Origin: Pocillopora verrucosa
Taxonomy: Eukaryota > Cnidaria > Anthozoa > Scleractinia > Pocilloporidae
Assembly: GCF_036669915.1 (NCBI RefSeq)
Contig: NC_089312.1
Location: 22,545,904 to 22,609,903, forward strand
Length of the DNA stretch: 64,000 nt
Reading direction: 5' to 3'
Shown: positions 1 to 64,000 of the stretch, one piece after another
How positions within the stretch are numbered: position 1 is the first letter of the stretch
Layout: every line of letters begins with the position of its first letter
Notes under the pieces: model-generated
Databases searched by the model: none
Seen by the model: the letters and a program-made list of their open reading frames with translations, nothing else
What the model was told of the DNA's origin: nothing
Made by a program: the position numbers and the translations under genes

Positions 1-266
1 AAAAAAACGGAAATTTTCAGGTAAACGAACGCTCCTTATTTACAATTATTTAACTTCGATAGGCTTGACTTTATGAGTCACGCTCTAGGAATTGAATCGA
101 CCGACTAGGATCCGAGCGCGATCGCACATAAAGTAGATGAATCAACTGTTGTAACACATGTTTTAACACGTAGGCGAACTGACATATGAGACGTAGGCGA
201 ATCGACTCTAACCGTAGGCGAACAGACCGTAGGCGAAACGACCCGTAGGCGAAACGACCGTAATTC
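1..266 (+). mobile_element. Right end of a TIR transposon, cut by the window edge
   Basis: Bases 1-266 repeat 3646-3911 almost perfectly at a constant offset of 3645. Both end in the same subrepeat-built terminus, in which the unit CGTAGGCGAA recurs about every 16-17 bases, and both finish with CGACCGTAATTC. This is therefore the right end of a second copy of the element described at 2719-3911, in the same orientation. Its left part lies outside the window. No coding capacity is visible. Confidence 0.75.
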
Positions 267-394
267 GTTTCAATTGACTTGATACCGTTCACAGTTTTCC
301 AGCAGTCAAACGATCATGGCCTTGGTCAAATAAGTGCAAGAAAATCTTTTCAGCTCTCGTGAATATCAAGTTAATTTTCAACAATAATACTTTA

Positions 395-545
395 TGAATG
401 AAAGTGATCTTCGCAGTGATGTGCACTACTTAGGCAGTAGTGAAAATAAGGCCTGAAAAAAATTTCAGGCCTGTACGGGATTTGAACCCATGACCTTTGC
501 GATACCGGTGCAGCGCTCTACCAACTGAGCTAACAAGCCAACTGG
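395..545 (-). mobile_element. tRNA-derived SINE
   Basis: Read on the minus strand, 539-468 folds as a 72-nt tRNA: the seven acceptor pairs match, the D arm is GCTC/GAGC, and a T-arm sequence GGTTCAAATCC serves as box B. The anticodon arm has one mismatch and its loop would present GGT (Thr). A short A/T-rich hairpin (GGCCTGAAA...TTTCAGGCC) and a SINE tail follow directly at 467-395. The same head and tail recur at 8387-8551. The shared tail and dispersed copies indicate a SINE and not a working tRNA gene. Confidence 0.7.
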
Positions 546-592
546 GAGCTGGTCATGATGGTGGTTCTAAATAAACCCGTCAAGTGATGAAT

Positions 593-752
593 ATACGGTT
601 AAGAATATATGAAAGTCACATATTTGAACTGCGGATAAAGACATGAATGAAAGTGATCTCCGCAGTGATGTGCACTACTTAGGCAGTAGTGAAAATAATT
701 ATGTCTTTATCCGCAGTTCAAATATATGACTTTCATATATTCTTAACCGAAT
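593..752. repeat. Fold-back repeat made of two inverted SINE tails
   Basis: The left arm (about 593-645, beginning CGGTTAAGAATATATGAAAG) and right arm (about 700-750) are inverted copies of each other. Both match the 3' tail of the SINE at 8458-8551. The spacer at 646-699 is also SINE tail sequence, in the left-arm orientation. The unit is thus a palindrome built from SINE 3' ends, possibly from two insertions in opposite orientation. Confidence 0.65.
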
Positions 753-959
753 AATACTTTAGCCACTAAAATTATATCAGACTCGGCATATTGATTCAGC
801 TGCAGAGCATGGCCAATTTTGCCTCGTTTAGTTTTAAACAAGTGCATGGTAAATTGAAAATGAGGAGTAAACAGACCGAGTAGAGCAGCGGAGATTTCTT
901 GCCAATCTGGGTATGAAATGAAAAAAAAGGGAGAAAGTTATTGTCTATGCATATCAGTT

Positions 960-1101
960 TTGTATTAAAAAAGTTATAGATAGCGAGTCCACGAGGCGTA
1001 TGTGATTGTCCTTTATCTGAACTTGTATCGAAAATTTTAAAGAGGAAGTTCCCGTCCATATTATATGTTTTAAATGTCGTAGGGTAAAGCACGAAGAACA
1101 A
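960..1101 (-). pseudogene. Fragment of a further NHL-repeat copy
   Basis: On the minus strand this stretch reads YPTTFKTYNMDGNFLFKIFD, followed by SSDKGQSHTPRGLAIYNF. It aligns with the fifth NHL-repeat region of the two larger copies (YPTACCVKAFDKDGKFLYDT and PRGLA). It sits just downstream of the end of the left NHL copy and cannot be part of the same propeller, because that repeat is already present at about 1430-1550. It is a decayed extra copy. Confidence 0.55.
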
Positions 1102-1225
1102 ATTACGGAAAAACCGAGAACTGCTTTTGCTCTCACTTGTCAGTCATAGGAAAGGTTACGAATATCAGTTTCTGGGGAAAAAAATGTAATCATCTTAATT
1201 TATCCGAAACGCCTCATATATGTAG

Positions 1226-4216
1226 CTACTGAAAGAATACGACGCCTTTTTTTCGGGGATCGGCAACGATAAGAAATGGCCCCGGAACAGCTAAACTGAC
1301 TGCAATAGACCAAGGGCAATCTATCTTATTGCTGCCAGCCGTGTTTAAAAATGTTCCATCCAGTCTGAAAACGTTCAACGTTTTGTGTTCCTCGTCGCAT
1401 ACCACCAGGTTGTTAAAGGTGTCGATGGCGAGTCCACGAGGCTTCCGCAGTTTTCCTTGATCGGAGTTTGCATTGCCTGTATCATAGAGAAATTTCCCAT
1501 CCTTATCAAATGCTTTAACACAACAAGCTGTGGGGTATGAAACGAAGAACTTGCCTTCATGAAAAATAGCTTCCCACGGGGAGTCATCGCAGTCTGGTAC
1601 ACTAAAAGACTGAAACAATTCTGTTCCTTCGGGAGAGAGGACCTTGACGGAATTGTCACCTGAGTCACACACTACCATGCGGTCATCACACGCAATAGTC
1701 AGTGAGAATGGAACTTAGAGGCGATTCAAATTATTGTCTATGCACTTAATAGACTCACCATCGGTAGAGAAATAACACATAGTGCCGGAAGAAATTACGA
1801 TGACCTCACCATAATTGTTGAATGCAACTGAAGTAGGATCTGATAGTTTTCTAGCCGCTGACCCCTTCTCACCCAGTTCTTTAAGATACTGGGAATCATT
1901 AAAGTCAAAAAGTCGCACCCTTTGTTTCTTTCGATCAGCTATTGCGATTCTCTTTGTCTCATTGTTTATTGCGAGAGCACAGGGTTCTTTAAACTTTCTG
2001 CCTTTCCTCAGTGACGCAAAATTGAAAGAGGAAGTATATTTATGCGGTCTAACACTTACATTCCACGGGCTGCAAGGAAGTGGCTGACCATTAACTAAAA
2101 CTGACACTTTATGTTCGCCATCACATTCTGGTGTAAACGTGACGCTTTATTTCCCACTTGAATGCAAATCGTCAACCTTGATGTCGATTTCCTTTCTCAC
2201 CGGACTGCAAACTGTCACTTTGATGTCATCGATTTCCAGGTAGCACTGTTTTCCAAAGGAATCAGTTGTCGCGATGTCAAACTCCATTATGCGTCCAGCT
2301 TCAGCTATTTTTAAGTTTTGACCTCTTACCAATGAATTCGAGGGGACGGTTTTACTGGCAAGAATTTTACCCGGAGCTGCACGTAAGAAACCTTGAATAT
2401 ACTTCTCATCACGTAGGTACCCAACGTGACTCGGCTTATAGAAGTCATTTTTATTTGATTTTAGAACACGTCTCGACTTTTCAATTTCGTTCATTTGGAA
2501 TTTCAAAGATTCAACATCAATTTTTCTTCCTATTGTCATCTCACAATTTTGCACAGCACTTTCCAATTCTTTTACCGACGTTTGCAAATGTTCATGTTGG
2601 ATTGAATGATCTTTTTCCTGTCTTTTTTCAATTATATCTAACTCAGTCATCATAAAGTTCTCGTGTTCCTTTAAAACTCGAATTAGTTCTTCAACGGTGG
2701 TACGTACATTGTTACGAGGGTATCCGGTCGTTTCGCCTACGGGTCGTTTCGCCTACGGTCTGTTCGCCTACGGTTAGAGTCGATTCGCCTACGTCTTATA
2801 TGTCAGTTCGCCTACGAGTCAGATGTTGAAGCTTTAAATCGGAATTATTAAAAGTCTTTGTTCCTTGTATTATTCCTTCCATTCTATCCTCGATGGCTAG
2901 AAAAACAACGCGCTAAAACATCTAAGTTCGTTTTTAAAAACTTTATTATGGCGGAACCCGGTCGTCTACGAATGTGTGAAAGATATTTTGCTTAAAATGA
3001 TTTAAGAAACGTGCGATTGTAAAACTGAGCATTAAGATGTGTATTAAAATGAAATTAACCACCGTTTACGGTCTTTGTGTGGTCGTGTAAAGCGCGAGCA
3101 GAGCAGTAAATAAACCACTGTTTACGGTCTTTGTGTAGACTTGTGAAGCGTGAGCGGCGCCTAAACTAAAGAAGGTGAGACTTTTCATTAACATATACGA
3201 AATTAACTTAGGCTTGACTTGACAGTCGGTTCAATTTCTGCGTCGATTTGGCGGGCGACTCGTTGAATCTTTTATCTCTATAAACTAGTTTATGTATGTA
3301 ATGTGTCCGGGTATTCTGAGTTACTCCGTTTGCGTACTTTCATCTAACAGACAAATAATATAAAAACTTAAAGCGTCCTTTGTGTAGACTTGTGACTTGA
3401 GCGGCGCTCATACTAAGGGAGGTGAGAGTTTTCATTAGCATACATAGTACTTACCACAAAATTAGCTTGTTCACACTACACAGCTTGATGTAACTTTTTA
3501 TTTCGATGTTGCGGCTTGTTAAATCGGTAATCATATTCATATACTTCGGACTAAGTAAGATAAATAAACGTTCGTGTTCACGTTTGGACTTGGTTCAAAT
3601 AACCAAGGTTTAGATTAAAGTAACAACCTACACAAAAGGTGGGGAAAAAAAACGGAAATTTTCAGGTAAACGAACGCTCCTTATTTACAATTATTTAACT
3701 TCGATAGGCTTGACTTTATGAGTCACGCTCTAGGAATTGAATCGACCGACTAGGATCCGAGCGCGATCGCACATAAAGTAGATGAATCAACTGTTGTAAC
3801 ACATGTTTTAACACGTAGGCGAACTGACATATGAGACGTAGGCGAATCGACTCTAACCGTAGGCGAACAGACCGTAGGCGAAACGACCCGTAGGCGAAAC
3901 GACCGTAATTCGTTACGAGCTGCAGCAATTTTATCTTCACTTATTCCAAATAGTTTTGTTATTTCTTTGATTTGCATCTCGACCTCTGCAATTTGCATTT
4001 TCACTTCTTCGACAGCATTTTGCAACTTCAATTTCTCTTCCTCTGCGGCCTGTTCGATACTCACTTTGGTGTGATTAGTGTGACGCGTTTGCTTACACTT
4101 GTCACAAATGCAAACCTTGCAATCCTTACAATAATACTTGAATGGCTGCGACTCGTGGAGTCCCTCTCTACATATGGCAGTGCTCTCTGACGGCCCTTCC
4201 GACTCAATGAATTTAC
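1226..4216 (-). pseudogene. B-box/coiled-coil/filamin/NHL exon, left copy, disrupted
   Basis: This is the paralogue of the intact exon at 16904-18666. The acceptor lies just before 4216 (TTCCTAAG|GT). The protein then runs in frame through a B-box (CREGLHES...YYCKDC...CICDKC...HTNH), a coiled-coil (3913-4090 and 2500-2707), a filamin-like domain (about 1990-2300) and NHL repeats (1226-2000). Three breaks are visible. A 1193-bp transposon sits at 2719-3911, a TAA stop lies near 2147-2149 at the coiled-coil/filamin side, and another TAA lies near 1715-1717 inside the NHL region. The pieces on either side of the element and of both stops share one frame, so decay appears limited to these events. 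No RING finger was found. It would originally have been spliced to the HEPN exon at 4955-5568. Confidence 0.8.
2719..3911. mobile_element. 1193-bp non-autonomous TIR transposon in the TRIM exon
   Basis: The element is flanked by an 8-bp direct repeat GTTACGAG (2711-2718 and 3912-3919). The paralogous exon has one copy of the equivalent site (CTTACGAG near 18361-18368), which marks the exact insertion point. The terminal inverted repeats are about 100 bp and nearly identical inside the outermost six bases. They consist of tandem CGTAGGCGAA-type subrepeats at about 16-17 bp spacing. The interior is AT-rich without a long ORF. An 8-bp target duplication is typical of hAT elements, but no transposase is present to confirm the family. 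A second copy's end lies at 1-266 and a shorter relative at 58329-59048. Confidence 0.8.
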
Positions 4217-4478
4217 CTTAGGAAAAAAAAAATCAAAATGGGAACTCAAAAGTATGTTCAGTTGACTAATGCACAAGGGTGTTTTAATACTTCTACGTTC
4301 AAAGTGGACTGTCCATCGAAGGGTTACAAAGCGGTGTTGCAGCGTGATTTTTCCAGGAATGAGATTCAAATACACGAACCAGTCTTGTTTCATTAAACTC
4401 ATTTCTGGCGTTTTCTTTTGTTGGCGTTATTTCGATTGCAAAGAAGCAAAAGGAGACTAAAACAGATGTGTATCTAAC

Positions 4479-4566
4479 CTTCAACTCCAGGTTTCTTTTC
4501 TGGAGAAAAGCACGATAGCATTAAATAATCAAGCTTTTCCATAACCTCATCCAGTTTAGCTTTCGC
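4479..4566 (-). pseudogene. Remnant of a third HEPN-exon 3' end
   Basis: Read on the minus strand it gives KAKLDEVMEKLDYL, then SPEKKPGVEG, ending at a donor-like G|GTTAGA. It matches the C-terminal end of the two HEPN exons (AKLDEVIKKLDDLKTSS...EG|GTTAGG). The rest of that exon is missing upstream, where the sequence becomes unrelated. It lies between the left TRIM exon and the left HEPN exon and is probably what remains of another duplicated HEPN exon. Confidence 0.6.
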
Positions 4567-4869
4567 TTTGAGCGCTCCGACTGCCAAGCCTCTCGTATTA
4601 GAGCCACTGCAGAAACCTCACTAAAAGACCGACCAAACACAAACGAGAAATGCTAGTGGCAATTATCACATGGCTTAACATCATCGACTTACGAACCACG
4701 CTAGTGACTGAGACTCTGCGCAACGCCTAACCAATAGCACCCACTATTCTTAAACACGGACTCTCGAAAGCTGGTTCACAAACTCTGAACAGGCTAGACT
4801 TTGTTCTTAAATTCCCCTCTCCCCCTCTCCCCATTTCGATATTTATCGATAAATTATCAATATTTATTC

Positions 4870-4918
4870 TCGAAAAAAGAAAGAAAGAAAGAAAAAACCG
4901 CAAAAAAAAAAAAAAAAT
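4870..4918. repeat. Simple repeat (GAAA)n followed by poly-A
   Basis: Several GAAA units run at about 4877-4897, and a poly-A run of about 15 follows at 4903-4917. A similar GAAA tract occurs at about 19400-19420 in the paralogous intron, so the microsatellite predates the tandem duplication. Confidence 0.8.
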
Positions 4919-4954
4919 CAAAGAAACAAAAAACCAGCATCAAAAGATGCTGAC

Positions 4955-5568
4955 CTTCAATTTCAGGTTTCTCTCTTTGAGTCATGCTTGATGTTTTCAA
5001 ATCAACTAGCATTTCAATGACCTCATCTAGTTTATCTTTCACATTTTCTTCGTCTTTCTTCCATTGGCTGAGAAGTGCTTTGTAGTGATCTTCAGTTTCA
5101 GGGTCCATACACTCAGTTTCAAGATCGTCGATGGCTGCTTTGTATTTCGCTCCACCCAGTCTCACTAGAGTGTCCCGGATGTCGCCCCAGCATGTGTTGA
5201 ACATTGCATCATCCACTGAAGCGCACTCAGCATGACCATATACAGTGTTCCTGTAATATTTAACTCGAGCGATATCAGCTTCAAGACTCACATCTGTTGC
5301 AGCAGGAAGTGTATCCCAGCCTGCCGCGGGAGAAGGTAAGCCGCACAGGTTTCGAAGCAGAACCATTAAAAGTGTGATATCAAAGTCTCTGGAAGACACT
5401 GAGGATGGAATAACAGAATAGAGCTTTCCCCATTGCGTTGCGTTGATAACCTTTCTCTTTCTCAGCGACTGTATAGTTGCTTTATTGGCTGCCAAAACTG
5501 ATTGAAGATTCGCTGGTGGATGGATGGCATTGAATGTGTCTCTAAGGGCCTGGGTACGAGAATGGCGC
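4955..5568 (-). pseudogene. DZIP3-type HEPN exon, left copy, 5' end altered
   Basis: The exon reads openly for 204 codons from 5567 to 4956 and ends at a donor G|GTCAGC (exon end 4955, phase 1). It is strongly similar to the HEPN exon at 19447-20131 and keeps the HEPN ribonuclease-type motif RNTVYGH. The first 27 or so residues of the intact copy, including its start codon, are absent. Homology begins at TQALRDTF, just after an AG at 5569-5570, so the upstream part is either lost or on an unseen exon. It would join in phase to the TRIM exon ending at 4216, but that exon is disrupted, so the gene as a whole is probably not functional. The exon could still be transcribed. Confidence 0.65.
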
Positions 5569-7933
5569 CTAAAAAAATAGTCAATAAAGTTTTACTCACT
5601 TTAAAACTTACGCATATTTTCAAAAGAATTCAAATAGTTCACTGGAATCCATAGGAAAAAGTGTTGGGTAATTAAGTTTTCGTTGCTGGAAACTAGCACA
5701 GCAAGGTTAAATCCTAGCCAAATTTTAAGTTTTGAGACTGCTGGGAAATTATTTAAGTCAGTTTTTATTATACATTTATCCTAAATCTAACCTCTCGTTT
5801 GAAACCGTTCGGCTCCTCGGAATATTTCCTCTTAACGAAACTATTTGTTTTGACGGAGTAGTTTTGTTGTACAATGATAGCTGAGAACATTAACTGTTAA
5901 AAATTTCTCTCATATGATGAAATTCTTGCAGTTTCTTGGCCAAACATTCTGCCAAAATTATCAATCTTTAGCTTATATAACACATATTTCGGTATATTTT
6001 GCTAAATGGAAGTTAAAAATTGCCGGAGAGAATGATCACTGCAACTTATTTGGTCGGAAACTGGTACTGGGTGGAAACTGAAAAAAAAGATTATTGAATG
6101 ATTTAACTAATGAAACTCAAACACCTAAAAGAGCTGTCTGTTTATCAGTACCGGCCTCGTGTAAGTAGGTCGTTTGATTTTTTGCGTCAAGGCTAGTGAA
6201 TATAACGGGGGTATTAGAAACAGATTTAATTGGTGGTAAAATGGGGGTTCGTACCTTAGTTAATATGCGCCTCACGCAGAGTACCCGTTCAACATGAGGT
6301 CTGCCTAATACAGTTCTCGCTATGAGATAATCCATTTGGAGTATTATGATTACTATCAGTTCCCAGTCTATCCCAGCCAAAATCTTCATAACTTATTGAG
6401 GTGTGAAACCGAACGAACGGTAATTTAACATACTTCGATCAACCTGAGAAATAGATCAATCGATTATAGAGTCAGTTGTCTATTGAATATGGTCAGACAG
6501 TAAAATAAAGGTCTATTTGAATGTAATGCCACCGTCAGATTGCATATGAAATGGCTAAAATCTCATCAGAATCGAGGGAAAAAATTCATGAAGTCCTGTA
6601 AACAAAATCGATCCCGATGTAAGTCGATTGTGACCGACTTGTTTGACTACTGATGTGGCTCCATGAACTCTTTCATTATCGATTATCGAACATTAAACCC
6701 CTGAGACCCTCTATTGAGAGAGAAACTTATGAGTTTCACTTGTGGTTTGTTATATTATGGTTTGAATAAGCCGATTAGATCGAATTAAAGCTGATATAAT
6801 TCAAACGTTCGTTCACCATGGAGGCGTCTTAGGTGAGCGCAAAGGCAGAATTCATGCGTATTTATGTCAAAATTGGATGTAGTTGAAGTTGCAGGGGTAA
6901 TTTAGACGTTATGAGGCTCTACAAACTCAAAATATCTGTATTTGTCAGACTACACCGTCTTCTTCACTCCCAGATTTTGTGGCTTATTTTGTTTCTACCC
7001 TCCTTCCTCAAACCTAGTCATATTCAATTCAACTCGAATAATCTAAAAGCTAATTATTACTGAGGCGAATCAGCTCTTGTAAATACCGCTTTTAGGCAAC
7101 GACGAGAAGTAGTTCACGGTATTAATCTTATAGGTTTATTGAGAATTGGGTCACTTTGGTATACCAGCTGCATGATTTTTGGGTTATGGAGACCATCGTA
7201 AACATGACATGGTAACAGCTCGCTTAAAGACGACGAAGTGAATTTGAATCCCGTAAAAATTACCAAAATCATTGAAAAGAAACGAAACTTTGAGCACGAG
7301 ATCGTAAGGTTTGATATGAAACTTTTAGTATTCAGTTATGCGTTGTCATGTTGTGATTCATGATCATATGTAGTTGCTCAAACTTAATTAAGCGAGATTT
7401 TAATTAGGAACGAGACTTTTGATTAGCGGATACTGCGAAGATTGTGAGGTTGAAAAAAGATAACCGATGTATAAATAAATGTACAACTGGACAAACAAAC
7501 ATACCTGCCGATCCCAATCTTCTTGTTAGCAATAAAATTCTAGGATAACGTGAATTCTGCGTTCTCCTGAATTAGGAAGTCGGTCACCGTGACCAAGTAA
7601 TTGCCCACAGCGGGTTTCTGCATCGTTGCTGTTGGCAAGAGATGGTACTGTTTGCTACCCAGGCTTCCTATGGCAAACAGCGGAGGAGACCTTACCTATA
7701 AAAGGTGGGTTTCCAACTGTTAAAATTTTCGAGATAATTTGGTTTTATCTACTGAGATTCTAAAGCTGACGTTTCGAGCATTATCCTTTTGTCATTAGCT
7801 CTGACGAAAGGAAACGCTCGAAATTTTAGCTCAAGAAACTTTCCACGGTGGCTACTTCACATTATCAACTAATTTGATAATTAAGAAGCGATCTCTGTAA
7901 GAGCGGTCCAAGGTATTTCGCATCGGAAAAAAG

Positions 7934-10297
7934 TTTTCCCTCAAACTTTGCCCAATAAACTATCTTTGGTAGCAAGTAAATAAAACCACATTAGTTTCTG
8001 GAAATACGTTAAAATAAAATTTTTAGAGCTCTCAAAAGTCAAAGCTGCTAAAGGCCCTTTTTTGACCTCTTGCAACATCGAAAATTTCAAAAGTTGAATA
8101 ACCTGGTCCTCGTATCACACCGCATGCAGCAAAAAGTCTTTTGCATTTTTAAACTGTGTGATATGTTAGGTGAATAAAAAGTATTTCAATTTTGATATTT
8201 GCTTATTCAGGGGTTCGTCATAATTTATTTAAAAACACTCGTTAGACAGCTTTCTGAAATTGGTCAAAAGTACTCTTTCCTTCTTGGTTGATATTGCTCA
8301 AGTCCAGACCAGACCATTGAAAACTCCGCTTGATTTCTTCTAATAAGATGTTTGGCTGCAGAAAAATATAAAAACATCTTGCACTTGCACCGGTATCGCA
8401 GAGGTCATGGGTTCAAATCCCGTAAAGGCCTGAATTTTTTTCAGGCCTTATTTTCACTACTGCCTAAGTAGTGCACATCACTGCGAGGATCACTTTCATT
8501 CATGTCTTTATCCGCAGTTCAAATATATGACTTTCATATATTCTTAACCGTATACTTATTAATTTTGTTCGCCGCGGTGACTTCAAACTTTCAGCGATTT
8601 TGCTAGCGTGACAGCCGATCATACAAATGAGTTCATTGAACAAACTCCGACCGTTTTATATAAGAAGCTCAATAAATCTTAGATTTTAACCATTTTAAGT
8701 TGAAAAGATAGTAGGACAGAGCTTTTAGACTACGCCGATTAATACTCTAAACATTTCAAAAGGCCAGAACTTGACAAATTTTATCCTCTCGTGGTAGTTC
8801 ATCATGTAAGTCCTGTGTCTGCGAGCATGACTTAAAGTGTTTATGGCAAAGTGAAGAGGGAGTGGGTTCATCACTTTCAGTCATTGTCATTAGAGGGTTA
8901 GACTGAACTGGTTGCAGTGGCCACAGAACCCTTGACAAGTGCTTCACAGCTCCCCATGGGATGGGCTCTTCATAAGAGAGGTGCAAGTGTATGGCTTTCG
9001 CAAAACGTCAGGTAGTACTTGACACAGAAATTTAATATTGGACGAGACACTGGTAGGAGACAAGACCTAGAGCAAGTAGCAAAGGACAAGCGAACTGTTT
9101 GCACTGTAGATGGAGAGAGAATGTTCGATGGAACAGAGCGATTATCCAACCTACAGATTCAGGGTTTCTTCTCGAGTTTGTGCCTTAAACGGCGATCTAA
9201 AATATAACAAGAATCGGATGATACCACAGACGCAGACGACGAAGACGACGACTTGATAGAGACATCCGCGTCTAATGTAGACGAAGGGTGTTTGAGAGAG
9301 GCCAGGAACACAGTAATGGATGAGATAGGACTGAAACATCCAATCATGTTTGATGTCTCTGATGTGTGCTCGTTGGCAAGAGAGTGAAGGTTGCCCAGCC
9401 TCAAAGTCAAGGTACTAAGAGACACGTGCAAACATTTTGAGCTCGCCTTCAAAATGCGAGATACAAAGATAACACTTCTTGCAAAAATGGAGGAAATGAT
9501 TTCGGAGTGGAGTTGTAATGCAGTCTAATTATGACGTCCACCCGTTATGCAAATGCAATATCCTATTTCACAAGAACTCTCCAGAGTTATGAACAGCGAC
9601 TGCTATGCAGACAGGTGTGACGACCAAATATCATTTGTTCCTGTCAGCTAGAAATCCGAGCAATCGCTGCTTTACTTAGACGTGAGAGGTATTCAGGACA
9701 ATTATACGATGGAATTACGTGACAGAGTCGCTGGTCAAGGTGCATTTCAGTGTGTGCTGTTATCGCCGGTTACACTAAATAGAATCCTGAAGTTTGGTTC
9801 TGAAATGTTCATACAGGTTTGAATAACGTAAGCTGTCAGAACTCAAATATGCATGAAATAGCAGAAGCCAAATTTTTAAGAAAGAGCTTGCCATTAAAAT
9901 GTTAAGCGAGCGCTAATCGAATTATGATATTGGATGCATTGTTGTTGAAGTCTTTCGTCACGAGAGGGTAAAATTTGTCAAATTCTGGCTTTTTGAAATG
10001 TTTAGAGTATCAATCAGCTTAGTCTTAAAGCTCTGTCCTACTATCTTTTCAACTTAAAATGGTTAAAATCTAAGATTTTAAAAATACAAAAGATTTTTTG
10101 CTGCATGCGGTGTGATACGAGGACCAGGGTATTCAACTTTTGAAATTTTCGATGTCGCAAGAGGTCAAAAAAGGGCCTTTAGCAGCTTTGACTTTTGAGA
10201 GCTCTAAAAATTTTATTTTAACATATTTCCAGAAGCTAATGTGGTTTTATTTACTTGTTACCAAAGATAGTTTATTGGGCAAAGTTTGAGGGAAAAC
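7934..10297. mobile_element. Long-TIR DNA transposon remnant with nested insertion
   Basis: The left arm (7934-8153 plus 8673-8793) is the inverted copy of the right arm (9958-10297); arm length is about 340 bp. The left arm is split by about 520 bp that includes a SINE, which shows nested insertion. The interior 8794-9957 holds scraps of an open frame on the plus strand: an acidic stretch DADDEDDDL near 9232 and HPIMFD near 9340, interrupted by stops near 9205, 9387 and 9525. These look like a decayed element-encoded protein of a family I cannot name. Confidence 0.6.
8387..8551 (+). mobile_element. 5'-truncated tRNA-derived SINE
   Basis: It begins inside the tRNA anticodon arm (CACCGGTATCGCAG), keeps the box B sequence GGTTCAAATCC, the GGCCTGAA...TTCAGGCC hairpin and the full tail ending CATATATTCTTAACCG. 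It is the same family as 395-545 (reverse orientation) and lies inside the split left arm of the long-TIR transposon, so it is younger than that element. Confidence 0.7.
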
Positions 10298-11824
10298 AGA
10301 CTTTCGTCGAACAAGAAGTGAATATTTGTTTTACTATATACGAATTCATGGAGAGGATATAGAAAAAAAAGATTTTTTTCGTTTATTCCTCCTACGATCA
10401 CAATATTTTCGGGCGCAAATTACGTGCATGTTATTCGGAAGTATATAACAAAGGATATCCGGGTGCTGCTAAAGTGGCCAATCAAAGCCCGCCTTCAACG
10501 TTATCCACTAGTACTGTTTGAGCAATTACTAAAACCTAATTATTTTGTAATACCCTCCACTGACGCAGCACCACAGTTTCCTTTGAAATTTACCCCCTTT
10601 ACTCTTTTAAAGTTTAGCTCACTAATTGTGATTGCGGAGTACTAGATGCTAGGTGCCGTGGGTAGCTATAATTTACATGGAGGGGTAGCCAAGAATGAGT
10701 GTAATTGTTTTGGGATCCGCGTCACCGGCCTTTAGTGGGACCACTACCTGCTCACTTGGAGTAAATCCACTACAATCTTTTTCAGCCCATCCGTTTTTTT
10801 CTCGGATTGACTTTACAGGAATGTCTTCCCCGCAAACTCTCCTAGTCGAAGTAAAGCCCTCTCGGCGCCGGTTAATTTCCTCAGACCCGGATCGAGTCTC
10901 TACCAAGATGACCGCGAACTAGAAGGGAAATTTTGAGCACTTCTGTTGCCTTAATACCATGACCAAGGTAGAGCCTGAGGGATTTGCGTATTTGTGTTTC
11001 TTTGAGGACGGATCTTGGTTTCAGGTAGAGTTTTGTTTCAGTTCTTTTTACTCTGTGGTGCGTAGTTACTAGTAAATGATTTCATGTATTGTAATGACCT
11101 TAATGGTTCAGGTCAGAGCCCATTGGATCTTTTCAGGTTGACGAAACGAGATGAAGACAAGCTTTATGCATGTCTCTCTATGATTCTCCGTTCTTCGATG
11201 AGTACTGTAAACTTGCATCGCGATAGCCACGCATGCATTCTGCGCTTGCTATTCTTTGACGTTAAATAAGAGATTGTAGGCTATCTTCTTCTCTCAAGAA
11301 AGCATTGAAGACTGACGAGCCCCAACTCTCTCAACCCTCCCATACCCAATGGATCAACGAGGCATGATAGCTTCTATTTAGCATGAAAATATGCAAGGAT
11401 ATTTGTTTGCCAATGTTATCTGTTCTGAGATGTGTGCTTTGAGGAACAGATAATGTAAAAGGACAAATATACAAGCATATTTCTGCGCCAAATATAGGCT
11501 ATTGTGTTTATTATCCTTCAAATATTTTGAAACGCATGGGAAGAATGTTTATGAACAGAAAATTGTTTTCTGCATGGGATATTTACCTTTTTTAGTGTTT
11601 TCTGGTACGACCTCATGAACAAACAAACATGTCCCTTCTTCTGCAACAGCAGCTAAACGGTCTTTCACCTTGAATTCAATTTAAAAAGATACTTTTATCG
11701 CAAGAAATGTGCAGTTTGAGAATTGGGGTGTATCCTTGGATATTTCCCAGTTTTAGCTGGGTATGTCCAGTCACATGATATATTAGACCAGTTGTTTGCA
11801 GACAAAGATATGTGATGGATTTTA

Positions 11825-11905
11825 AATTACAATACAATACAATACAATACAATACAATATTAGTCATAATATTAGTCATAGCTATTAGTCATAGTCTATT
11901 AGTCA
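11825..11905. repeat. Short tandem repeats
   Basis: A run of about six ATACA units (11829-11858) is followed by several TTAGTCATA units up to about 11905. The right unit has only one or two of the TTAGTCATA units and lacks the ATACA run, so both expanded in the left unit after duplication. Confidence 0.75.
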
Positions 11906-14359
11906 TAGCTAAAACTTCTCTTAGTAGCAGATTATAAAAGTATCATGATTGGAAATTTTAAAGCAGCCCATTTAGCTGTATGATATAAGGGAGGTTGAAT
12001 TAATTATGAGATGTGAAACTCTACCAGTGTTGGGGCTCACCAACAGTGTTACTTTGTAAACATGACATAAATGTGTATCTTTTCAATGATAATGAATGTA
12101 GTTTTGTATGTGTATTACACTTGTCGATAATAATTATTGCCATCTGCATCGGGTCTTCTGAAAACTTTAGTAAGGTTAATATGCTAGGTGTTTAGGGATG
12201 AGTTTGTAATTTTATCTCAAATTTCAAGAATAGCAACAGAGAGTCTATAGTGTTCATGGTAAATCATAAACCTGTGCTGATTTTGCTGATCTCAAGGTAT
12301 GGTGCCAACCAGGAATAACAAACAGTATGGAGTGATGGGTGAAGGTAAGCAATTCTTATTTAAAAAATCATGAAGCCCTGGGAAAGTTGTTCAGTAAATC
12401 TTTTCACTCAATACAGAAGCACCAGTTTTATGAAAACAACTGGCTAAGTCCAATGTCCACCAATATCATTTTCATCCTCTTTTTTGTACAGCATGGTTAA
12501 CATTGAAGGCCTTTATATTTATCCAGCATTGTGTTTGTTCCTGTGCTGTGCTTATAGGCCTGACTTTTGTGACACTGATATACTAAAAAAAGGCCTACTT
12601 TTTACACCCCTTGCAAGCTTTCGTTGAAATGGGGCCATTACACATTATGACTTACACAGCTTAGGAATTTCTTTCATTTATTTGATATACAGTGGAATTA
12701 ATTCTCAATAGCTTGTGGCCCACCAGAAGAAGGGTTTGCTGAATGCTGTTTTGAAGAAGAGCCATTATTTTACATGTTAACCATTACTGACCAGCAAGTT
12801 GATGAAGAAATGGTGTGTTGGAATTAATTACTTTCACATGTCATCCTGATAATATCAATGTCAAGGGTTTCTTGGAAGAACAATCACATTGGGGAAAGTA
12901 TTATTCCTAGAAATGTTCAGGGTTTGTGTGGTGGAGGGGAGTTAGTGGTTTGGTGGTCCAGTCATCAGTGTTTAACTGTGGAGCTAAAGTACAGGTCTGA
13001 CCCTGGTCTTGCATCATCATTTTCTATAGTGAAATCTACCTTATGTAAATCACAGGAGGACTCTCTTTAATATTGCGTCTACTTAAGGTGGCTCAAAATG
13101 GCACTTTTCACACCCTTTTCTCCATGGATTGTTGTTTTCACACTTTTTTATGTTTCCTTGAAATTGGTATCTGTAAAATGCCCAACCATTTTTAACCTCC
13201 TAAGTTTCTATAAATTGCACAGCAGTGGTTAAAAACCCAAATAGAATCGAGTGAAAGATCAACAAGCTTACAGCAGAATGACCCAAAGCTATTGGTATAA
13301 ATGGAAGAAGAAGTAGAAATCTTTAATCTTAACTGTGATTAAATTCAAAGGAATATCAAGGAGTTTGATTTGTTACTGTGGTCAGTGTTATCTCAGTACA
13401 AATTCTCCCCCCCTTAATGGGGGGTTCACATCATAAAGGTTTCACCATGTTCAGGTTAACTAGACACTTAACTGTTAAAAATGCAATTAACAGCATCACC
13501 AAAAGCTGCTGTGGGTATGCCTTATGTATTCAAATACTTCAAAATCAGTAGCATGGAACTGGCTTATATCTGATTAACAGGACTTTGACAATATATCTCT
13601 TTTGAATTGGCAACCAGTGTACTTCTACAAGAGTTGAAGTAGTATACGCAGCTCTAGGCAGTTGAGCTGTAGGCATGTGAGACAAGTCTGAATTCACTGA
13701 AGGTTTTTAATTAAGTACATATGGCCTAATCATGAAGAAACTAGCTGATGGTGGCATTATGCACTGTCTCCTAGTTCTTAATTTGGCCTAAGTAGAGACT
13801 TTCTTCAATACTACCATCTGTGTATATTGATACAAATTCAATCAATCACAGGTGTTTAAACATGTTGTGAAGACTAGTAGTGACAACTGTACATTAACAT
13901 CAAATGAAATTGACCTTAAACTGAAGAACTTTTAGTTGAAGCAGGGTATGCTTAGTGTGAATGAAATTTTTTTCAGTTTGTGACTGTATTACTTTATTGT
14001 TGATAAAATTATTTTCTCAGTATTTTGCTGTTTTCCAAGTAACTGTGGTTGCAAAGTTAAGAGCCTCATCATATCCATCTTTGATAATTTAAACTGAAGT
14101 TTTCCAGTTGGACATAAGCTATTTGTGTTAATTTATAATACTATTTTAACCCATTTTATTTATTGTAGTGTTAGTGATAACTATCAGATGCTATTTAATT
14201 CTTATTTTAAGGATTCCTTCGCAGTGTCTTGTTTAAACCTCTACAATTTGAGAAGAAATTGACAAATATTTTCGGTTTTACGTTGCGGAACATTTTCTCA
14301 AGAGTGCTTTCACACAGTTGCTTTTATAAAGTTAATAAGGTTGGTAATTCCAACTTGTG

Positions 14360-14655
14360 GGCGAACCAACCCTTAAGCGAGATAACTTTTAAGCAAAACT
14401 GGCCTGTTTGCGAGTTGACTATTGGACGAATCTAACCGTAGACAAAACTGTCTAATGTTATCTAACTTGTAGGCAAAACTAACTTGTACGTGAGTTGACT
14501 TTTCGGCAAACCGACCCGTTGGCGAGATGACGCGTAGCGAAACTGATCTGTAGGTGAGATGACATGTGAGCGAAGTGACCCTTAGGTGAGATGACGTGTG
14601 GGTGAAAATGACCTGTGGGCGAGCAAACTTGTGAGCGAGTGTGGACCAACCAAAC
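14360..14655. repeat. Degenerate 16-17-bp minisatellite
   Basis: About a dozen imperfect units of the type CTTGTAGGCGAGATGAC occupy this stretch. A shorter array of the same type lies at 27080-27160 in the right unit. The unit resembles the CGTAGGCGAA subrepeats that build the TIRs of the elements at 2719-3911 and 58329-59048, so it may be the eroded end of an older member of that family. Confidence 0.6.
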
Positions 14656-15524
14656 CATAGCTTTCTGCGGTTTCTATACCTTGAAGCAATCACAAATATT
14701 TCTTATATCCTCATAGATGGGGGCTAATTCGTTACAGATTAACTCTTCCCTTTCCAAGACAGGAAGAGTCACGTTTTACATATACAATCGCATGGGCCTG
14801 AGGACAATTAAGGATTAATTTCACGTGTATTTTCAAAAATCTGTAAGAAAAAAATTGAGACGAAGGTAACTTCTTGAACTTTGAAAACGCAATTTAAGTT
14901 AATCCTAGATTGTACCGCAAGGATACTTACAATTACCTGTTTATCGCGTACAGGGCAGACATGGCAGTATGTTCTGGACCTGTACCGTTTCAGCTCTGTT
15001 CTCAAGAATAATTTGTTCCAGTGCAAGTACTTCCTTTCTTTGAACCTCTTTAGTCTGACAACCTCGTTATGCGATCAATGTCGTAAATCACAGTCAAGGT
15101 GTATTTCTTGATCCTAACGACCAGATGAATGGAGTCTTTCTTCAAAATCTCGCTTTGAAGTAATCCCTCTTTGACACTCTCTGTGTTCCTTTGTTTTACA
15201 GGCAAGTAATCTTGTAAACAAATATTGCCGGTCAGAGCTGAAAAAAAAGGAAAGCATTGTTTGTTCTGGTCACATGACCATACATCGTGAGATGAACGTT
15301 TTAACAATTCCTGATAGCAAGCTCACTTTTTCTAGCTTACTTTCAAATGTGACGTTTTGTCCTAAGGTAATACAAGTACTGTCTCGTGCACTTAGATCTG
15401 GCGTAGTGAGGGTATTTTGGAAGTTGTTTTGCAAAGATGCAGATTCATAACAGAGCAATATTGTTACCAGGCAGAGATCCGCTGCACTTGTCATATTGGT
15501 TTATGGTGAATTCGCCCCAAATTC

Positions 15525-15588
15525 GTGTGTGTGTGCGTGTGTTTGCGTGTGTGTGTGTGTGTGTGTGTGTGGAGGGGGGGGGGGGGTA
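15525..15588. repeat. (GT)n and poly-G microsatellite
   Basis: An imperfect GT/GTGC tract of about 45 bases ends in GGAGG and a run of about ten G. It lies right at the end of the left duplicated unit. Confidence 0.85.
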
Positions 15589-15708
15589 GGTTGTATGCCA
15601 CTGACTACCATGCGTTTCAAATACATGGGCAATTTAGTACTTAAGAGACCTACAATGTTCTCTCACTGATTAGTTGCCTCACACAAGCTCGTTGTCCCTA
15701 AACCTTGG

Positions 15709-16041
15709 TGAGGCGTGAGTGGCCCAGTGGTCAGAGCGCTGGACTCTGGGTCGGACGGCCCGGGTTCGAGTCCTGGATGGGGCACTACGTTGTGGCCTTA
15801 AGCAAGTCGCTTCACTCACCTTGCTTCGTCTTCTCGGATAAGATGTTAGGCCGGAGGTCCCGTCTCCTGCAGGGTTTGGGGTAGGAGACGTTAATTTCCC
15901 ACGCACGAGATTACTGTGTGATAGATGTCCTCCCCTGGGTTGGGTTGGGTGGGTTTGTAACTTGTAAGGCGCATCTGAATATATTCATATAGATATTTGC
16001 GCCGAATAAGTATTTATTAAGTATTTATTTATTAAACTTTT
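15709..16041 (+). mobile_element. tRNA-derived SINE of a second family
   Basis: The head carries a box A-like TGGCCCAGTGG (15720-15730) and a perfect box B GGTTCGAGTCC (15763-15773), spaced as in a tRNA. A body of about 200 bp follows, with CTTAAGCAAGTCGCTTCACT of the kind seen in widely distributed animal SINE core domains. The 3' end is an AT-rich tail with TATTTATTAAG repeats. It separates the left and right duplicated units. Confidence 0.75.
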
Positions 16042-16903
16042 ATGAGTTATGCCATGCAGTTCGTTACGCAGTGTCTAATCTATCACAAAAAAGCCTGAGG
16101 GAGACTTGTAAAAATACTAATACTTAATTCTGCTTAGCCGTTCACGAGTTTAAGTGTAAAGACACGAGTAGGGTTGGGATCCACAAGCTGATAAGGAATT
16201 GAGAGTGCACTCAATGAAGGGAATAACTCTAATAATCACAGATGCTCAAAACTTCGTCCTTATAAGCCGGTTTTTCCTTCACTACGGACGAAGTTTTACT
16301 CCTGCCGGCAAGCCATGTTGGAAGCCTGGCAACTCTGTGGAAGAAGGGGGCAATGCCTGTAATAAAATCATTGCAGGGACGCCTGCTGGTAGTTCGTAAC
16401 TTTATTAACATCATGGTTTTTGACTAAAAAGATATTCCTTTAATATACTTTTACTGGAAATTGGCAGCCCTTTCATCTACTTACAGGAAAACAACCCTAT
16501 GTCAGTTCTCCAAATAGTTTTTTTTTTTTGTTATTGCAATACTAAAACTATGCATTGAAAAGTGCTTACAAACCTTATTAGATATCAAAAACCAACCCTT
16601 ACAGCCATTCGTCTCTCGAGTGATCGTAAACGATTTCAAATAACAACACTATGGCAGACCCAAACTCATGCTTGTCGAAGGCCGGGTTAGTAAAATATAG
16701 ATGGATGCCCAGAAAGGGGCTAAGAATTCTGTTAGCAAATGTAACATCAACTTCTCTCCTTTTTTCATCTTTAAAATCGCACAAATAGGAAATCTATGTT
16801 CGGTCAGGAAGAACGCCTACGGAGCTCTCTTAAGCTATCTGAAGATATTTTCTATTAAGCGACAAAAAGGTAATGTTTAATTTAGAACGCTTGATATTTG
16901 CAG
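16042..16903. other. Spacer between the duplicated units
   Basis: I see no gene here. TTTATT at 16401-16406 is AATAAA on the minus strand and could serve as the polyadenylation signal of the HEPN-TRIM/NHL gene, giving a 3' UTR of about 500 bases. A 10-T run lies at about 16520. Confidence 0.4.
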
Positions 16904-19900
16904 TTATAGAACTCTAATAAAGCTTTTTTTTTCAAGATCAGAAACGATCATTTGTACCAGTTCAATGCTTGGGTAGACAGCAATAGAGCAGGGACAGCCT
17001 ACAAGATGACTCTTAATGCTTTTTACAAAAGTTCCATCTGGTTTGTAAACGTTCAAAGCTTTGTTTCCCTCGTCACAAACTATCAAATTTCCAAAAACAT
17101 CAACAGCGAGTCCACGAGGCTTACTCAATTGACCTTCACCTCCATTCCCAATATCATATAGAAAATCCCCGTCATTGTTAAATGTTTTAACACAACCAGC
17201 TGTGGGGTAAGACACGAAGAACATGTCTTGGAAACAAACAGCTTCCCACGGGGAGTTATCACAGTCTAGAGCACTGAAGGACTGTAGCATTTCTGTCCCG
17301 TCAGGGGAGAGAACCTTGACTGACTTGTCACCTGTATCGCACACTATCATACAGCCATCTAACGCAATAGTCAGTGAAAAAGGAGAATTGAGAGTTTTGT
17401 TGTTGATGCACCCTGTAAATTCACCACTAATTGTAAAACAAATTACACTTCCAGAGGCAACGACAATGACGTCACCAGAATGGGTAAATGCAAGTGAGGT
17501 AATATTTTTTAGTTTAATCGCTGCTGGTCCATTCTGACCGAGTTCTGTAAGATATTCCAAATTCCTACTGAAAAGTTGCACCCTTTGTTTCTTTCGATCT
17601 GCCAAAGCCAAATTCTCTGTCCTCTTGTCTATTGCAACAGCGCAGGGTTCTTCGAATCGAGCTGTTCCAAATAATTTAAAGGAAGAATACTCATATGGAC
17701 TCGCTCGTAAAGTCCACGGACTACCTGAAAGCGGTTGACTGTTAATTAATACTGTCACTTTATGTTCTCCATCGCAGAGTGGTCTGTAATGATAGGTATA
17801 TGTCCCTTGGCAATAACTCATATACTTCAGGTCAAGGTCCATCCCCGTCGGAGTCTGAACTGTCACCTTGATCTCATCGATCTCCTGGTAGTAACATTCC
17901 CAGCCACGTGAATCACACGTTACAATGTCAAAGGGTGTGTATTTTCCAGCTCTAAATTTTCTCTCATAATGCCATCTTAAAATTGACCGTGAAGGATCAG
18001 TTTTAGTGACAAGAACTTCACCCGGAGCTTTACCTGTCAAATTCTCAATATAGTCTTTATCTGCCCCATAGCATAGGTGACATGGCCGATAAATGTCTAG
18101 TTTTAATGCTGTTAGAACACCTTTAGACCTCTCAATTTCAGCCTGTTGTGCTTGCACAGTTTCAACGCAAACGTTTTTGTGTAGAATTTCCTCGCAATTT
18201 CGCACAGAGCCTTTTAATTCACGTACAGAGGCTTGCAATTGCTCCAGTTGTGTCAAATAATCTCTTTGTTGGGCTTTTTCAATAAGGTCTAACTCGGTCA
18301 GGATGCTTCTTTCGTGCTCCTTTAATACACGAATGAGTTCTTCAACCGTCGTCCCAACATCCTTACGAGCTTTAGCGATTTTTTCCTTACATACTGTAAA
18401 TAGTTCTGTTGTTGTTTTAATTTCCACCTCAAGGTCAACAATTTGCATTTTCACTTGTTCTACAGTCTCTTCCAACTTCAGTTTCTCTTCCTCAGTAGCC
18501 TGTTGGAGGTTAACTTTGGTGTGATGTATGTGACGAGTCTCTCCACACCTGTCACAAATGGAAACTTTACAGTTGTTACAGTAGCCATCCAGAGGTTCGG
18601 TCTCATGGCCTTTTTCTTTACACATTGCTGAGTCTTCCGACAGCTCTTCCAGTACAGTGGATTTGCCTTAAGAAAAAGCAAATGAAAATTTGAAGTGAAA
18701 GTTAAGAAGTATTCAGCGCGTAATGGAATGTTCTCGTCTTGTCCCATTTCAGAAAGATATTGAAAAAAGATCTCACCAAGGATGTGCAGTTGTATTTCCT
18801 TTCATTCTAAAGCATTGCGAGTGCAAATGAATCGGCACGAAAAAAAACTTTGGAATTAATTGTACGTGTTAAAGAAACTATAATAGCCATCAAACTGACT
18901 GAGGTCAAACAACGCAAATGTTAACATTTGTACTTGAGGAAGAGGTCAGCATCTTGAATGGTCTTGCGCATGCCTTGTTGGGATAAAGAGGGCGCATTCA
19001 TCTACCTAGTAAAACTATACTGCTTAACTTTTCCTTCTCGAATGAAAACCTGATGAGCAAAAGGGTTCAGACTGATGTTTAAACACACCTATAAGCCAGA
19101 CGTTTATCTCACAATTACAATGATATTGTGAACGTAACATATACTAAGTACCTACTTGTACATAAAGGGGAACTTAAAGTAACTGATACCCCCATTCACA
19201 TAAGCAAAACATTTCAAATTTAACCGAATTTGACTGAGTGAAATCAGGAACAGAGAACTAAAAAAGTTCATTTTCCATATAGATTTCAAGTTGTAATTAA
19301 CTGGCTTCAGTATATTTTCAATGTTCTACATTGGAAGAAAAAATGAAGAAAAAAATCAAAACCGTGTTTAACAATACAGTTTTAAAACATGCTTAAGTTT
19401 TGAAAGAAAGAAAGAAAGAAAGTAGTAAAATCAAAGCCTCCCTAACCTTCGATGGCAAATTCCTTCCTTTGAGGCAAACTTGATGTTTTCAAATCATCCA
19501 GCTTTTTGATGACTTCATCTAATTTAGCTTTAACGTTTTCTTCATCCTTCTTCCATTGGCTGAGAAGTTCCTTGCAGTGTTCTTCAACCTCAGGGTCCAT
19601 ACACTCAGTTTCAAGATTGTCAATGTCTACTTTGTACTTTGCACCCCCAATTCTCACCAGAGTGTTACGGATGTCACCCCAGTATGTGTTGAACGTTGCA
19701 TCATCTATTGAAGCGCACTCAGCATGACCGTATACAGTGTTTCTGTAATATTTAACGCGGGCGATATCAGCTGCATGGCTTACGTCTGTAACAGCAGGAA
19801 GCGTATCCCAGCCTGTTGTAGGAGGATGTAGACTGCATACGTTTCGCAACAGAACCATTAAAAGTGTGATGTCAAAATTGGCCGATGAAACTGAAGAAGG

Positions 19901-20131
19901 GATGGCTGGAAAGAGCATTCCCCATTGGGTCGCGTTTATTACCTTTCTTTTTCTCAGAGATTGTAACATGGTTTTATTGGCTGTCAAAATTGTGTGAAGA
20001 TTGGCTGGTGGATGGATGGCATCAAATGTGTCCCTAAGGGCCTGGGTACCCACATCAACCAGCAGACGACATAGGCGAGCGTAGTTAGTTGTCTCCTTGC
20101 TCGAGGAACCTGTTGGTGCTGCGGTAGCCAT
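16904..20131 (-). CDS. HEPN-B-box-coiled-coil-filamin-NHL fusion protein
   Basis: Two coding exons: 20131-19447 (685 nt) and 18666-16904 (1763 nt), together 816 codons. The donor is G|GTTAGG and the acceptor CTTAAG|GC; phase 1 joins exactly and restores GGC, so the frame runs from HEPN into the B-box. The start is GCCATGG, just after an acceptor-like CCCTAG, which suggests a 5' UTR exon upstream. Domains: a DZIP3-type HEPN at about 15-228 with the ribonuclease-type motif RNTVYGH (R130, N131, H136); a B-box with C244, H249, C258, C261, C266, C269 and His 274-277; coiled-coil at about 285-400; filamin-type Ig at about 455-555 (GEHKVTV, SGSPW); and six NHL repeats at about 560-815, enough for a six-bladed propeller. 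No RING is seen, so ubiquitin-ligase activity is uncertain. HEPN domains are often RNases and TRIM-NHL propellers often bind RNA; a role in RNA control or antiviral defence is an inference. Confidence 0.85.
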
Positions 20132-20138
20132 GGCAAAC

Positions 20139-22994
20139 CTAGGGCAGAAAAAGAATATTTCAACGCTTAGGATTGCTGGACAAGACCCTTTTTAAAACGA
20201 GATACTTTAGCAAAAACTGCTTCGTGCGTTCATAGTGAGCTTTAGAGCTTGCAGCCCAGAAGCAATATGTGACGTCTTTGACGCAGGAAAATGGAAAACA
20301 AGATTTCCTTATTGCACTACCTCCAAGTTCAAGCTTTTCAAGTGAAACAAAAAAATATTCTTTTAAAATACTTCGAAGATGATAACGCTTGGTTCGTTTG
20401 ATACGATCAACGTTCATTGCTGAGCGTTTCAAGTAAATTGCACTTAGAGCGTTCAAAGATTTCTAGCACTTCGTTGAGAAGATAATAATAACAACAATAA
20501 AAAAAATAATAAGCAGTTAGTGGATATGCTGTAGCATGATATCATGAATTATCAAAACCGAGGTCTGAGTCATCTGCCGAAACAGAAGGCCGAGGCAAAT
20601 AACACAGACACGAGGTTTGATAATTCAGGATATCATGCAAAAATTGAATTCAATAAGTGCTTTATTATAACCTTTTTAAACAATCGCAAAAGAGGACACC
20701 TCTCTGAGTTTGCGAAAATTTGAGAACACCACACCGATGAGGGGCTTGGAAACTAGGTTTTTGAATATGATTACCCAATATCTGCCGCAGATATATATGT
20801 TATTTGCCGGCTGGGAGGTCCGTATGGTGAAAAACTGTGACCGAGGTCTTGAAAATGCTGTCACCGTTGCCTGTGGGCAGAGATAGGAAAATACTGACCG
20901 GGTAAAGAACCAATCAAATTGCAGGATTCGTCACCGTGCCCTCTGAGAAAAAAAATAAATTGGGTTATTGTTTTGAAATTGCCGGGAAATCGTTAAGTTT
21001 TTATTGCACATTTATCCTTAATCTAACCTCTCGTTTGAAACCGTTCAGCACCTCGGAATATTTCCACTTAAAGGAGCTATTTGTTTTGATGTTTTGTTGT
21101 ACAATGATAGCTGAGAACATTAATAGTTAAACTTTCTCTCATGCGAGGAAGTTCCTTCGGTTTCTCACTCAAGCATTCCGCCAAAATTATCAATCTATAG
21201 CTTATATAGCAGCTCTTTCGGTATATTTTGCTAAATAGAAGTTAAAAATGCCCAAGACAATGATCACTGCAATTTATTTGGTCACAAACTGGTACCGAGT
21301 GGAAACTAAAAAAATTGGTTAATAAATGTTTCAACTGATGAATTTCAAATATCTAAAAACAACTGTCTGTTTATCAGTACCGGCCTCGTGTAGAAAGTTC
21401 GTTCAGTTCATTTTTTGTGTCAAAGTCCATTGAATAATACGGGGGTATTGGAAACAGATTTATTTCGCAGTAAAATGAGGTTTTTTACCTCAGTCAGTGT
21501 CCGCCTCACGCATTGTAACTGTTCAACATGAGGTCTCCCTAATACAGTTCACACTATAAGATATTAGATTTGGAGCATTATGATTATTATGATTTCTCAG
21601 TCTATCCCAGCCAAAATCTCCATAACGTACTGAAGTGTGAAACCGAACGATTGGTAATTTAACATACTTTGATTAGCCAGAGAAATAGATCAATCGAGTA
21701 TAGAGTCAGTTGTCTGTTGAATATGGTCAGACAGTAAAATAAAGGTCTATCAAACGTTATGCCACTGTCAGATTGCATATTAAATCACTCAAATTTCATC
21801 AGATTCGAGGAAAAAATCACGAAGTCCTGAAAACAAAATCAATCCCGATGTAATTCGATTGTGCCCGACTTGTTTGACTACTGATGATGCGGTTGCATGA
21901 GCTCTGTCATTTTCGATTATCGGACATAAAACCCCCGAGACCTCTTACGGAATGGAAACTTACGAGTTTCCTTTTCGGTTGGTTATATTATGGTTTGAAT
22001 AAGCCGATGACAATGTATTTTGTAACTGAATCGTTATTGGACATTAGACTTGATATGATTCAAGTGTTCGTTCACCGTGGAAGCGTCTTAGGTGAGTGCA
22101 AAGGCGGAATTCATGCGTATTCATGTCAAAATTGGACGTAGTGGAAGCTGTAAGGGTAATTCAGACGTTATCAGGTCATACAAGCTAAAAGAAATGTATT
22201 TGTCAGACTACACCGTCCTCCTCACTCGCAGATTATGTGGCTTATTTTGTTTCTACCCTCCTTCCTCAAACCTAGTCATATTTAATTCAACTCGAATAAT
22301 CTAAAAGCTAATTATTACTGAGGCGAATCAGCTCTTGCAAATACCGCTTTTAGGTAACGATGAGGAGTAGTTCATGGTATTAATCTTAGCGGTTTGTTAA
22401 CAATTGGGTCATTTTGGTATACCAGCTGCATGATTTTTGGGTTATGGAGACCATCGTAAACGCGACATTGTAACAGTTCGCTTAAAGTTGACGAATTGAA
22501 TTTGAATCCCGTAAAATTACCAAAATCATTGAAAAGAAACGAAACTTTGAGCACGAGATCGTAAGGTTTGATATGAAACTTTTAGTATTCAGTTATGCGT
22601 TGTCATGTTGTTATTCATATGTAGTTGATCAAACTTAAGCAAGATTTTAAACGGGAACGAAACTTTTGATTAGCGGATACTGTGAAGATTGTGAGGTTGA
22701 AAAAAGATAACCGATCTATAAATAAATGTATAATTGGACACACAAACATACCTGGAGGGGACCGCTACCTGCTCCCTCTGAGTAAATCCACAACAATCTT
22801 TTTCAGCCCTTCCGTTTTTTCTCAGATTAACCTTAAAGGAACACTCTTCCCTACTAACTCTTCTTGCTGAAGTAAAGCCCTCTCGGCGCTGTTTGTTTCC
22901 TATACCCCCGATCGAGTCTCTCCCAAGATGTCCGCGTATCAGGAGGGAAACCTGGGGCGAGGTAAAGTTTGAGCACTTCCGTTGCCTTAATACT
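20139..22994. other. Intergenic duplicated block, no gene supported
   Basis: From about 21005 on this matches 5770-7500 of the left unit. The stretch includes a fold-back element at 20534-20638. On the minus strand, 22757-23000 is open and ends at a consensus donor CCAG|GTATGT (exon side near 22758); the frame is also open in the left unit (10673-10906). I could not find a matching partner exon, so I do not call a gene. Confidence 0.5.
20534..20638. repeat. Fold-back MITE
   Basis: The arms GCATGATATCATGAATTATC (from 20534) and the inverted match ending at 20638 pair over about 33 bp with a few mismatches, leaving a spacer of about 38 bp. No coding sequence is present. A small palindromic miniature transposon is the simplest reading. 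Confidence 0.65.
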
Positions 22995-25900
22995 ATGACC
23001 AATGTAGAGCTTGAAGGCTTGGTGTATTTGTGTTTCTTTGACGACGGATCTTGGTTTCAGGTAGAGTTTGGTTTCAATTCTTTCTATTCTGTGTTGCGTA
23101 GTTACTAGTAAATGGTTGCATGTACACTAATGACCTTAATGGTTCAGGTCAGAGCCCATTGGATCTTTTCAAGATTGACGAAACAATATAAGTTTTATGT
23201 ACATGTCCCTCTGTAATTCCCCGTTCCTCGATGAGTAGCGTGAATTTGGATCTCGATAGCCACTGCACTTGCTATTTGAATGAGAGATTGTAGGTTATCT
23301 TCTTCTCTCAATATTACACTGAAGACTGACGACTCCAACTCTCTAAATTAACCCTCCCCTCCCCCATGGAGCAACGAGGCAGTTCCATGCTTAGTAATAA
23401 TAGCCTTTATTTGGCATAAAAATATGCACGGATATTTGTCTGCCAATGTTATCGGTTCTGAGATGTGTGCTTTGAGAAACAGAGAGTGTAAAAAGACAAA
23501 ATTAATACACAAGCATATTTCTGTGCCAAATGTAGGCTCTTCTTTTCCTTCAAATATTTTTGAAGCACATGGGAAAAATGTTTATGAACAACTAACTGTT
23601 TTCTGCATGGGATGTTAATCTTTTTAGTGTTTTGTGGTATGACTTCATGAACAAACAAACACATCCCATCTTCTGTAACAGTAGCTAAATGCTCTTTCAT
23701 CTTGAGTTAAATTTAAAAACACAAGATGCTTTATCATAAGAGATGTTTAGTTTGAAAATTGGGGTGTATCCTTGGATATTTCCCAGTTTTAGCTGGGTTA
23801 TGTTCAATCACATTATGCATTAGACTAATTGTGTGCAAGGAAAAACATTTGATGGATTATGAGTTTGTCTATTAGTCATAGTAGAACTTCTCTAAGTGGT
23901 AGATTAAAAAGTAACCTGTATTAAAATTTTGAAGCAGCCCATTTAGCTGTATGATATAAGGGAGGTTGAATCAGTTATGGGATATGAAACTTTACCATTG
24001 TTGGGGTGCACTGACAGTGTTACTTTGTAAACATGACATAAATGTGTATCTTTTCAGTGATAATGATTGCAATTTTGAATGTGTATTGCACTTGTAAGAG
24101 TAAATGTCATCTGTATTAGGTCATCTGAAAACTTTAGTAAGGTTAATAGGCTTTGTGGTTAGGAATGAGTTTTTTTTTTAAATTTTTGCTCAAATTTCAA
24201 GAATAGCTACAATCAGTCTATAGTGTTATGGTGTATCGTAAACCTGTGCTGATTTTGCTGATCTCAGGGTACACTGCTAACCAGGGATAAAAAACAGTAT
24301 GGAGTTATGGGTGAAGGTAAGCAATTAAAAATTAAGAAATCATGAAGCCCTGAGCAAGTTGTCCTATAAAAGATTTTACCCAATACAGAAGTACCAGTTT
24401 TATAAAATCACTAGGTCAAATGTTTACCAATATCATTTTCATCCTCTTTTTTGTCCAGCATGGTACATTGAAGGCCTTTACATTTATCCAGCATTTTCTT
24501 TTTGGTCCTGTGCTGTGCCTACAGGCCTGACTTTGTGACAGATAAACTAAAGATAGCCCACTCTTTACGGTCCTTGGAAGCTTTTGTTTAAATGAGGCCA
24601 TTACACATTATAAGTTAGACAGCTTAGGAATTTCTAAACCTTTTAGCCTGAAATCAGGACCATAATAACTATGTAACATAGCAACTTAAATTATGGTGTT
24701 TTTTTTTCAGCTAATGACATAGAAACCACCATGCAACACTCAAACTTCACCATTCAAGCTTTGATAGACATGAACTTCAAAAATTTTTGAAATTTTATCG
24801 AGACTATAATTCTCAATAGTTTAAGAAGTTATTGATTTTTTTGACAAAGTGGAGGGTTTAAGTGAATTCAGTGCCAAGCACTTCATTTGATATTCACCAA
24901 TTAATATCCAATTCATGTTCATGCAAATAGCAGTTATTAGCTGCCGTTATTTCTGCTATAATTCTCTCAGGCTGCAGGTATTTGTCACTCCCACTTTGTG
25001 AGAGCAACATATAATTTCTCAGCCTGTCAGGCTGTTGATGTGGTTAGCTTATGAAATTATGATGAAGCAATCTTCATTTTATATTTGTTTTTATATCAAT
25101 GTATTTTACTTTTATTTATTTGATATGCAATGAAATTAATTCTCAACAGCTTGTGGCCCACCAGAGGAAGGGTTTGCTGAATGCTGTTTTGAAGAAGAAC
25201 CATTATTTTACATGATTACCATTATTGACCAACAAGATGATGAAGAAATGGTGCGTCAGAATTAATTGCTTTCACATATCATCCTGTTAAAATCAGTGGT
25301 AGGGATTTTTTGGAAGAACAACTACATTGAGAAAAGTGTTATACAATATTCAAGTGTTACTGGTCCAGTCATCAGTGCTAAACTCTGGAGCAAAAGTGCC
25401 AGTTTGATCCTGGTCTTGCATCACCATTCCCTAAAGTGAAATCTACCTTAACCCTTTAACTCCTGTGAGTAACCAAGACAGAATTTCTCCTTACAATAGC
25501 TATATACTATACATATATACACTATATGAAGCAAACAAGTGATGAAATTAAAGAAAAATCTTAATGAATGGATTATTAGTTGATCCAATACCAAATTTTC
25601 TAAACTAACATCACAAGATTTGTATGGCAGACAGTAAGGAGAATTACTGATGAGATCTTGGGAGTTAAAGGGCTAAGTAAATTACAGGATGACTCATATT
25701 AATATTGTATCAACTTAAGGTGGCTCAAAAATTTTATTTTTGCTTTTTAACTCCCTTTTTTCCATGGATTATTATTTTCACACGTTTTTATATGTTTCCT
25801 TGAAATTGGTAAATTCAGTAAATTGGTGATTCAGTAACCATTTTTAGCTACCTAAGGTTTTGTAAATTGCACAACAGTGGTTTAAAACCCAAATAGGATA

Positions 25901-27808
25901 GAGTGAATGATCAACAAGCTTACAACAGAATGACCCTGCGCTATTTGTCAGAGTAAGTGTAATACTAATAAAAGTAAGAGATCTGTAATCTTAACTGTGG
26001 TTAAATACAAAGAAATCTCAAGCAAAAAAAGTCCCCCCCTTAATGGGGGTTCTCATCATACAGGCTTCGTCATATTCAGGGCAAGACTTGTAACTGTTAC
26101 AAGTGTAACCATTACAGCATCAAAAAAGGTTGCTGTGGATATGCCTTATGTATCAAAATACCTTCAGAATCAGCAGCATGGAACTGGCATTATATGTGAT
26201 TAACAATACTTTGAAATGTGTAATTCCCCAAGAATTGGACCAATATGCACAGCCATAGGCAGTCAAACTGGAGGCATGCTACACAGTTCTAAATGCACTG
26301 AAGGTTTTGAATTTAGTACTAATGGCCTAATCATGAAACAACTAGCTGATACACTGTCTACTAGTTCTTAATTTGGCCCTAGTGCAGACTTAGCTAAATA
26401 CGACTATTTCTTGTATACTGATACATATTCAATCAATCACAGGTGTTTAAACATGTTATGAAGACTGGTGGTGACAACTGTACATTAACATCAAATGAAA
26501 TTGACTTTGAAACTGAAGAACTTTTAGTTGGAAGCAAGGTACGCTTAGTGGTGAATGAGAACGTTATTATTCAGTTTGTCACTGCATGTGTTACTTAATT
26601 ACAATCGACAAAATTCTGTTTTCAGTATTTTGCTGTTTTGCAATCATTAACTTCTTAAACGATCAATATGTTGTGGTTACAAACTAAATTGAGAGCCTAA
26701 AGGTCAGCTATATCACATAGTTTGACTAGTTTGTCCATCTTTGATATTTTAGATTAAGCTAGCTTTTGTGTGGGACATCAGCTACTCTTGTTAATTTTCT
26801 ATCCCATTTCAGCCTTATTTTTCTTTTCTGATAACCATCAGATGCAATTACATTTTATTTTAAGAAAACGGGAAATATTTTCGATTTTACGTTGTTGTGC
26901 GTTTGCTGAAGTGTGCTTTCAAACAGTTAATTTTTTTAAAGTTGATAACGTTGGTAACCTCAATTACATAGGCCTGTGACTCCTAACAAGGATTTTACCG
27001 TTTGATAGGAATTTAAATACGAACAGTCTGTCAACTTGACGCCCCTTTATTACAAATGCTTGTATACACGCGACCAACTTGTATACCGACCCGTATGCGA
27101 GTTGACTTGTAGGTGAAAATGACTTGTAGGTGAGATAACTTGTGGGCGAGGGTGGACCAACCAAACCGTAGTTTACCGCGGTTTCTGTACCATGATGCAA
27201 GTGCAAACATTGCTTGAATCCTCATCGATAGGGGCTAACTCGTGACAGATTAACTCTCCGCTATTTTGACCTTTTCTAATGGAGGAAGAGCTACTTTTGC
27301 TGTATGCATGGGTCCAAGGGCAGGAAAGGGATTAATTGCACGAGGATTTTCGAAGTTCTTAAAAAATTACCCTAAGGCAATTTGTAGAACTGTGAGGTGA
27401 AATTAATCTTTAATTGCACGAAGACGTTTTCAATTACTTGTTTATCACCTGTAGAGCATAGAGGGCACTATGTTACAGATCAGTAACAGTTCAGCTGTGT
27501 TCTCAAGAATTACTAATTCCAGTCTAATCACTTCCTTTCTTTGAACCTTGTTACTCTAACCGCCGCGTTACACAATGAATGTCGTAAATCACATTCAAGG
27601 TGTTTGCCTTGATCATAGCGACCTGATGAATGGATTCTTTCTTAAAAACCTGCTTTGAATTAATCCCTCTTTGACTTTCTCCGTGTGTTCCTTTGTTTTA
27701 CAGGCAAGTAATCACGTGAACAAATACTGCCGGTCAGAGCTGAAAGGAAAGGAGAGCATTGTTTGTTCTGGTCACATGACAATACATCGTAATGTTGAGC
27801 AAGACTAA
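22995..27808 (+). CDS. Five-exon small protein of unknown family
   Basis: Exons: 22995-23060, 24268-24316, 25150-25250, 26443-26538 and 27704-27808 (TAA at 27806). Together they give 417 nt and 138 residues. Every junction is GT/AG with matching phase (0, 1, 0, 0), and the exon positions are mirrored in the left unit. The start is the ATG at 22995, conserved in both copies; the frame stays open some way upstream but without an ATG, so a 5' exon is possible. The protein starts MTNVELEGLVYLCFFDDGSW, has a Cys/Glu-rich middle (CGPPEEGFAECCFEEEPLFY) and ends with an SGHMTIHR segment. It has six or more cysteines, no signal peptide and no membrane segment. I do not recognise the family. The neighbouring HEPN-TRIM gene is duplicated together with it. 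Expression needs confirmation. Confidence 0.6.
25448..25676. mobile_element. TTAA-flanked MITE
   Basis: The ends are TTAACCCTTTAACTCC and, inverted, GGAGTTAAAGGGCTAA. The left unit lacks it and reads CTACCTTATGTAAATCACAGG at the equivalent site (about 13033-13053). A second, truncated copy lies in reverse orientation at 53350-53541. TTAA targets are typical of piggyBac and Kolobok-type elements; the family is not determined. Confidence 0.7.
27080..27165. repeat. Degenerate minisatellite, right-unit counterpart
   Basis: About five imperfect units of the type ACTTGTAGGTGAGATAACTT, followed by GTGGACCAACCAAACC. The following sequence also matches the left unit (about 14640-14660), where the array is several times longer. 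Confidence 0.6.
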
Positions 27809-28060
27809 AGGACAATTGTGAGATGAAAAGTTTTAATTAACAGTTCATAGTAACGGCTTAAATTTTTCTTACCTTCTTTCCAATGTGACATTTTGTCCTA
27901 AGGTAAAGCAAGCACTGTCTCGCGCACTCAGATCTGACGTAGTGAGGGTATTTTGGAAGTTGTTTTGTAAAGCTTTTGTCATGGCTGGAGATCCATAACA
28001 GAGAAATATGGTTACTAGTCAGAATACCGCTGCACTTGTTACATTGGTTTATTGTGAATT

Positions 28061-29575
28061 CTCCCCATTGCAAGTTCGGTCCCAAACCCAAAGCAAGTTC
28101 GCCTCCACCTTAACTAGTTTACCCCTTTCGACTCGTTTCCTTACAAACGCACTTCTAATGCACGAGTAATGCAAAGTCGTGAAACTACTCCAGTCTTAAT
28201 CAAACGGGATTGACAGAATTTTGTGCCTTTACTCACAGCACTGTTTAAACCTAGTTATTTTGTCTTTCCTTGGAACTTCATGCTGACCCAAAAGCTTCAA
28301 CGGCATTGCATAATAACGCTCTTAACAGGTAGTTTGTTGTTGTAAGGGTGAAAACTCGCAAAGGTCAGTGATTTGGGGCGAACTTGCAAGGGCCGAATTT
28401 ATCAGTTACCTTCATATTGAGCAGTTGCAAATAGTATAGCGTCACAAGTACTTTATACATGCTTGCGTTTGGCGTTAATTGGCTTATCGTGAAATAATTT
28501 GAAATGTGATTAAATTGATATTTGCTTATTTGCGCCACAAAAAGACTTAGGAGATGAGATGTCTGTGGTAGCCGAGTTTTTGTTCTTTGCCCTTCTTTGA
28601 GTAAGAGTACTACAAAATCTTTCCCATAGGGGACATCAAGCGAGATTTGACTACAACTTTGTAAACCACTATTAAACGTGGATGAATGTGCCTTGAGTGG
28701 TGATTGGTATACTGTGAAGCGTCCTAAAGTGGGCAATCGCGGTGAAAATGTTTCATGTAGAACGTGGCTTTGAGTCATGGGCAGTGACGTCATTCATCCG
28801 CACACATCTAATCCCATTAAAGCATTTGACCACATGTTGGCAGTCATGTTGTCGCCTTTAAGAGGCTACTTAGCGTGAAAATGGCTTGAAGGGGCGAAGA
28901 TTGCTAATAGGAAGGTCATAAAAATGACGATGAAATTAACTTAAATTAAAAAACAACTGTTGATAAATCTGATAGAAGTTAGCTTTGAAAGTTGTACACC
29001 TCTCTAACCATGTTTTTTTTTTTATTTCGAAACAAATGCTCAGCCCTCTCGAGATCGCCAATTTTCAAATGATGGCAACAGTCACGCGCTCGTATTCGGA
29101 CAAAGCGTTTGTCCTCAGTATGGCTGCAACCTCAGGCGATATTTGTAGACCCGGCCCCGTTTACATGGTTTCTCAATGTGGCCCCCATCTGAAAAATAAC
29201 ATCGTGAATTTTGCGATTTTATTGAAATGTGAACGAAACAGCTTGGACCAAAACTTTGAGTTCTCGCAAACTCGAAATAAGACTTGTTAAGCTTTTGATA
29301 CGGAAGGGCGTAGAACGTTGATTTTTTTCATTGAATACAAATAACTTGGCCTTTACAGTGTTACGCTCGACTGCTTCACTTTTTTTCCACACTCTTTACA
29401 GCTGAATTGTGAACCAGTCACCAATTGCACTTACATATTTATTGCCCCATTGCAAACGTTACGAAAGAGGAGAACTTACATTTTGAAGACAAATGAGACA
29501 TTACAGGTCTTTTCAAATGGTTAAACGCCCTCAAACAGGTACCATTAAGAGCGTTTTCAACCACACATCGCTGAA
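28061..29575. other. Intergenic, no gene supported
   Basis: Open frames of about 100-140 codons occur on both strands (for example 28365-28793, minus) but have no recognisable domain, no splice context and no counterpart elsewhere in the window. The sequence GCAAGTTCG near 28070 recurs inverted near 28384 (CGAACTTGC), hinting at a small fold-back insertion of about 320 bp. Confidence 0.4.
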
Positions 29576-32500
29576 ATGACACGAGCTACTAATACTACAA
29601 CGGAAAAAAGGTCCCAAATATTTTTGCCAAATATTTTCTTCAAATGTTTTTCTGTTGCTCTGGTATGTATTATCTCTTTCTGTGTTGGCTACTTCCTGAA
29701 TTCGAGTTATTCGACCAACCATCTAGAGATTGGAACGAAAACAAATCCGATTGAACGGAGAAATTCGCGTCACTTGCGTCCTTATCGAGAGCAACTCTTG
29801 GATTCGTTCAAGGCAGAAAATTTAGAAGAAACGTTAAGGTGAGGAAACCAAGTAATCCTTTTCAGAAATTGCGATTTTCTGGCAAGAGATCAACTCCCAT
29901 TATCGAAAACCGACCGACTGCTTTTGTTTGTTCTTCACAGGTATTTCTCCAAGGAGCCACATCTCGCTGGTTCAAAACGCAACAACGACTTAGCGCACCA
30001 CATTGCTACTAAATGGCGAGAGTATGGCTTTGATGAAGTTACAATGCCAAAGTATGATGTGCTCATGAGTTCACCTAAAAAAGATCGGAAGAGCCATGTG
30101 GAAATTCATCGTAATGGTCGTGTGATCTTTAAATCACAGTCTCATGAAAAGGTGATAACGGTTTGCTTGTTAACTGTCTTGTTATTTTGACTACTCTGGC
30201 TTTGATTTTTATCCTTTTGCAAACCCTGTAAAATGTAAATTAACGAGGCATCTGTGATACTACAAAATCTGAGTGTATCAGTTTCGCATTTAGATTCTTG
30301 AGTCTTTTTTTTAGTTTTACGCTTCGAGGCAGACCACCAAAAACTAAAATTATACAAAGATTCAAAATTTTTTAGGTGTTAGTGAAGTCGCCCTGACGAA
30401 GGGGTAACGCTCGAAACGTCAGCTTTTAAACTCTCAACGGTGGCCAACTAACGTTATCAACTCAGTTGATAATACCATATTACCATGTTATACTCTCCCA
30501 CCGACGCAACACCACAGTCTCTTCGGAAACTTACCCCCTTTAACAAAGAAGTGCATTGTCATCTAACGGCCAAGCTGTCTTTAAACTTCACCTCCAACAA
30601 AAAGATCCTTTCACAGCTGCTACATTTCACATTTCTTGTTTATCTTAACAGGTTTTACGTGAAGATGAAAAGAAAAGTAAAGATATCCCAATTTTTCTTG
30701 GTTATTCTCCCAGTGGGGTAGTGGAAGGTGAAGTTGTCTACGCCAACTTTGGCACTGAAGACGATTTTGAGAAACTGACAGCTATGGGAGTGTCTTTGAA
30801 AAATAAGATTGTTATAGCGCGACAGGGACGAGTATTTAGAGGAAACAAGGTATGCTATTTGTATTTAGAACTTAACAACCTTAGCGCAGATGTTACTGAG
30901 TTATGATTTGAGAGCTTCGTTGAATTGTTGTCTTTAACACTGCAATAGCTGTTGCACGCAATTTATTTCTTTTTTCGTCGGTTCTTTGAATCGTGGTTAT
31001 GACTGCGCGCGCTAATAGGTCGTAGGGGTAAGGGATCAGGGTTAGGTTGTTTCCCATTGGCTAATCTGCAGAAACTGCTTATAAAAGTTTGTCGGCTTGC
31101 TGAGTTCAGAGTCAGGTGTGGTCTTTTCATACTCTTGCGAGCAAAGAAAACTTCTGGTGCCAATGTAAGTGCGCTGAAAGTCGAAAGAGAAGAAAACAAC
31201 ATCCGTTCCATTCCCTTTGCAAATTTTTACAGTTTGCTATTATAAAACATTTTAAGGAACTATGGCTTTCTCTACCTTTGAAATCTTTTGAAACTGACTT
31301 TCAAGCAATTCCTGTCAAAAGAATGCGTATGTACTCTTCCATCTTTGATTACTAGGTAAACTATGGATGGATTAATATATAGATTTAGCCAAGCCTAGAA
31401 GCGGAGCTCGCAATTTTTTTTCCCGCACGTCCCAAGGGCACAACGCCTTGCAATTAGTCGCACTTGATTATGATAGTCACTCAAACTTCATTGTTTCCTT
31501 AAGGTCTTCAATGCTCATTCACACGGCGCCTCTGGGGCCCTCATATACACTGACCCTGCGGAGTTTGCACCAGAGGGAGACGGAAACACTTTTCCCAAAT
31601 CCTGGTGGCTTCCAGACTCCGGCACACAGCGTGGGTCAGCGATAAGTGAAACGGGGCCTGGTGACCCCCTTACCCCGGGCTTTCCTTCTGTGGATGGTAT
31701 ATACCGACAGCCATTGAACGAAAGTGGCTTACCACCAATTCCTGCCTTTGCTCTATCTTATGGCGACGCCAAAGAAATATTAAAGCGAATGAAAGGTTAG
31801 AAGCTTAGTGACGCCGAGATGTTGTTGTTGTCGTTTTTTTAGTTAATTATTCTGTGAGTCGCTGCAGGTAAAGAGCGACTCATTCAATTGACCAATACTG
31901 ATTTCTCTTGTGTTTCACTTGCAGTGACGCAGAATCTAAATTAGGTGCACCTTCACTCAGGCTTTCGGTTCTTCCTTCCGGGGTTTAATTTTTTTTACGC
32001 TAGGCCCCTTCACTTTTGAACTTTATCCAAAATTCAGAAATGTTTTTGAAACTTCAAGCTATTTTTATGACATTCGGAACTGACTTGCTTTCGGCCTATC
32101 CTCTCAATTTTTTCTTAAATTGATAAGGTCTTTTTTTTAGAAGTGCTGTCTGCTTGTCAGCGCCTTTGGCAGTTCGGATTAAGACATTCGAGAAAGAGAT
32201 AGTGGAACAGTGTTCGAAGGAGTTAATTTTGTAATAGGACTCCACTTATTTACCTCTCTCCACGTGGACTATATCCGTATTTTCAGAAGCCAATACAATG
32301 TCTATCATGTTCTTACAACTTTACTCGACAGGTCCTGAAGCCCCGAAGAGCTGGCAAGGAGGCTTGCAACTCACTTATCACGTCGGGCCGGGTTTTAAAG
32401 ACGAAGATCTTTCATTATGCTTGGATATTAGGAACAACATGGAGAATAAAACCATTACCAACGTCATTGGCCAGATCAGAGGCGCCGTAGAACCCGACCG

Positions 32501-33574
32501 TTATGTACTCATAGGGAACCATCGGGACGCTTGGGTGTTTGGTGCTGCTGATGCAGTTAGCGGTACGGCTGCAATGATGGAGTTGTCTCGTGGTTTGGGA
32601 GAGCTTCTTAAAACGGGATGGCGACCTCGCCGGACCATAATGCTCTGCAGCTGGGACGCGGAGGAGGTGTTTGTGGTTGGATCAGCCGAATGGGTTGAAG
32701 AAAATGCTCGAACTCTTCAAGATCGCGCTGTTGGTTACCTCAACATGGACGTGGCTGTCAATGGCAATTTCAGTATCAACGTTGATGCAAATCCTCTACT
32801 CCAAGACGTGGCTGTATCGTTGACCAAAGAAGTATGTGATCCAACAGTTTCGGACACTTGCAGAAGCATGTACGATGTCATGTTAGATAATTCTGCGATA
32901 ATTTGTCGTTCGGAAGTGATTACGTGTCGTTTTATCATTTCATCGGAGTCTCTTGTGCGGATTGGTCTTACATTTTCGGGGGGTTGTATGGAATAAGGCG
33001 ATCGTATCCAGTTTATCATTCCATTCACGATTCATATTACTGGATAAAAACCTTTGTCGATCCCGAGTTTAAGACTCACCTAGCCGTAACAAAATATGCA
33101 GGGATTTTTCTTCTTGAATTAGCAGACGTGGAGCTCTTGCCTTTCAACACTACAACCTATGCAGAACTGTTACAGAAAAAATCCACTATTCTAGAAAAGA
33201 GCAAACATCTCAAAACACACAGCATCAGCACGGCTGCCTTCTCTCGCGCGGTAAAGAACTTCGCAAAAGTTGCGCGTCAGTTTGAAAGCAGTAAGTCAAA
33301 ACATAAACCAGAGAGCTACCGCACGTTAAACGATCAAATGATACAACTAGAGAAAGCGTTTATTCAAACTGTGGAAGTGAATGATCATAAACAATTACGA
33401 CATGTTATATACGGTCCAAAGCTTGCCAATCTTTACGGCGGTATCTATTTCCCACGCGTACATTATGCCACGATGAAGGCCGAAAAGACGGGAGACTGGA
33501 AATCGGTGGAGAAAGAAATATCACTTTTGACATTTGCCATAAACTCAGCCTCGAGGGTTTTGAAACCGATATGA
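29576..33574 (+). pseudogene. Glutamate carboxypeptidase II-like gene with 31-bp frame-breaking deletion
   Basis: Exons: 29576-29838, 29941-30151, 30652-30849, 31504-31795 and 32332-33574, all with GT/AG junctions and the same phases as the paralogue at 36610-41571. Exon 1 encodes a short cytoplasmic end and one hydrophobic segment (FSVALVCIISFCVGYFL), a type II membrane anchor. Later exons encode the PA-like and M28 peptidase regions with HRDAWVFGAAD, WDAEE and NMD, which supply most zinc ligands and the catalytic Glu, and YHS for the last His. Exon 5 is exactly 31 nt shorter than in the paralogue. The gap falls at about 32888-32905, just after SMYDVML, and shifts the frame; the correct frame resumes at LSFGSDY. 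An AATAAA lies at 33788. It could be an assembly error or a null allele, but as it stands the protein would lose the last zinc ligand and the dimerisation domain. Confidence 0.8.
30385..30545. repeat. Dispersed repeat with GCTCGAAACGTCAGC core
   Basis: It lies in intron 2 of the plus-strand peptidase gene. The core TGACGAAGGGGTAACGCTCG, with a downstream CTCAACGGTGGCCAACTAAC, also occurs in altered form at 7755-7880, and its later part (CACCGACGCAACACCACAGT) matches 10555-10600. It is a fragment of an interspersed element whose full form is not in the window. Confidence 0.55.
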
Positions 33575-36500
33575 TAAACAAGAAAGCTGTAAAATAGTAT
33601 TAAATTTGTCATGTGAAGAACTACCGTGGATAAATTTGAATTTTTTTCTAGCCGTTTTGTTTATGCTAGTTAGAAATTTGCTACGTTCTTTTTCGGCATT
33701 TTCGCCGACCGATGCTCATTTGAGATTTGTCACAAAGCAATTGTGAAAAAAGCCAGTTTAAATTCATTGGAACTGAAGAAGCTAGTCAATAAAGAAGTTA
33801 ATATTTGACATAAAGAATATCTTGTAGAATGTACCCTTGTCGTAGAATGAATTCGCGAGACTCAGTAATAATCATGGATTAGTTCAGTGTGTTCGATGTG
33901 GCCTAGGAATGAGTATTTTTTTTCTTAGCGTATTAAAATCCAGGGCATAATTAAATCTGCAAACATCAAATTGTGGTGCGGCTCACAGTTCCGATTTGGG
34001 TGCAATTTTTCTACATATCTTCCAAAGGCTGCCTAACTTATCTACTCCTGCATGAAATCGAGGAGAATGTATTCTCGCGTGAGATTAAGACCAGGTGTAT
34101 CAGTCAGTCCAAGATGGCGTCGAAAAGCTGAAAGAGTCTGACTTCGGATCGATGTCCACGGGACTGAAATTAGACACGAATTGTAAGCGTTCTTCTACTT
34201 TGAATGCAATTAAGGTAATATTAGGCGAAATTGTGAGAAAATGTTGTGTTCGCGTTTACTGTAGACATGCACAGTCTTATAGCATTAAAAATGTTTTGGC
34301 TGGCGTAAATTCACTTAAAAAACTATATTTTAGAGACTGCTTACAGTTATTCTTGATTTATTTTACATATATACATTCGAGAACACTTCCGTCCACTACA
34401 ATAGTCTGACATAAAGAAATTATTAAGCCAATCAATAAAGCACTCGGTATACATTCTGTTTAAAAAACCATGAAGTTTATAGACTCTTAGGCCTTTTATT
34501 AAATAAAATTTTAACTATTATTCATCCAAACCGCACGCTAATCAATATTGAGACAAGCAGAAAAATTCACCCAATCGTTAAGATTTTGCGAAACCGTCAA
34601 AGAGATTTATATAAAGCTCCAAAAGAAAATCAAATTTCTTGGAAAAAACCCACAAATGATGAACATTCGAAGTTTTGATCGTCAAATTAAAAGCCGCGGC
34701 CCTAATTAGACCTCGTTTCAATAACCGAACCTCGGGGCCAGTTTATTACACAAGGTCTAACCCAAACCACGGTTTTTACTTAATTAGTGGGCCTCAGGCT
34801 TTCTCTATGAGAGGATAAATCTGTTTAGCCTGCAGAGAAGGCGTAATTTTGGCGAGCGAGTGCTCAGTATTTTCTTAGCCAAAATCATGGAGCTATCTTT
34901 GGTTTTCATGGCAGCGGAAGGCTGGGGAGTGAAAGAGTGTTAAGGGGGTGAGCGACAGTAAAAAGTAAGTAGAGGGGAGGGGGTGAGGGAGTGAATATAA
35001 CTCCGCCTTTTTACCTTTCCCCGACATTTTCCTCACTGTCGACTGTAACTTCAAATCAATCATGGCTGGTTGAATAAACGTACGTTTCTTAAACGTTAAC
35101 TTGCCCTAATATAAGATGGCTACACTGTTTCCTTACTCAGAACTGGTTAGCTCAAATGACCACCACAAACCGTATAATATCAAGCCAAGCTTTAATAATC
35201 ATTCGATCTAAAATAGAATCTCACTTTACAGGTTAGCAGATTCTCCAGGTAAGCGGATTTGGAGACAGAAAAAATGATAACAAAATAACTTCTCTCTAAC
35301 TTCGATTCCGGTGAAAAACTGACTTGAAACATAATAATCTAACGCTTTTAAATCAATCTAAAGAATTAATGTCAATCACGATTCTTGTCATTAAGTAAAT
35401 CTGTCAACAACAACGCCTATTTGATAAACGAAACATTCACTGCAGGCTATAATTTGATTAAATAAAAGTCCTTCGACTTTTAGCTTTCGGCCATCTTAAC
35501 ACTGTTCACAAGAACAAATGTGCAGATAAAAGGTCAAGCTAAATTGATGATTGTTTAAGACGCGATTTCGTTAAACAACGGCTAAACTTTGTTTTAATAA
35601 CCGGTCCTTAGTGTCTCCTCTGTACAACCTCAACCTTAGTGTCTCCTCTGTACAACTTCGCTTCCCGCAAAGAGCAGGCACGTAGCTCCTAGTGTTGTGG
35701 TCTGGCCTTGTTATTTTTTATACATGCAGGCCCCAATTTAAAGTAGCTTTAAAGCTGAACTGAGCCAGTCTGTCAAAATATCGTAAATAAATAAATAGCT
35801 GGGAGCTAGCTGGCCGAGCTACACTAGCTGTTGATATGAGTGTCTCAGTTACAAGGATCTTGTGTAGAGTTGACACAAGTAAATAAGGTTCAGGCTTCTT
35901 TTCGATCGCTAGAAGCTAACGAATTAGGCGTTTCCTCGGCTCTCTTCTCTTTTAGTATCATTACCGAGGTCATTCATTTCTAGTTCATGGACTATGAATA
36001 CTTAATTGAGCTCTTCTTTAACAACTTACCCCCACTGAGCATTAATGCATTGGGACTTCAACTTGATTATTTTATCTAACGGTAGAAGAACTGTCCCACT
36101 CGAACGGGCAACCATGCTTTCTCCATCATGAAGTTGCCTTCATGGCCAAAATGGAATACTTAACTAGGTACAGGAGAAAAACTAAAAACCAGGAGTAAAT
36201 CCAAACAAACAAACGTCGGCAAACAAACAAAGCACCTGTAGATTGTGAAACAGCCTGGTTTGCACAGCTTGAGAGTTCATCCCGATTTCGGAATCATAGT
36301 GCGACGGAGCCTAACCTCTAGCTTTTTGTCAGGGCCTCCCTTACAGTTCGTTTGTGCTATGAATTTTTTTCTCCCGGGTATTGGTTGCGTAGTAAGAGTA
36401 AAGTTTCTTTCCGGGCTTTGATCTTGACTCGATCCTGGACCGCTCTAGTTTGAAGCCTTAATCAACAGGCTAGCACACACATGTTACATTTTGGCCATAG

Positions 36501-36609
36501 GACTAATAAAGATTGTGTTTTCTCAAGCTGGAAACTGTCATATTCAGGGTATTAAAATATAACGAAGGAAACCAATTTTTCAAATAAAAGTTCAAAAATA
36601 TCTTCGTCT
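33575..36609. other. Intergenic region between convergent peptidase genes
   Basis: No gene is supported. Near 35608-35663 a unit CCTTAGTGTCTCCTCTGTAC is repeated twice in tandem at a 28-base period. The stretch 34815-34990 (CGTAATTTTGGCGAGCGAGT and flanks) recurs inverted at about 44570-44765, marking a dispersed repeat. The two peptidase genes point towards each other across this spacer. Confidence 0.5.
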
Positions 36610-39600
36610 TTATATGGGTTTCAGAACATTTGCAGCAGAAGTAATGGCATATGTCAGCAAAGATATCTCTTTTTCCACCAATTTCCAATCTCCTGTTTTT
36701 TCCGCCTTGATCATGGCATAATGTACACGCGGAAAATACAAGTTATCGTACAGATCATCGATGTTGAGGCCATGTATTACATGTCTGGAAAGTTTCCAGT
36801 CGTTTTCTTCTACAGTTTGTATAAAAGCTTTTTCCACTTGCATCATTTGATCGTTCAGGATGCGGTAGTTCTCTGGTTTCTCATTTAACTTGCCTCTTTC
36901 AAACTGACGCGAAACTTTTGCAAATCTCCTCACTGCGCGAGAAAAAGAAACCGTGCTGATGTTATGCGCCCTTAGAGTAGCATTCTTTTCCAAGGAAACT
37001 GCTTTTGATTTTAAGAATTCTCCGTAACTGGTTGTGTTGAGAGGTAACAGTTCAGAGTCGGAAAGTTTGAGAAGAAATGCCCCTGCAAATTTTGTCACGG
37101 CCAGATGAGTTTGAAATTCAGGATCAACAAAAGTTTTCATCCAGTAAAACGTGTCGTGCACGGAGTGATAAACGGGATACGCTCTCCTGATGTTGTATCG
37201 TCCTCCAAAGATATAAGACCAATCTGCGCAGGGAATCCCAAGGAAGTGGTAAAACGCTCCATAATCACTACCAAATGACAAATCGTTACACACTGCGCGG
37301 CCATTAACATGTTTAGTTAAATCTCTCTCCAACATGACTTCGTACATACTTTTGCAAGTATCTGGAACTGTTGGATCACAAATTTCCTGCGTCAACTGTA
37401 ATGCCAAATGTTTGAGTAAAGGACTGGCATCGACATTAAGACTGAAATTACCATTAACAGCCTGGTCTATGTTAAGGTAAGCAACAGCGCGATTTTGAAG
37501 AATTTGAGTATTTTCCTCGACCCATTCCGTTGATCCAACAGCACCAATTTCTTCTGCATCCCAGCTGCACAGCATTATTGTCCGGCGTGGCCTCCATCCT
37601 TTTTTAATCAACTCTCCTAAACCACGTGATAGTTCCATCAACACAGCCGTACCACTAACAGGATCGGCAGCACCAAATACCCAGGCGTCTCGATGATTTC
37701 CCAGGAGTACATAACGGTCGGGTTCTTCTGCGCCCCTAATCTGGCCGATCACATTGTAAATGGTTTTGAATTCCAAGCTGCTGTTGACATCCACACGCAA
37801 AGTGAGGCTTTTGTCTTTAAATCCAGGTCCGATATAGTAAGTTAACTGCAAACCTCCTTGCCAACTCTTTGGTGCTTTAAGACCTATCAAATTAAATAGA
37901 AACTTCCTTTATACCCTGTAGACATATAAAGTTTTGGGAAAGATCACTTTCTTTTTAGGCGTTACCTACTCTTCAAACATTTGAAAAGACAACGGATGTG
38001 CGTGGTACTAAATCAAAAGAGAAAATTAGCAAGGCAACACAAAGCATGCAAGACAAAACTTCGTCAATTGATCGAACTAATAAATTTTCTAAAAATTTCC
38101 AGATGCAGTTACTCTCCATAAAAACGCACAGACGGACTTTCGATTTAATGAATTATCGTAACAGTTTAGCCAGAAAGGTTTTCTTGCTACACAGGGTAGG
38201 AAATTTCAGTTTTTTCTTTCCCTTCTTTGAAAAAACCTGGTAGGGCCTCAGGCCCTTAGTAACACCTTCCTCTTCCTGTGCTTGAAGCGTACTAACCTTT
38301 CATGCGACGCAGTATCTCCTGCGCATCCCCGTAGGATAGCACAATGGCAGGGATTGGCGAAGAACCATTGTTATTAAGTACCTCTCGGTAAATACCATCC
38401 ACAGAGGGAAAACCTGGGGTGAGTGGGTCACCAAGCCCCGTTGCGTTTCTTGCTGCTCCACGCTGGGCCCCAGAGTCAGGAAGCCACCAAGAGTGAGGGA
38501 AAGTGTTGTTGCCGGTTCCCTCCGGTGCATACTCTGCAGGATCGTTATAGATGATGGCCGCAGATGCACCATGTGAAGCAGCATTGAGAACCTTTAGAAA
38601 ATGATTTTAGTCTTTGGATTAATTCAAAGTAAGATCCTTTGTTGTTAAGTGCAAGACTCGATCGAGAGCCTGCAGTGTAACTATATTGATGAAAGGGAAA
38701 AAGGGAGGGGGGGAAGGGGTCATTATTTATTGCTGTGGGGGGGGGAGGTTGGAAGATTTTGGTTGTGTCACAATAAATTATCCTCTCATAAGGCTTTGTA
38801 TAATATGTAACATTCTTCTGACCCCACTAACCCTCCATTGGCAGCTAACTGGGAGTCAATATTTTATAGTCCTCCTTTACATTTTCTTGGCGATAATAAC
38901 CCTTGGTCTCCAAAGCTTAACTGATACTCAGTCGCTACAGGATGAAAACCGTGCGGCGTTAGGAACACGAACTGGCAGAGTGGTCAGGAAGTAAATTAAG
39001 GAGCTGATTGCACTCAGTAGTCAAATTATTTCGAAAACTAAGATTCTTGGGAAAGAGAGCATGTGTTTGTGTAACAGTGGTGCTCCTCTATCAGTGGTTG
39101 AATGTAAAAGGTTTTCTATGACGAGATGCGCATCAGCAGAGATTCCAACAACTCTATTACTACATGATAACTGATCTAACCCTGAAGAGGATACATTCTA
39201 GTCTAGATATATAGCGTGGGCGAAAGACGTTATGGAAAGTTTCACAGGCTCTCCTGGGACAGTTTCGGAGGATTTTGGTTGTTCCATGATAAAATTAACC
39301 CAATACCCCTAAAGCTCTGTAATGTGACTCTGTTCCCCCTTTCATAGGCACCTAACTGGTAGTCAATTTTCTAGACTCTCCACCCCCCCCCCCCCAGACC
39401 ATTAATGACGAATGGTCTCTTAAGTCAGTTACAAAATACATACCTTGTTTCCTCTATACATCTTGCCAATTCGCATAAGGACAATTCTATTTTTCACGGA
39501 CACGCCCACGGCTTGCAAATGTAAGAAACTCTCTTTATTGCCATAGTCAGCGTACACAACTTCTCCTTCTACCACCCCGTTAGGGGACTGAGCCAGGAAA

Positions 39601-41571
39601 ATTGGGGTATCTTTACCTTTCTTTTCATCTTCACGTAAAATCTGTTGGTAAAATATTGAGCGTTTGGAATGTTATTAATGGGCGATAGGTGTTGAAAGTA
39701 ACGATTTTGTTTAAATTAGTCTGTCAAGCGATAACGAAAAGTTAAAGTGGACAAGCGGCCAAAAAACAGTTGCCCTAAAACTGGAGATGAGCCTTTTCCT
39801 TTGGCCAATTTCCTTTCATCCACTCAACTTAGTCGTTAAGAATAAGAATGGACGACTCGAGAACTAGTTTCTGGTGACCTGAACTCTTAAGGTATGTTGA
39901 CATTAGGGGCGGGGGCTCTCGGGTTACCTAGGTTAGACACTTGTTATACGCATCTCATTTCACCTAGGAGGGATTTTCGATCGTCACGCGCGTTTTAATC
40001 TAGAGTAAATTTTTGTGAAGATTGGTTTCGAAGTCCACTTTGCTGATAAATTCGCATTAATTCGAAACAAAAGTGGTTTCCTTTCCTCCGTCTAACCTTG
40101 TCATTTACTGCCGACTTTCTGAGCCGCCCAACAACTCCACTAATTTTTCCCGTCTTTTCCTGACAGGGCGAAAATGATCGGATCCTAATGTATTTATTCC
40201 ACAAGAAGAGAGTTATTATTTATTTAAAGGGGAGAAAAAAATAACGGTAGGTCTCTGCACCTTTCTCTCTCTGGTTGCTCCCATCATAAACGAAAAGCTA
40301 CCAGTTACTATTGACGTTGCATTACTCACGCGTGAAATAATTCTAATTAGTTATTAACACGTTAACCCATAAGAATAACCAGCAACTCATTTCTTCTCAC
40401 AGTGTTATTCCTGCATCAAATATTAAGATCATGAGAATAAAAGATATGAAAGATATGACAATTTAGAAGAAGCTCGGATTCTTCTTGCCAGTACCGCAGA
40501 AAATGTACGAAGAACAGTGTCGAAAATATGCATACTGATGTTATGGCTGATGGGTTAAGGGTGCATGGTACAAATAAAAAGAAGCTTGTCAAACCTTTTC
40601 TACGGACTTCGATTTAAAGATTACACGATCATTACGATGAATTTCCACTTTGCTCTCCCAGACTTTTCGTGGGGAATTCATGAGCACATTATACTTTGGC
40701 ATTTTAACGTCATCAAAGCCATACTTCTGCCATTTCTCAGCTATGTAGCGCGCTAAATCGTTGTTGCGTTTTGAACCAGCAAAATGTGGCTCGCTGGAAA
40801 AATACCTGTATACAAAATAGAACAATGTTATGGTCCTGCTTAATTCAAAAGCAGTCCTTTTTCAATTTAGTAAACCGTGTCTTCTCGATTAAAGGCTGGA
40901 CCACAGTTAAACAGCGGCCTCATGTAGAAACAAGGGCAAAATTTAGTTGTAAACGTCGAGGGCGATTAATCAACGCCTACGGAGTTTGATTGGGTTCCCT
41001 ACTTTTAATTTCGGTCAAATTACCACTTTCTATTAAATAGTATTGCTGTGACCTACTGCTGCTTTAATTTGATGATTTTATCCATGAAAATGTTTAATGG
41101 AGAAATAACAATTCTGGAGAAGACCCAACGACAGTTTGTTGCAGCTGAACGGAATGAAAAATCTTGCTGCCTCGACTAATTACCCGCAGTCATAAGAGGA
41201 TGTGTACTAAACAAAATAAGCTTAACATATGACAGAAAGTTGCGTTACGTTGGTAAACGCCAGGTCCTGGTTAAAACCCGGCTTGGTAGAAACGCTAGCT
41301 TCGTGGGGCTAAAAGAGTAATCTTGAGTTACTCACCTTGAATTTTTTTCGAGATTTTCCGCCTTAAATGAACGTAAAAGTTCTTTTTGAACGTCGTAGGC
41401 ACTCCGCTGCTCATTTGAATTGATTTTTATTTCCGTTTCCAAGGATTTTGATAAAGAAGTTGAGTTTATGAAATATCCACCAAGGAAGGAAAGAAGAATC
41501 GCCACTATGACAAAAGAAAGCTTCAGTAACGGGTGTTTGAAGATAGTATTTTGGGATGTATTTCTTCCCAT
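36610..41571 (-). CDS. Glutamate carboxypeptidase II / NAALADase-like peptidase
   Basis: Exons: 41571-41336, 40805-40595, 39641-39444, 38591-38297 and 37883-36610, total 2214 nt, 737 residues, all GT/AG with consistent phases (2, 0, 0, 1). Human GCPII is about 750 residues, so it is full length. Residues about 17-35 form one hydrophobic segment (type II anchor, no cleaved signal). The PA-like region follows, then the M28 peptidase core with HRDAWVFGAADPVSG (first two zinc ligands), WDAEE (catalytic Glu plus zinc Glu), NID (zinc Asp) and YPVYHSVHD (last zinc His), then a helical dimerisation end. From knowledge of GCPII, the arginine patch that binds the acidic P1 residue (SGRAR and the TLR arginine) is not conserved here: the sites read CADWSY and SLN. 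The FGSDY/HFLGI segment is closer to NAALADL1-type members. An ectopeptidase of this family with a changed substrate preference is likely. Confidence 0.9.
39381..39402. repeat. Poly-C run
   Basis: A homopolymer of about 14 C lies in an intron of the minus-strand peptidase gene. G-rich tracts (GGGGGGG) occur at about 38706-38750 in the next intron. Such runs are prone to sequencing and assembly errors. Confidence 0.8.
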
Positions 41572-44236
41572 GATCTTCGTCTTTCATCTCTTGTCAACTG
41601 AACAGTTGTACAGTAGAACCCGCAAAAATGAAATATTTCCTCGTACTTAGTACAGTAAAACCCGTAATTTTCACACCTTTCTATTTAGATTCAGGAAGCT
41701 GAATACAGTGAAACAGCTCCACTGTCTCCGTCATTGTTGTATTAGACAACAGGAATCTTGTTGACATCATTGTATACATTTTTATTCCTTAGCGTATATG
41801 TTCTCATGCAAAAGAAGTCGAAGTTATAGATTAAAATACAAACATGAAAGGGATTGTTTGTCAAATTTGACCGAGAGGCAAAGCCTCAAGAGAAGACTTG
41901 ACACTTAGAGGACAATCCCGGTCCACCATGGACATTATCAGCGGACATACCAGCAAGCCTGAAAGGGGTTTATTTATTTAAGAACCCTTCCATTAATTTT
42001 CAGCTCGCGCGTAAACCACTCCGTGTTGGTCTAATGGTGCATGCATATTTACGACCAGCTTTTTCATGTCACCATTACTGGACTTTACAAAACGAGTGCG
42101 TTTTTCCTCTGTACTAAATAATGGCGATTAAAAGATGAGACTCTTGCGCTGGCATTCTTTAGCTGGCTTTGTTTCTTTCCGATGGAAATAACCGCTGGAC
42201 GTAGAAAGGACTTAATGCGTGACAGTGAGTGTCCAATGATTTTACACCTCGTAATGTAAAGTAGCCAATTTATTTGCGCGAAAATGAATGGGTGGGTTAT
42301 AATGTCCAATATCCCTCAAGAACAAATCCCACGTTGAAGTTTTATTTAATACCAGAAAGTGCAAAGGATCACAAAAATAGCAGAACAATCCGATCACGCC
42401 TTGATAGTAGTTACGATGTATAACGTTGACTTCAACTGGTGCCTCTCGGCTTCACTGCCCAAAGTGAATTGCAATCATTAACTGCAGTGAGTGGGTTTTT
42501 CTGAGCTGACATGCTGTAGCGGGAGATTGACAAGAGTTCGTGAATTAACTTGAGTATGATGCAGCATCGGTATTGAGGGAGCTTTCCGACACAGGGTTAA
42601 TATTATTCGAACTCCACGACCGGCAGAAGCGAATAGCAGGTCACAAACTGAAAGCGACACTGCATCGGGAATATCACCATTTGCAAGTACACTTCAGTAA
42701 AACTTTTTTCTTTTAAGTAAGATATTATCTATTGTTTTTGAACTGTAAACTACTGCTTGCTTGAGGCCGATGAACTCATCAACTCATCAAAGCATCGCCT
42801 TCCTCTTGAAACCTCACTAAAACATTTTTGACCCTGATGAATACCTCCACAAGCGAATAAAGTGACATTTGACATGGCAATCGAGTTCAAAATAACATAT
42901 ATTTCGCCTCACCAGTAATGTTTTCACTAACGGCAGTCAATAAGCGCAAAATATACCATGTGTAACAACGCTGCCCTTGATACTGGGGACGAACCGACAT
43001 CGATCCGGACATACATCGCAAATTCTCGTTTGAGACGCAATTGGTATTTGTAATTTTAATCTGTTCTCGAATGAACATTTCGTCTCACGATTCCATTTTT
43101 CTACTTTTCCTCAGTCGTTGGCGTAAGATATCCGAAGATTTCTTTTTTTGTGTTGAAAACACTATGATCTTCCTTTTAAGACTAATAGCAGCCGTCTCTA
43201 TTTTAGTTTCTTACTTAAATTACTATTTACTTCTCTAACGCTTCTTTTTTCAGAAATGAACTCTTTTCGTTCAATGTAGGCGCAGTATTGCTTTGCATTT
43301 CCTTTCCTTATTCTCTAAGACAATTTCTGTACCGTATGTTAGCAAATTTAGAAACATGTACCTTAAATAGACACGCAGAAACTGTCCTTAGAGTCTTAAA
43401 GTGATTGTAGTGACCACAATAAAAAAGGAAAACGTTCTAAAATAGACTTTTTTTTGTTCCCTTCATTGACCGCTTCAGAGAGGTTATCTGCACTGATGCA
43501 TTCAGCTGTGCAGCGCAATATATCGTTGCAACTTGAAAAAAGGGAAGAAAGATTTTCTTGCCTCAACACTTGAGCTAACACAAGCTTAAGAATGCCAGCT
43601 CTTCAATACACGAAATTATAAGATAAATGATTCACTTTTTAGAATTTCTTTTTGATTTAAATGGGTATAAGCGATAACACTATTGATCAATTAACTGTTT
43701 AGGTCTAATTCCTTGAAAAAGACCAAAGATCACTGCAATTATCTTGTAGGGACGCAAATGTTTCAATAGCAAATGCTACAAGACAAACATACTTAATTGC
43801 CGAGTTAAAGTCCATTGCTTAAGATGGCTTTCCTCATTGTTGGGCGAAAACTGTGCCGCTAAAAGTCTATCTCACTGCCAGTTTGTCAGCGCGTCACTAA
43901 AATCTGGTAACTTGTTGACATACGTAATCGATATTTCATGACGGAATAATCAACAAGATCTTCTCGCTAACGGCAAGAACAACTTTTTTCGCCGTTTGTA
44001 AATGAAAGTAAGATCTTTTTTGTTTCTATTTGAAGTTGACAGAAGTTCAATCAGATACGCATAGTTGTCTGAGGAATCTGTGCCTAGAATTGTCCTCTGA
44101 CGTGGTCAATTGTTAGGCTTCGAACAAAGCACTTTCAATAGTTGTGATACCCGAACCGTTCTCCGGTGGTTGACTATCGCTTGATTTCTTCTCGTTGACA
44201 ACTAACACCCAGTCCTTCTGCAATTTCTCTCTGTGA
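41572..44236. other. Intergenic, no gene supported
   Basis: This is upstream of the peptidase gene (41571) and downstream of the VWA gene's stop codon (44237). Only short spurious open frames are present and I recognise no repeat family. The peptidase promoter should lie in the first few hundred bases, but no confident motif was found. Confidence 0.4.
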
Positions 44237-47200
44237 TTAGGGGAGAATGCTGGCTCGGTATCTCTGTTCATTTTGTTGTTTCACGTGAATTCTCATCTCT
44301 TTTCTCCGTTCAGCTTCCCCCTTTATCCTTTGTATTCTCGTTTGTCGATCCAGCTCCCGATGTTTCAGCTGGTCTTCTCGGTCTATTCCCATTCTCCTCT
44401 CAGTCTCCAATCGATTGTGATGCGCTTCTACTCTCTTCTGTTCTCTGTCCTTCAGTCCACTCTGCACAAAAACGATGGAGACGTATTATTAAAGTGAGTT
44501 AATGTTACAAGTTGGCGATCTATTACTCGACCTGTCATGTATGATCTAGAGTTAAAGTGGTCGGTGAGGGGAGGGGGCGGGCAAAGGCGAGAATTTCTTT
44601 TGCTCAAACTTCTCCACTCTCGTTCCTCTTAACTGTCGTTCACAAGTTTCATTTTCGCTGTCGTAAAAAATCAAAGATGGCAGCTTAAAATTTTTACAAA
44701 GAAAATACTGAGCACTCGTTCGCCAAAATTACGCCTACTCTGTAGGCTATACTAATCGGCCGAATTCGAGGTCCGTAGCTTTTAGTAAGGACCGATAAGG
44801 AGACTTAGGTAAGAAATCTTTTCTATCTCTAATATATTTGCAACGAGTTTGAGAAATATATACCTCTACGAATTTTTTCTCACAAATTAATAATTTCCTA
44901 CACTTACCAGTCTTTGCGACTCTTGCTCTTGCGCTGCTCTTTCGTAACTGTTCTCCATTTCTTCATGTTGGGTTCTGCGTTCTTTCATGGCTTCTATCCT
45001 GGAGTGTTTCCATGTCTCGGCTTTTTCTTGTCTCTCTTGCTCCTTTTTGCAAACCTTTTCAGTTGACTGTTTCTTGTGCTCCATTCTCTGGCTTTCTTGG
45101 CGTGCTTTTTCTGCAGATTGCTCCGAAATTTGACGAGTTCGTTCGTCGACCTTTTTTCTGCAGTAGAATATGAGAAATTCAATAATTGTTTTATAAACTG
45201 AAGACAATTTACCTCTCAGTATCATTCAGTGTTGCTTTACAGCGCTCTGTAATAGGAAACTGCGCGCAACCCACTCAAACAATCAGAAAACAAAACTACG
45301 AGCGACCGAAATTGGTGCACTCGCGTTTTACCGTTTGCTCATTCTTACCTAGGGTTTTTCTGAGGGTCATTGTAATATCATCCTTTTTCTGAGTGGCAAT
45401 TATTTCTAATTTGATTTTAAATTCATGACACAGAATCGAAATCCGCTCATTCCCGTATATTTTAGCACTGAATGCTGTATGCGCCCGGTAGAAGTAATTT
45501 ACTTTGTTCAAGTGGCATTTGAATCGATGGAAATGCTTTCTTAATTTCGTATTAAGCAATTTGAAAAAATAGACCGCTATAGTTTTTATCATTATCATTA
45601 TTATACAAATAATATCTTAAACACGACCAAAAATCGTAATTACTAGGATTTAGTCTGTCAAAGTTTGTCATCTGCATTTCTTCAATTTACCCATCATCTA
45701 AAGACCTCTACAAAAACCAAACACTTATATCAGTCACTTGAAACAACAAAAAACTTATAGAGGAGTGGCATATAAGTGAAGACTCTAACCTGTGATATTC
45801 TTGTCTGGCCATTTCTTTCTGTTGTTTATCCACGGACTCTCTTGCTATTTGTGCGTGGTATCTCTCCTTGGCGTCTCTTTTGGTCTCCAGTCTTCTTCTC
45901 TCCTTTCTATTTTTCTCGATGTCTCCATGTCCCAAGCCATCCTCCCAATTAGAAGACCGCTGAACTGAGGAACTATTGTCTTCTGGTCGCCAATTTTCAT
46001 CGGAGCCGGTGTTGAACTTGTTGTCTTGGAGATAAGAAATAACAAGATAAAGTCAGATCAAAGTGCAGATCGTGAGGCGTGAGAAGACGTGATCAGAATT
46101 GAGGACGCTTGTTTTCAAAAATTCGTATATTTAATCTCGTGCTTGGTCTTCCTTTCATACACAAAACTGCGTTTTTATTTAAATGAAAATGGAACTTGAG
46201 AAAAGTGTAACCACTGACTATTTGGTTCAGAGTAATCGACCGAAAAGGAAGCTTTCCTCAAACAGTCAAGCAACCTCTGAAGTTATAGCAGGTTCACGTC
46301 GTTCACGCATGCCCTACCATTCATCATGGGCCATGTTGTCTTTTCAACCCAAGTTACCTGTTGCCGATGGGAAAGGCACTCCTTTGGATGTCTGGTATTC
46401 GTGATGCTTGAGCAGTGGTGGACCGGATCTTACCAGGGCCTTACTGGTGTTTTTCCACTGATGGTGGGGATGCCACTCTCCATCTTGGAATTTTTTATCT
46501 GTAAAATAAATAGCAATAACTAATTAATAATCAATTGCAATGACCATAATTAGTTGGTGCGCATGAACGATTTACCATACACTACGTTGCTTCTGCATGC
46601 GCGAAGCGATTCCTAGGTTGTAGGTACGCTATATGCTTTTAACGCAAAATGATGTAAACGTAAATGCTCACCAGCAGCAAATAACCACTGTAAAGAAAAC
46701 AAAGGAGTCATGTGCAAAATTGAACCCGCGAAAATTTGTATTATCGTCTCGAAAGTCGCGAAATTGGATCTAAAAATTTCTCAAACGCTATTGAAAGTTC
46801 CGGAACTCGAATTGATCCTGAAGTTTTCGAGAAGCTAGTATCGAGAGATTATCGACTTATATTTGACCGGTACTGTAAGGGATTATATTTCCAATCAGAA
46901 CTGAGCCGTCGAACTTTTAGTTGCGGAAAATCGAAGAGAACAGTGGATACAAAGTAAAGAATTGACTGAACTAGCCGGGAAGTTTTGATTAATTACTAAA
47001 TTCTCTGTGTGGCCAGTCAGTTATGACTCGTAGTGAGCCCACATAAGAACGTGGACAAGCCTCTCCTTTCGTAACAAACAATCACCATTGACTAAATGGA
47101 CGATTCGATTGATGCCTTGAGCTTCTGTATTTCTGACGATGCCGTAGATCTGCGAAAGCTCAGAATAAATAAAAATAGAGAAGCTCAAGGCCTCATTCGA

Positions 47201-50200
47201 ATCGTCCATTTAACGACATGCTACTGAAGGACAACTTCAAACAGTGACAGAATCACCAATGAGTTCCACATACTATGCCTACATATTTTCCAGCGTTAGA
47301 TTGTTAGTTCGAGATTTTTATAGCGTAGTAGTCAATGAAGGGTAAGCCTGAATCTATCAACGCGCAGAGAAAACGAGACCGAAGCATTGAATGTATTTGG
47401 CAAAAATCTACATGAACTCATCGCATGGGCTTCAGACTTGCGGATAATCACACTGTCTACAGGGCGAGTGGTGTAGCCGATAAGATTGACTCATTTGCGA
47501 TAGCATGCTGGTAGATTTGTAGCATTAGTTATGGGCAACCACCACAATTACATCCTCGTCATGACTTCAACCTGAAAAAGTCACTACTGAACGTTACCTG
47601 TGCCGGGAGGGAAGGGGACACCTGCTACAGTCTGGTACTCCTGGTATATAGGACGCTGATTTTTATCATCCCGTACCTCGGGGGGCTTTGCCAGTGCTGT
47701 CTCTCGGAATCTTGGGGGTCGAGGAGGTACCCCAGAACTCCACCAACGCCAGCGTTTCTTAGTCTCTGGCTTTCCACCAGCTTTTGCTAGAGGAGTTCCC
47801 ACAGGTATTACTGGATCTACATATCTTTTAAAATCTGTCGAATCAAAGAGTTGATGATTGGGTTAAAACATATCAAATTATAACGCCAAAAGTCTCACTC
47901 CGTTAGAGTTTGGGCTTGTCAAGCAATAATCGGCACGCTTCACGCAGGAGGCTTTTAGTATCAGTAAAGCTGGTAACTTAAGCCATTCCTCGTAGTAGAG
48001 CGTATTTGTGCTGTGAGTTCTCTTTGGTTCCATAAAAAGTTTACTTTTGTCCTGCTCGTGATTGGCCCTAACTTCTTTAAAGACTTTCTTTTTTCCCTCT
48101 ATATCAACTTCCAGAGCGGAAGGGAAAATACGAACGTGAACACTCTGCAGTCTCTAGAGCGCGTGCTTTTATTTAAAAAAAAAAACGATCGATTAGTTGC
48201 TGTGACTATTGCTCTAGCTTTTTTCTCGACAACATTCGATTACAGAGCGCTCTATCTGTGTAATTAATCTTTCTTCGCTATTTTCAATTTTGAGGATCAA
48301 AATGTTTACCTCTTTTAATAAGACTAGTTTCAGTTGTTGTAACTGATATAAGCCTCGACAACAATGTCTTTCAGTAAACATAACAAATGAACTTTCACCT
48401 ATATCTTCAGTTCCAACACAAACATCAAATGTTTCCGCATTTTTCAAAGTATCTTCTCTATCGTCATCTTCCACATTAGCTTCTTCTGCATCTGCATCAG
48501 ACAGATTCCCGTCATCCTTTCCCTCCTCCTCGAACTTCACCCTTTCCAAAAGATGCCTGTTTCTCTCAAGCTGTGATTTTATTTTCTCACTGAGAGCGTC
48601 TTTTGAATCATGTTCAGACCAGGTCTGTTTTTGGTGCCGAGGGGGGCTGAATGGCCGCTGCCATGTGGTGTGAACTGGTGGGGGTCTTCCTTGGTACGGT
48701 GGGGTTGAGGTGTCAGCAGCAAGTCGTATTTTCCGCCGCTGGGACTCTGGAAGCTGAAGCTCAGTCACGATACGATCAAACACAGCTAGTGGTATTCGTA
48801 CAGCCACACCTGGGGATAACTGCACTGTTTGGCCATTGTAAAAGGCTACAAGAATGTTACCTCCTTCATAACCTAGACAAGACAAAAAAAGGAGGAAAAT
48901 GAAAGAGGCAATTAATAGTGGTTTAAGACATGCAAAGAGCTAACAAAAGTCATAAGGATGCTTGCGATTAAGAGCCGTTCTTGTTTTCATAAAGTATGCT
49001 CTACACTTGAAAATGATCTGGAAAGGGACACCCTCACTAAGGAGAATCTTAAAGTCTGTCGTGATGTTCTTTGTAAATAATACAAAAATAATTTTGAACT
49101 TAACCTAGAGATACCTTTTTAAAAAAGAATTTTACCTGCTCCTTATGACATCTTCTTAGAGAGGCAGGAGTGTGAGAGTACATGGAAAAGGTGGGTTTGA
49201 CTTCAGCTTGCCAGAGTTATCAGAGCTAAATTTGTTTCTTATTTATATGCAGTAACATTCATGATCATCTATTAAATCGTTATTATCAACAGCTAGATAG
49301 AGCAATATGAATGCAAGTAGTAGTTCAAAATCAGAACATCTTTCTTTAAGTTTGATAACCATTCAGTCCTCATTAAATTAGTTCATGCTTTAACCATTAA
49401 ACTGACTGAAAGTTAGGCCCATTTCCTGTTCAGATTTACAGTCACTGGGAATATGACGAGGCAAAAAGGATGTGATGTTCTTTTTAATACCTTGTGGTTG
49501 AAGATCCCTTCGATCCACTCCATCAAGAACAGTACCTGGTCCATATCGTCCATCATCCTGCCATGGAGCTAACACTTTATCTCCAATACACACATGGTGT
49601 CGTATGGCATCTTTATAAGCTATCATGTCATACAGAGCTGTCTCCTGAAGGTGTGACTTGCGAAGGGCAGGACACTTCTCAAACTCAACTACAAATGTGT
49701 TGTTTTCCCCCTTAATTGAATAGTAAAATTTCGTTTATTTTGTGATTCTATTAGTTATAATTACATGATTATAGATTGAAAAACTTAATCTGGAGTAATC
49801 AGTACTTTGATATTATTTTCTGTATGAAATTTTTCGCACCCCTGCATGGAGAGAAACACTCTTAAGAACAACAGCAATCTCATCCTCTCTTACAATGTAT
49901 AACTCAGATCTGAACACTTGATTTGAATTTATGTTCCGTATCAGGCTTTGTGTATGGTAGATACCATACACAAAGGTTGACTTAATTGTTACCTGGCTCT
50001 TATACGTCAACATAGAATTGTCAACTTCACTGCAGAAGCACATAATTTATTATTAATGCTAGAGGGCTGAGGACCTCTTCCTTGGAAACAGAAAAGGAGT
50101 AGGGCTTAATGCCTTGATTTGTAACCAATACATCTTTATATCACAACTACAAAGTTGGATGTACTCCCATAACAGAAAATATCTTTATCAGGCTACAATT

Positions 50201-51230
50201 AAACCTGAAGGTGGCCTTCATTTACCTTTTCTTTGACAGATGCCATGTAGAAAAGACCATCTGAATCTTTCCTCGCCAATACCTTCATTCCCTTCATTAC
50301 ACTGGCAGCTACTGGTACACTAGTGTTACCAATAGATTTATCACTGTCTTTTGACAGCCCTCGTGATGCCAGCACTGCATCAGCATACTGCAGGACTTGT
50401 GATGTCCCTCTGTCCTGATCATACTTACTCCAAGAGACATATGGGATAGGGACACTTCCATGAGGTGCCTTGAGGAGAGTGACTGGAGTTCCTGGATCAT
50501 ATATCCTGGGAACAAACCCTGATGCAGGGGGTGCTGAGGTAGGACGGTGTGGGGTAGTGTTGGTACCTAACACTGAAGTGAGGTTGGGGGACAAGAATTC
50601 ACCATCATAATGCCTCATGAATTCAGTCCTCTGATTGAAGATCGGTGTGACTCTCTGTATCCTACCATAAAGAGTGAGGCTTATGCAGTGAAAGGAACCC
50701 TTGGTGATTTTAGCCAGCTCTTCAAGGAATTCCTTTGCCGCTGGATCAGAGTGTGTTCCAGTAAGATATATCGCGTGTATTGGCCGACCTTTGTACAGGC
50801 GACGGACGTTTTCTATTATAACTGGAGGACTCTGATCGGGTAGGCCATCAGTGACTAAATAGATAGCATCCATTCCATCATCTTCATAAGCTTCGATCAA
50901 AGCTTCCATGGTGTTTGTTGATGTTCCGCATTTCAGTTCGTGGATCCATTCACTAACGACACTCACAGTCCTCGGAGTACATGTCACTAATCTGTCCGCC
51001 CATTTGCTCACCTCTTCGTTAAATTCAATGATGTTGAACATGGTATCTCTGTCAGAAATCGCCCGCGCGAACAGAACTTCGAGCAAGTGTTCTTTGACAA
51101 CGTCGAGACTATGGTACATGGAACCAGATGTGTCGAGAAGAAACACAACATTCTTTTCGTATACATTACCGAATATCGTTGGCCTTCCACGAAGAGGGGC
51201 AACTAGTTGGCCATAAGAAGGGCTTACCAT
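44237..51230 (-). CDS. VWA + DUF4537 + coiled-coil protein (C11orf16/VWA3B type)
   Basis: Eight exons: 51230-50226, 49710-49491, 48872-48399, 47834-47598, 46498-46358, 46024-45790, 45157-44908 and 44461-44237; total 2787 nt, 928 residues. All junctions are GT/AG and phases agree (0, 1, 1, 1, 1, 2, 0). Residues about 25-200 form a von Willebrand A domain with a complete MIDAS: DTSGSM at 33-38, the Thr in CGTSTNT, and TDG. About 315-450 matches DUF4537, a Tudor-like region (KVLARKDSDGLFYMASVKEK, GDKVLAPWQDDGRYGPGTVL, NILVAFYNGQTV). The rest is charged: an acidic stretch, two similar exons with GVPFP, then a Glu/Arg/Lys-rich coiled coil to the end. VWA3B and C11orf16 belong to this family; function is poorly known, and expression in ciliated or germ cells has been suggested for relatives. 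It sits head to head with AKIP1. Confidence 0.85.
46358..47834 (-). repeat. Two similar neighbouring exons in the VWA gene
   Basis: Exons 47834-47598 and 46498-46358 both start and end in phase 1. They close with related peptides: YQEYQTVAGVPFPPGTG and HHEYQTSKGVPFPSATG. Symmetric phase-1 exons that share a motif point to an old internal exon duplication that kept the frame. The paired region is otherwise diverged, so the duplication is not recent. Confidence 0.55.
47092..47213. mobile_element. Small TA-flanked hairpin MITE
   Basis: Arms of about 42 bases (TAAATGGACGATTCG... and its inverse ending in CGAATCGTCCATTTA) pair with about four mismatches around a loop of about 35 bases. TA at both outer ends fits a Tc1/mariner-type target duplication. 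It lies in an intron of the VWA gene. A transcribed precursor would fold into one long hairpin. Confidence 0.65.
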
Positions 51231-51669
51231 TTTGTAAAGGAACGTTTGATCGCAATGTACAGTATCACACTCGAATACACTTATACATTTCAGCGCGTGC
51301 CAAGCATGTTATGTTGCCATGCAGTCGCCAAGGGACTAACGCAGATACCGCTGACATTCGCATCAAGACAAATTCCTACCAAGTGGGAGGTGTTGCTTAC
51401 GATTGAACTACAATGTTGCCTTGAGTCGTGATTCAATCGCTTTTTAGATAAATTAGAAACTACTCATAAAACCAAAAATTCAAACCGAAACACCGAAGTT
51501 CACTGGATAGATATGTTTTTGAAGGCTGAGGACTTGATACTGCATGTTGTTGATACTATCCCTACCCCCTAAGGTGCCTAATGGTTCGCGCGTCCTTGGC
51601 GCGTTGCACGACTGCATTTGACAACAACGGTTAAAAGCGGAGGCGACGATAGAAGAAGGATTGGACATC
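51231..51669. promoter_or_regulatory. Presumed bidirectional promoter, VWA gene / AKIP1
   Basis: The start codons of the minus-strand VWA gene (51230) and the plus-strand AKIP1 gene (51670) are 439 bases apart and point away from each other, so both promoters must share this interval or lie in unseen 5' exons. No TATA box is evident. GTTGCC at 51313-51318 followed by ATGCAGTCGCC resembles an imperfect RFX X-box, which would fit cilium-linked control, but only one half-site matches well. Confidence 0.5.
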
Positions 51670-54600
51670 ATGCCCTTGAAGGTAATACTTAAACTTGATA
51701 AATCCTTGCTAAAATAGAATATAGAATACTTATATTTTTAGAATACTTATTTTACACTTATCTCGGTCCAAATTTTGAATGTCACCTCTGTGGACTTTCT
51801 TACCTTCAACATCAACGTCGAAGGAATTTTATTGCAGAGGCAACAAACCACAACACACCAGTCGCCTTGAATTTAATTGAACTTCATTAAGATATTCATA
51901 TCGAGAAGCGTACAAATATGCATCACTCAGTGCTTGAGCCATAAATGTCCACGAGTTCTATGGCCAAATATTTTCCATCGATCCTCGAGAGGAATCTCTG
52001 TGTTTATAACTTAGTTTTATCGTAAACACGTTAGGTGTAGGTTAGCTCGCTTAAATTTTCACATTTGTAAGGTTTTGAAGTGGAACGATTTCACTTTAGG
52101 ACATGTTCACGTGGATGGATAATAGATACGCGTTCTATACGAGTTTAACGCGCATATTTTGTTCCCCTTATCTTAACTTTGAGCTGCACTTATAGGTCCA
52201 CAACACGTGTGGGACACAGTTACTTGTAATGGTGATAGAACTGATTGGAACCAATTCACAACGATAATAGAACTGTGTGGCGTCCAATTCGGTTTGTAAT
52301 CATACAAGTGATTAACAAAATTAGACGACTGCTAAGGGAGAGTCCGATTTGTTAATCACGAGTATGATTACAGACCGTATTGGACAACACAAAGTCCTGT
52401 TACCAATTAATCAAAACTATGACAAAATCTGAGAAAAAAACTAGACATTGGGTATATGCTTTAATGAAAAAAATAAGCAACAGTTAACTTGGCAAAATGT
52501 GAGAAACAGCACACACACATGATGCATTCAGTCCACTTACACAGGCATGACATGTCAACTGTCCCTTAAACTTTTCTATTACACTGTCCAAGTATGATGT
52601 GTACACTCTCCTATTAGTGCTCAAATCAGGCTGGTGATAACTAATTGCATTAGAAAATTTTGTCATAGTTTTGATTAAGTCTGTAATCATATGGGTAATG
52701 AACAAAATAAATCAACCACTAAACAGAAGTCTGATTTGTTTATCATGATTATGATTACTGACAAAATTGGATGACACAAAATTGTTACCAATAAATCAAA
52801 GCTATAGCAATATGTAAGAAACAAACTGGTTACATGTTTTCATAACACTAAGAAACTAGCTACATGATTTCATAACACTAAGAAACTATTAATTCAGTGA
52901 TATGCTCAAAACAGTCACGTACACAATTAACAGTTAACACGTCATGCCTGTGTAAAAGGAAAGAAGGCATCATTTTTGTGCACAGTTGTCTCATATTTTG
53001 CTGAGTTAATTGTTTTTTTTTTATGGAAACATATAATCGATGTCTGGTTTCTTTCTCAAATTTGTCATAGTTTTGATTAATTGGTAACAGGACTTCATGT
53101 TGTCCAATTCTGTCTGTAATCATACAATCATACTTGTGATTAACACATTGGATTCCCACTTTGTGGTTGTAAGCATGATACATACACTGACCCAGTAGTG
53201 CTTAAATTAGGCTAGTGATAACCAGTCTTGTTCAAAAATTTTGTTATAGAATTGATTAAAAGGTGTATGTTAGGGTTAAATAACACAAATCTGGGATGAT
53301 TCAGTGAGACAGCCCAGTAAGTTGAACAATTTCATGTCCAGAGAGAGCTTTAACCCTTTAACTCCCAGATCAAATTTGTAAATTCTCCTAAATATCAACC
53401 ATACGATTCTTATAATGTTAGTTCAGAGAAGTTAGTACTGGATCAACTTATTATCTCCAAATTGATATTTTTCTTTATTCTTATCACTTATCTGGTTAAC
53501 TTTGTATTGATATTGTAAGGAGAAATTCTGTCTTGGTTAAGGTTTGCCTGATTTTAATTTTGCCGACAATGGCAAACTTGGCTAATGTGATTTGTGTTAA
53601 ATTCAATACAAATCAGCACATGCATTAATTACATTCTTAAAGTTGCCTTAATTATTACAAAATAAAGTTAAAATGACTAACTAGGGTAATTTTTGCAGAT
53701 ATGTTTGCTAAAATAAGTGACACATTTGTCAGTTGTGGATTTGAAACTTGCTTATCAAGCTGCAAGTTTCAAGTTAAGTTTCAAGGGCTCAAAGCTTATT
53801 TGCCTCACCCAGTAACATGGCATTTGCATTAATTTTCCTTGCAGAATGAAGACAGCTGGCTTCACTGTACCATGTGTCGATCAGGGAGGCAAGGTGTATC
53901 CACTCTTAATAAAGCTTTGCAAAGAAAGGTGGAGTGGCCAAGTCAAACAAACACCTCATTTCACTCCTCACAGGTAGCCTAAAAAACAAATTTATGTACC
54001 ATGTTTATTTGAATAAGTCCCCTTGGTGCCTCTTTAAGTTTTAGCCCTCAAGAGTGAATGCTTAATATGTGAGGTGGGTGCTTATTAGGGGCTGGGTGCT
54101 TATTCAATTTTCACCATTTTCAGCAAGTGTATGTCAGTAAGTACATGTTGTTACAGTAGTTAGAGTATTTTGCCACAAAACAATGAATAGTAACAAAATG
54201 GGAAGATGCACCATAATATAGACAGTGAAATTAGATATTGTAAGCCAGTAAAGAAGTAGTAATCAATACTCATCTTGTGCACTTCAGTTTTTTTGAGAGG
54301 GGAGGGTTGGGAGCTTATTCAAGGTGGGCACTTGTTTGAAGTTGGCCACTTTATTGAATGAGTACAATATACAAATATGAAGATACCTTTTTGCTTTTGA
54401 ATACTAAATCACTCAGATGTATATTTCTATGTTTGCTGATTTTATTTTGGGCTCATACATTCATTCCCACATGCAAAAAGATTCTTTCCCCTTAGGTTAT
54501 TCCTTGAAAAAAGAGACAATAGTTTAGTTTTTTTTTTAATTTCTCCATAGTTTGACTTTTTCCTTCTTGGTTAGAATCACAGTTTTGAGTGGTACATGAT

Positions 54601-57584
54601 TATGATTTGCAGACAATGCTTGCTATAATGAATTGATCTAGTCAACCTTTTTAAGAGAAAAAATTCTGAAATTATTTCTTTTACATAATGATAGTAAATA
54701 CTAAGTTGAACTCTCTGACAAATGCTTTGATCAATTCAAAGCTTTATCATCCCCCCTCCATGCAACCACCCCTGGCATCTGAAATTTTGAAGATTTCTCT
54801 TTTTAAATTCCTACCCTGTGGGGCCAAAATTTTGTTTCAATGTCCTGCCCAAGTGCTGGATTTGATGGTCAATTTTTCTATAAAAGGGGAGATCAGCAAC
54901 TGTGACTTTCTGCACATTGACCAGCAATTTATTTGAGTATTCAAGCTTTGAAACTAAGATCTTGTAGACCTTTCATTCTAAGTTATCCACCTGCGGAAGA
55001 GAACTCTTGACCTTTGAACACCTTAAGGTATACCTAATGTTATTGCGACTAACCATTTAACTATTATGGTAGGAACCCATGGTGCACACCACAATAGAAG
55101 ATGCATTTGACACAGTGCTGCAGTACATGAATGTAACAAGCAGACAGTGCAAGGTAAGCCATTGGAAGCTGTGCTTGGTACAAAAATTACCAGTACCTAT
55201 CCTTCTCTTTGCTATAAAAAGGTAGCCTCAAGGCTTTTGCATTGCACCATATATCACATAGTTCACGCAGAGGTGTTTAGAACATTCTTATACTTAGTCA
55301 GGGTTAGACAGCTCTTTCTCTTTCCTCTTTACTTGAATGGAGCCCCATATGTCAATAGCCCTAAAATATGTTGACCAGCTCGCTGTAAGCAGTTTTTTTT
55401 TTTCAGAGACTATTGAAAACTTTTCTTATTAAAGCTTGGAAAATAAATCCACCAAATATACACTGTATGCTTCTATTCACGAGTAACTTACATAAAGTTT
55501 AACTTCCAATTCAAAATTGGTCGTTACCTCCTTTCAAACAACTGGCCCCATGGTCCTGCCCATGAGCTTGCCATTGGTTGAACATTTTTTTGCAAGACAC
55601 TTCAATTATTCTCCACCCACTGAAACCTCAAATGTTGGTGAATCTCTTTTTAGTAATATGTATGTAATCCAAACAGTGCATTCTGATAGCCTTCAAACAG
55701 GCCCTGGTCTTAATGTTTCAGGGCGTGCGTTTCTCTGCCCGCGAGAAGATTTGGAACAAGTCGGGGAGAGGTTAGCTGGGGTTTGGCACTAACTATCAGT
55801 GCCAGATTCCATGCAGACCTCCCTTGCATTACTCAAGGCCTCATATTTCCCTGCAGGTATCGAAGCGCTGATAACGAGATGATACCTGCAGGTAGCCTAC
55901 GTGTAGCCGTACCCTCCCCTCTTCCGTTTCATCTTAGCGGGGGGAGGGTACGGCTATACTTAAACTAACTTGCAATGGTACGCTTTGTCATACATTATTA
56001 TCACAGACCTCTCGCCTGCTTGCGTTGCTCAAGGTCTCATACTTTCCCGCGGGTGTAGAAACGCTCGTGTAGAAGCGCTGATAACCAGGGCCTGCTCGCT
56101 GGCTATGCATTCTGATTGGCTCTCTCGTTTGCTGCATGTTTTACCGTGCATCATGGATGGAAAGGAAAAAATGTATAACACAGGAGATTATAATCTATTG
56201 ATAACATTCATACTAATACCGTATTTGGTGATGATTAACAGCACCAAGATAGGCTTATATTTGAATTGGATTGGTCTTAACATTCACTTAAGGTGCTTTT
56301 TGACATTAGTGTTTCCAACTTCATTTGAAAATCGCCAAAGTCGAGTAGACTATTTATAAAACGAGGATAAAAAAATTATTTGAATGCTTGATCTCGATTT
56401 ATTGTAGCATAGGAAATGAAAGGCTTAAGAAATCTCAAGTTTTCCCTTCAAACATGACATACTACAAATACGGAAGCTTGTGACCAAAAAAGATTCATCC
56501 AAATGATCTTTACAATATAACGTTAAAGTTAACTCTGCTTTGAAATTGCTCAAACGAGAGAGAAAACGAGTGTGTGGGCTGAGATAAGCCATCATTATAT
56601 GTATTGTGTTTGTTTTTCCTAGCGGTATTTCCGCTGTAGATCAACGGAAGACTGCAATGCTCAGGATGTAAATCACTGCAACAGATTTCATCAACCAGGT
56701 TACAACCTAGTCACACGACCACACCCCGTAAGTAAATACTTTGTAACTCTAACGTTTAAGGGTGTTGTGTTAACTAGTATTCTATTTTAGATTTCCTCAA
56801 TTTTTTCTAAGATATTTATTATTCTTAAGTTACCAATAAACCCATAAGAAGACTACAACTAGGAATTTTAGTCGCCAAGTTTCGCCCTCGTGAGAATGAC
56901 AAGCAAAATGTCGAATATAAATGTCCTTGTGCGTTATGTCTATGGAATTTCATTGGCGAAACCAACAGATCATCTGGCACTAGAAGAAAAGTTAATACCA
57001 AAGGTTTGAACGTAACAAAATATGCATGGACTCTGAACTTCATATTTACTGGTAACTCAGACAATGCCACAATCACAGACAAACAAATCAATTGCATTAG
57101 AAAGACAATGGAGTGACTCCAATTTTTGCTTGCTCCTAAGTCAATGATATTCTCTCTCTTTTTAACAAACGGAAGCTTTAGCACTTTTGGTATATTATTC
57201 AGCATTCCTTTCCGGAAGGCAATTTGTTACTCTTAATTTTGTTTTTTTTATTTTACCCTCCCCGTTCAATTTTTCTTCACACTCATTGATCATATATTTT
57301 TACCCGTCGAATAAAGTAGAATGACTGTTGAAAGCATACAAGTTCGTGGCATCTTTCAATCAAATAGCATTTTGTCTGTTATGCATTGTGGTAGCGTATA
57401 TTCGATGTATATACCTTTTCTTAATTCTCTTCACCTCAAGCTCCAACGAATGGAAGACGTCCAGGTAGAAGTAGCACCTGGCAGTTATGCAGTTTCCGCT
57501 GGCCGCTACGGTGCACCCAGGCAACACACCCATATCGTCCGTTTGGAACCAGGACAGACGGTTGATCTTGGGTTCTCGTTATAG
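51670..57584 (+). CDS. AKIP1: A-kinase-interacting protein 1 homologue
   Basis: Five exons: 51670-51681 (encoding MPLK), 53845-53973, 55073-55153, 56623-56727 and 57441-57584; total 471 nt, 156 residues, every junction phase 0 with GT/AG. An in-frame TGA at 51619 precedes the start with no other ATG between. The match to vertebrate AKIP1 (about 210 residues) is in order along the protein: an N-terminal helix ending in KALQRKVEW (vertebrate AKRRAVDW), the TIEDAFDTVLQYMNVTSRQC segment (vertebrate MAEFMDYTSSQC), and the C-terminal EVAPGSYAVSAG...QTVDLGFSL (vertebrate EVYPGTYSVTVG...QSVDLVF). Exon 4 adds a Cys-rich stretch. In vertebrates AKIP1 binds the PKA catalytic subunit and affects its nuclear retention and NF-kB signalling. 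AATAAA at 57985 could end the transcript. Its neighbour is the C11orf16-type gene. Confidence 0.85.
52275..53170. repeat. Cluster of palindromic repeats in AKIP1 intron 1
   Basis: At least three copies of one family occur here: about 52275-52435 (most complete), 52670-52815 (diverged) and 53050-53165 (inverted). The family core pairs GTAATCATAC...GTGATTAACAAA with TTTGTTAATCAC...GTATGATTAC, so each full copy folds back on itself. The shared 3' side is GTTACCAATTAATCAAA. A fourth copy lies at about 61040-61185. They are non-coding miniature elements. Confidence 0.7.
53350..53541. mobile_element. Truncated TTAA-type MITE
   Basis: It is the reverse orientation of the element at 25448-25676. It keeps one end (TTAACCCTTTAACTCCCAGA) and the body through AGGAGAAATTCTGTCTTGGTT, and lacks the last 20 or so bases of the other end. 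It lies in intron 1 of AKIP1. Confidence 0.6.
55851..55962. repeat. Two adjacent hairpin sequences
   Basis: TGCAGGTATC and GATACCTGCA pair across about 19 bases at 55854-55892. Immediately afterwards GTAGCCGTACCCTCCCC (from about 55903) pairs with GGGGAGGGTACGGCTAT (to about 55959). The sequence GTAGAAGCGCTGATAAC recurs in related form near 56070. It is probably a fold-back repeat in AKIP1 intron 3. Confidence 0.5.
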
Positions 57585-58328
57585 TCCTATATTGGCTTGA
57601 AGATGATGTAGTTTATTCACTTTTTTGACAACATAGTTACAACAGGGCTTAAATTACACTGAGCAGGAAAAGATGGCAAAAGGAACCTACAGTGTAGACA
57701 AGAGTCGTCTTCATCATAGTTGGGATCGTAGAAATCGTGTTTTCACATTTACTGCGACAAACTCAGTCATCCTTTTAAAGCTATTTATACAGATGTAATT
57801 ATGAAAACTAGTATATTGTAATGGATGGAATATCAACGCTCGTCTGCTCAATAGAAATTAGTATTCTACTAAATATGATATATTCAAGAGAAGATCTTAA
57901 CAAAATTAGTTTACTATTGTAGATTTCGAATTCACAACATTGGAAACCTGATGTGAAGTTACTTTCTGCTGAGATAACATTAACAATAAAGCATACCGTA
58001 GCATGGTCAACTTTGGTGAACGTTTGGTTTTCTCTCCATAGACGTAATTCGCAGTGCTACGATTGAACATCAGAGAACTTTCCCATTGTTTGATCTGAGT
58101 ATATTTAAATATATCCTTAGTATTATTATTTTTTTGTTTATTTGTTTAAGTAGTTTGTTTTATAGTGCAAGTAACTAATGATTGAAAAAAGTTTTTTTAC
58201 CCAATAAAGACAAATGATTCTACGATTTGTTTACTTGAAAGGGGTCAATTAAGAACCAAGTTTACGTCCCGCGTGCCTCCCACCCCCCCTAATTAAAGAT
58301 ATAGTGTAACAGAGATACCAAATGAGCG

Positions 58329-59048
58329 GTAACCGGTCGTTTCGCCTACGAGTCGTTTCGCTAACGACCAGTTCGCAAACGTATCAGGGCAGTTTCCTAT
58401 CATCTGTTAGTGATTCCATCGGCAGAACTTGATATACTTCCAATCGACTAAATAATCGTTGGGGAGTTTTGTCGTTTCGACACAAACTGAAAGTCGATTC
58501 GATGCAATTCGATTCAAGACAAACTGAAGTCGATTCGATACATCGTCAAAGTCAATTTAATACCCTTAGAAATTCGATTTAATACGACTCAAGTCATTTC
58601 TGTGCATAGAAAAGGATAAGTTTGGAGGTTTTCACTGATTCGTTGGTGCAACAAACCAAAGTATGAAGCGCCGAAAATGAGCGAATCTCACACGCATGCG
58701 ACTCGCGTAACACAGGATCGGGGAAAAATAATAATAGCCTTTTCTGAATCATGTAACTTCAGTTTGTCATGAAGTGTAGTCGATCATGAACGTGTACTAG
58801 CCTTTATTCAATGTACCAGGGTAGGTTGATCTCGAACTCGCTGCGACTTTTACAGTCCATTCTAGGCCGAGTTTTTACTCGTATGTTTACAACATTTCAT
58901 TTGTCGTTACTTCGAAGAAAAAAACTAAAAGTCAGTGAAATAACCGGAAACGTTATTGAAGTGACCCATGAGATGTTTGCGAACTGACCTAAGACGTTGG
59001 CGAACTGAAAGCTAGCGAATCGAATTGTGGGCGAAAAGATTGCAATTC
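58329..59048. mobile_element. 720-bp transposon related to the 2719-3911 element
   Basis: The left end GGTAACCGGTCGTTTCGCCT closely follows that of the 1193-bp element (GGTATCCGGTCGTTTCGCCT). The right end is built of TTGGCGAACTGA-type subrepeats and finishes in CAATTC. TIR subrepeats are fewer and more diverged. The interior repeats GTCGATTCGAT-type phrases and has no ORF. A clear target duplication is not visible: AATGAGCG lies before it and AATGATTG after, matching at five positions. Confidence 0.6.
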
Positions 59049-59242
59049 AATGATTGAGTTAAATGTTATATTACAGCTATTCACCTCATCTATTTCCTTT
59101 CAAAATTTAATGAAAGTTAACGATGTGTCCTCCGACGATTTTCGGTCGGAAAGCTGATTTAAATTACAAATAAATTTCGAAACATCAGTATTCATATTTG
59201 AGACCAGTCGAGCACGTGGAAAGACCTCACGAGCTACAAGAA

Positions 59243-61637
59243 ATGTCAGCGTCTTTTACAGTTTCTCTGGGGCCAGGAAATACTTCTATATTTCGTTCCA
59301 ATCCAAACACCTTGGATACCGTCTGTTCTTCCAAGGCGGGACAGTGTTTCTTCGAGGTCGCTGACGGTTTGAATTGGACAAAGAAGAAGGACGGATGGAT
59401 GTCATTTTGTCACGGCTCTTTCAAGGTAAATAACTTACACATGCATTCATTTTGGATGGAAATATCGTGTTCGTGTTTCTCGTTGTTGCTCCCGTGAAAT
59501 TAATTCTTAGACCTAAGAGTTAAAAGGAAGAGCATGTCATTCACAGTTCAGAGTGAGACAAATCTTCGGTAGTAGCCGCCATGACACTTCTTGATGAACC
59601 ACGTGACTTTTGGAGCAGGAGCGAGAAATGTGAGGATGTATTGATCGCTTAATGACCCATTTATTTTTAATTCTTTACTTATTATTCGTACAAAGGTTAT
59701 TTTACTGTAGTATTTTAACGTCAAATTTGTTTAAACACTCCAGTTATTTTATCTACCGCCAGAAAAAAAAGGTTGAGTTGCTTATATTTTTTTTAATTAG
59801 AATCCATTATCTGTATCGATGAATCAATGACTCAATTGATTTGTAAACGTCATGACGTGGAATGAGATTGCCCTTACATCCGAGCCAGAGGCTCATTTGT
59901 AAAATGCACGACAACACCAGTATGGATATCAGATCATGTGACCTTGATTACGATACCTGACTCTCTCAGTGGCTCTCTCCTCCCGAGAGTGCGACTTTCT
60001 ACCGGTGACTTGTCAGAAATAACTGATAAAATACTTGCGGATAGCATATTATGAACCAGTATGCCTTGATTACGATACTTGACTCTCTCAGTGGCTCTCT
60101 CCTCCCGGGAGTGCGACTTGCTACCGGTGACTTGTCAGAAATAACTGATAAAATACTTGCGGGTAGCATATTATGAACCAGTATCCCATATAGAAATTTT
60201 GAACGTGCTTGCATATCATTGTTATAATCTGGTAGTTTTTATGGGCAGCTCTGTGAAGAGTTTTCCCAGAAAAATATCTTCCTCCTGTTGACACCCATTG
60301 TCGATATCAGATAAAGGGGATCCGACTAAGTTTTTCTTTCAAACATTCCTTTTACTTTTAGAGAGCACTTACCTTGGGATGGGTGTGCATATATTCTTAT
60401 GGCATTTCTCTTTATACTCCTTAGGACAGCGTCATGGGATGGAAAAAAAATCTTGCAATCAAGTACTGTAAGGAAGGAAAGAGAAAAGAATGATTTCCAA
60501 CAAGGTTAGCTATTTCAGTAGTTTTTCGCTGATTTAACTTAGCCAGGCTTCTAACATGTAAGTCTGGCTGTAACCAATTTTGTAATCTGAAGCTAACCAA
60601 GGTCAAAAATTATAGAAACTACAAAGAAAGCAGTAAAAATATTTCTTCAGTCAGTGACTTCCTCGATCTCTGTCTGCTATGGTTTACAGCTCTATTTCTT
60701 TGATGAAGCAATGAAACCTATCTCTCTTGACAATAGTATCATATAAACACACACAGTCTCACCAAATTACCATGGCAACGATTTAGCCACCCAAATACCC
60801 AACTGTTTTTAAGGTTGAGTGTCAAGAGTCAAAGTGAGCCTGGAGATCCTTGTTTATTTATTGTAAAGGAGTATTTACCGAGAAATTTGAAATTTCCTGT
60901 AATACCATCGTTCAATTTATCAGGGACGATTGATTGTCAATCGAAAAGATGATGGATCTGACGAGTCTTGTGATCCCAAGAATGATCCTCATCATTCATG
61001 CTGAATGAAAAGTATTTATAATGGTAATAGGATCGAGTGGAGTCCGTCTGTAATCATACGAGTGATCAACAAAATTGGACGACCACGAAGCGGGATTCTG
61101 ATTTGTCAATCAGGAGTATGATTACAGACAGAATTAGACGGCACAAAGTTCTGTTACCAATTAATCATACCTGTTATAATTTACGAAAACAGTAAATACA
61201 TTTAGGACAAATATGTGCAGTGGAAACAACGTCTAAGTAAAATATTCCTTAACTTTGAAAAATTCTACAATTTTTTAGGAGAAGTGGTTGTTGCTATGGT
61301 TATTGTGATCAATTCTGTGATTGGTGGATTTGACTGAAAGAACCAAGTATGATTGGCTGCTTCAACTGTCCGATTACAGGTGTCCGATTACAGCTAACTG
61401 TCGAATTACATTTTCCAATAACGACTCTACAGACTAATAAGTGAAAATTAAAGCAGCTAATGTACCAATCACATTTGAGGAAACTGTAATGGTTATGATT
61501 AACCCTGAAATAGGTGTGCACATTTTCACAATATAAATTTCACTAACTTCTCTCATCAGCACAGCGTCAGGCGTAGAATGGGGTTATCACTAACTCGAGG
61601 AATTCAAGAGAGGAAAGGAGTACATGAAAACCTTTAA
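59243..61637 (+). CDS. Possible two-exon short protein of unknown family
   Basis: Exon 59243-59425 (61 codons, donor TCAAG|GTAAAT) joins in phase 0 to 61560-61637 (acceptor TCATCAG|CAC, ending in TAA), which gives 86 residues. It begins MSASFTVSLGPGNTSIFRSN and contains FFEVADGLNWTKKKDGWMSF. Four bases after the stop a consensus donor GTAAGT follows, and an AG acceptor at 63741-63742 could start a 3' UTR exon. I do not recognise the protein. The first exon is open further upstream without an ATG, so the start may lie elsewhere. Confidence is low because it rests on frame and splice signals alone. Confidence 0.3.
59944..60187. repeat. 122-bp tandem duplication
   Basis: The unit starting TTGATTACGATAC at 59944 repeats at 60066 with about five differences over 122 bases. 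Each unit contains CTCTCCTCCCG(A/G)GAGTGCG and GACTTGTCAGAAATAACTGA. It lies in the intron of the possible gene at 59243-61637 and has no coding capacity that I can support. Confidence 0.8.
61040..61185. mobile_element. Palindromic MITE of the 52-53 kb family
   Basis: It contains CGTCTGTAATCATACGAGTG and its inverse GTATGATTACAGACAGAATT around CCACGAAGCGGG, and then GTTACCAATTAATCA. This matches the copies in AKIP1 intron 1. Confidence 0.7.
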
Positions 61638-62551
61638 GACGGTAAGTTATTACTTTTTGTTTGTTTATAAAAATTAGCTCTTGGCACTTGTGAGTGTGGT
61701 CTGCTGATCTGTAATGAACGCTTCAACCTGGATGTGACGAATTTTTGCTATTCAAAATTCAGTTTTCAGAGTTAAAAATGTAGGAATGCTCTAAACAAAG
61801 AAATGTTTTGTTTTCTTCAACGTTTTATTTCCGTTGAATCTCTCCTTGATTATGACGATTTTCAGTCGTTTACAGCACTGTTAGGTTGATGAATCAATAC
61901 TACCACGTTGTTTCTGTTGAACGTAAAACAATGGAGTATGATATTTATGATAATATTTTGTTTTTGTTGGGCAAACGATCGTCATGCGAGGCCTAATTAT
62001 CAAATGTCTCACCTCTTGATGTTCAAACTGAATTGAATACGTTTCAAAGTCGACGTTGTTTTAAACATTTGTCTAGAATTATTTTTAAATCCTTGAAAAG
62101 TTTGATGGTGTTATGATTTCTCTTTCAAAATTAAATCTTGTGCACTTCATCCAGTAAAAACCTTGCGGCCTAATTGTCTAATGTCTTGAAGCTATTATCA
62201 AATTCAAGCTCCAAAAAGTGTTATTTCTCAATCTTTTTCTTGAATTCTTCTTCAAACCTCTGATAATTTTAGTAGCTAGGTAAAGTTTTTTTGACAAAAT
62301 TAGAATATTCTCTCCTTATTCAATAAAACTTTTAGAGCCCAACTGACAAATTTTTTTGCTGTTGAAGCTAAAGACCAAATTTATGTAGCACACCCCCAAA
62401 AAAGATGGCTTTTTTCTCGAATAGCTACGAAATTTAATCAGTAACTGATGTTGACCTTGATATACTGAAAAGATCTTGAAGGTTAATGGTTTACTGTCTC
62501 AGCCCTTGAGACTAAAACTAACTTCAAAGAGTACTCGCAAAAGATGTCTTA

Positions 62552-62677
62552 TGAGACGTTTTGGTGTGTAGTATTACTAGGTATTTTTACCAGTTGTGCA
62601 GTATTTGAGCGTAAAGGGCAAGTCAAAATACAAACAATGAGTAAAAATGCTCAGTGATACTACACACCAAAACGTCT
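62552..62677. mobile_element. Fold-back MITE
   Basis: The arms start with AGACGTTTTGGTGTGTAGTA at 62552 and end with its inverse ACACACCAAAACGTCT near 62677. About 37 bases pair with four mismatches around a spacer of about 50 bases. No ORF is present. Confidence 0.65.
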
Positions 62678-62699
62678 AAAAATTTATTTGTTATCGACT

Positions 62700-64000
62700 T
62701 CTTTATTTCATGCGCGTTTTTAAAAAATTGGGAAAAACGAAGTGTACCGCGCGCAGCCGACCGGTCAAACAGGTTTTTTTTCCTTACACGATGTACGGAA
62801 TAACCAACTGAACAATATCGCAGGATATTTGTACTCGATTCGTGCGTTCTTTGTAATCTACTGAGGGCAGGTGCATCATAAAAAATATACAGTACTTTTC
62901 TATAAAATACTTTTTGAGCTTATCATTAAGCGGTAGAGAATTTTTCTGTATACTTAAATTGAAATTTTGAAGCCCAATTGTTAAATGTCTTGGCTCTAGA
63001 TGCTAACACCAAATTTAAAGCTTGTGCCTCAAAAATTAAGCATTCTTAAACAATTCAAAGATTTCATTTTATAAATCTAAGAGACGATTTTGATTTTCAG
63101 TTGAGAACATTATTGCAACGTAGTTAGTTCTTCTGGCAAACACCAAAATACAACAACGGATGTTTCTATTGATATAGGCGTGGCTGGGTGCCGAGTTCTG
63201 TCGCTCTTGTTATTTTCTTTAATAAATCTTATAAGGCCGCATTTTTATATTTGAAATATGAAGAAGAACACGGTTGTTTGTGGCTTGAAGGATTTATACA
63301 GAAGAAGCAAGCGATAGGAAAATAGAGTAATAAATTGTGGTTTAAACTCCGTTCCTATAATCGTTGTTTACATTCTGGCATGGTGATCTCAAAGGAATTG
63401 CTGGCAAACATTTAGATTTTTTGCTTGTTGTTACTTGAATACAAAATAATGACCCGTTTACTAAAATATAAATAACAATAACTAAACGCAAGTAGAAGGA
63501 AGGCAACAATGGATTTTAATTTCTATAATTTACGAGAACATCCATCGCTTATCATGTTAAATTTATCGTTAAATTCAGGTTGCGTTCACGTTATTTTTTA
63601 GAGCGACTCGACTCTGCAAGATTTAAAAACTAATTTATACTTATTTTAAACCGCGAAATAGTTTTAACGTTGGGGTTTCTAATACTGAGAAACCCACACT
63701 CGATCATTACGACTTCATCATTTCTTTTCATTTTCTTGCAGATTGATTGAAACACGAAGGTAAAAGACAGGATCTATTCAGAGGTTTAAATAGATGCAGC
63801 ACATTTCTCTGAAGAATACAGTGAGTCAGAACCAAGAGACATTCACTAAAATCGACAACTTAATTGAAGCCAATCGTAAGCAAATGTGATTTCGCGATTT
63901 TGTTGGACTATGAATTTTTTTGTCAGTCATGTCGGTCATGGTATGGGCTGTTTAAACATTTTAAATTTTCCCGCCAAAAAACTTAGAAAAAATACGGGCT
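62700..64000. other. Intergenic to window end, no gene supported
   Basis: The sequence is AT-rich with only short open frames. A possible 3' UTR exon of the preceding short gene could begin at 63743 (TTCTTGCAG|ATTGATTG). Confidence 0.35.

Follow-up and report, generated by a model that had tools for sequence, protein, structure and literature searches.

TRIM proteins are usually treated as RING ubiquitin ligases, and a gene of Pocillopora verrucosa, here termed gene A, raises the question of whether a protein of the TRIM-NHL kind can carry a HEPN domain at the end where a RING would stand. The gene lies on the minus strand of the window, that is, the whole 64-kb stretch of DNA that was analysed, and consists of two exons, 20131-19447 and 18666-16904, which together make 815 codons with a single terminal stop. 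Exon 1 runs from ATG to GAAG with the donor GTTAGG, and exon 2 has the acceptor CTTAAG and the stop TAA. The initial annotation had claimed an exact-phase join into an 815-residue HEPN/B-box/filamin/NHL frame, and translation confirmed both the coordinates and the phase; the RN-x4-H motif that it had called intact was recovered as RNTVYGH at residues 130-136, which conforms to the R-x4-6-H pattern of DZIP3-type HEPN domains. The domains follow the order DZIP3-type HEPN, B-box, coiled coil, filamin and NHL, with no RING. The features of gene A are listed below.

19447..20131, minus strand: exon 1, ATG and DZIP3-type HEPN, 228 codons plus 1 base (Pfam)
19724..19744, minus strand: R130-N131-x4-H136 motif (translation, alignment of copies)
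18667..19446, minus strand: phase-1 GT-AG intron, no RING detected inside (junction reading, tblastn)
16904..18666, minus strand: exon 2, B-box, coiled coil, filamin, NHL and stop (Pfam, matches to solved chains)
18509..18631, minus strand: B-box zinc finger (zf-B_box, residues 241-281, E 1.5e-6)
18107..18508, minus strand: coiled coil (TRIM_CC, residues 306-393, below cut-off; predicted helices)
17711..17998, minus strand: filamin repeat (Filamin, residues 452-547, E 1.4e-9)
16907..17674, minus strand: NHL beta-propeller region (one NHL repeat over cut-off, residues 742-766, E 8.8e-5)
20970..21494, minus strand: upstream segment, possible promoter or 5′ region (common to gene B at 6260-5729, 81%, and partly to T2)

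A domain search of the kind that the initial annotation had proposed matched HEPN_DZIP3, zf-B_box, Filamin and NHL in Pfam, while neither RING nor NACHT was matched in gene A at E values up to 1. The HEPN_DZIP3 (PF18738) match covers residues 42-185 with an E value of 1.7e-61 and 206.6 bits against a curated cut-off of 27. The HEPN exon was also modelled with AlphaFold (two window copies), and since the model, although all-helical, was poor (mean pLDDT 47.7), the assignment of the HEPN fold rests on this Pfam match; a phmmer comparison of the exon with solved structures gave a chance match only (E 0.74). Exon 2 matched the solved chains of TRIM71 (E 8.6e-28), TRIM3 (3.7e-23) and TRIM2 (7.3e-22), as well as those of thin and Brat, and its model (mean pLDDT 53.4) has predicted helices at exon residues 53-163 and 167-186. 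The NHL region was matched by TRIM3 (9.1e-26), thin (5.9e-25), TRIM2 (8.1e-25) and TRIM71 (1.2e-23). Thus, of the TRIM hallmarks, gene A has the B-box and the coiled coil and lacks the RING, and it has the filamin repeat and NHL propeller that define class VII TRIM-NHL proteins.

A tandem family of HEPN-headed genes

The window's own genome, comprising 353 Mb in 52 contigs, was searched for further copies, and the resulting counts are lower bounds: we scored 75 of 372 body candidates found with the exon 2 query, 150 of 267 HEPN_DZIP3 candidates, 150 of 240 HEPN-exon candidates and 150 of 282 RING+B-box1 candidates found with a query from a relative. Upstream of the 75 scored bodies stood RING+B-box1 in 58, a HEPN exon in 14, neither in three and both in none, which bears out the proposal of the initial annotation that the HEPN takes the place of the RING. 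RING+B-box1 ended −45 to 446 bases from the body (median 7), and the HEPN exons lay on the same strand at 218-2237 bases. As controls, we counted HEPN matches up to 3 kb downstream (one of the 75 bodies) and up to 4 kb away on the opposite strand (none of the 75). The typed lists cover HEPN and RING rows only where a scored body lies on the same chromosome or stretch.

The 14 HEPN-type rows correspond to 13 genes, seven on C1 (T1, T2, a broken one at 22517238, T4, T5, gene B and gene A), three on C9 and three on C7. The architecture of HEPN plus body is therefore that of a small, tandemly repeated family and no lone accident. HEPN_DZIP3 matches in general, as seen among the 150 scored of 267 candidates, lie in clusters. 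When HEPN exons were ranked, 10 of the best 13 after gene A's own head TRIM-NHL bodies; one of the other three, on C11, is followed by NACHT, and two are on C7, with a body not seen or not sought. Far lower scores were obtained for the HEPN of T1 and for the one at 22518656. Both exons are open with a fitting junction in five of the 13 genes (A, T2, T4, C9a and C7a). Stops were found in gene B (2), in the C9 copy at 18035978 (7), in the C7 copy at 23322502 (11) and in the HEPN of the C1 copy at 22517238 (3), whereas the body is interrupted in C9b and C7b and split over two frames in T5. C7b lacks a B-box match, and an IBR match there is weak (E 0.008; 16.7 bits, under the cut-off of 24.3).

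Gene B (5591-1226, minus strand) is a second copy within the window, a broken paralogue of gene A that is absent from the initial annotation's text on gene A. Its donor is at the same place as in gene A (GGTCAG versus GGTTAG), and the TAAG acceptor is identical. Its coiled coil holds an insertion whose arms (2725-2819 and 3811-3905) are 98% alike; the insertion ends and the 8-bp duplication were read by eye.

4955..5558, minus strand: HEPN exon of gene B without its first 28 codons (HEPN_DZIP3, 8.8e-63)
3912..4216, minus strand: B-box part of exon 2 of gene B (zf-B_box, 1.9e-9)
2719..3911, minus strand: insertion of about 1.2 kb in the coiled coil of gene B (95-nt terminal inverted repeats, CTCGTAAC at both flanks)
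1226..2718, minus strand: remaining coiled coil, filamin and NHL of gene B with two in-frame TAA (Filamin below cut-off, NHL above)

Two RING-type relatives, L042 on C14 and L043 on C8, carry RING, B-box1, B-box2, coiled coil, filamin and NHL in a single frame that stays open for 753 and 736 residues, respectively, and are collinear with the HEPN type from B-box2 onward. The body of L042, from the same genome, shares 60% identity with the C9a body and 37% with the gene A body. Since the one B-box present in the HEPN type aligns with B-box2 of these relatives, as judged by eye, the alignment indicates that the HEPN exon occupies the place where RING and B-box1 stood.

Splice junction, selection and motif conservation

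A phase-1 GT-AG junction, read by eye in the HEPN-type copies, was found in nine of 10 (A, B, T2, T4, T5, C9a, C9b, C7a and C7b), and the bodies that it joins start at the B-box or just before, apart from the C7b body, in which the B-box is unmatched. The remaining copy, T1, is divergent; no phase-1 junction fits it, and its B-box is unmatched too. A RING exon between the two exons, named by the initial annotation as the finding that would contradict its model, was searched for by tblastn with nine RING+B-box1 queries in the 10 HEPN-type gene spans, and eight of them, the gene A span included, gave no match, with E values of 0.46 and 0.22 for the matches in B and C7b. As positive controls, two RING loci matched themselves at 1.3e-107 and 1.5e-102, and the best other query gave 3.8e-82 and 3.6e-56. 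Pfam likewise found no RING at E values up to 0.01 in the eight other HEPN-type bodies.

With our own NG86 script, dN/dS values of the HEPN exon were calculated as 0.175, 0.172 and 0.263 for the pairs A-T5, A-T4 and A-T2, and those of the body as 0.328, 0.372 and 0.390, that is, 1.5-2.2 times higher; over all computable pairs the ranges were 0.09-0.38 for HEPN and 0.20-0.44 for the body. Within the body, the B-box is the most constrained part (0.12 for A-T2 and 0.05 for A-T4), and the coiled coil, filamin and NHL are looser (0.30-0.52). A conserved effector joined to a faster-evolving sensor fits an immune receptor, without being proof of one. In the HEPN copies aligned from C1, C7 and C9, R and N of the motif are invariant (11/11) and H is present in 10 of 11. 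Of 26 HEPN places, 25 retain RN-x4-H, as judged with a search pattern that took the R as given, and the one without it, T3, is a HEPN exon that has no body nearby.

The splicing of the HEPN exon to the body would follow from the conserved phase together with this selection. Alternatively, the exons could be two adjacent, separately transcribed genes, one for a HEPN-only protein and the other for a RING-less B-box/NHL protein. Unspliced, exon 1 of gene A does stop at the second codon past its last whole codon (GGT TAG), and HEPN exons without a body nearby do exist (T3, and L028 on C7). However, the exon 2 frame of A, B and T5 is closed precisely at the acceptor by an in-frame TAA, and no Met precedes the B-box of T4, which argues against exon 2 as a separate gene. 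The readable phase in nine of 10 copies and the same-strand HEPN upstream of 14 of the 75 scored bodies, never together with a RING, also speak against two genes, and we consider that explanation very unlikely. Even less credit is given to a decaying family of non-functional chimeras: eight of the 13 genes are broken, degenerate or not fitting, but A, T2, T4, C9a and C7a are open in both exons and dN/dS is well below 1, which makes general decay highly improbable.

Probable exchange of HEPN and RING heads

A tree of the bodies was built from 16 rows, eight of the HEPN type (two partial, with broken copies excluded) and eight of the RING type whose DNA was retrieved; L034 was excluded because its body had been wrongly cut. 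In this tree, C9a and C9b, which bear a HEPN, form a group with L042, which bears a RING (support 100/99), and the well-supported branches force at least two changes of head. A single clade of all HEPN-bearing bodies, a grouping chosen for testing after a first body tree was known, was rejected (p-AU 1.5e-5, log-likelihood 59.00 lower). The HEPN and RING heads have thus probably been exchanged more than once, as far as the body sequences tell, and gene conversion between bodies could produce the same pattern. In the tree of HEPN exons, those of C1, C9 and C7, two without a body included, split from the exons that neighbour NLR and GTPase-like frames (96/98), and on its own this tree is compatible with a single recruitment.

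Silent divergence was compared between the two exons. For A-C9a it was 0.489 [0.404-0.575] in HEPN and 0.725 [0.662-0.785] in the body, and HEPN was the less diverged for C9a against each of A, T5, T4 and T2, none of the 500 resamples being reversed in any of the four. The same resampling comparison gave 0.016 for T1-C9a and 0.500 for C9a-C7a. Inside C1, six of 10 pairs were at 0.05 or more, with T4-T2 leaning the opposite way (0.780), and those below were A-T2 (0.000), T4-T1 (0.008), T2-T1 (0.020) and A-T5 (0.040). Five of the six pairs with C7a were above 0.05, the other being T5-C7a (0.020). The DNA similarity between A and C9a comprises the HEPN exon from the ATG onward, with about 100 bases upstream of C9a compared, and a 203-base stretch of NHL. 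We read these patterns as a HEPN exon that may have spread or been converted between TRIM-NHL bodies, or as a possible return of the RING in the C14 line. Stronger codon constraint in HEPN, and not a younger age, could explain part of the lower silent divergence seen in the HEPN exons.

HEPN exons were also inspected in front of other proteins at 15 places (L014-L028) on C7, C8 and C11, which are mostly the best-scoring HEPN_DZIP3 matches and no random sample. Downstream of these 15, with the scan covering the longer frames, and the downstream frames compared with Pfam at every place but L016 and L028, we found NACHT in nine, LRR without NACHT in one, GTPase-like frames in two, nothing recognised in three and a TRIM body in none. 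The two GTPase-like neighbours lie just over (L023) and just under (L026) the MMR_HSR1 cut-off, and a retrotransposon frame follows one of the three places lacking a recognised partner. The NACHT frames stand behind separate HEPN exons, an adjacency read from DNA alone. We tentatively propose, at somewhat less than even confidence, that the HEPN is an exchangeable effector cassette, a phase-1 first exon whose gain or loss would have switched TRIM-NHL proteins repeatedly between ubiquitin-ligase and RNA-cutting forms in one animal lineage, and that cassettes of this type also serve as effectors in NACHT-LRR and GTPase-like proteins. If so, TRIM and NLR sensors would draw on a common set of effectors.

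Probable function and related systems

The order of B-box, coiled coil, filamin and NHL in gene A is that of the class VII proteins TRIM71/LIN-41, TRIM2/3, Brat and thin, from which gene A differs by lacking RING and B-box1 and by its N-terminal HEPN from a separate exon. A DZIP3-type HEPN as N-terminal module is shared with the HEPN-NACHT(-LRR) receptors of cnidarians and bivalves, as described in the available parts of PMC8260672, PMC10236652 and PMC9646362, in which the sensor is NACHT plus LRR or other repeats, whereas that of gene A is B-box/filamin/NHL. Of these sources, the first two report, in the same parts, HEPN-NACHT expansions in anthozoans (corals and anemones), and the third reports HEPN-NACHT proteins in pearl oyster; one such protein is described for Aplysia in the portion consulted of PMC9334734. 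For the DZIP3/hRUL138 HEPN family, Anantharaman 2013 (PMC3710099), in the sections available, lists fusions to TPR, Zn-ribbon, RING, ankyrin, CARD, NACHT, DEATH and LRR as well as animal expansions; this list has no B-box, filamin or NHL fusion, and the words B-box, NHL and TRIM are absent from the main text there. According to excerpts of PMC8195603, TRADD-N proteins have HEPN and B-box among their domains in an architecture different from that of gene A, and in merulinid corals NHL and B-box orthogroups are expanded, without HEPN (PMC11639872, in part). Among the matches listed in our literature search, which had subscription papers and preprints outside its scope, no paper describes HEPN with B-box/filamin/NHL in the text accessible. 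Pattern searches for a relative outside animals gave 46 matches in a viral contig collection and 26 in a genome contig collection, with none confirmed in either.

We consider it somewhat probable (about 0.55) that gene A encodes a class VII TRIM-NHL protein in which RING and B-box1 have been replaced by a spliced DZIP3-type HEPN exon, and that this protein acts as an immune sensor with a HEPN effector. HEPN RNases work as dimers, and TRIM coiled coils form antiparallel dimers. In the proposed mechanism, the filamin-NHL part would recognise a ligand, for which a protein or another kind of surface is more likely than RNA. B-box and coiled coil would hold two or more copies of the protein together, and clustering would pair the HEPN domains so that their R-N-x4-H motifs form an RNA-cutting site. 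This site could cut RNA, whether viral or from the host, and so provide local defence. The transcripts, oligomerisation, RNase activity, immune role and ligand of the gene A product are inferred. The RING end would have been swapped for a probable nuclease with the sensing body retained, apparently more than once. If confirmed, this would be a natural swap experiment on what the TRIM scaffold contributes, would mean that TRIM and NLR immunity can have a common effector exon, and would offer a compact candidate antiviral RNase in a reef-type animal with little-known intracellular immunity.

The HEPN may instead serve RNA binding or signalling without cutting, and the protein would in that case signal through partners, for example HEPN-NLRs, by way of an adaptor or RNA-binding, oligomerising domain devoid of RNase activity. 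The N-terminal domains of NACHT-LRR receptors are often homotypic adaptors, and NACHT-LRR frames do follow the same HEPN type. The domain is also termed RNA-binding in the available part of PMC10236652, and the DZIP3 family motif is given as "mostly conserved" in that of PMC3710099. Against such a role, R and N are retained in all 11 aligned copies, H in 10 and the whole motif in all but one of the 26 places, and we regard an adaptor HEPN as rather unlikely compared with a cutting one.

As regards the RNA-targeting immune factor of the initial annotation, its immune part is plausible because NACHT stands behind nine of the 15 HEPN exons of the same type and the family is tandem, while its RNA targeting by NHL was not supported. 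The NHL region of gene A is acidic (K+R 23, D+E 29, pI 5.0), and in NHL domains that bind RNA the top surface is basic, as stated in the accessible text of PMC9070667; RNA recognition by this NHL, and RNA as its target, are therefore doubtful, the charge figure being one of overall composition and not of surface, with an exon 2 model of mean pLDDT 53.4. Taken over the last 255 residues, with T5 and C9b excluded because their rows end before the C terminus, the NHL pI was 5.0-8.0 in six rows of the HEPN type that cover the whole NHL and 5.1-9.3 in nine rows of the RING type. These data also bear on whether gene A could regulate mRNAs in development, like Brat/LIN-41/TRIM71 but with a nuclease of its own. 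Its body does match TRIM71, thin, TRIM2/3, Brat and Mei-P26, but the acidity of the NHL counts against this reading, which we judge improbable, as do the faster evolution of the body relative to the HEPN exon in A-T5, A-T4 and A-T2 and the tandem clusters containing broken copies, which are unusual for developmental regulators.

Element interrupting gene B

Gene B, the broken paralogue of the HEPN-type TRIM-NHL gene A, was found to be interrupted by the following feature:

Window 2719-3911: element with terminal inverted repeats of 95 nt

These terminal repeats contain abundant CGTAGGCGAA, and an apparent target duplication of 8 bp, CTCGTAAC, was read by eye; we take the element to be hAT-like. 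Because window positions 1-269 were 100% identical to 3646-3914 in the repeat comparison within the window, the left edge of the window is, judging from the sequence, the start of another copy of this element.

HEPN exons and associated frames

An extra short copy of the 3′ tail of the HEPN exon (41 bases, 80%) was found in the gene B intron, at about window 4563-4523. The long exon-1 frame of T4, another HEPN-type TRIM-NHL gene (L012), appears on inspection by eye to be related to this intron. In T5, a further gene of this type, the body (L013 7832-6073) is divided between two overlapping frames; either the reading frame has shifted, a small intron intervenes, or the assembly is wrong at this point.

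At L011 (C1 22508823-22509455), a HEPN exon has no body close by, and Tyr replaces the histidine of its R-N-x4-H motif (RNTVYAY). Downstream of another HEPN exon, at L020 5486-8881, lies a retrotransposon frame with endonuclease and reverse transcriptase domains plus a PHD match.

Other features of the window

Window 467-539: tRNA-Thr (GGT)
Window 592-644 / 701-753: inverted repeats, 53 nt, close to the tRNA
Window 394-449 / 643-698: direct repeat, 56 nt, close to the tRNA
Window 32238-33574 (+) and 36610-37908 (-): two mutually inverted copies
Window 50199-51308 (-): open frame

The tRNA-Thr gene with its adjoining repeats is perhaps a tRNA-derived repeat. The inverted copies presumably resemble glutamate carboxypeptidase II / NAALADase (M28 peptidase), and the open frame, on our assumption, a von Willebrand A domain protein.
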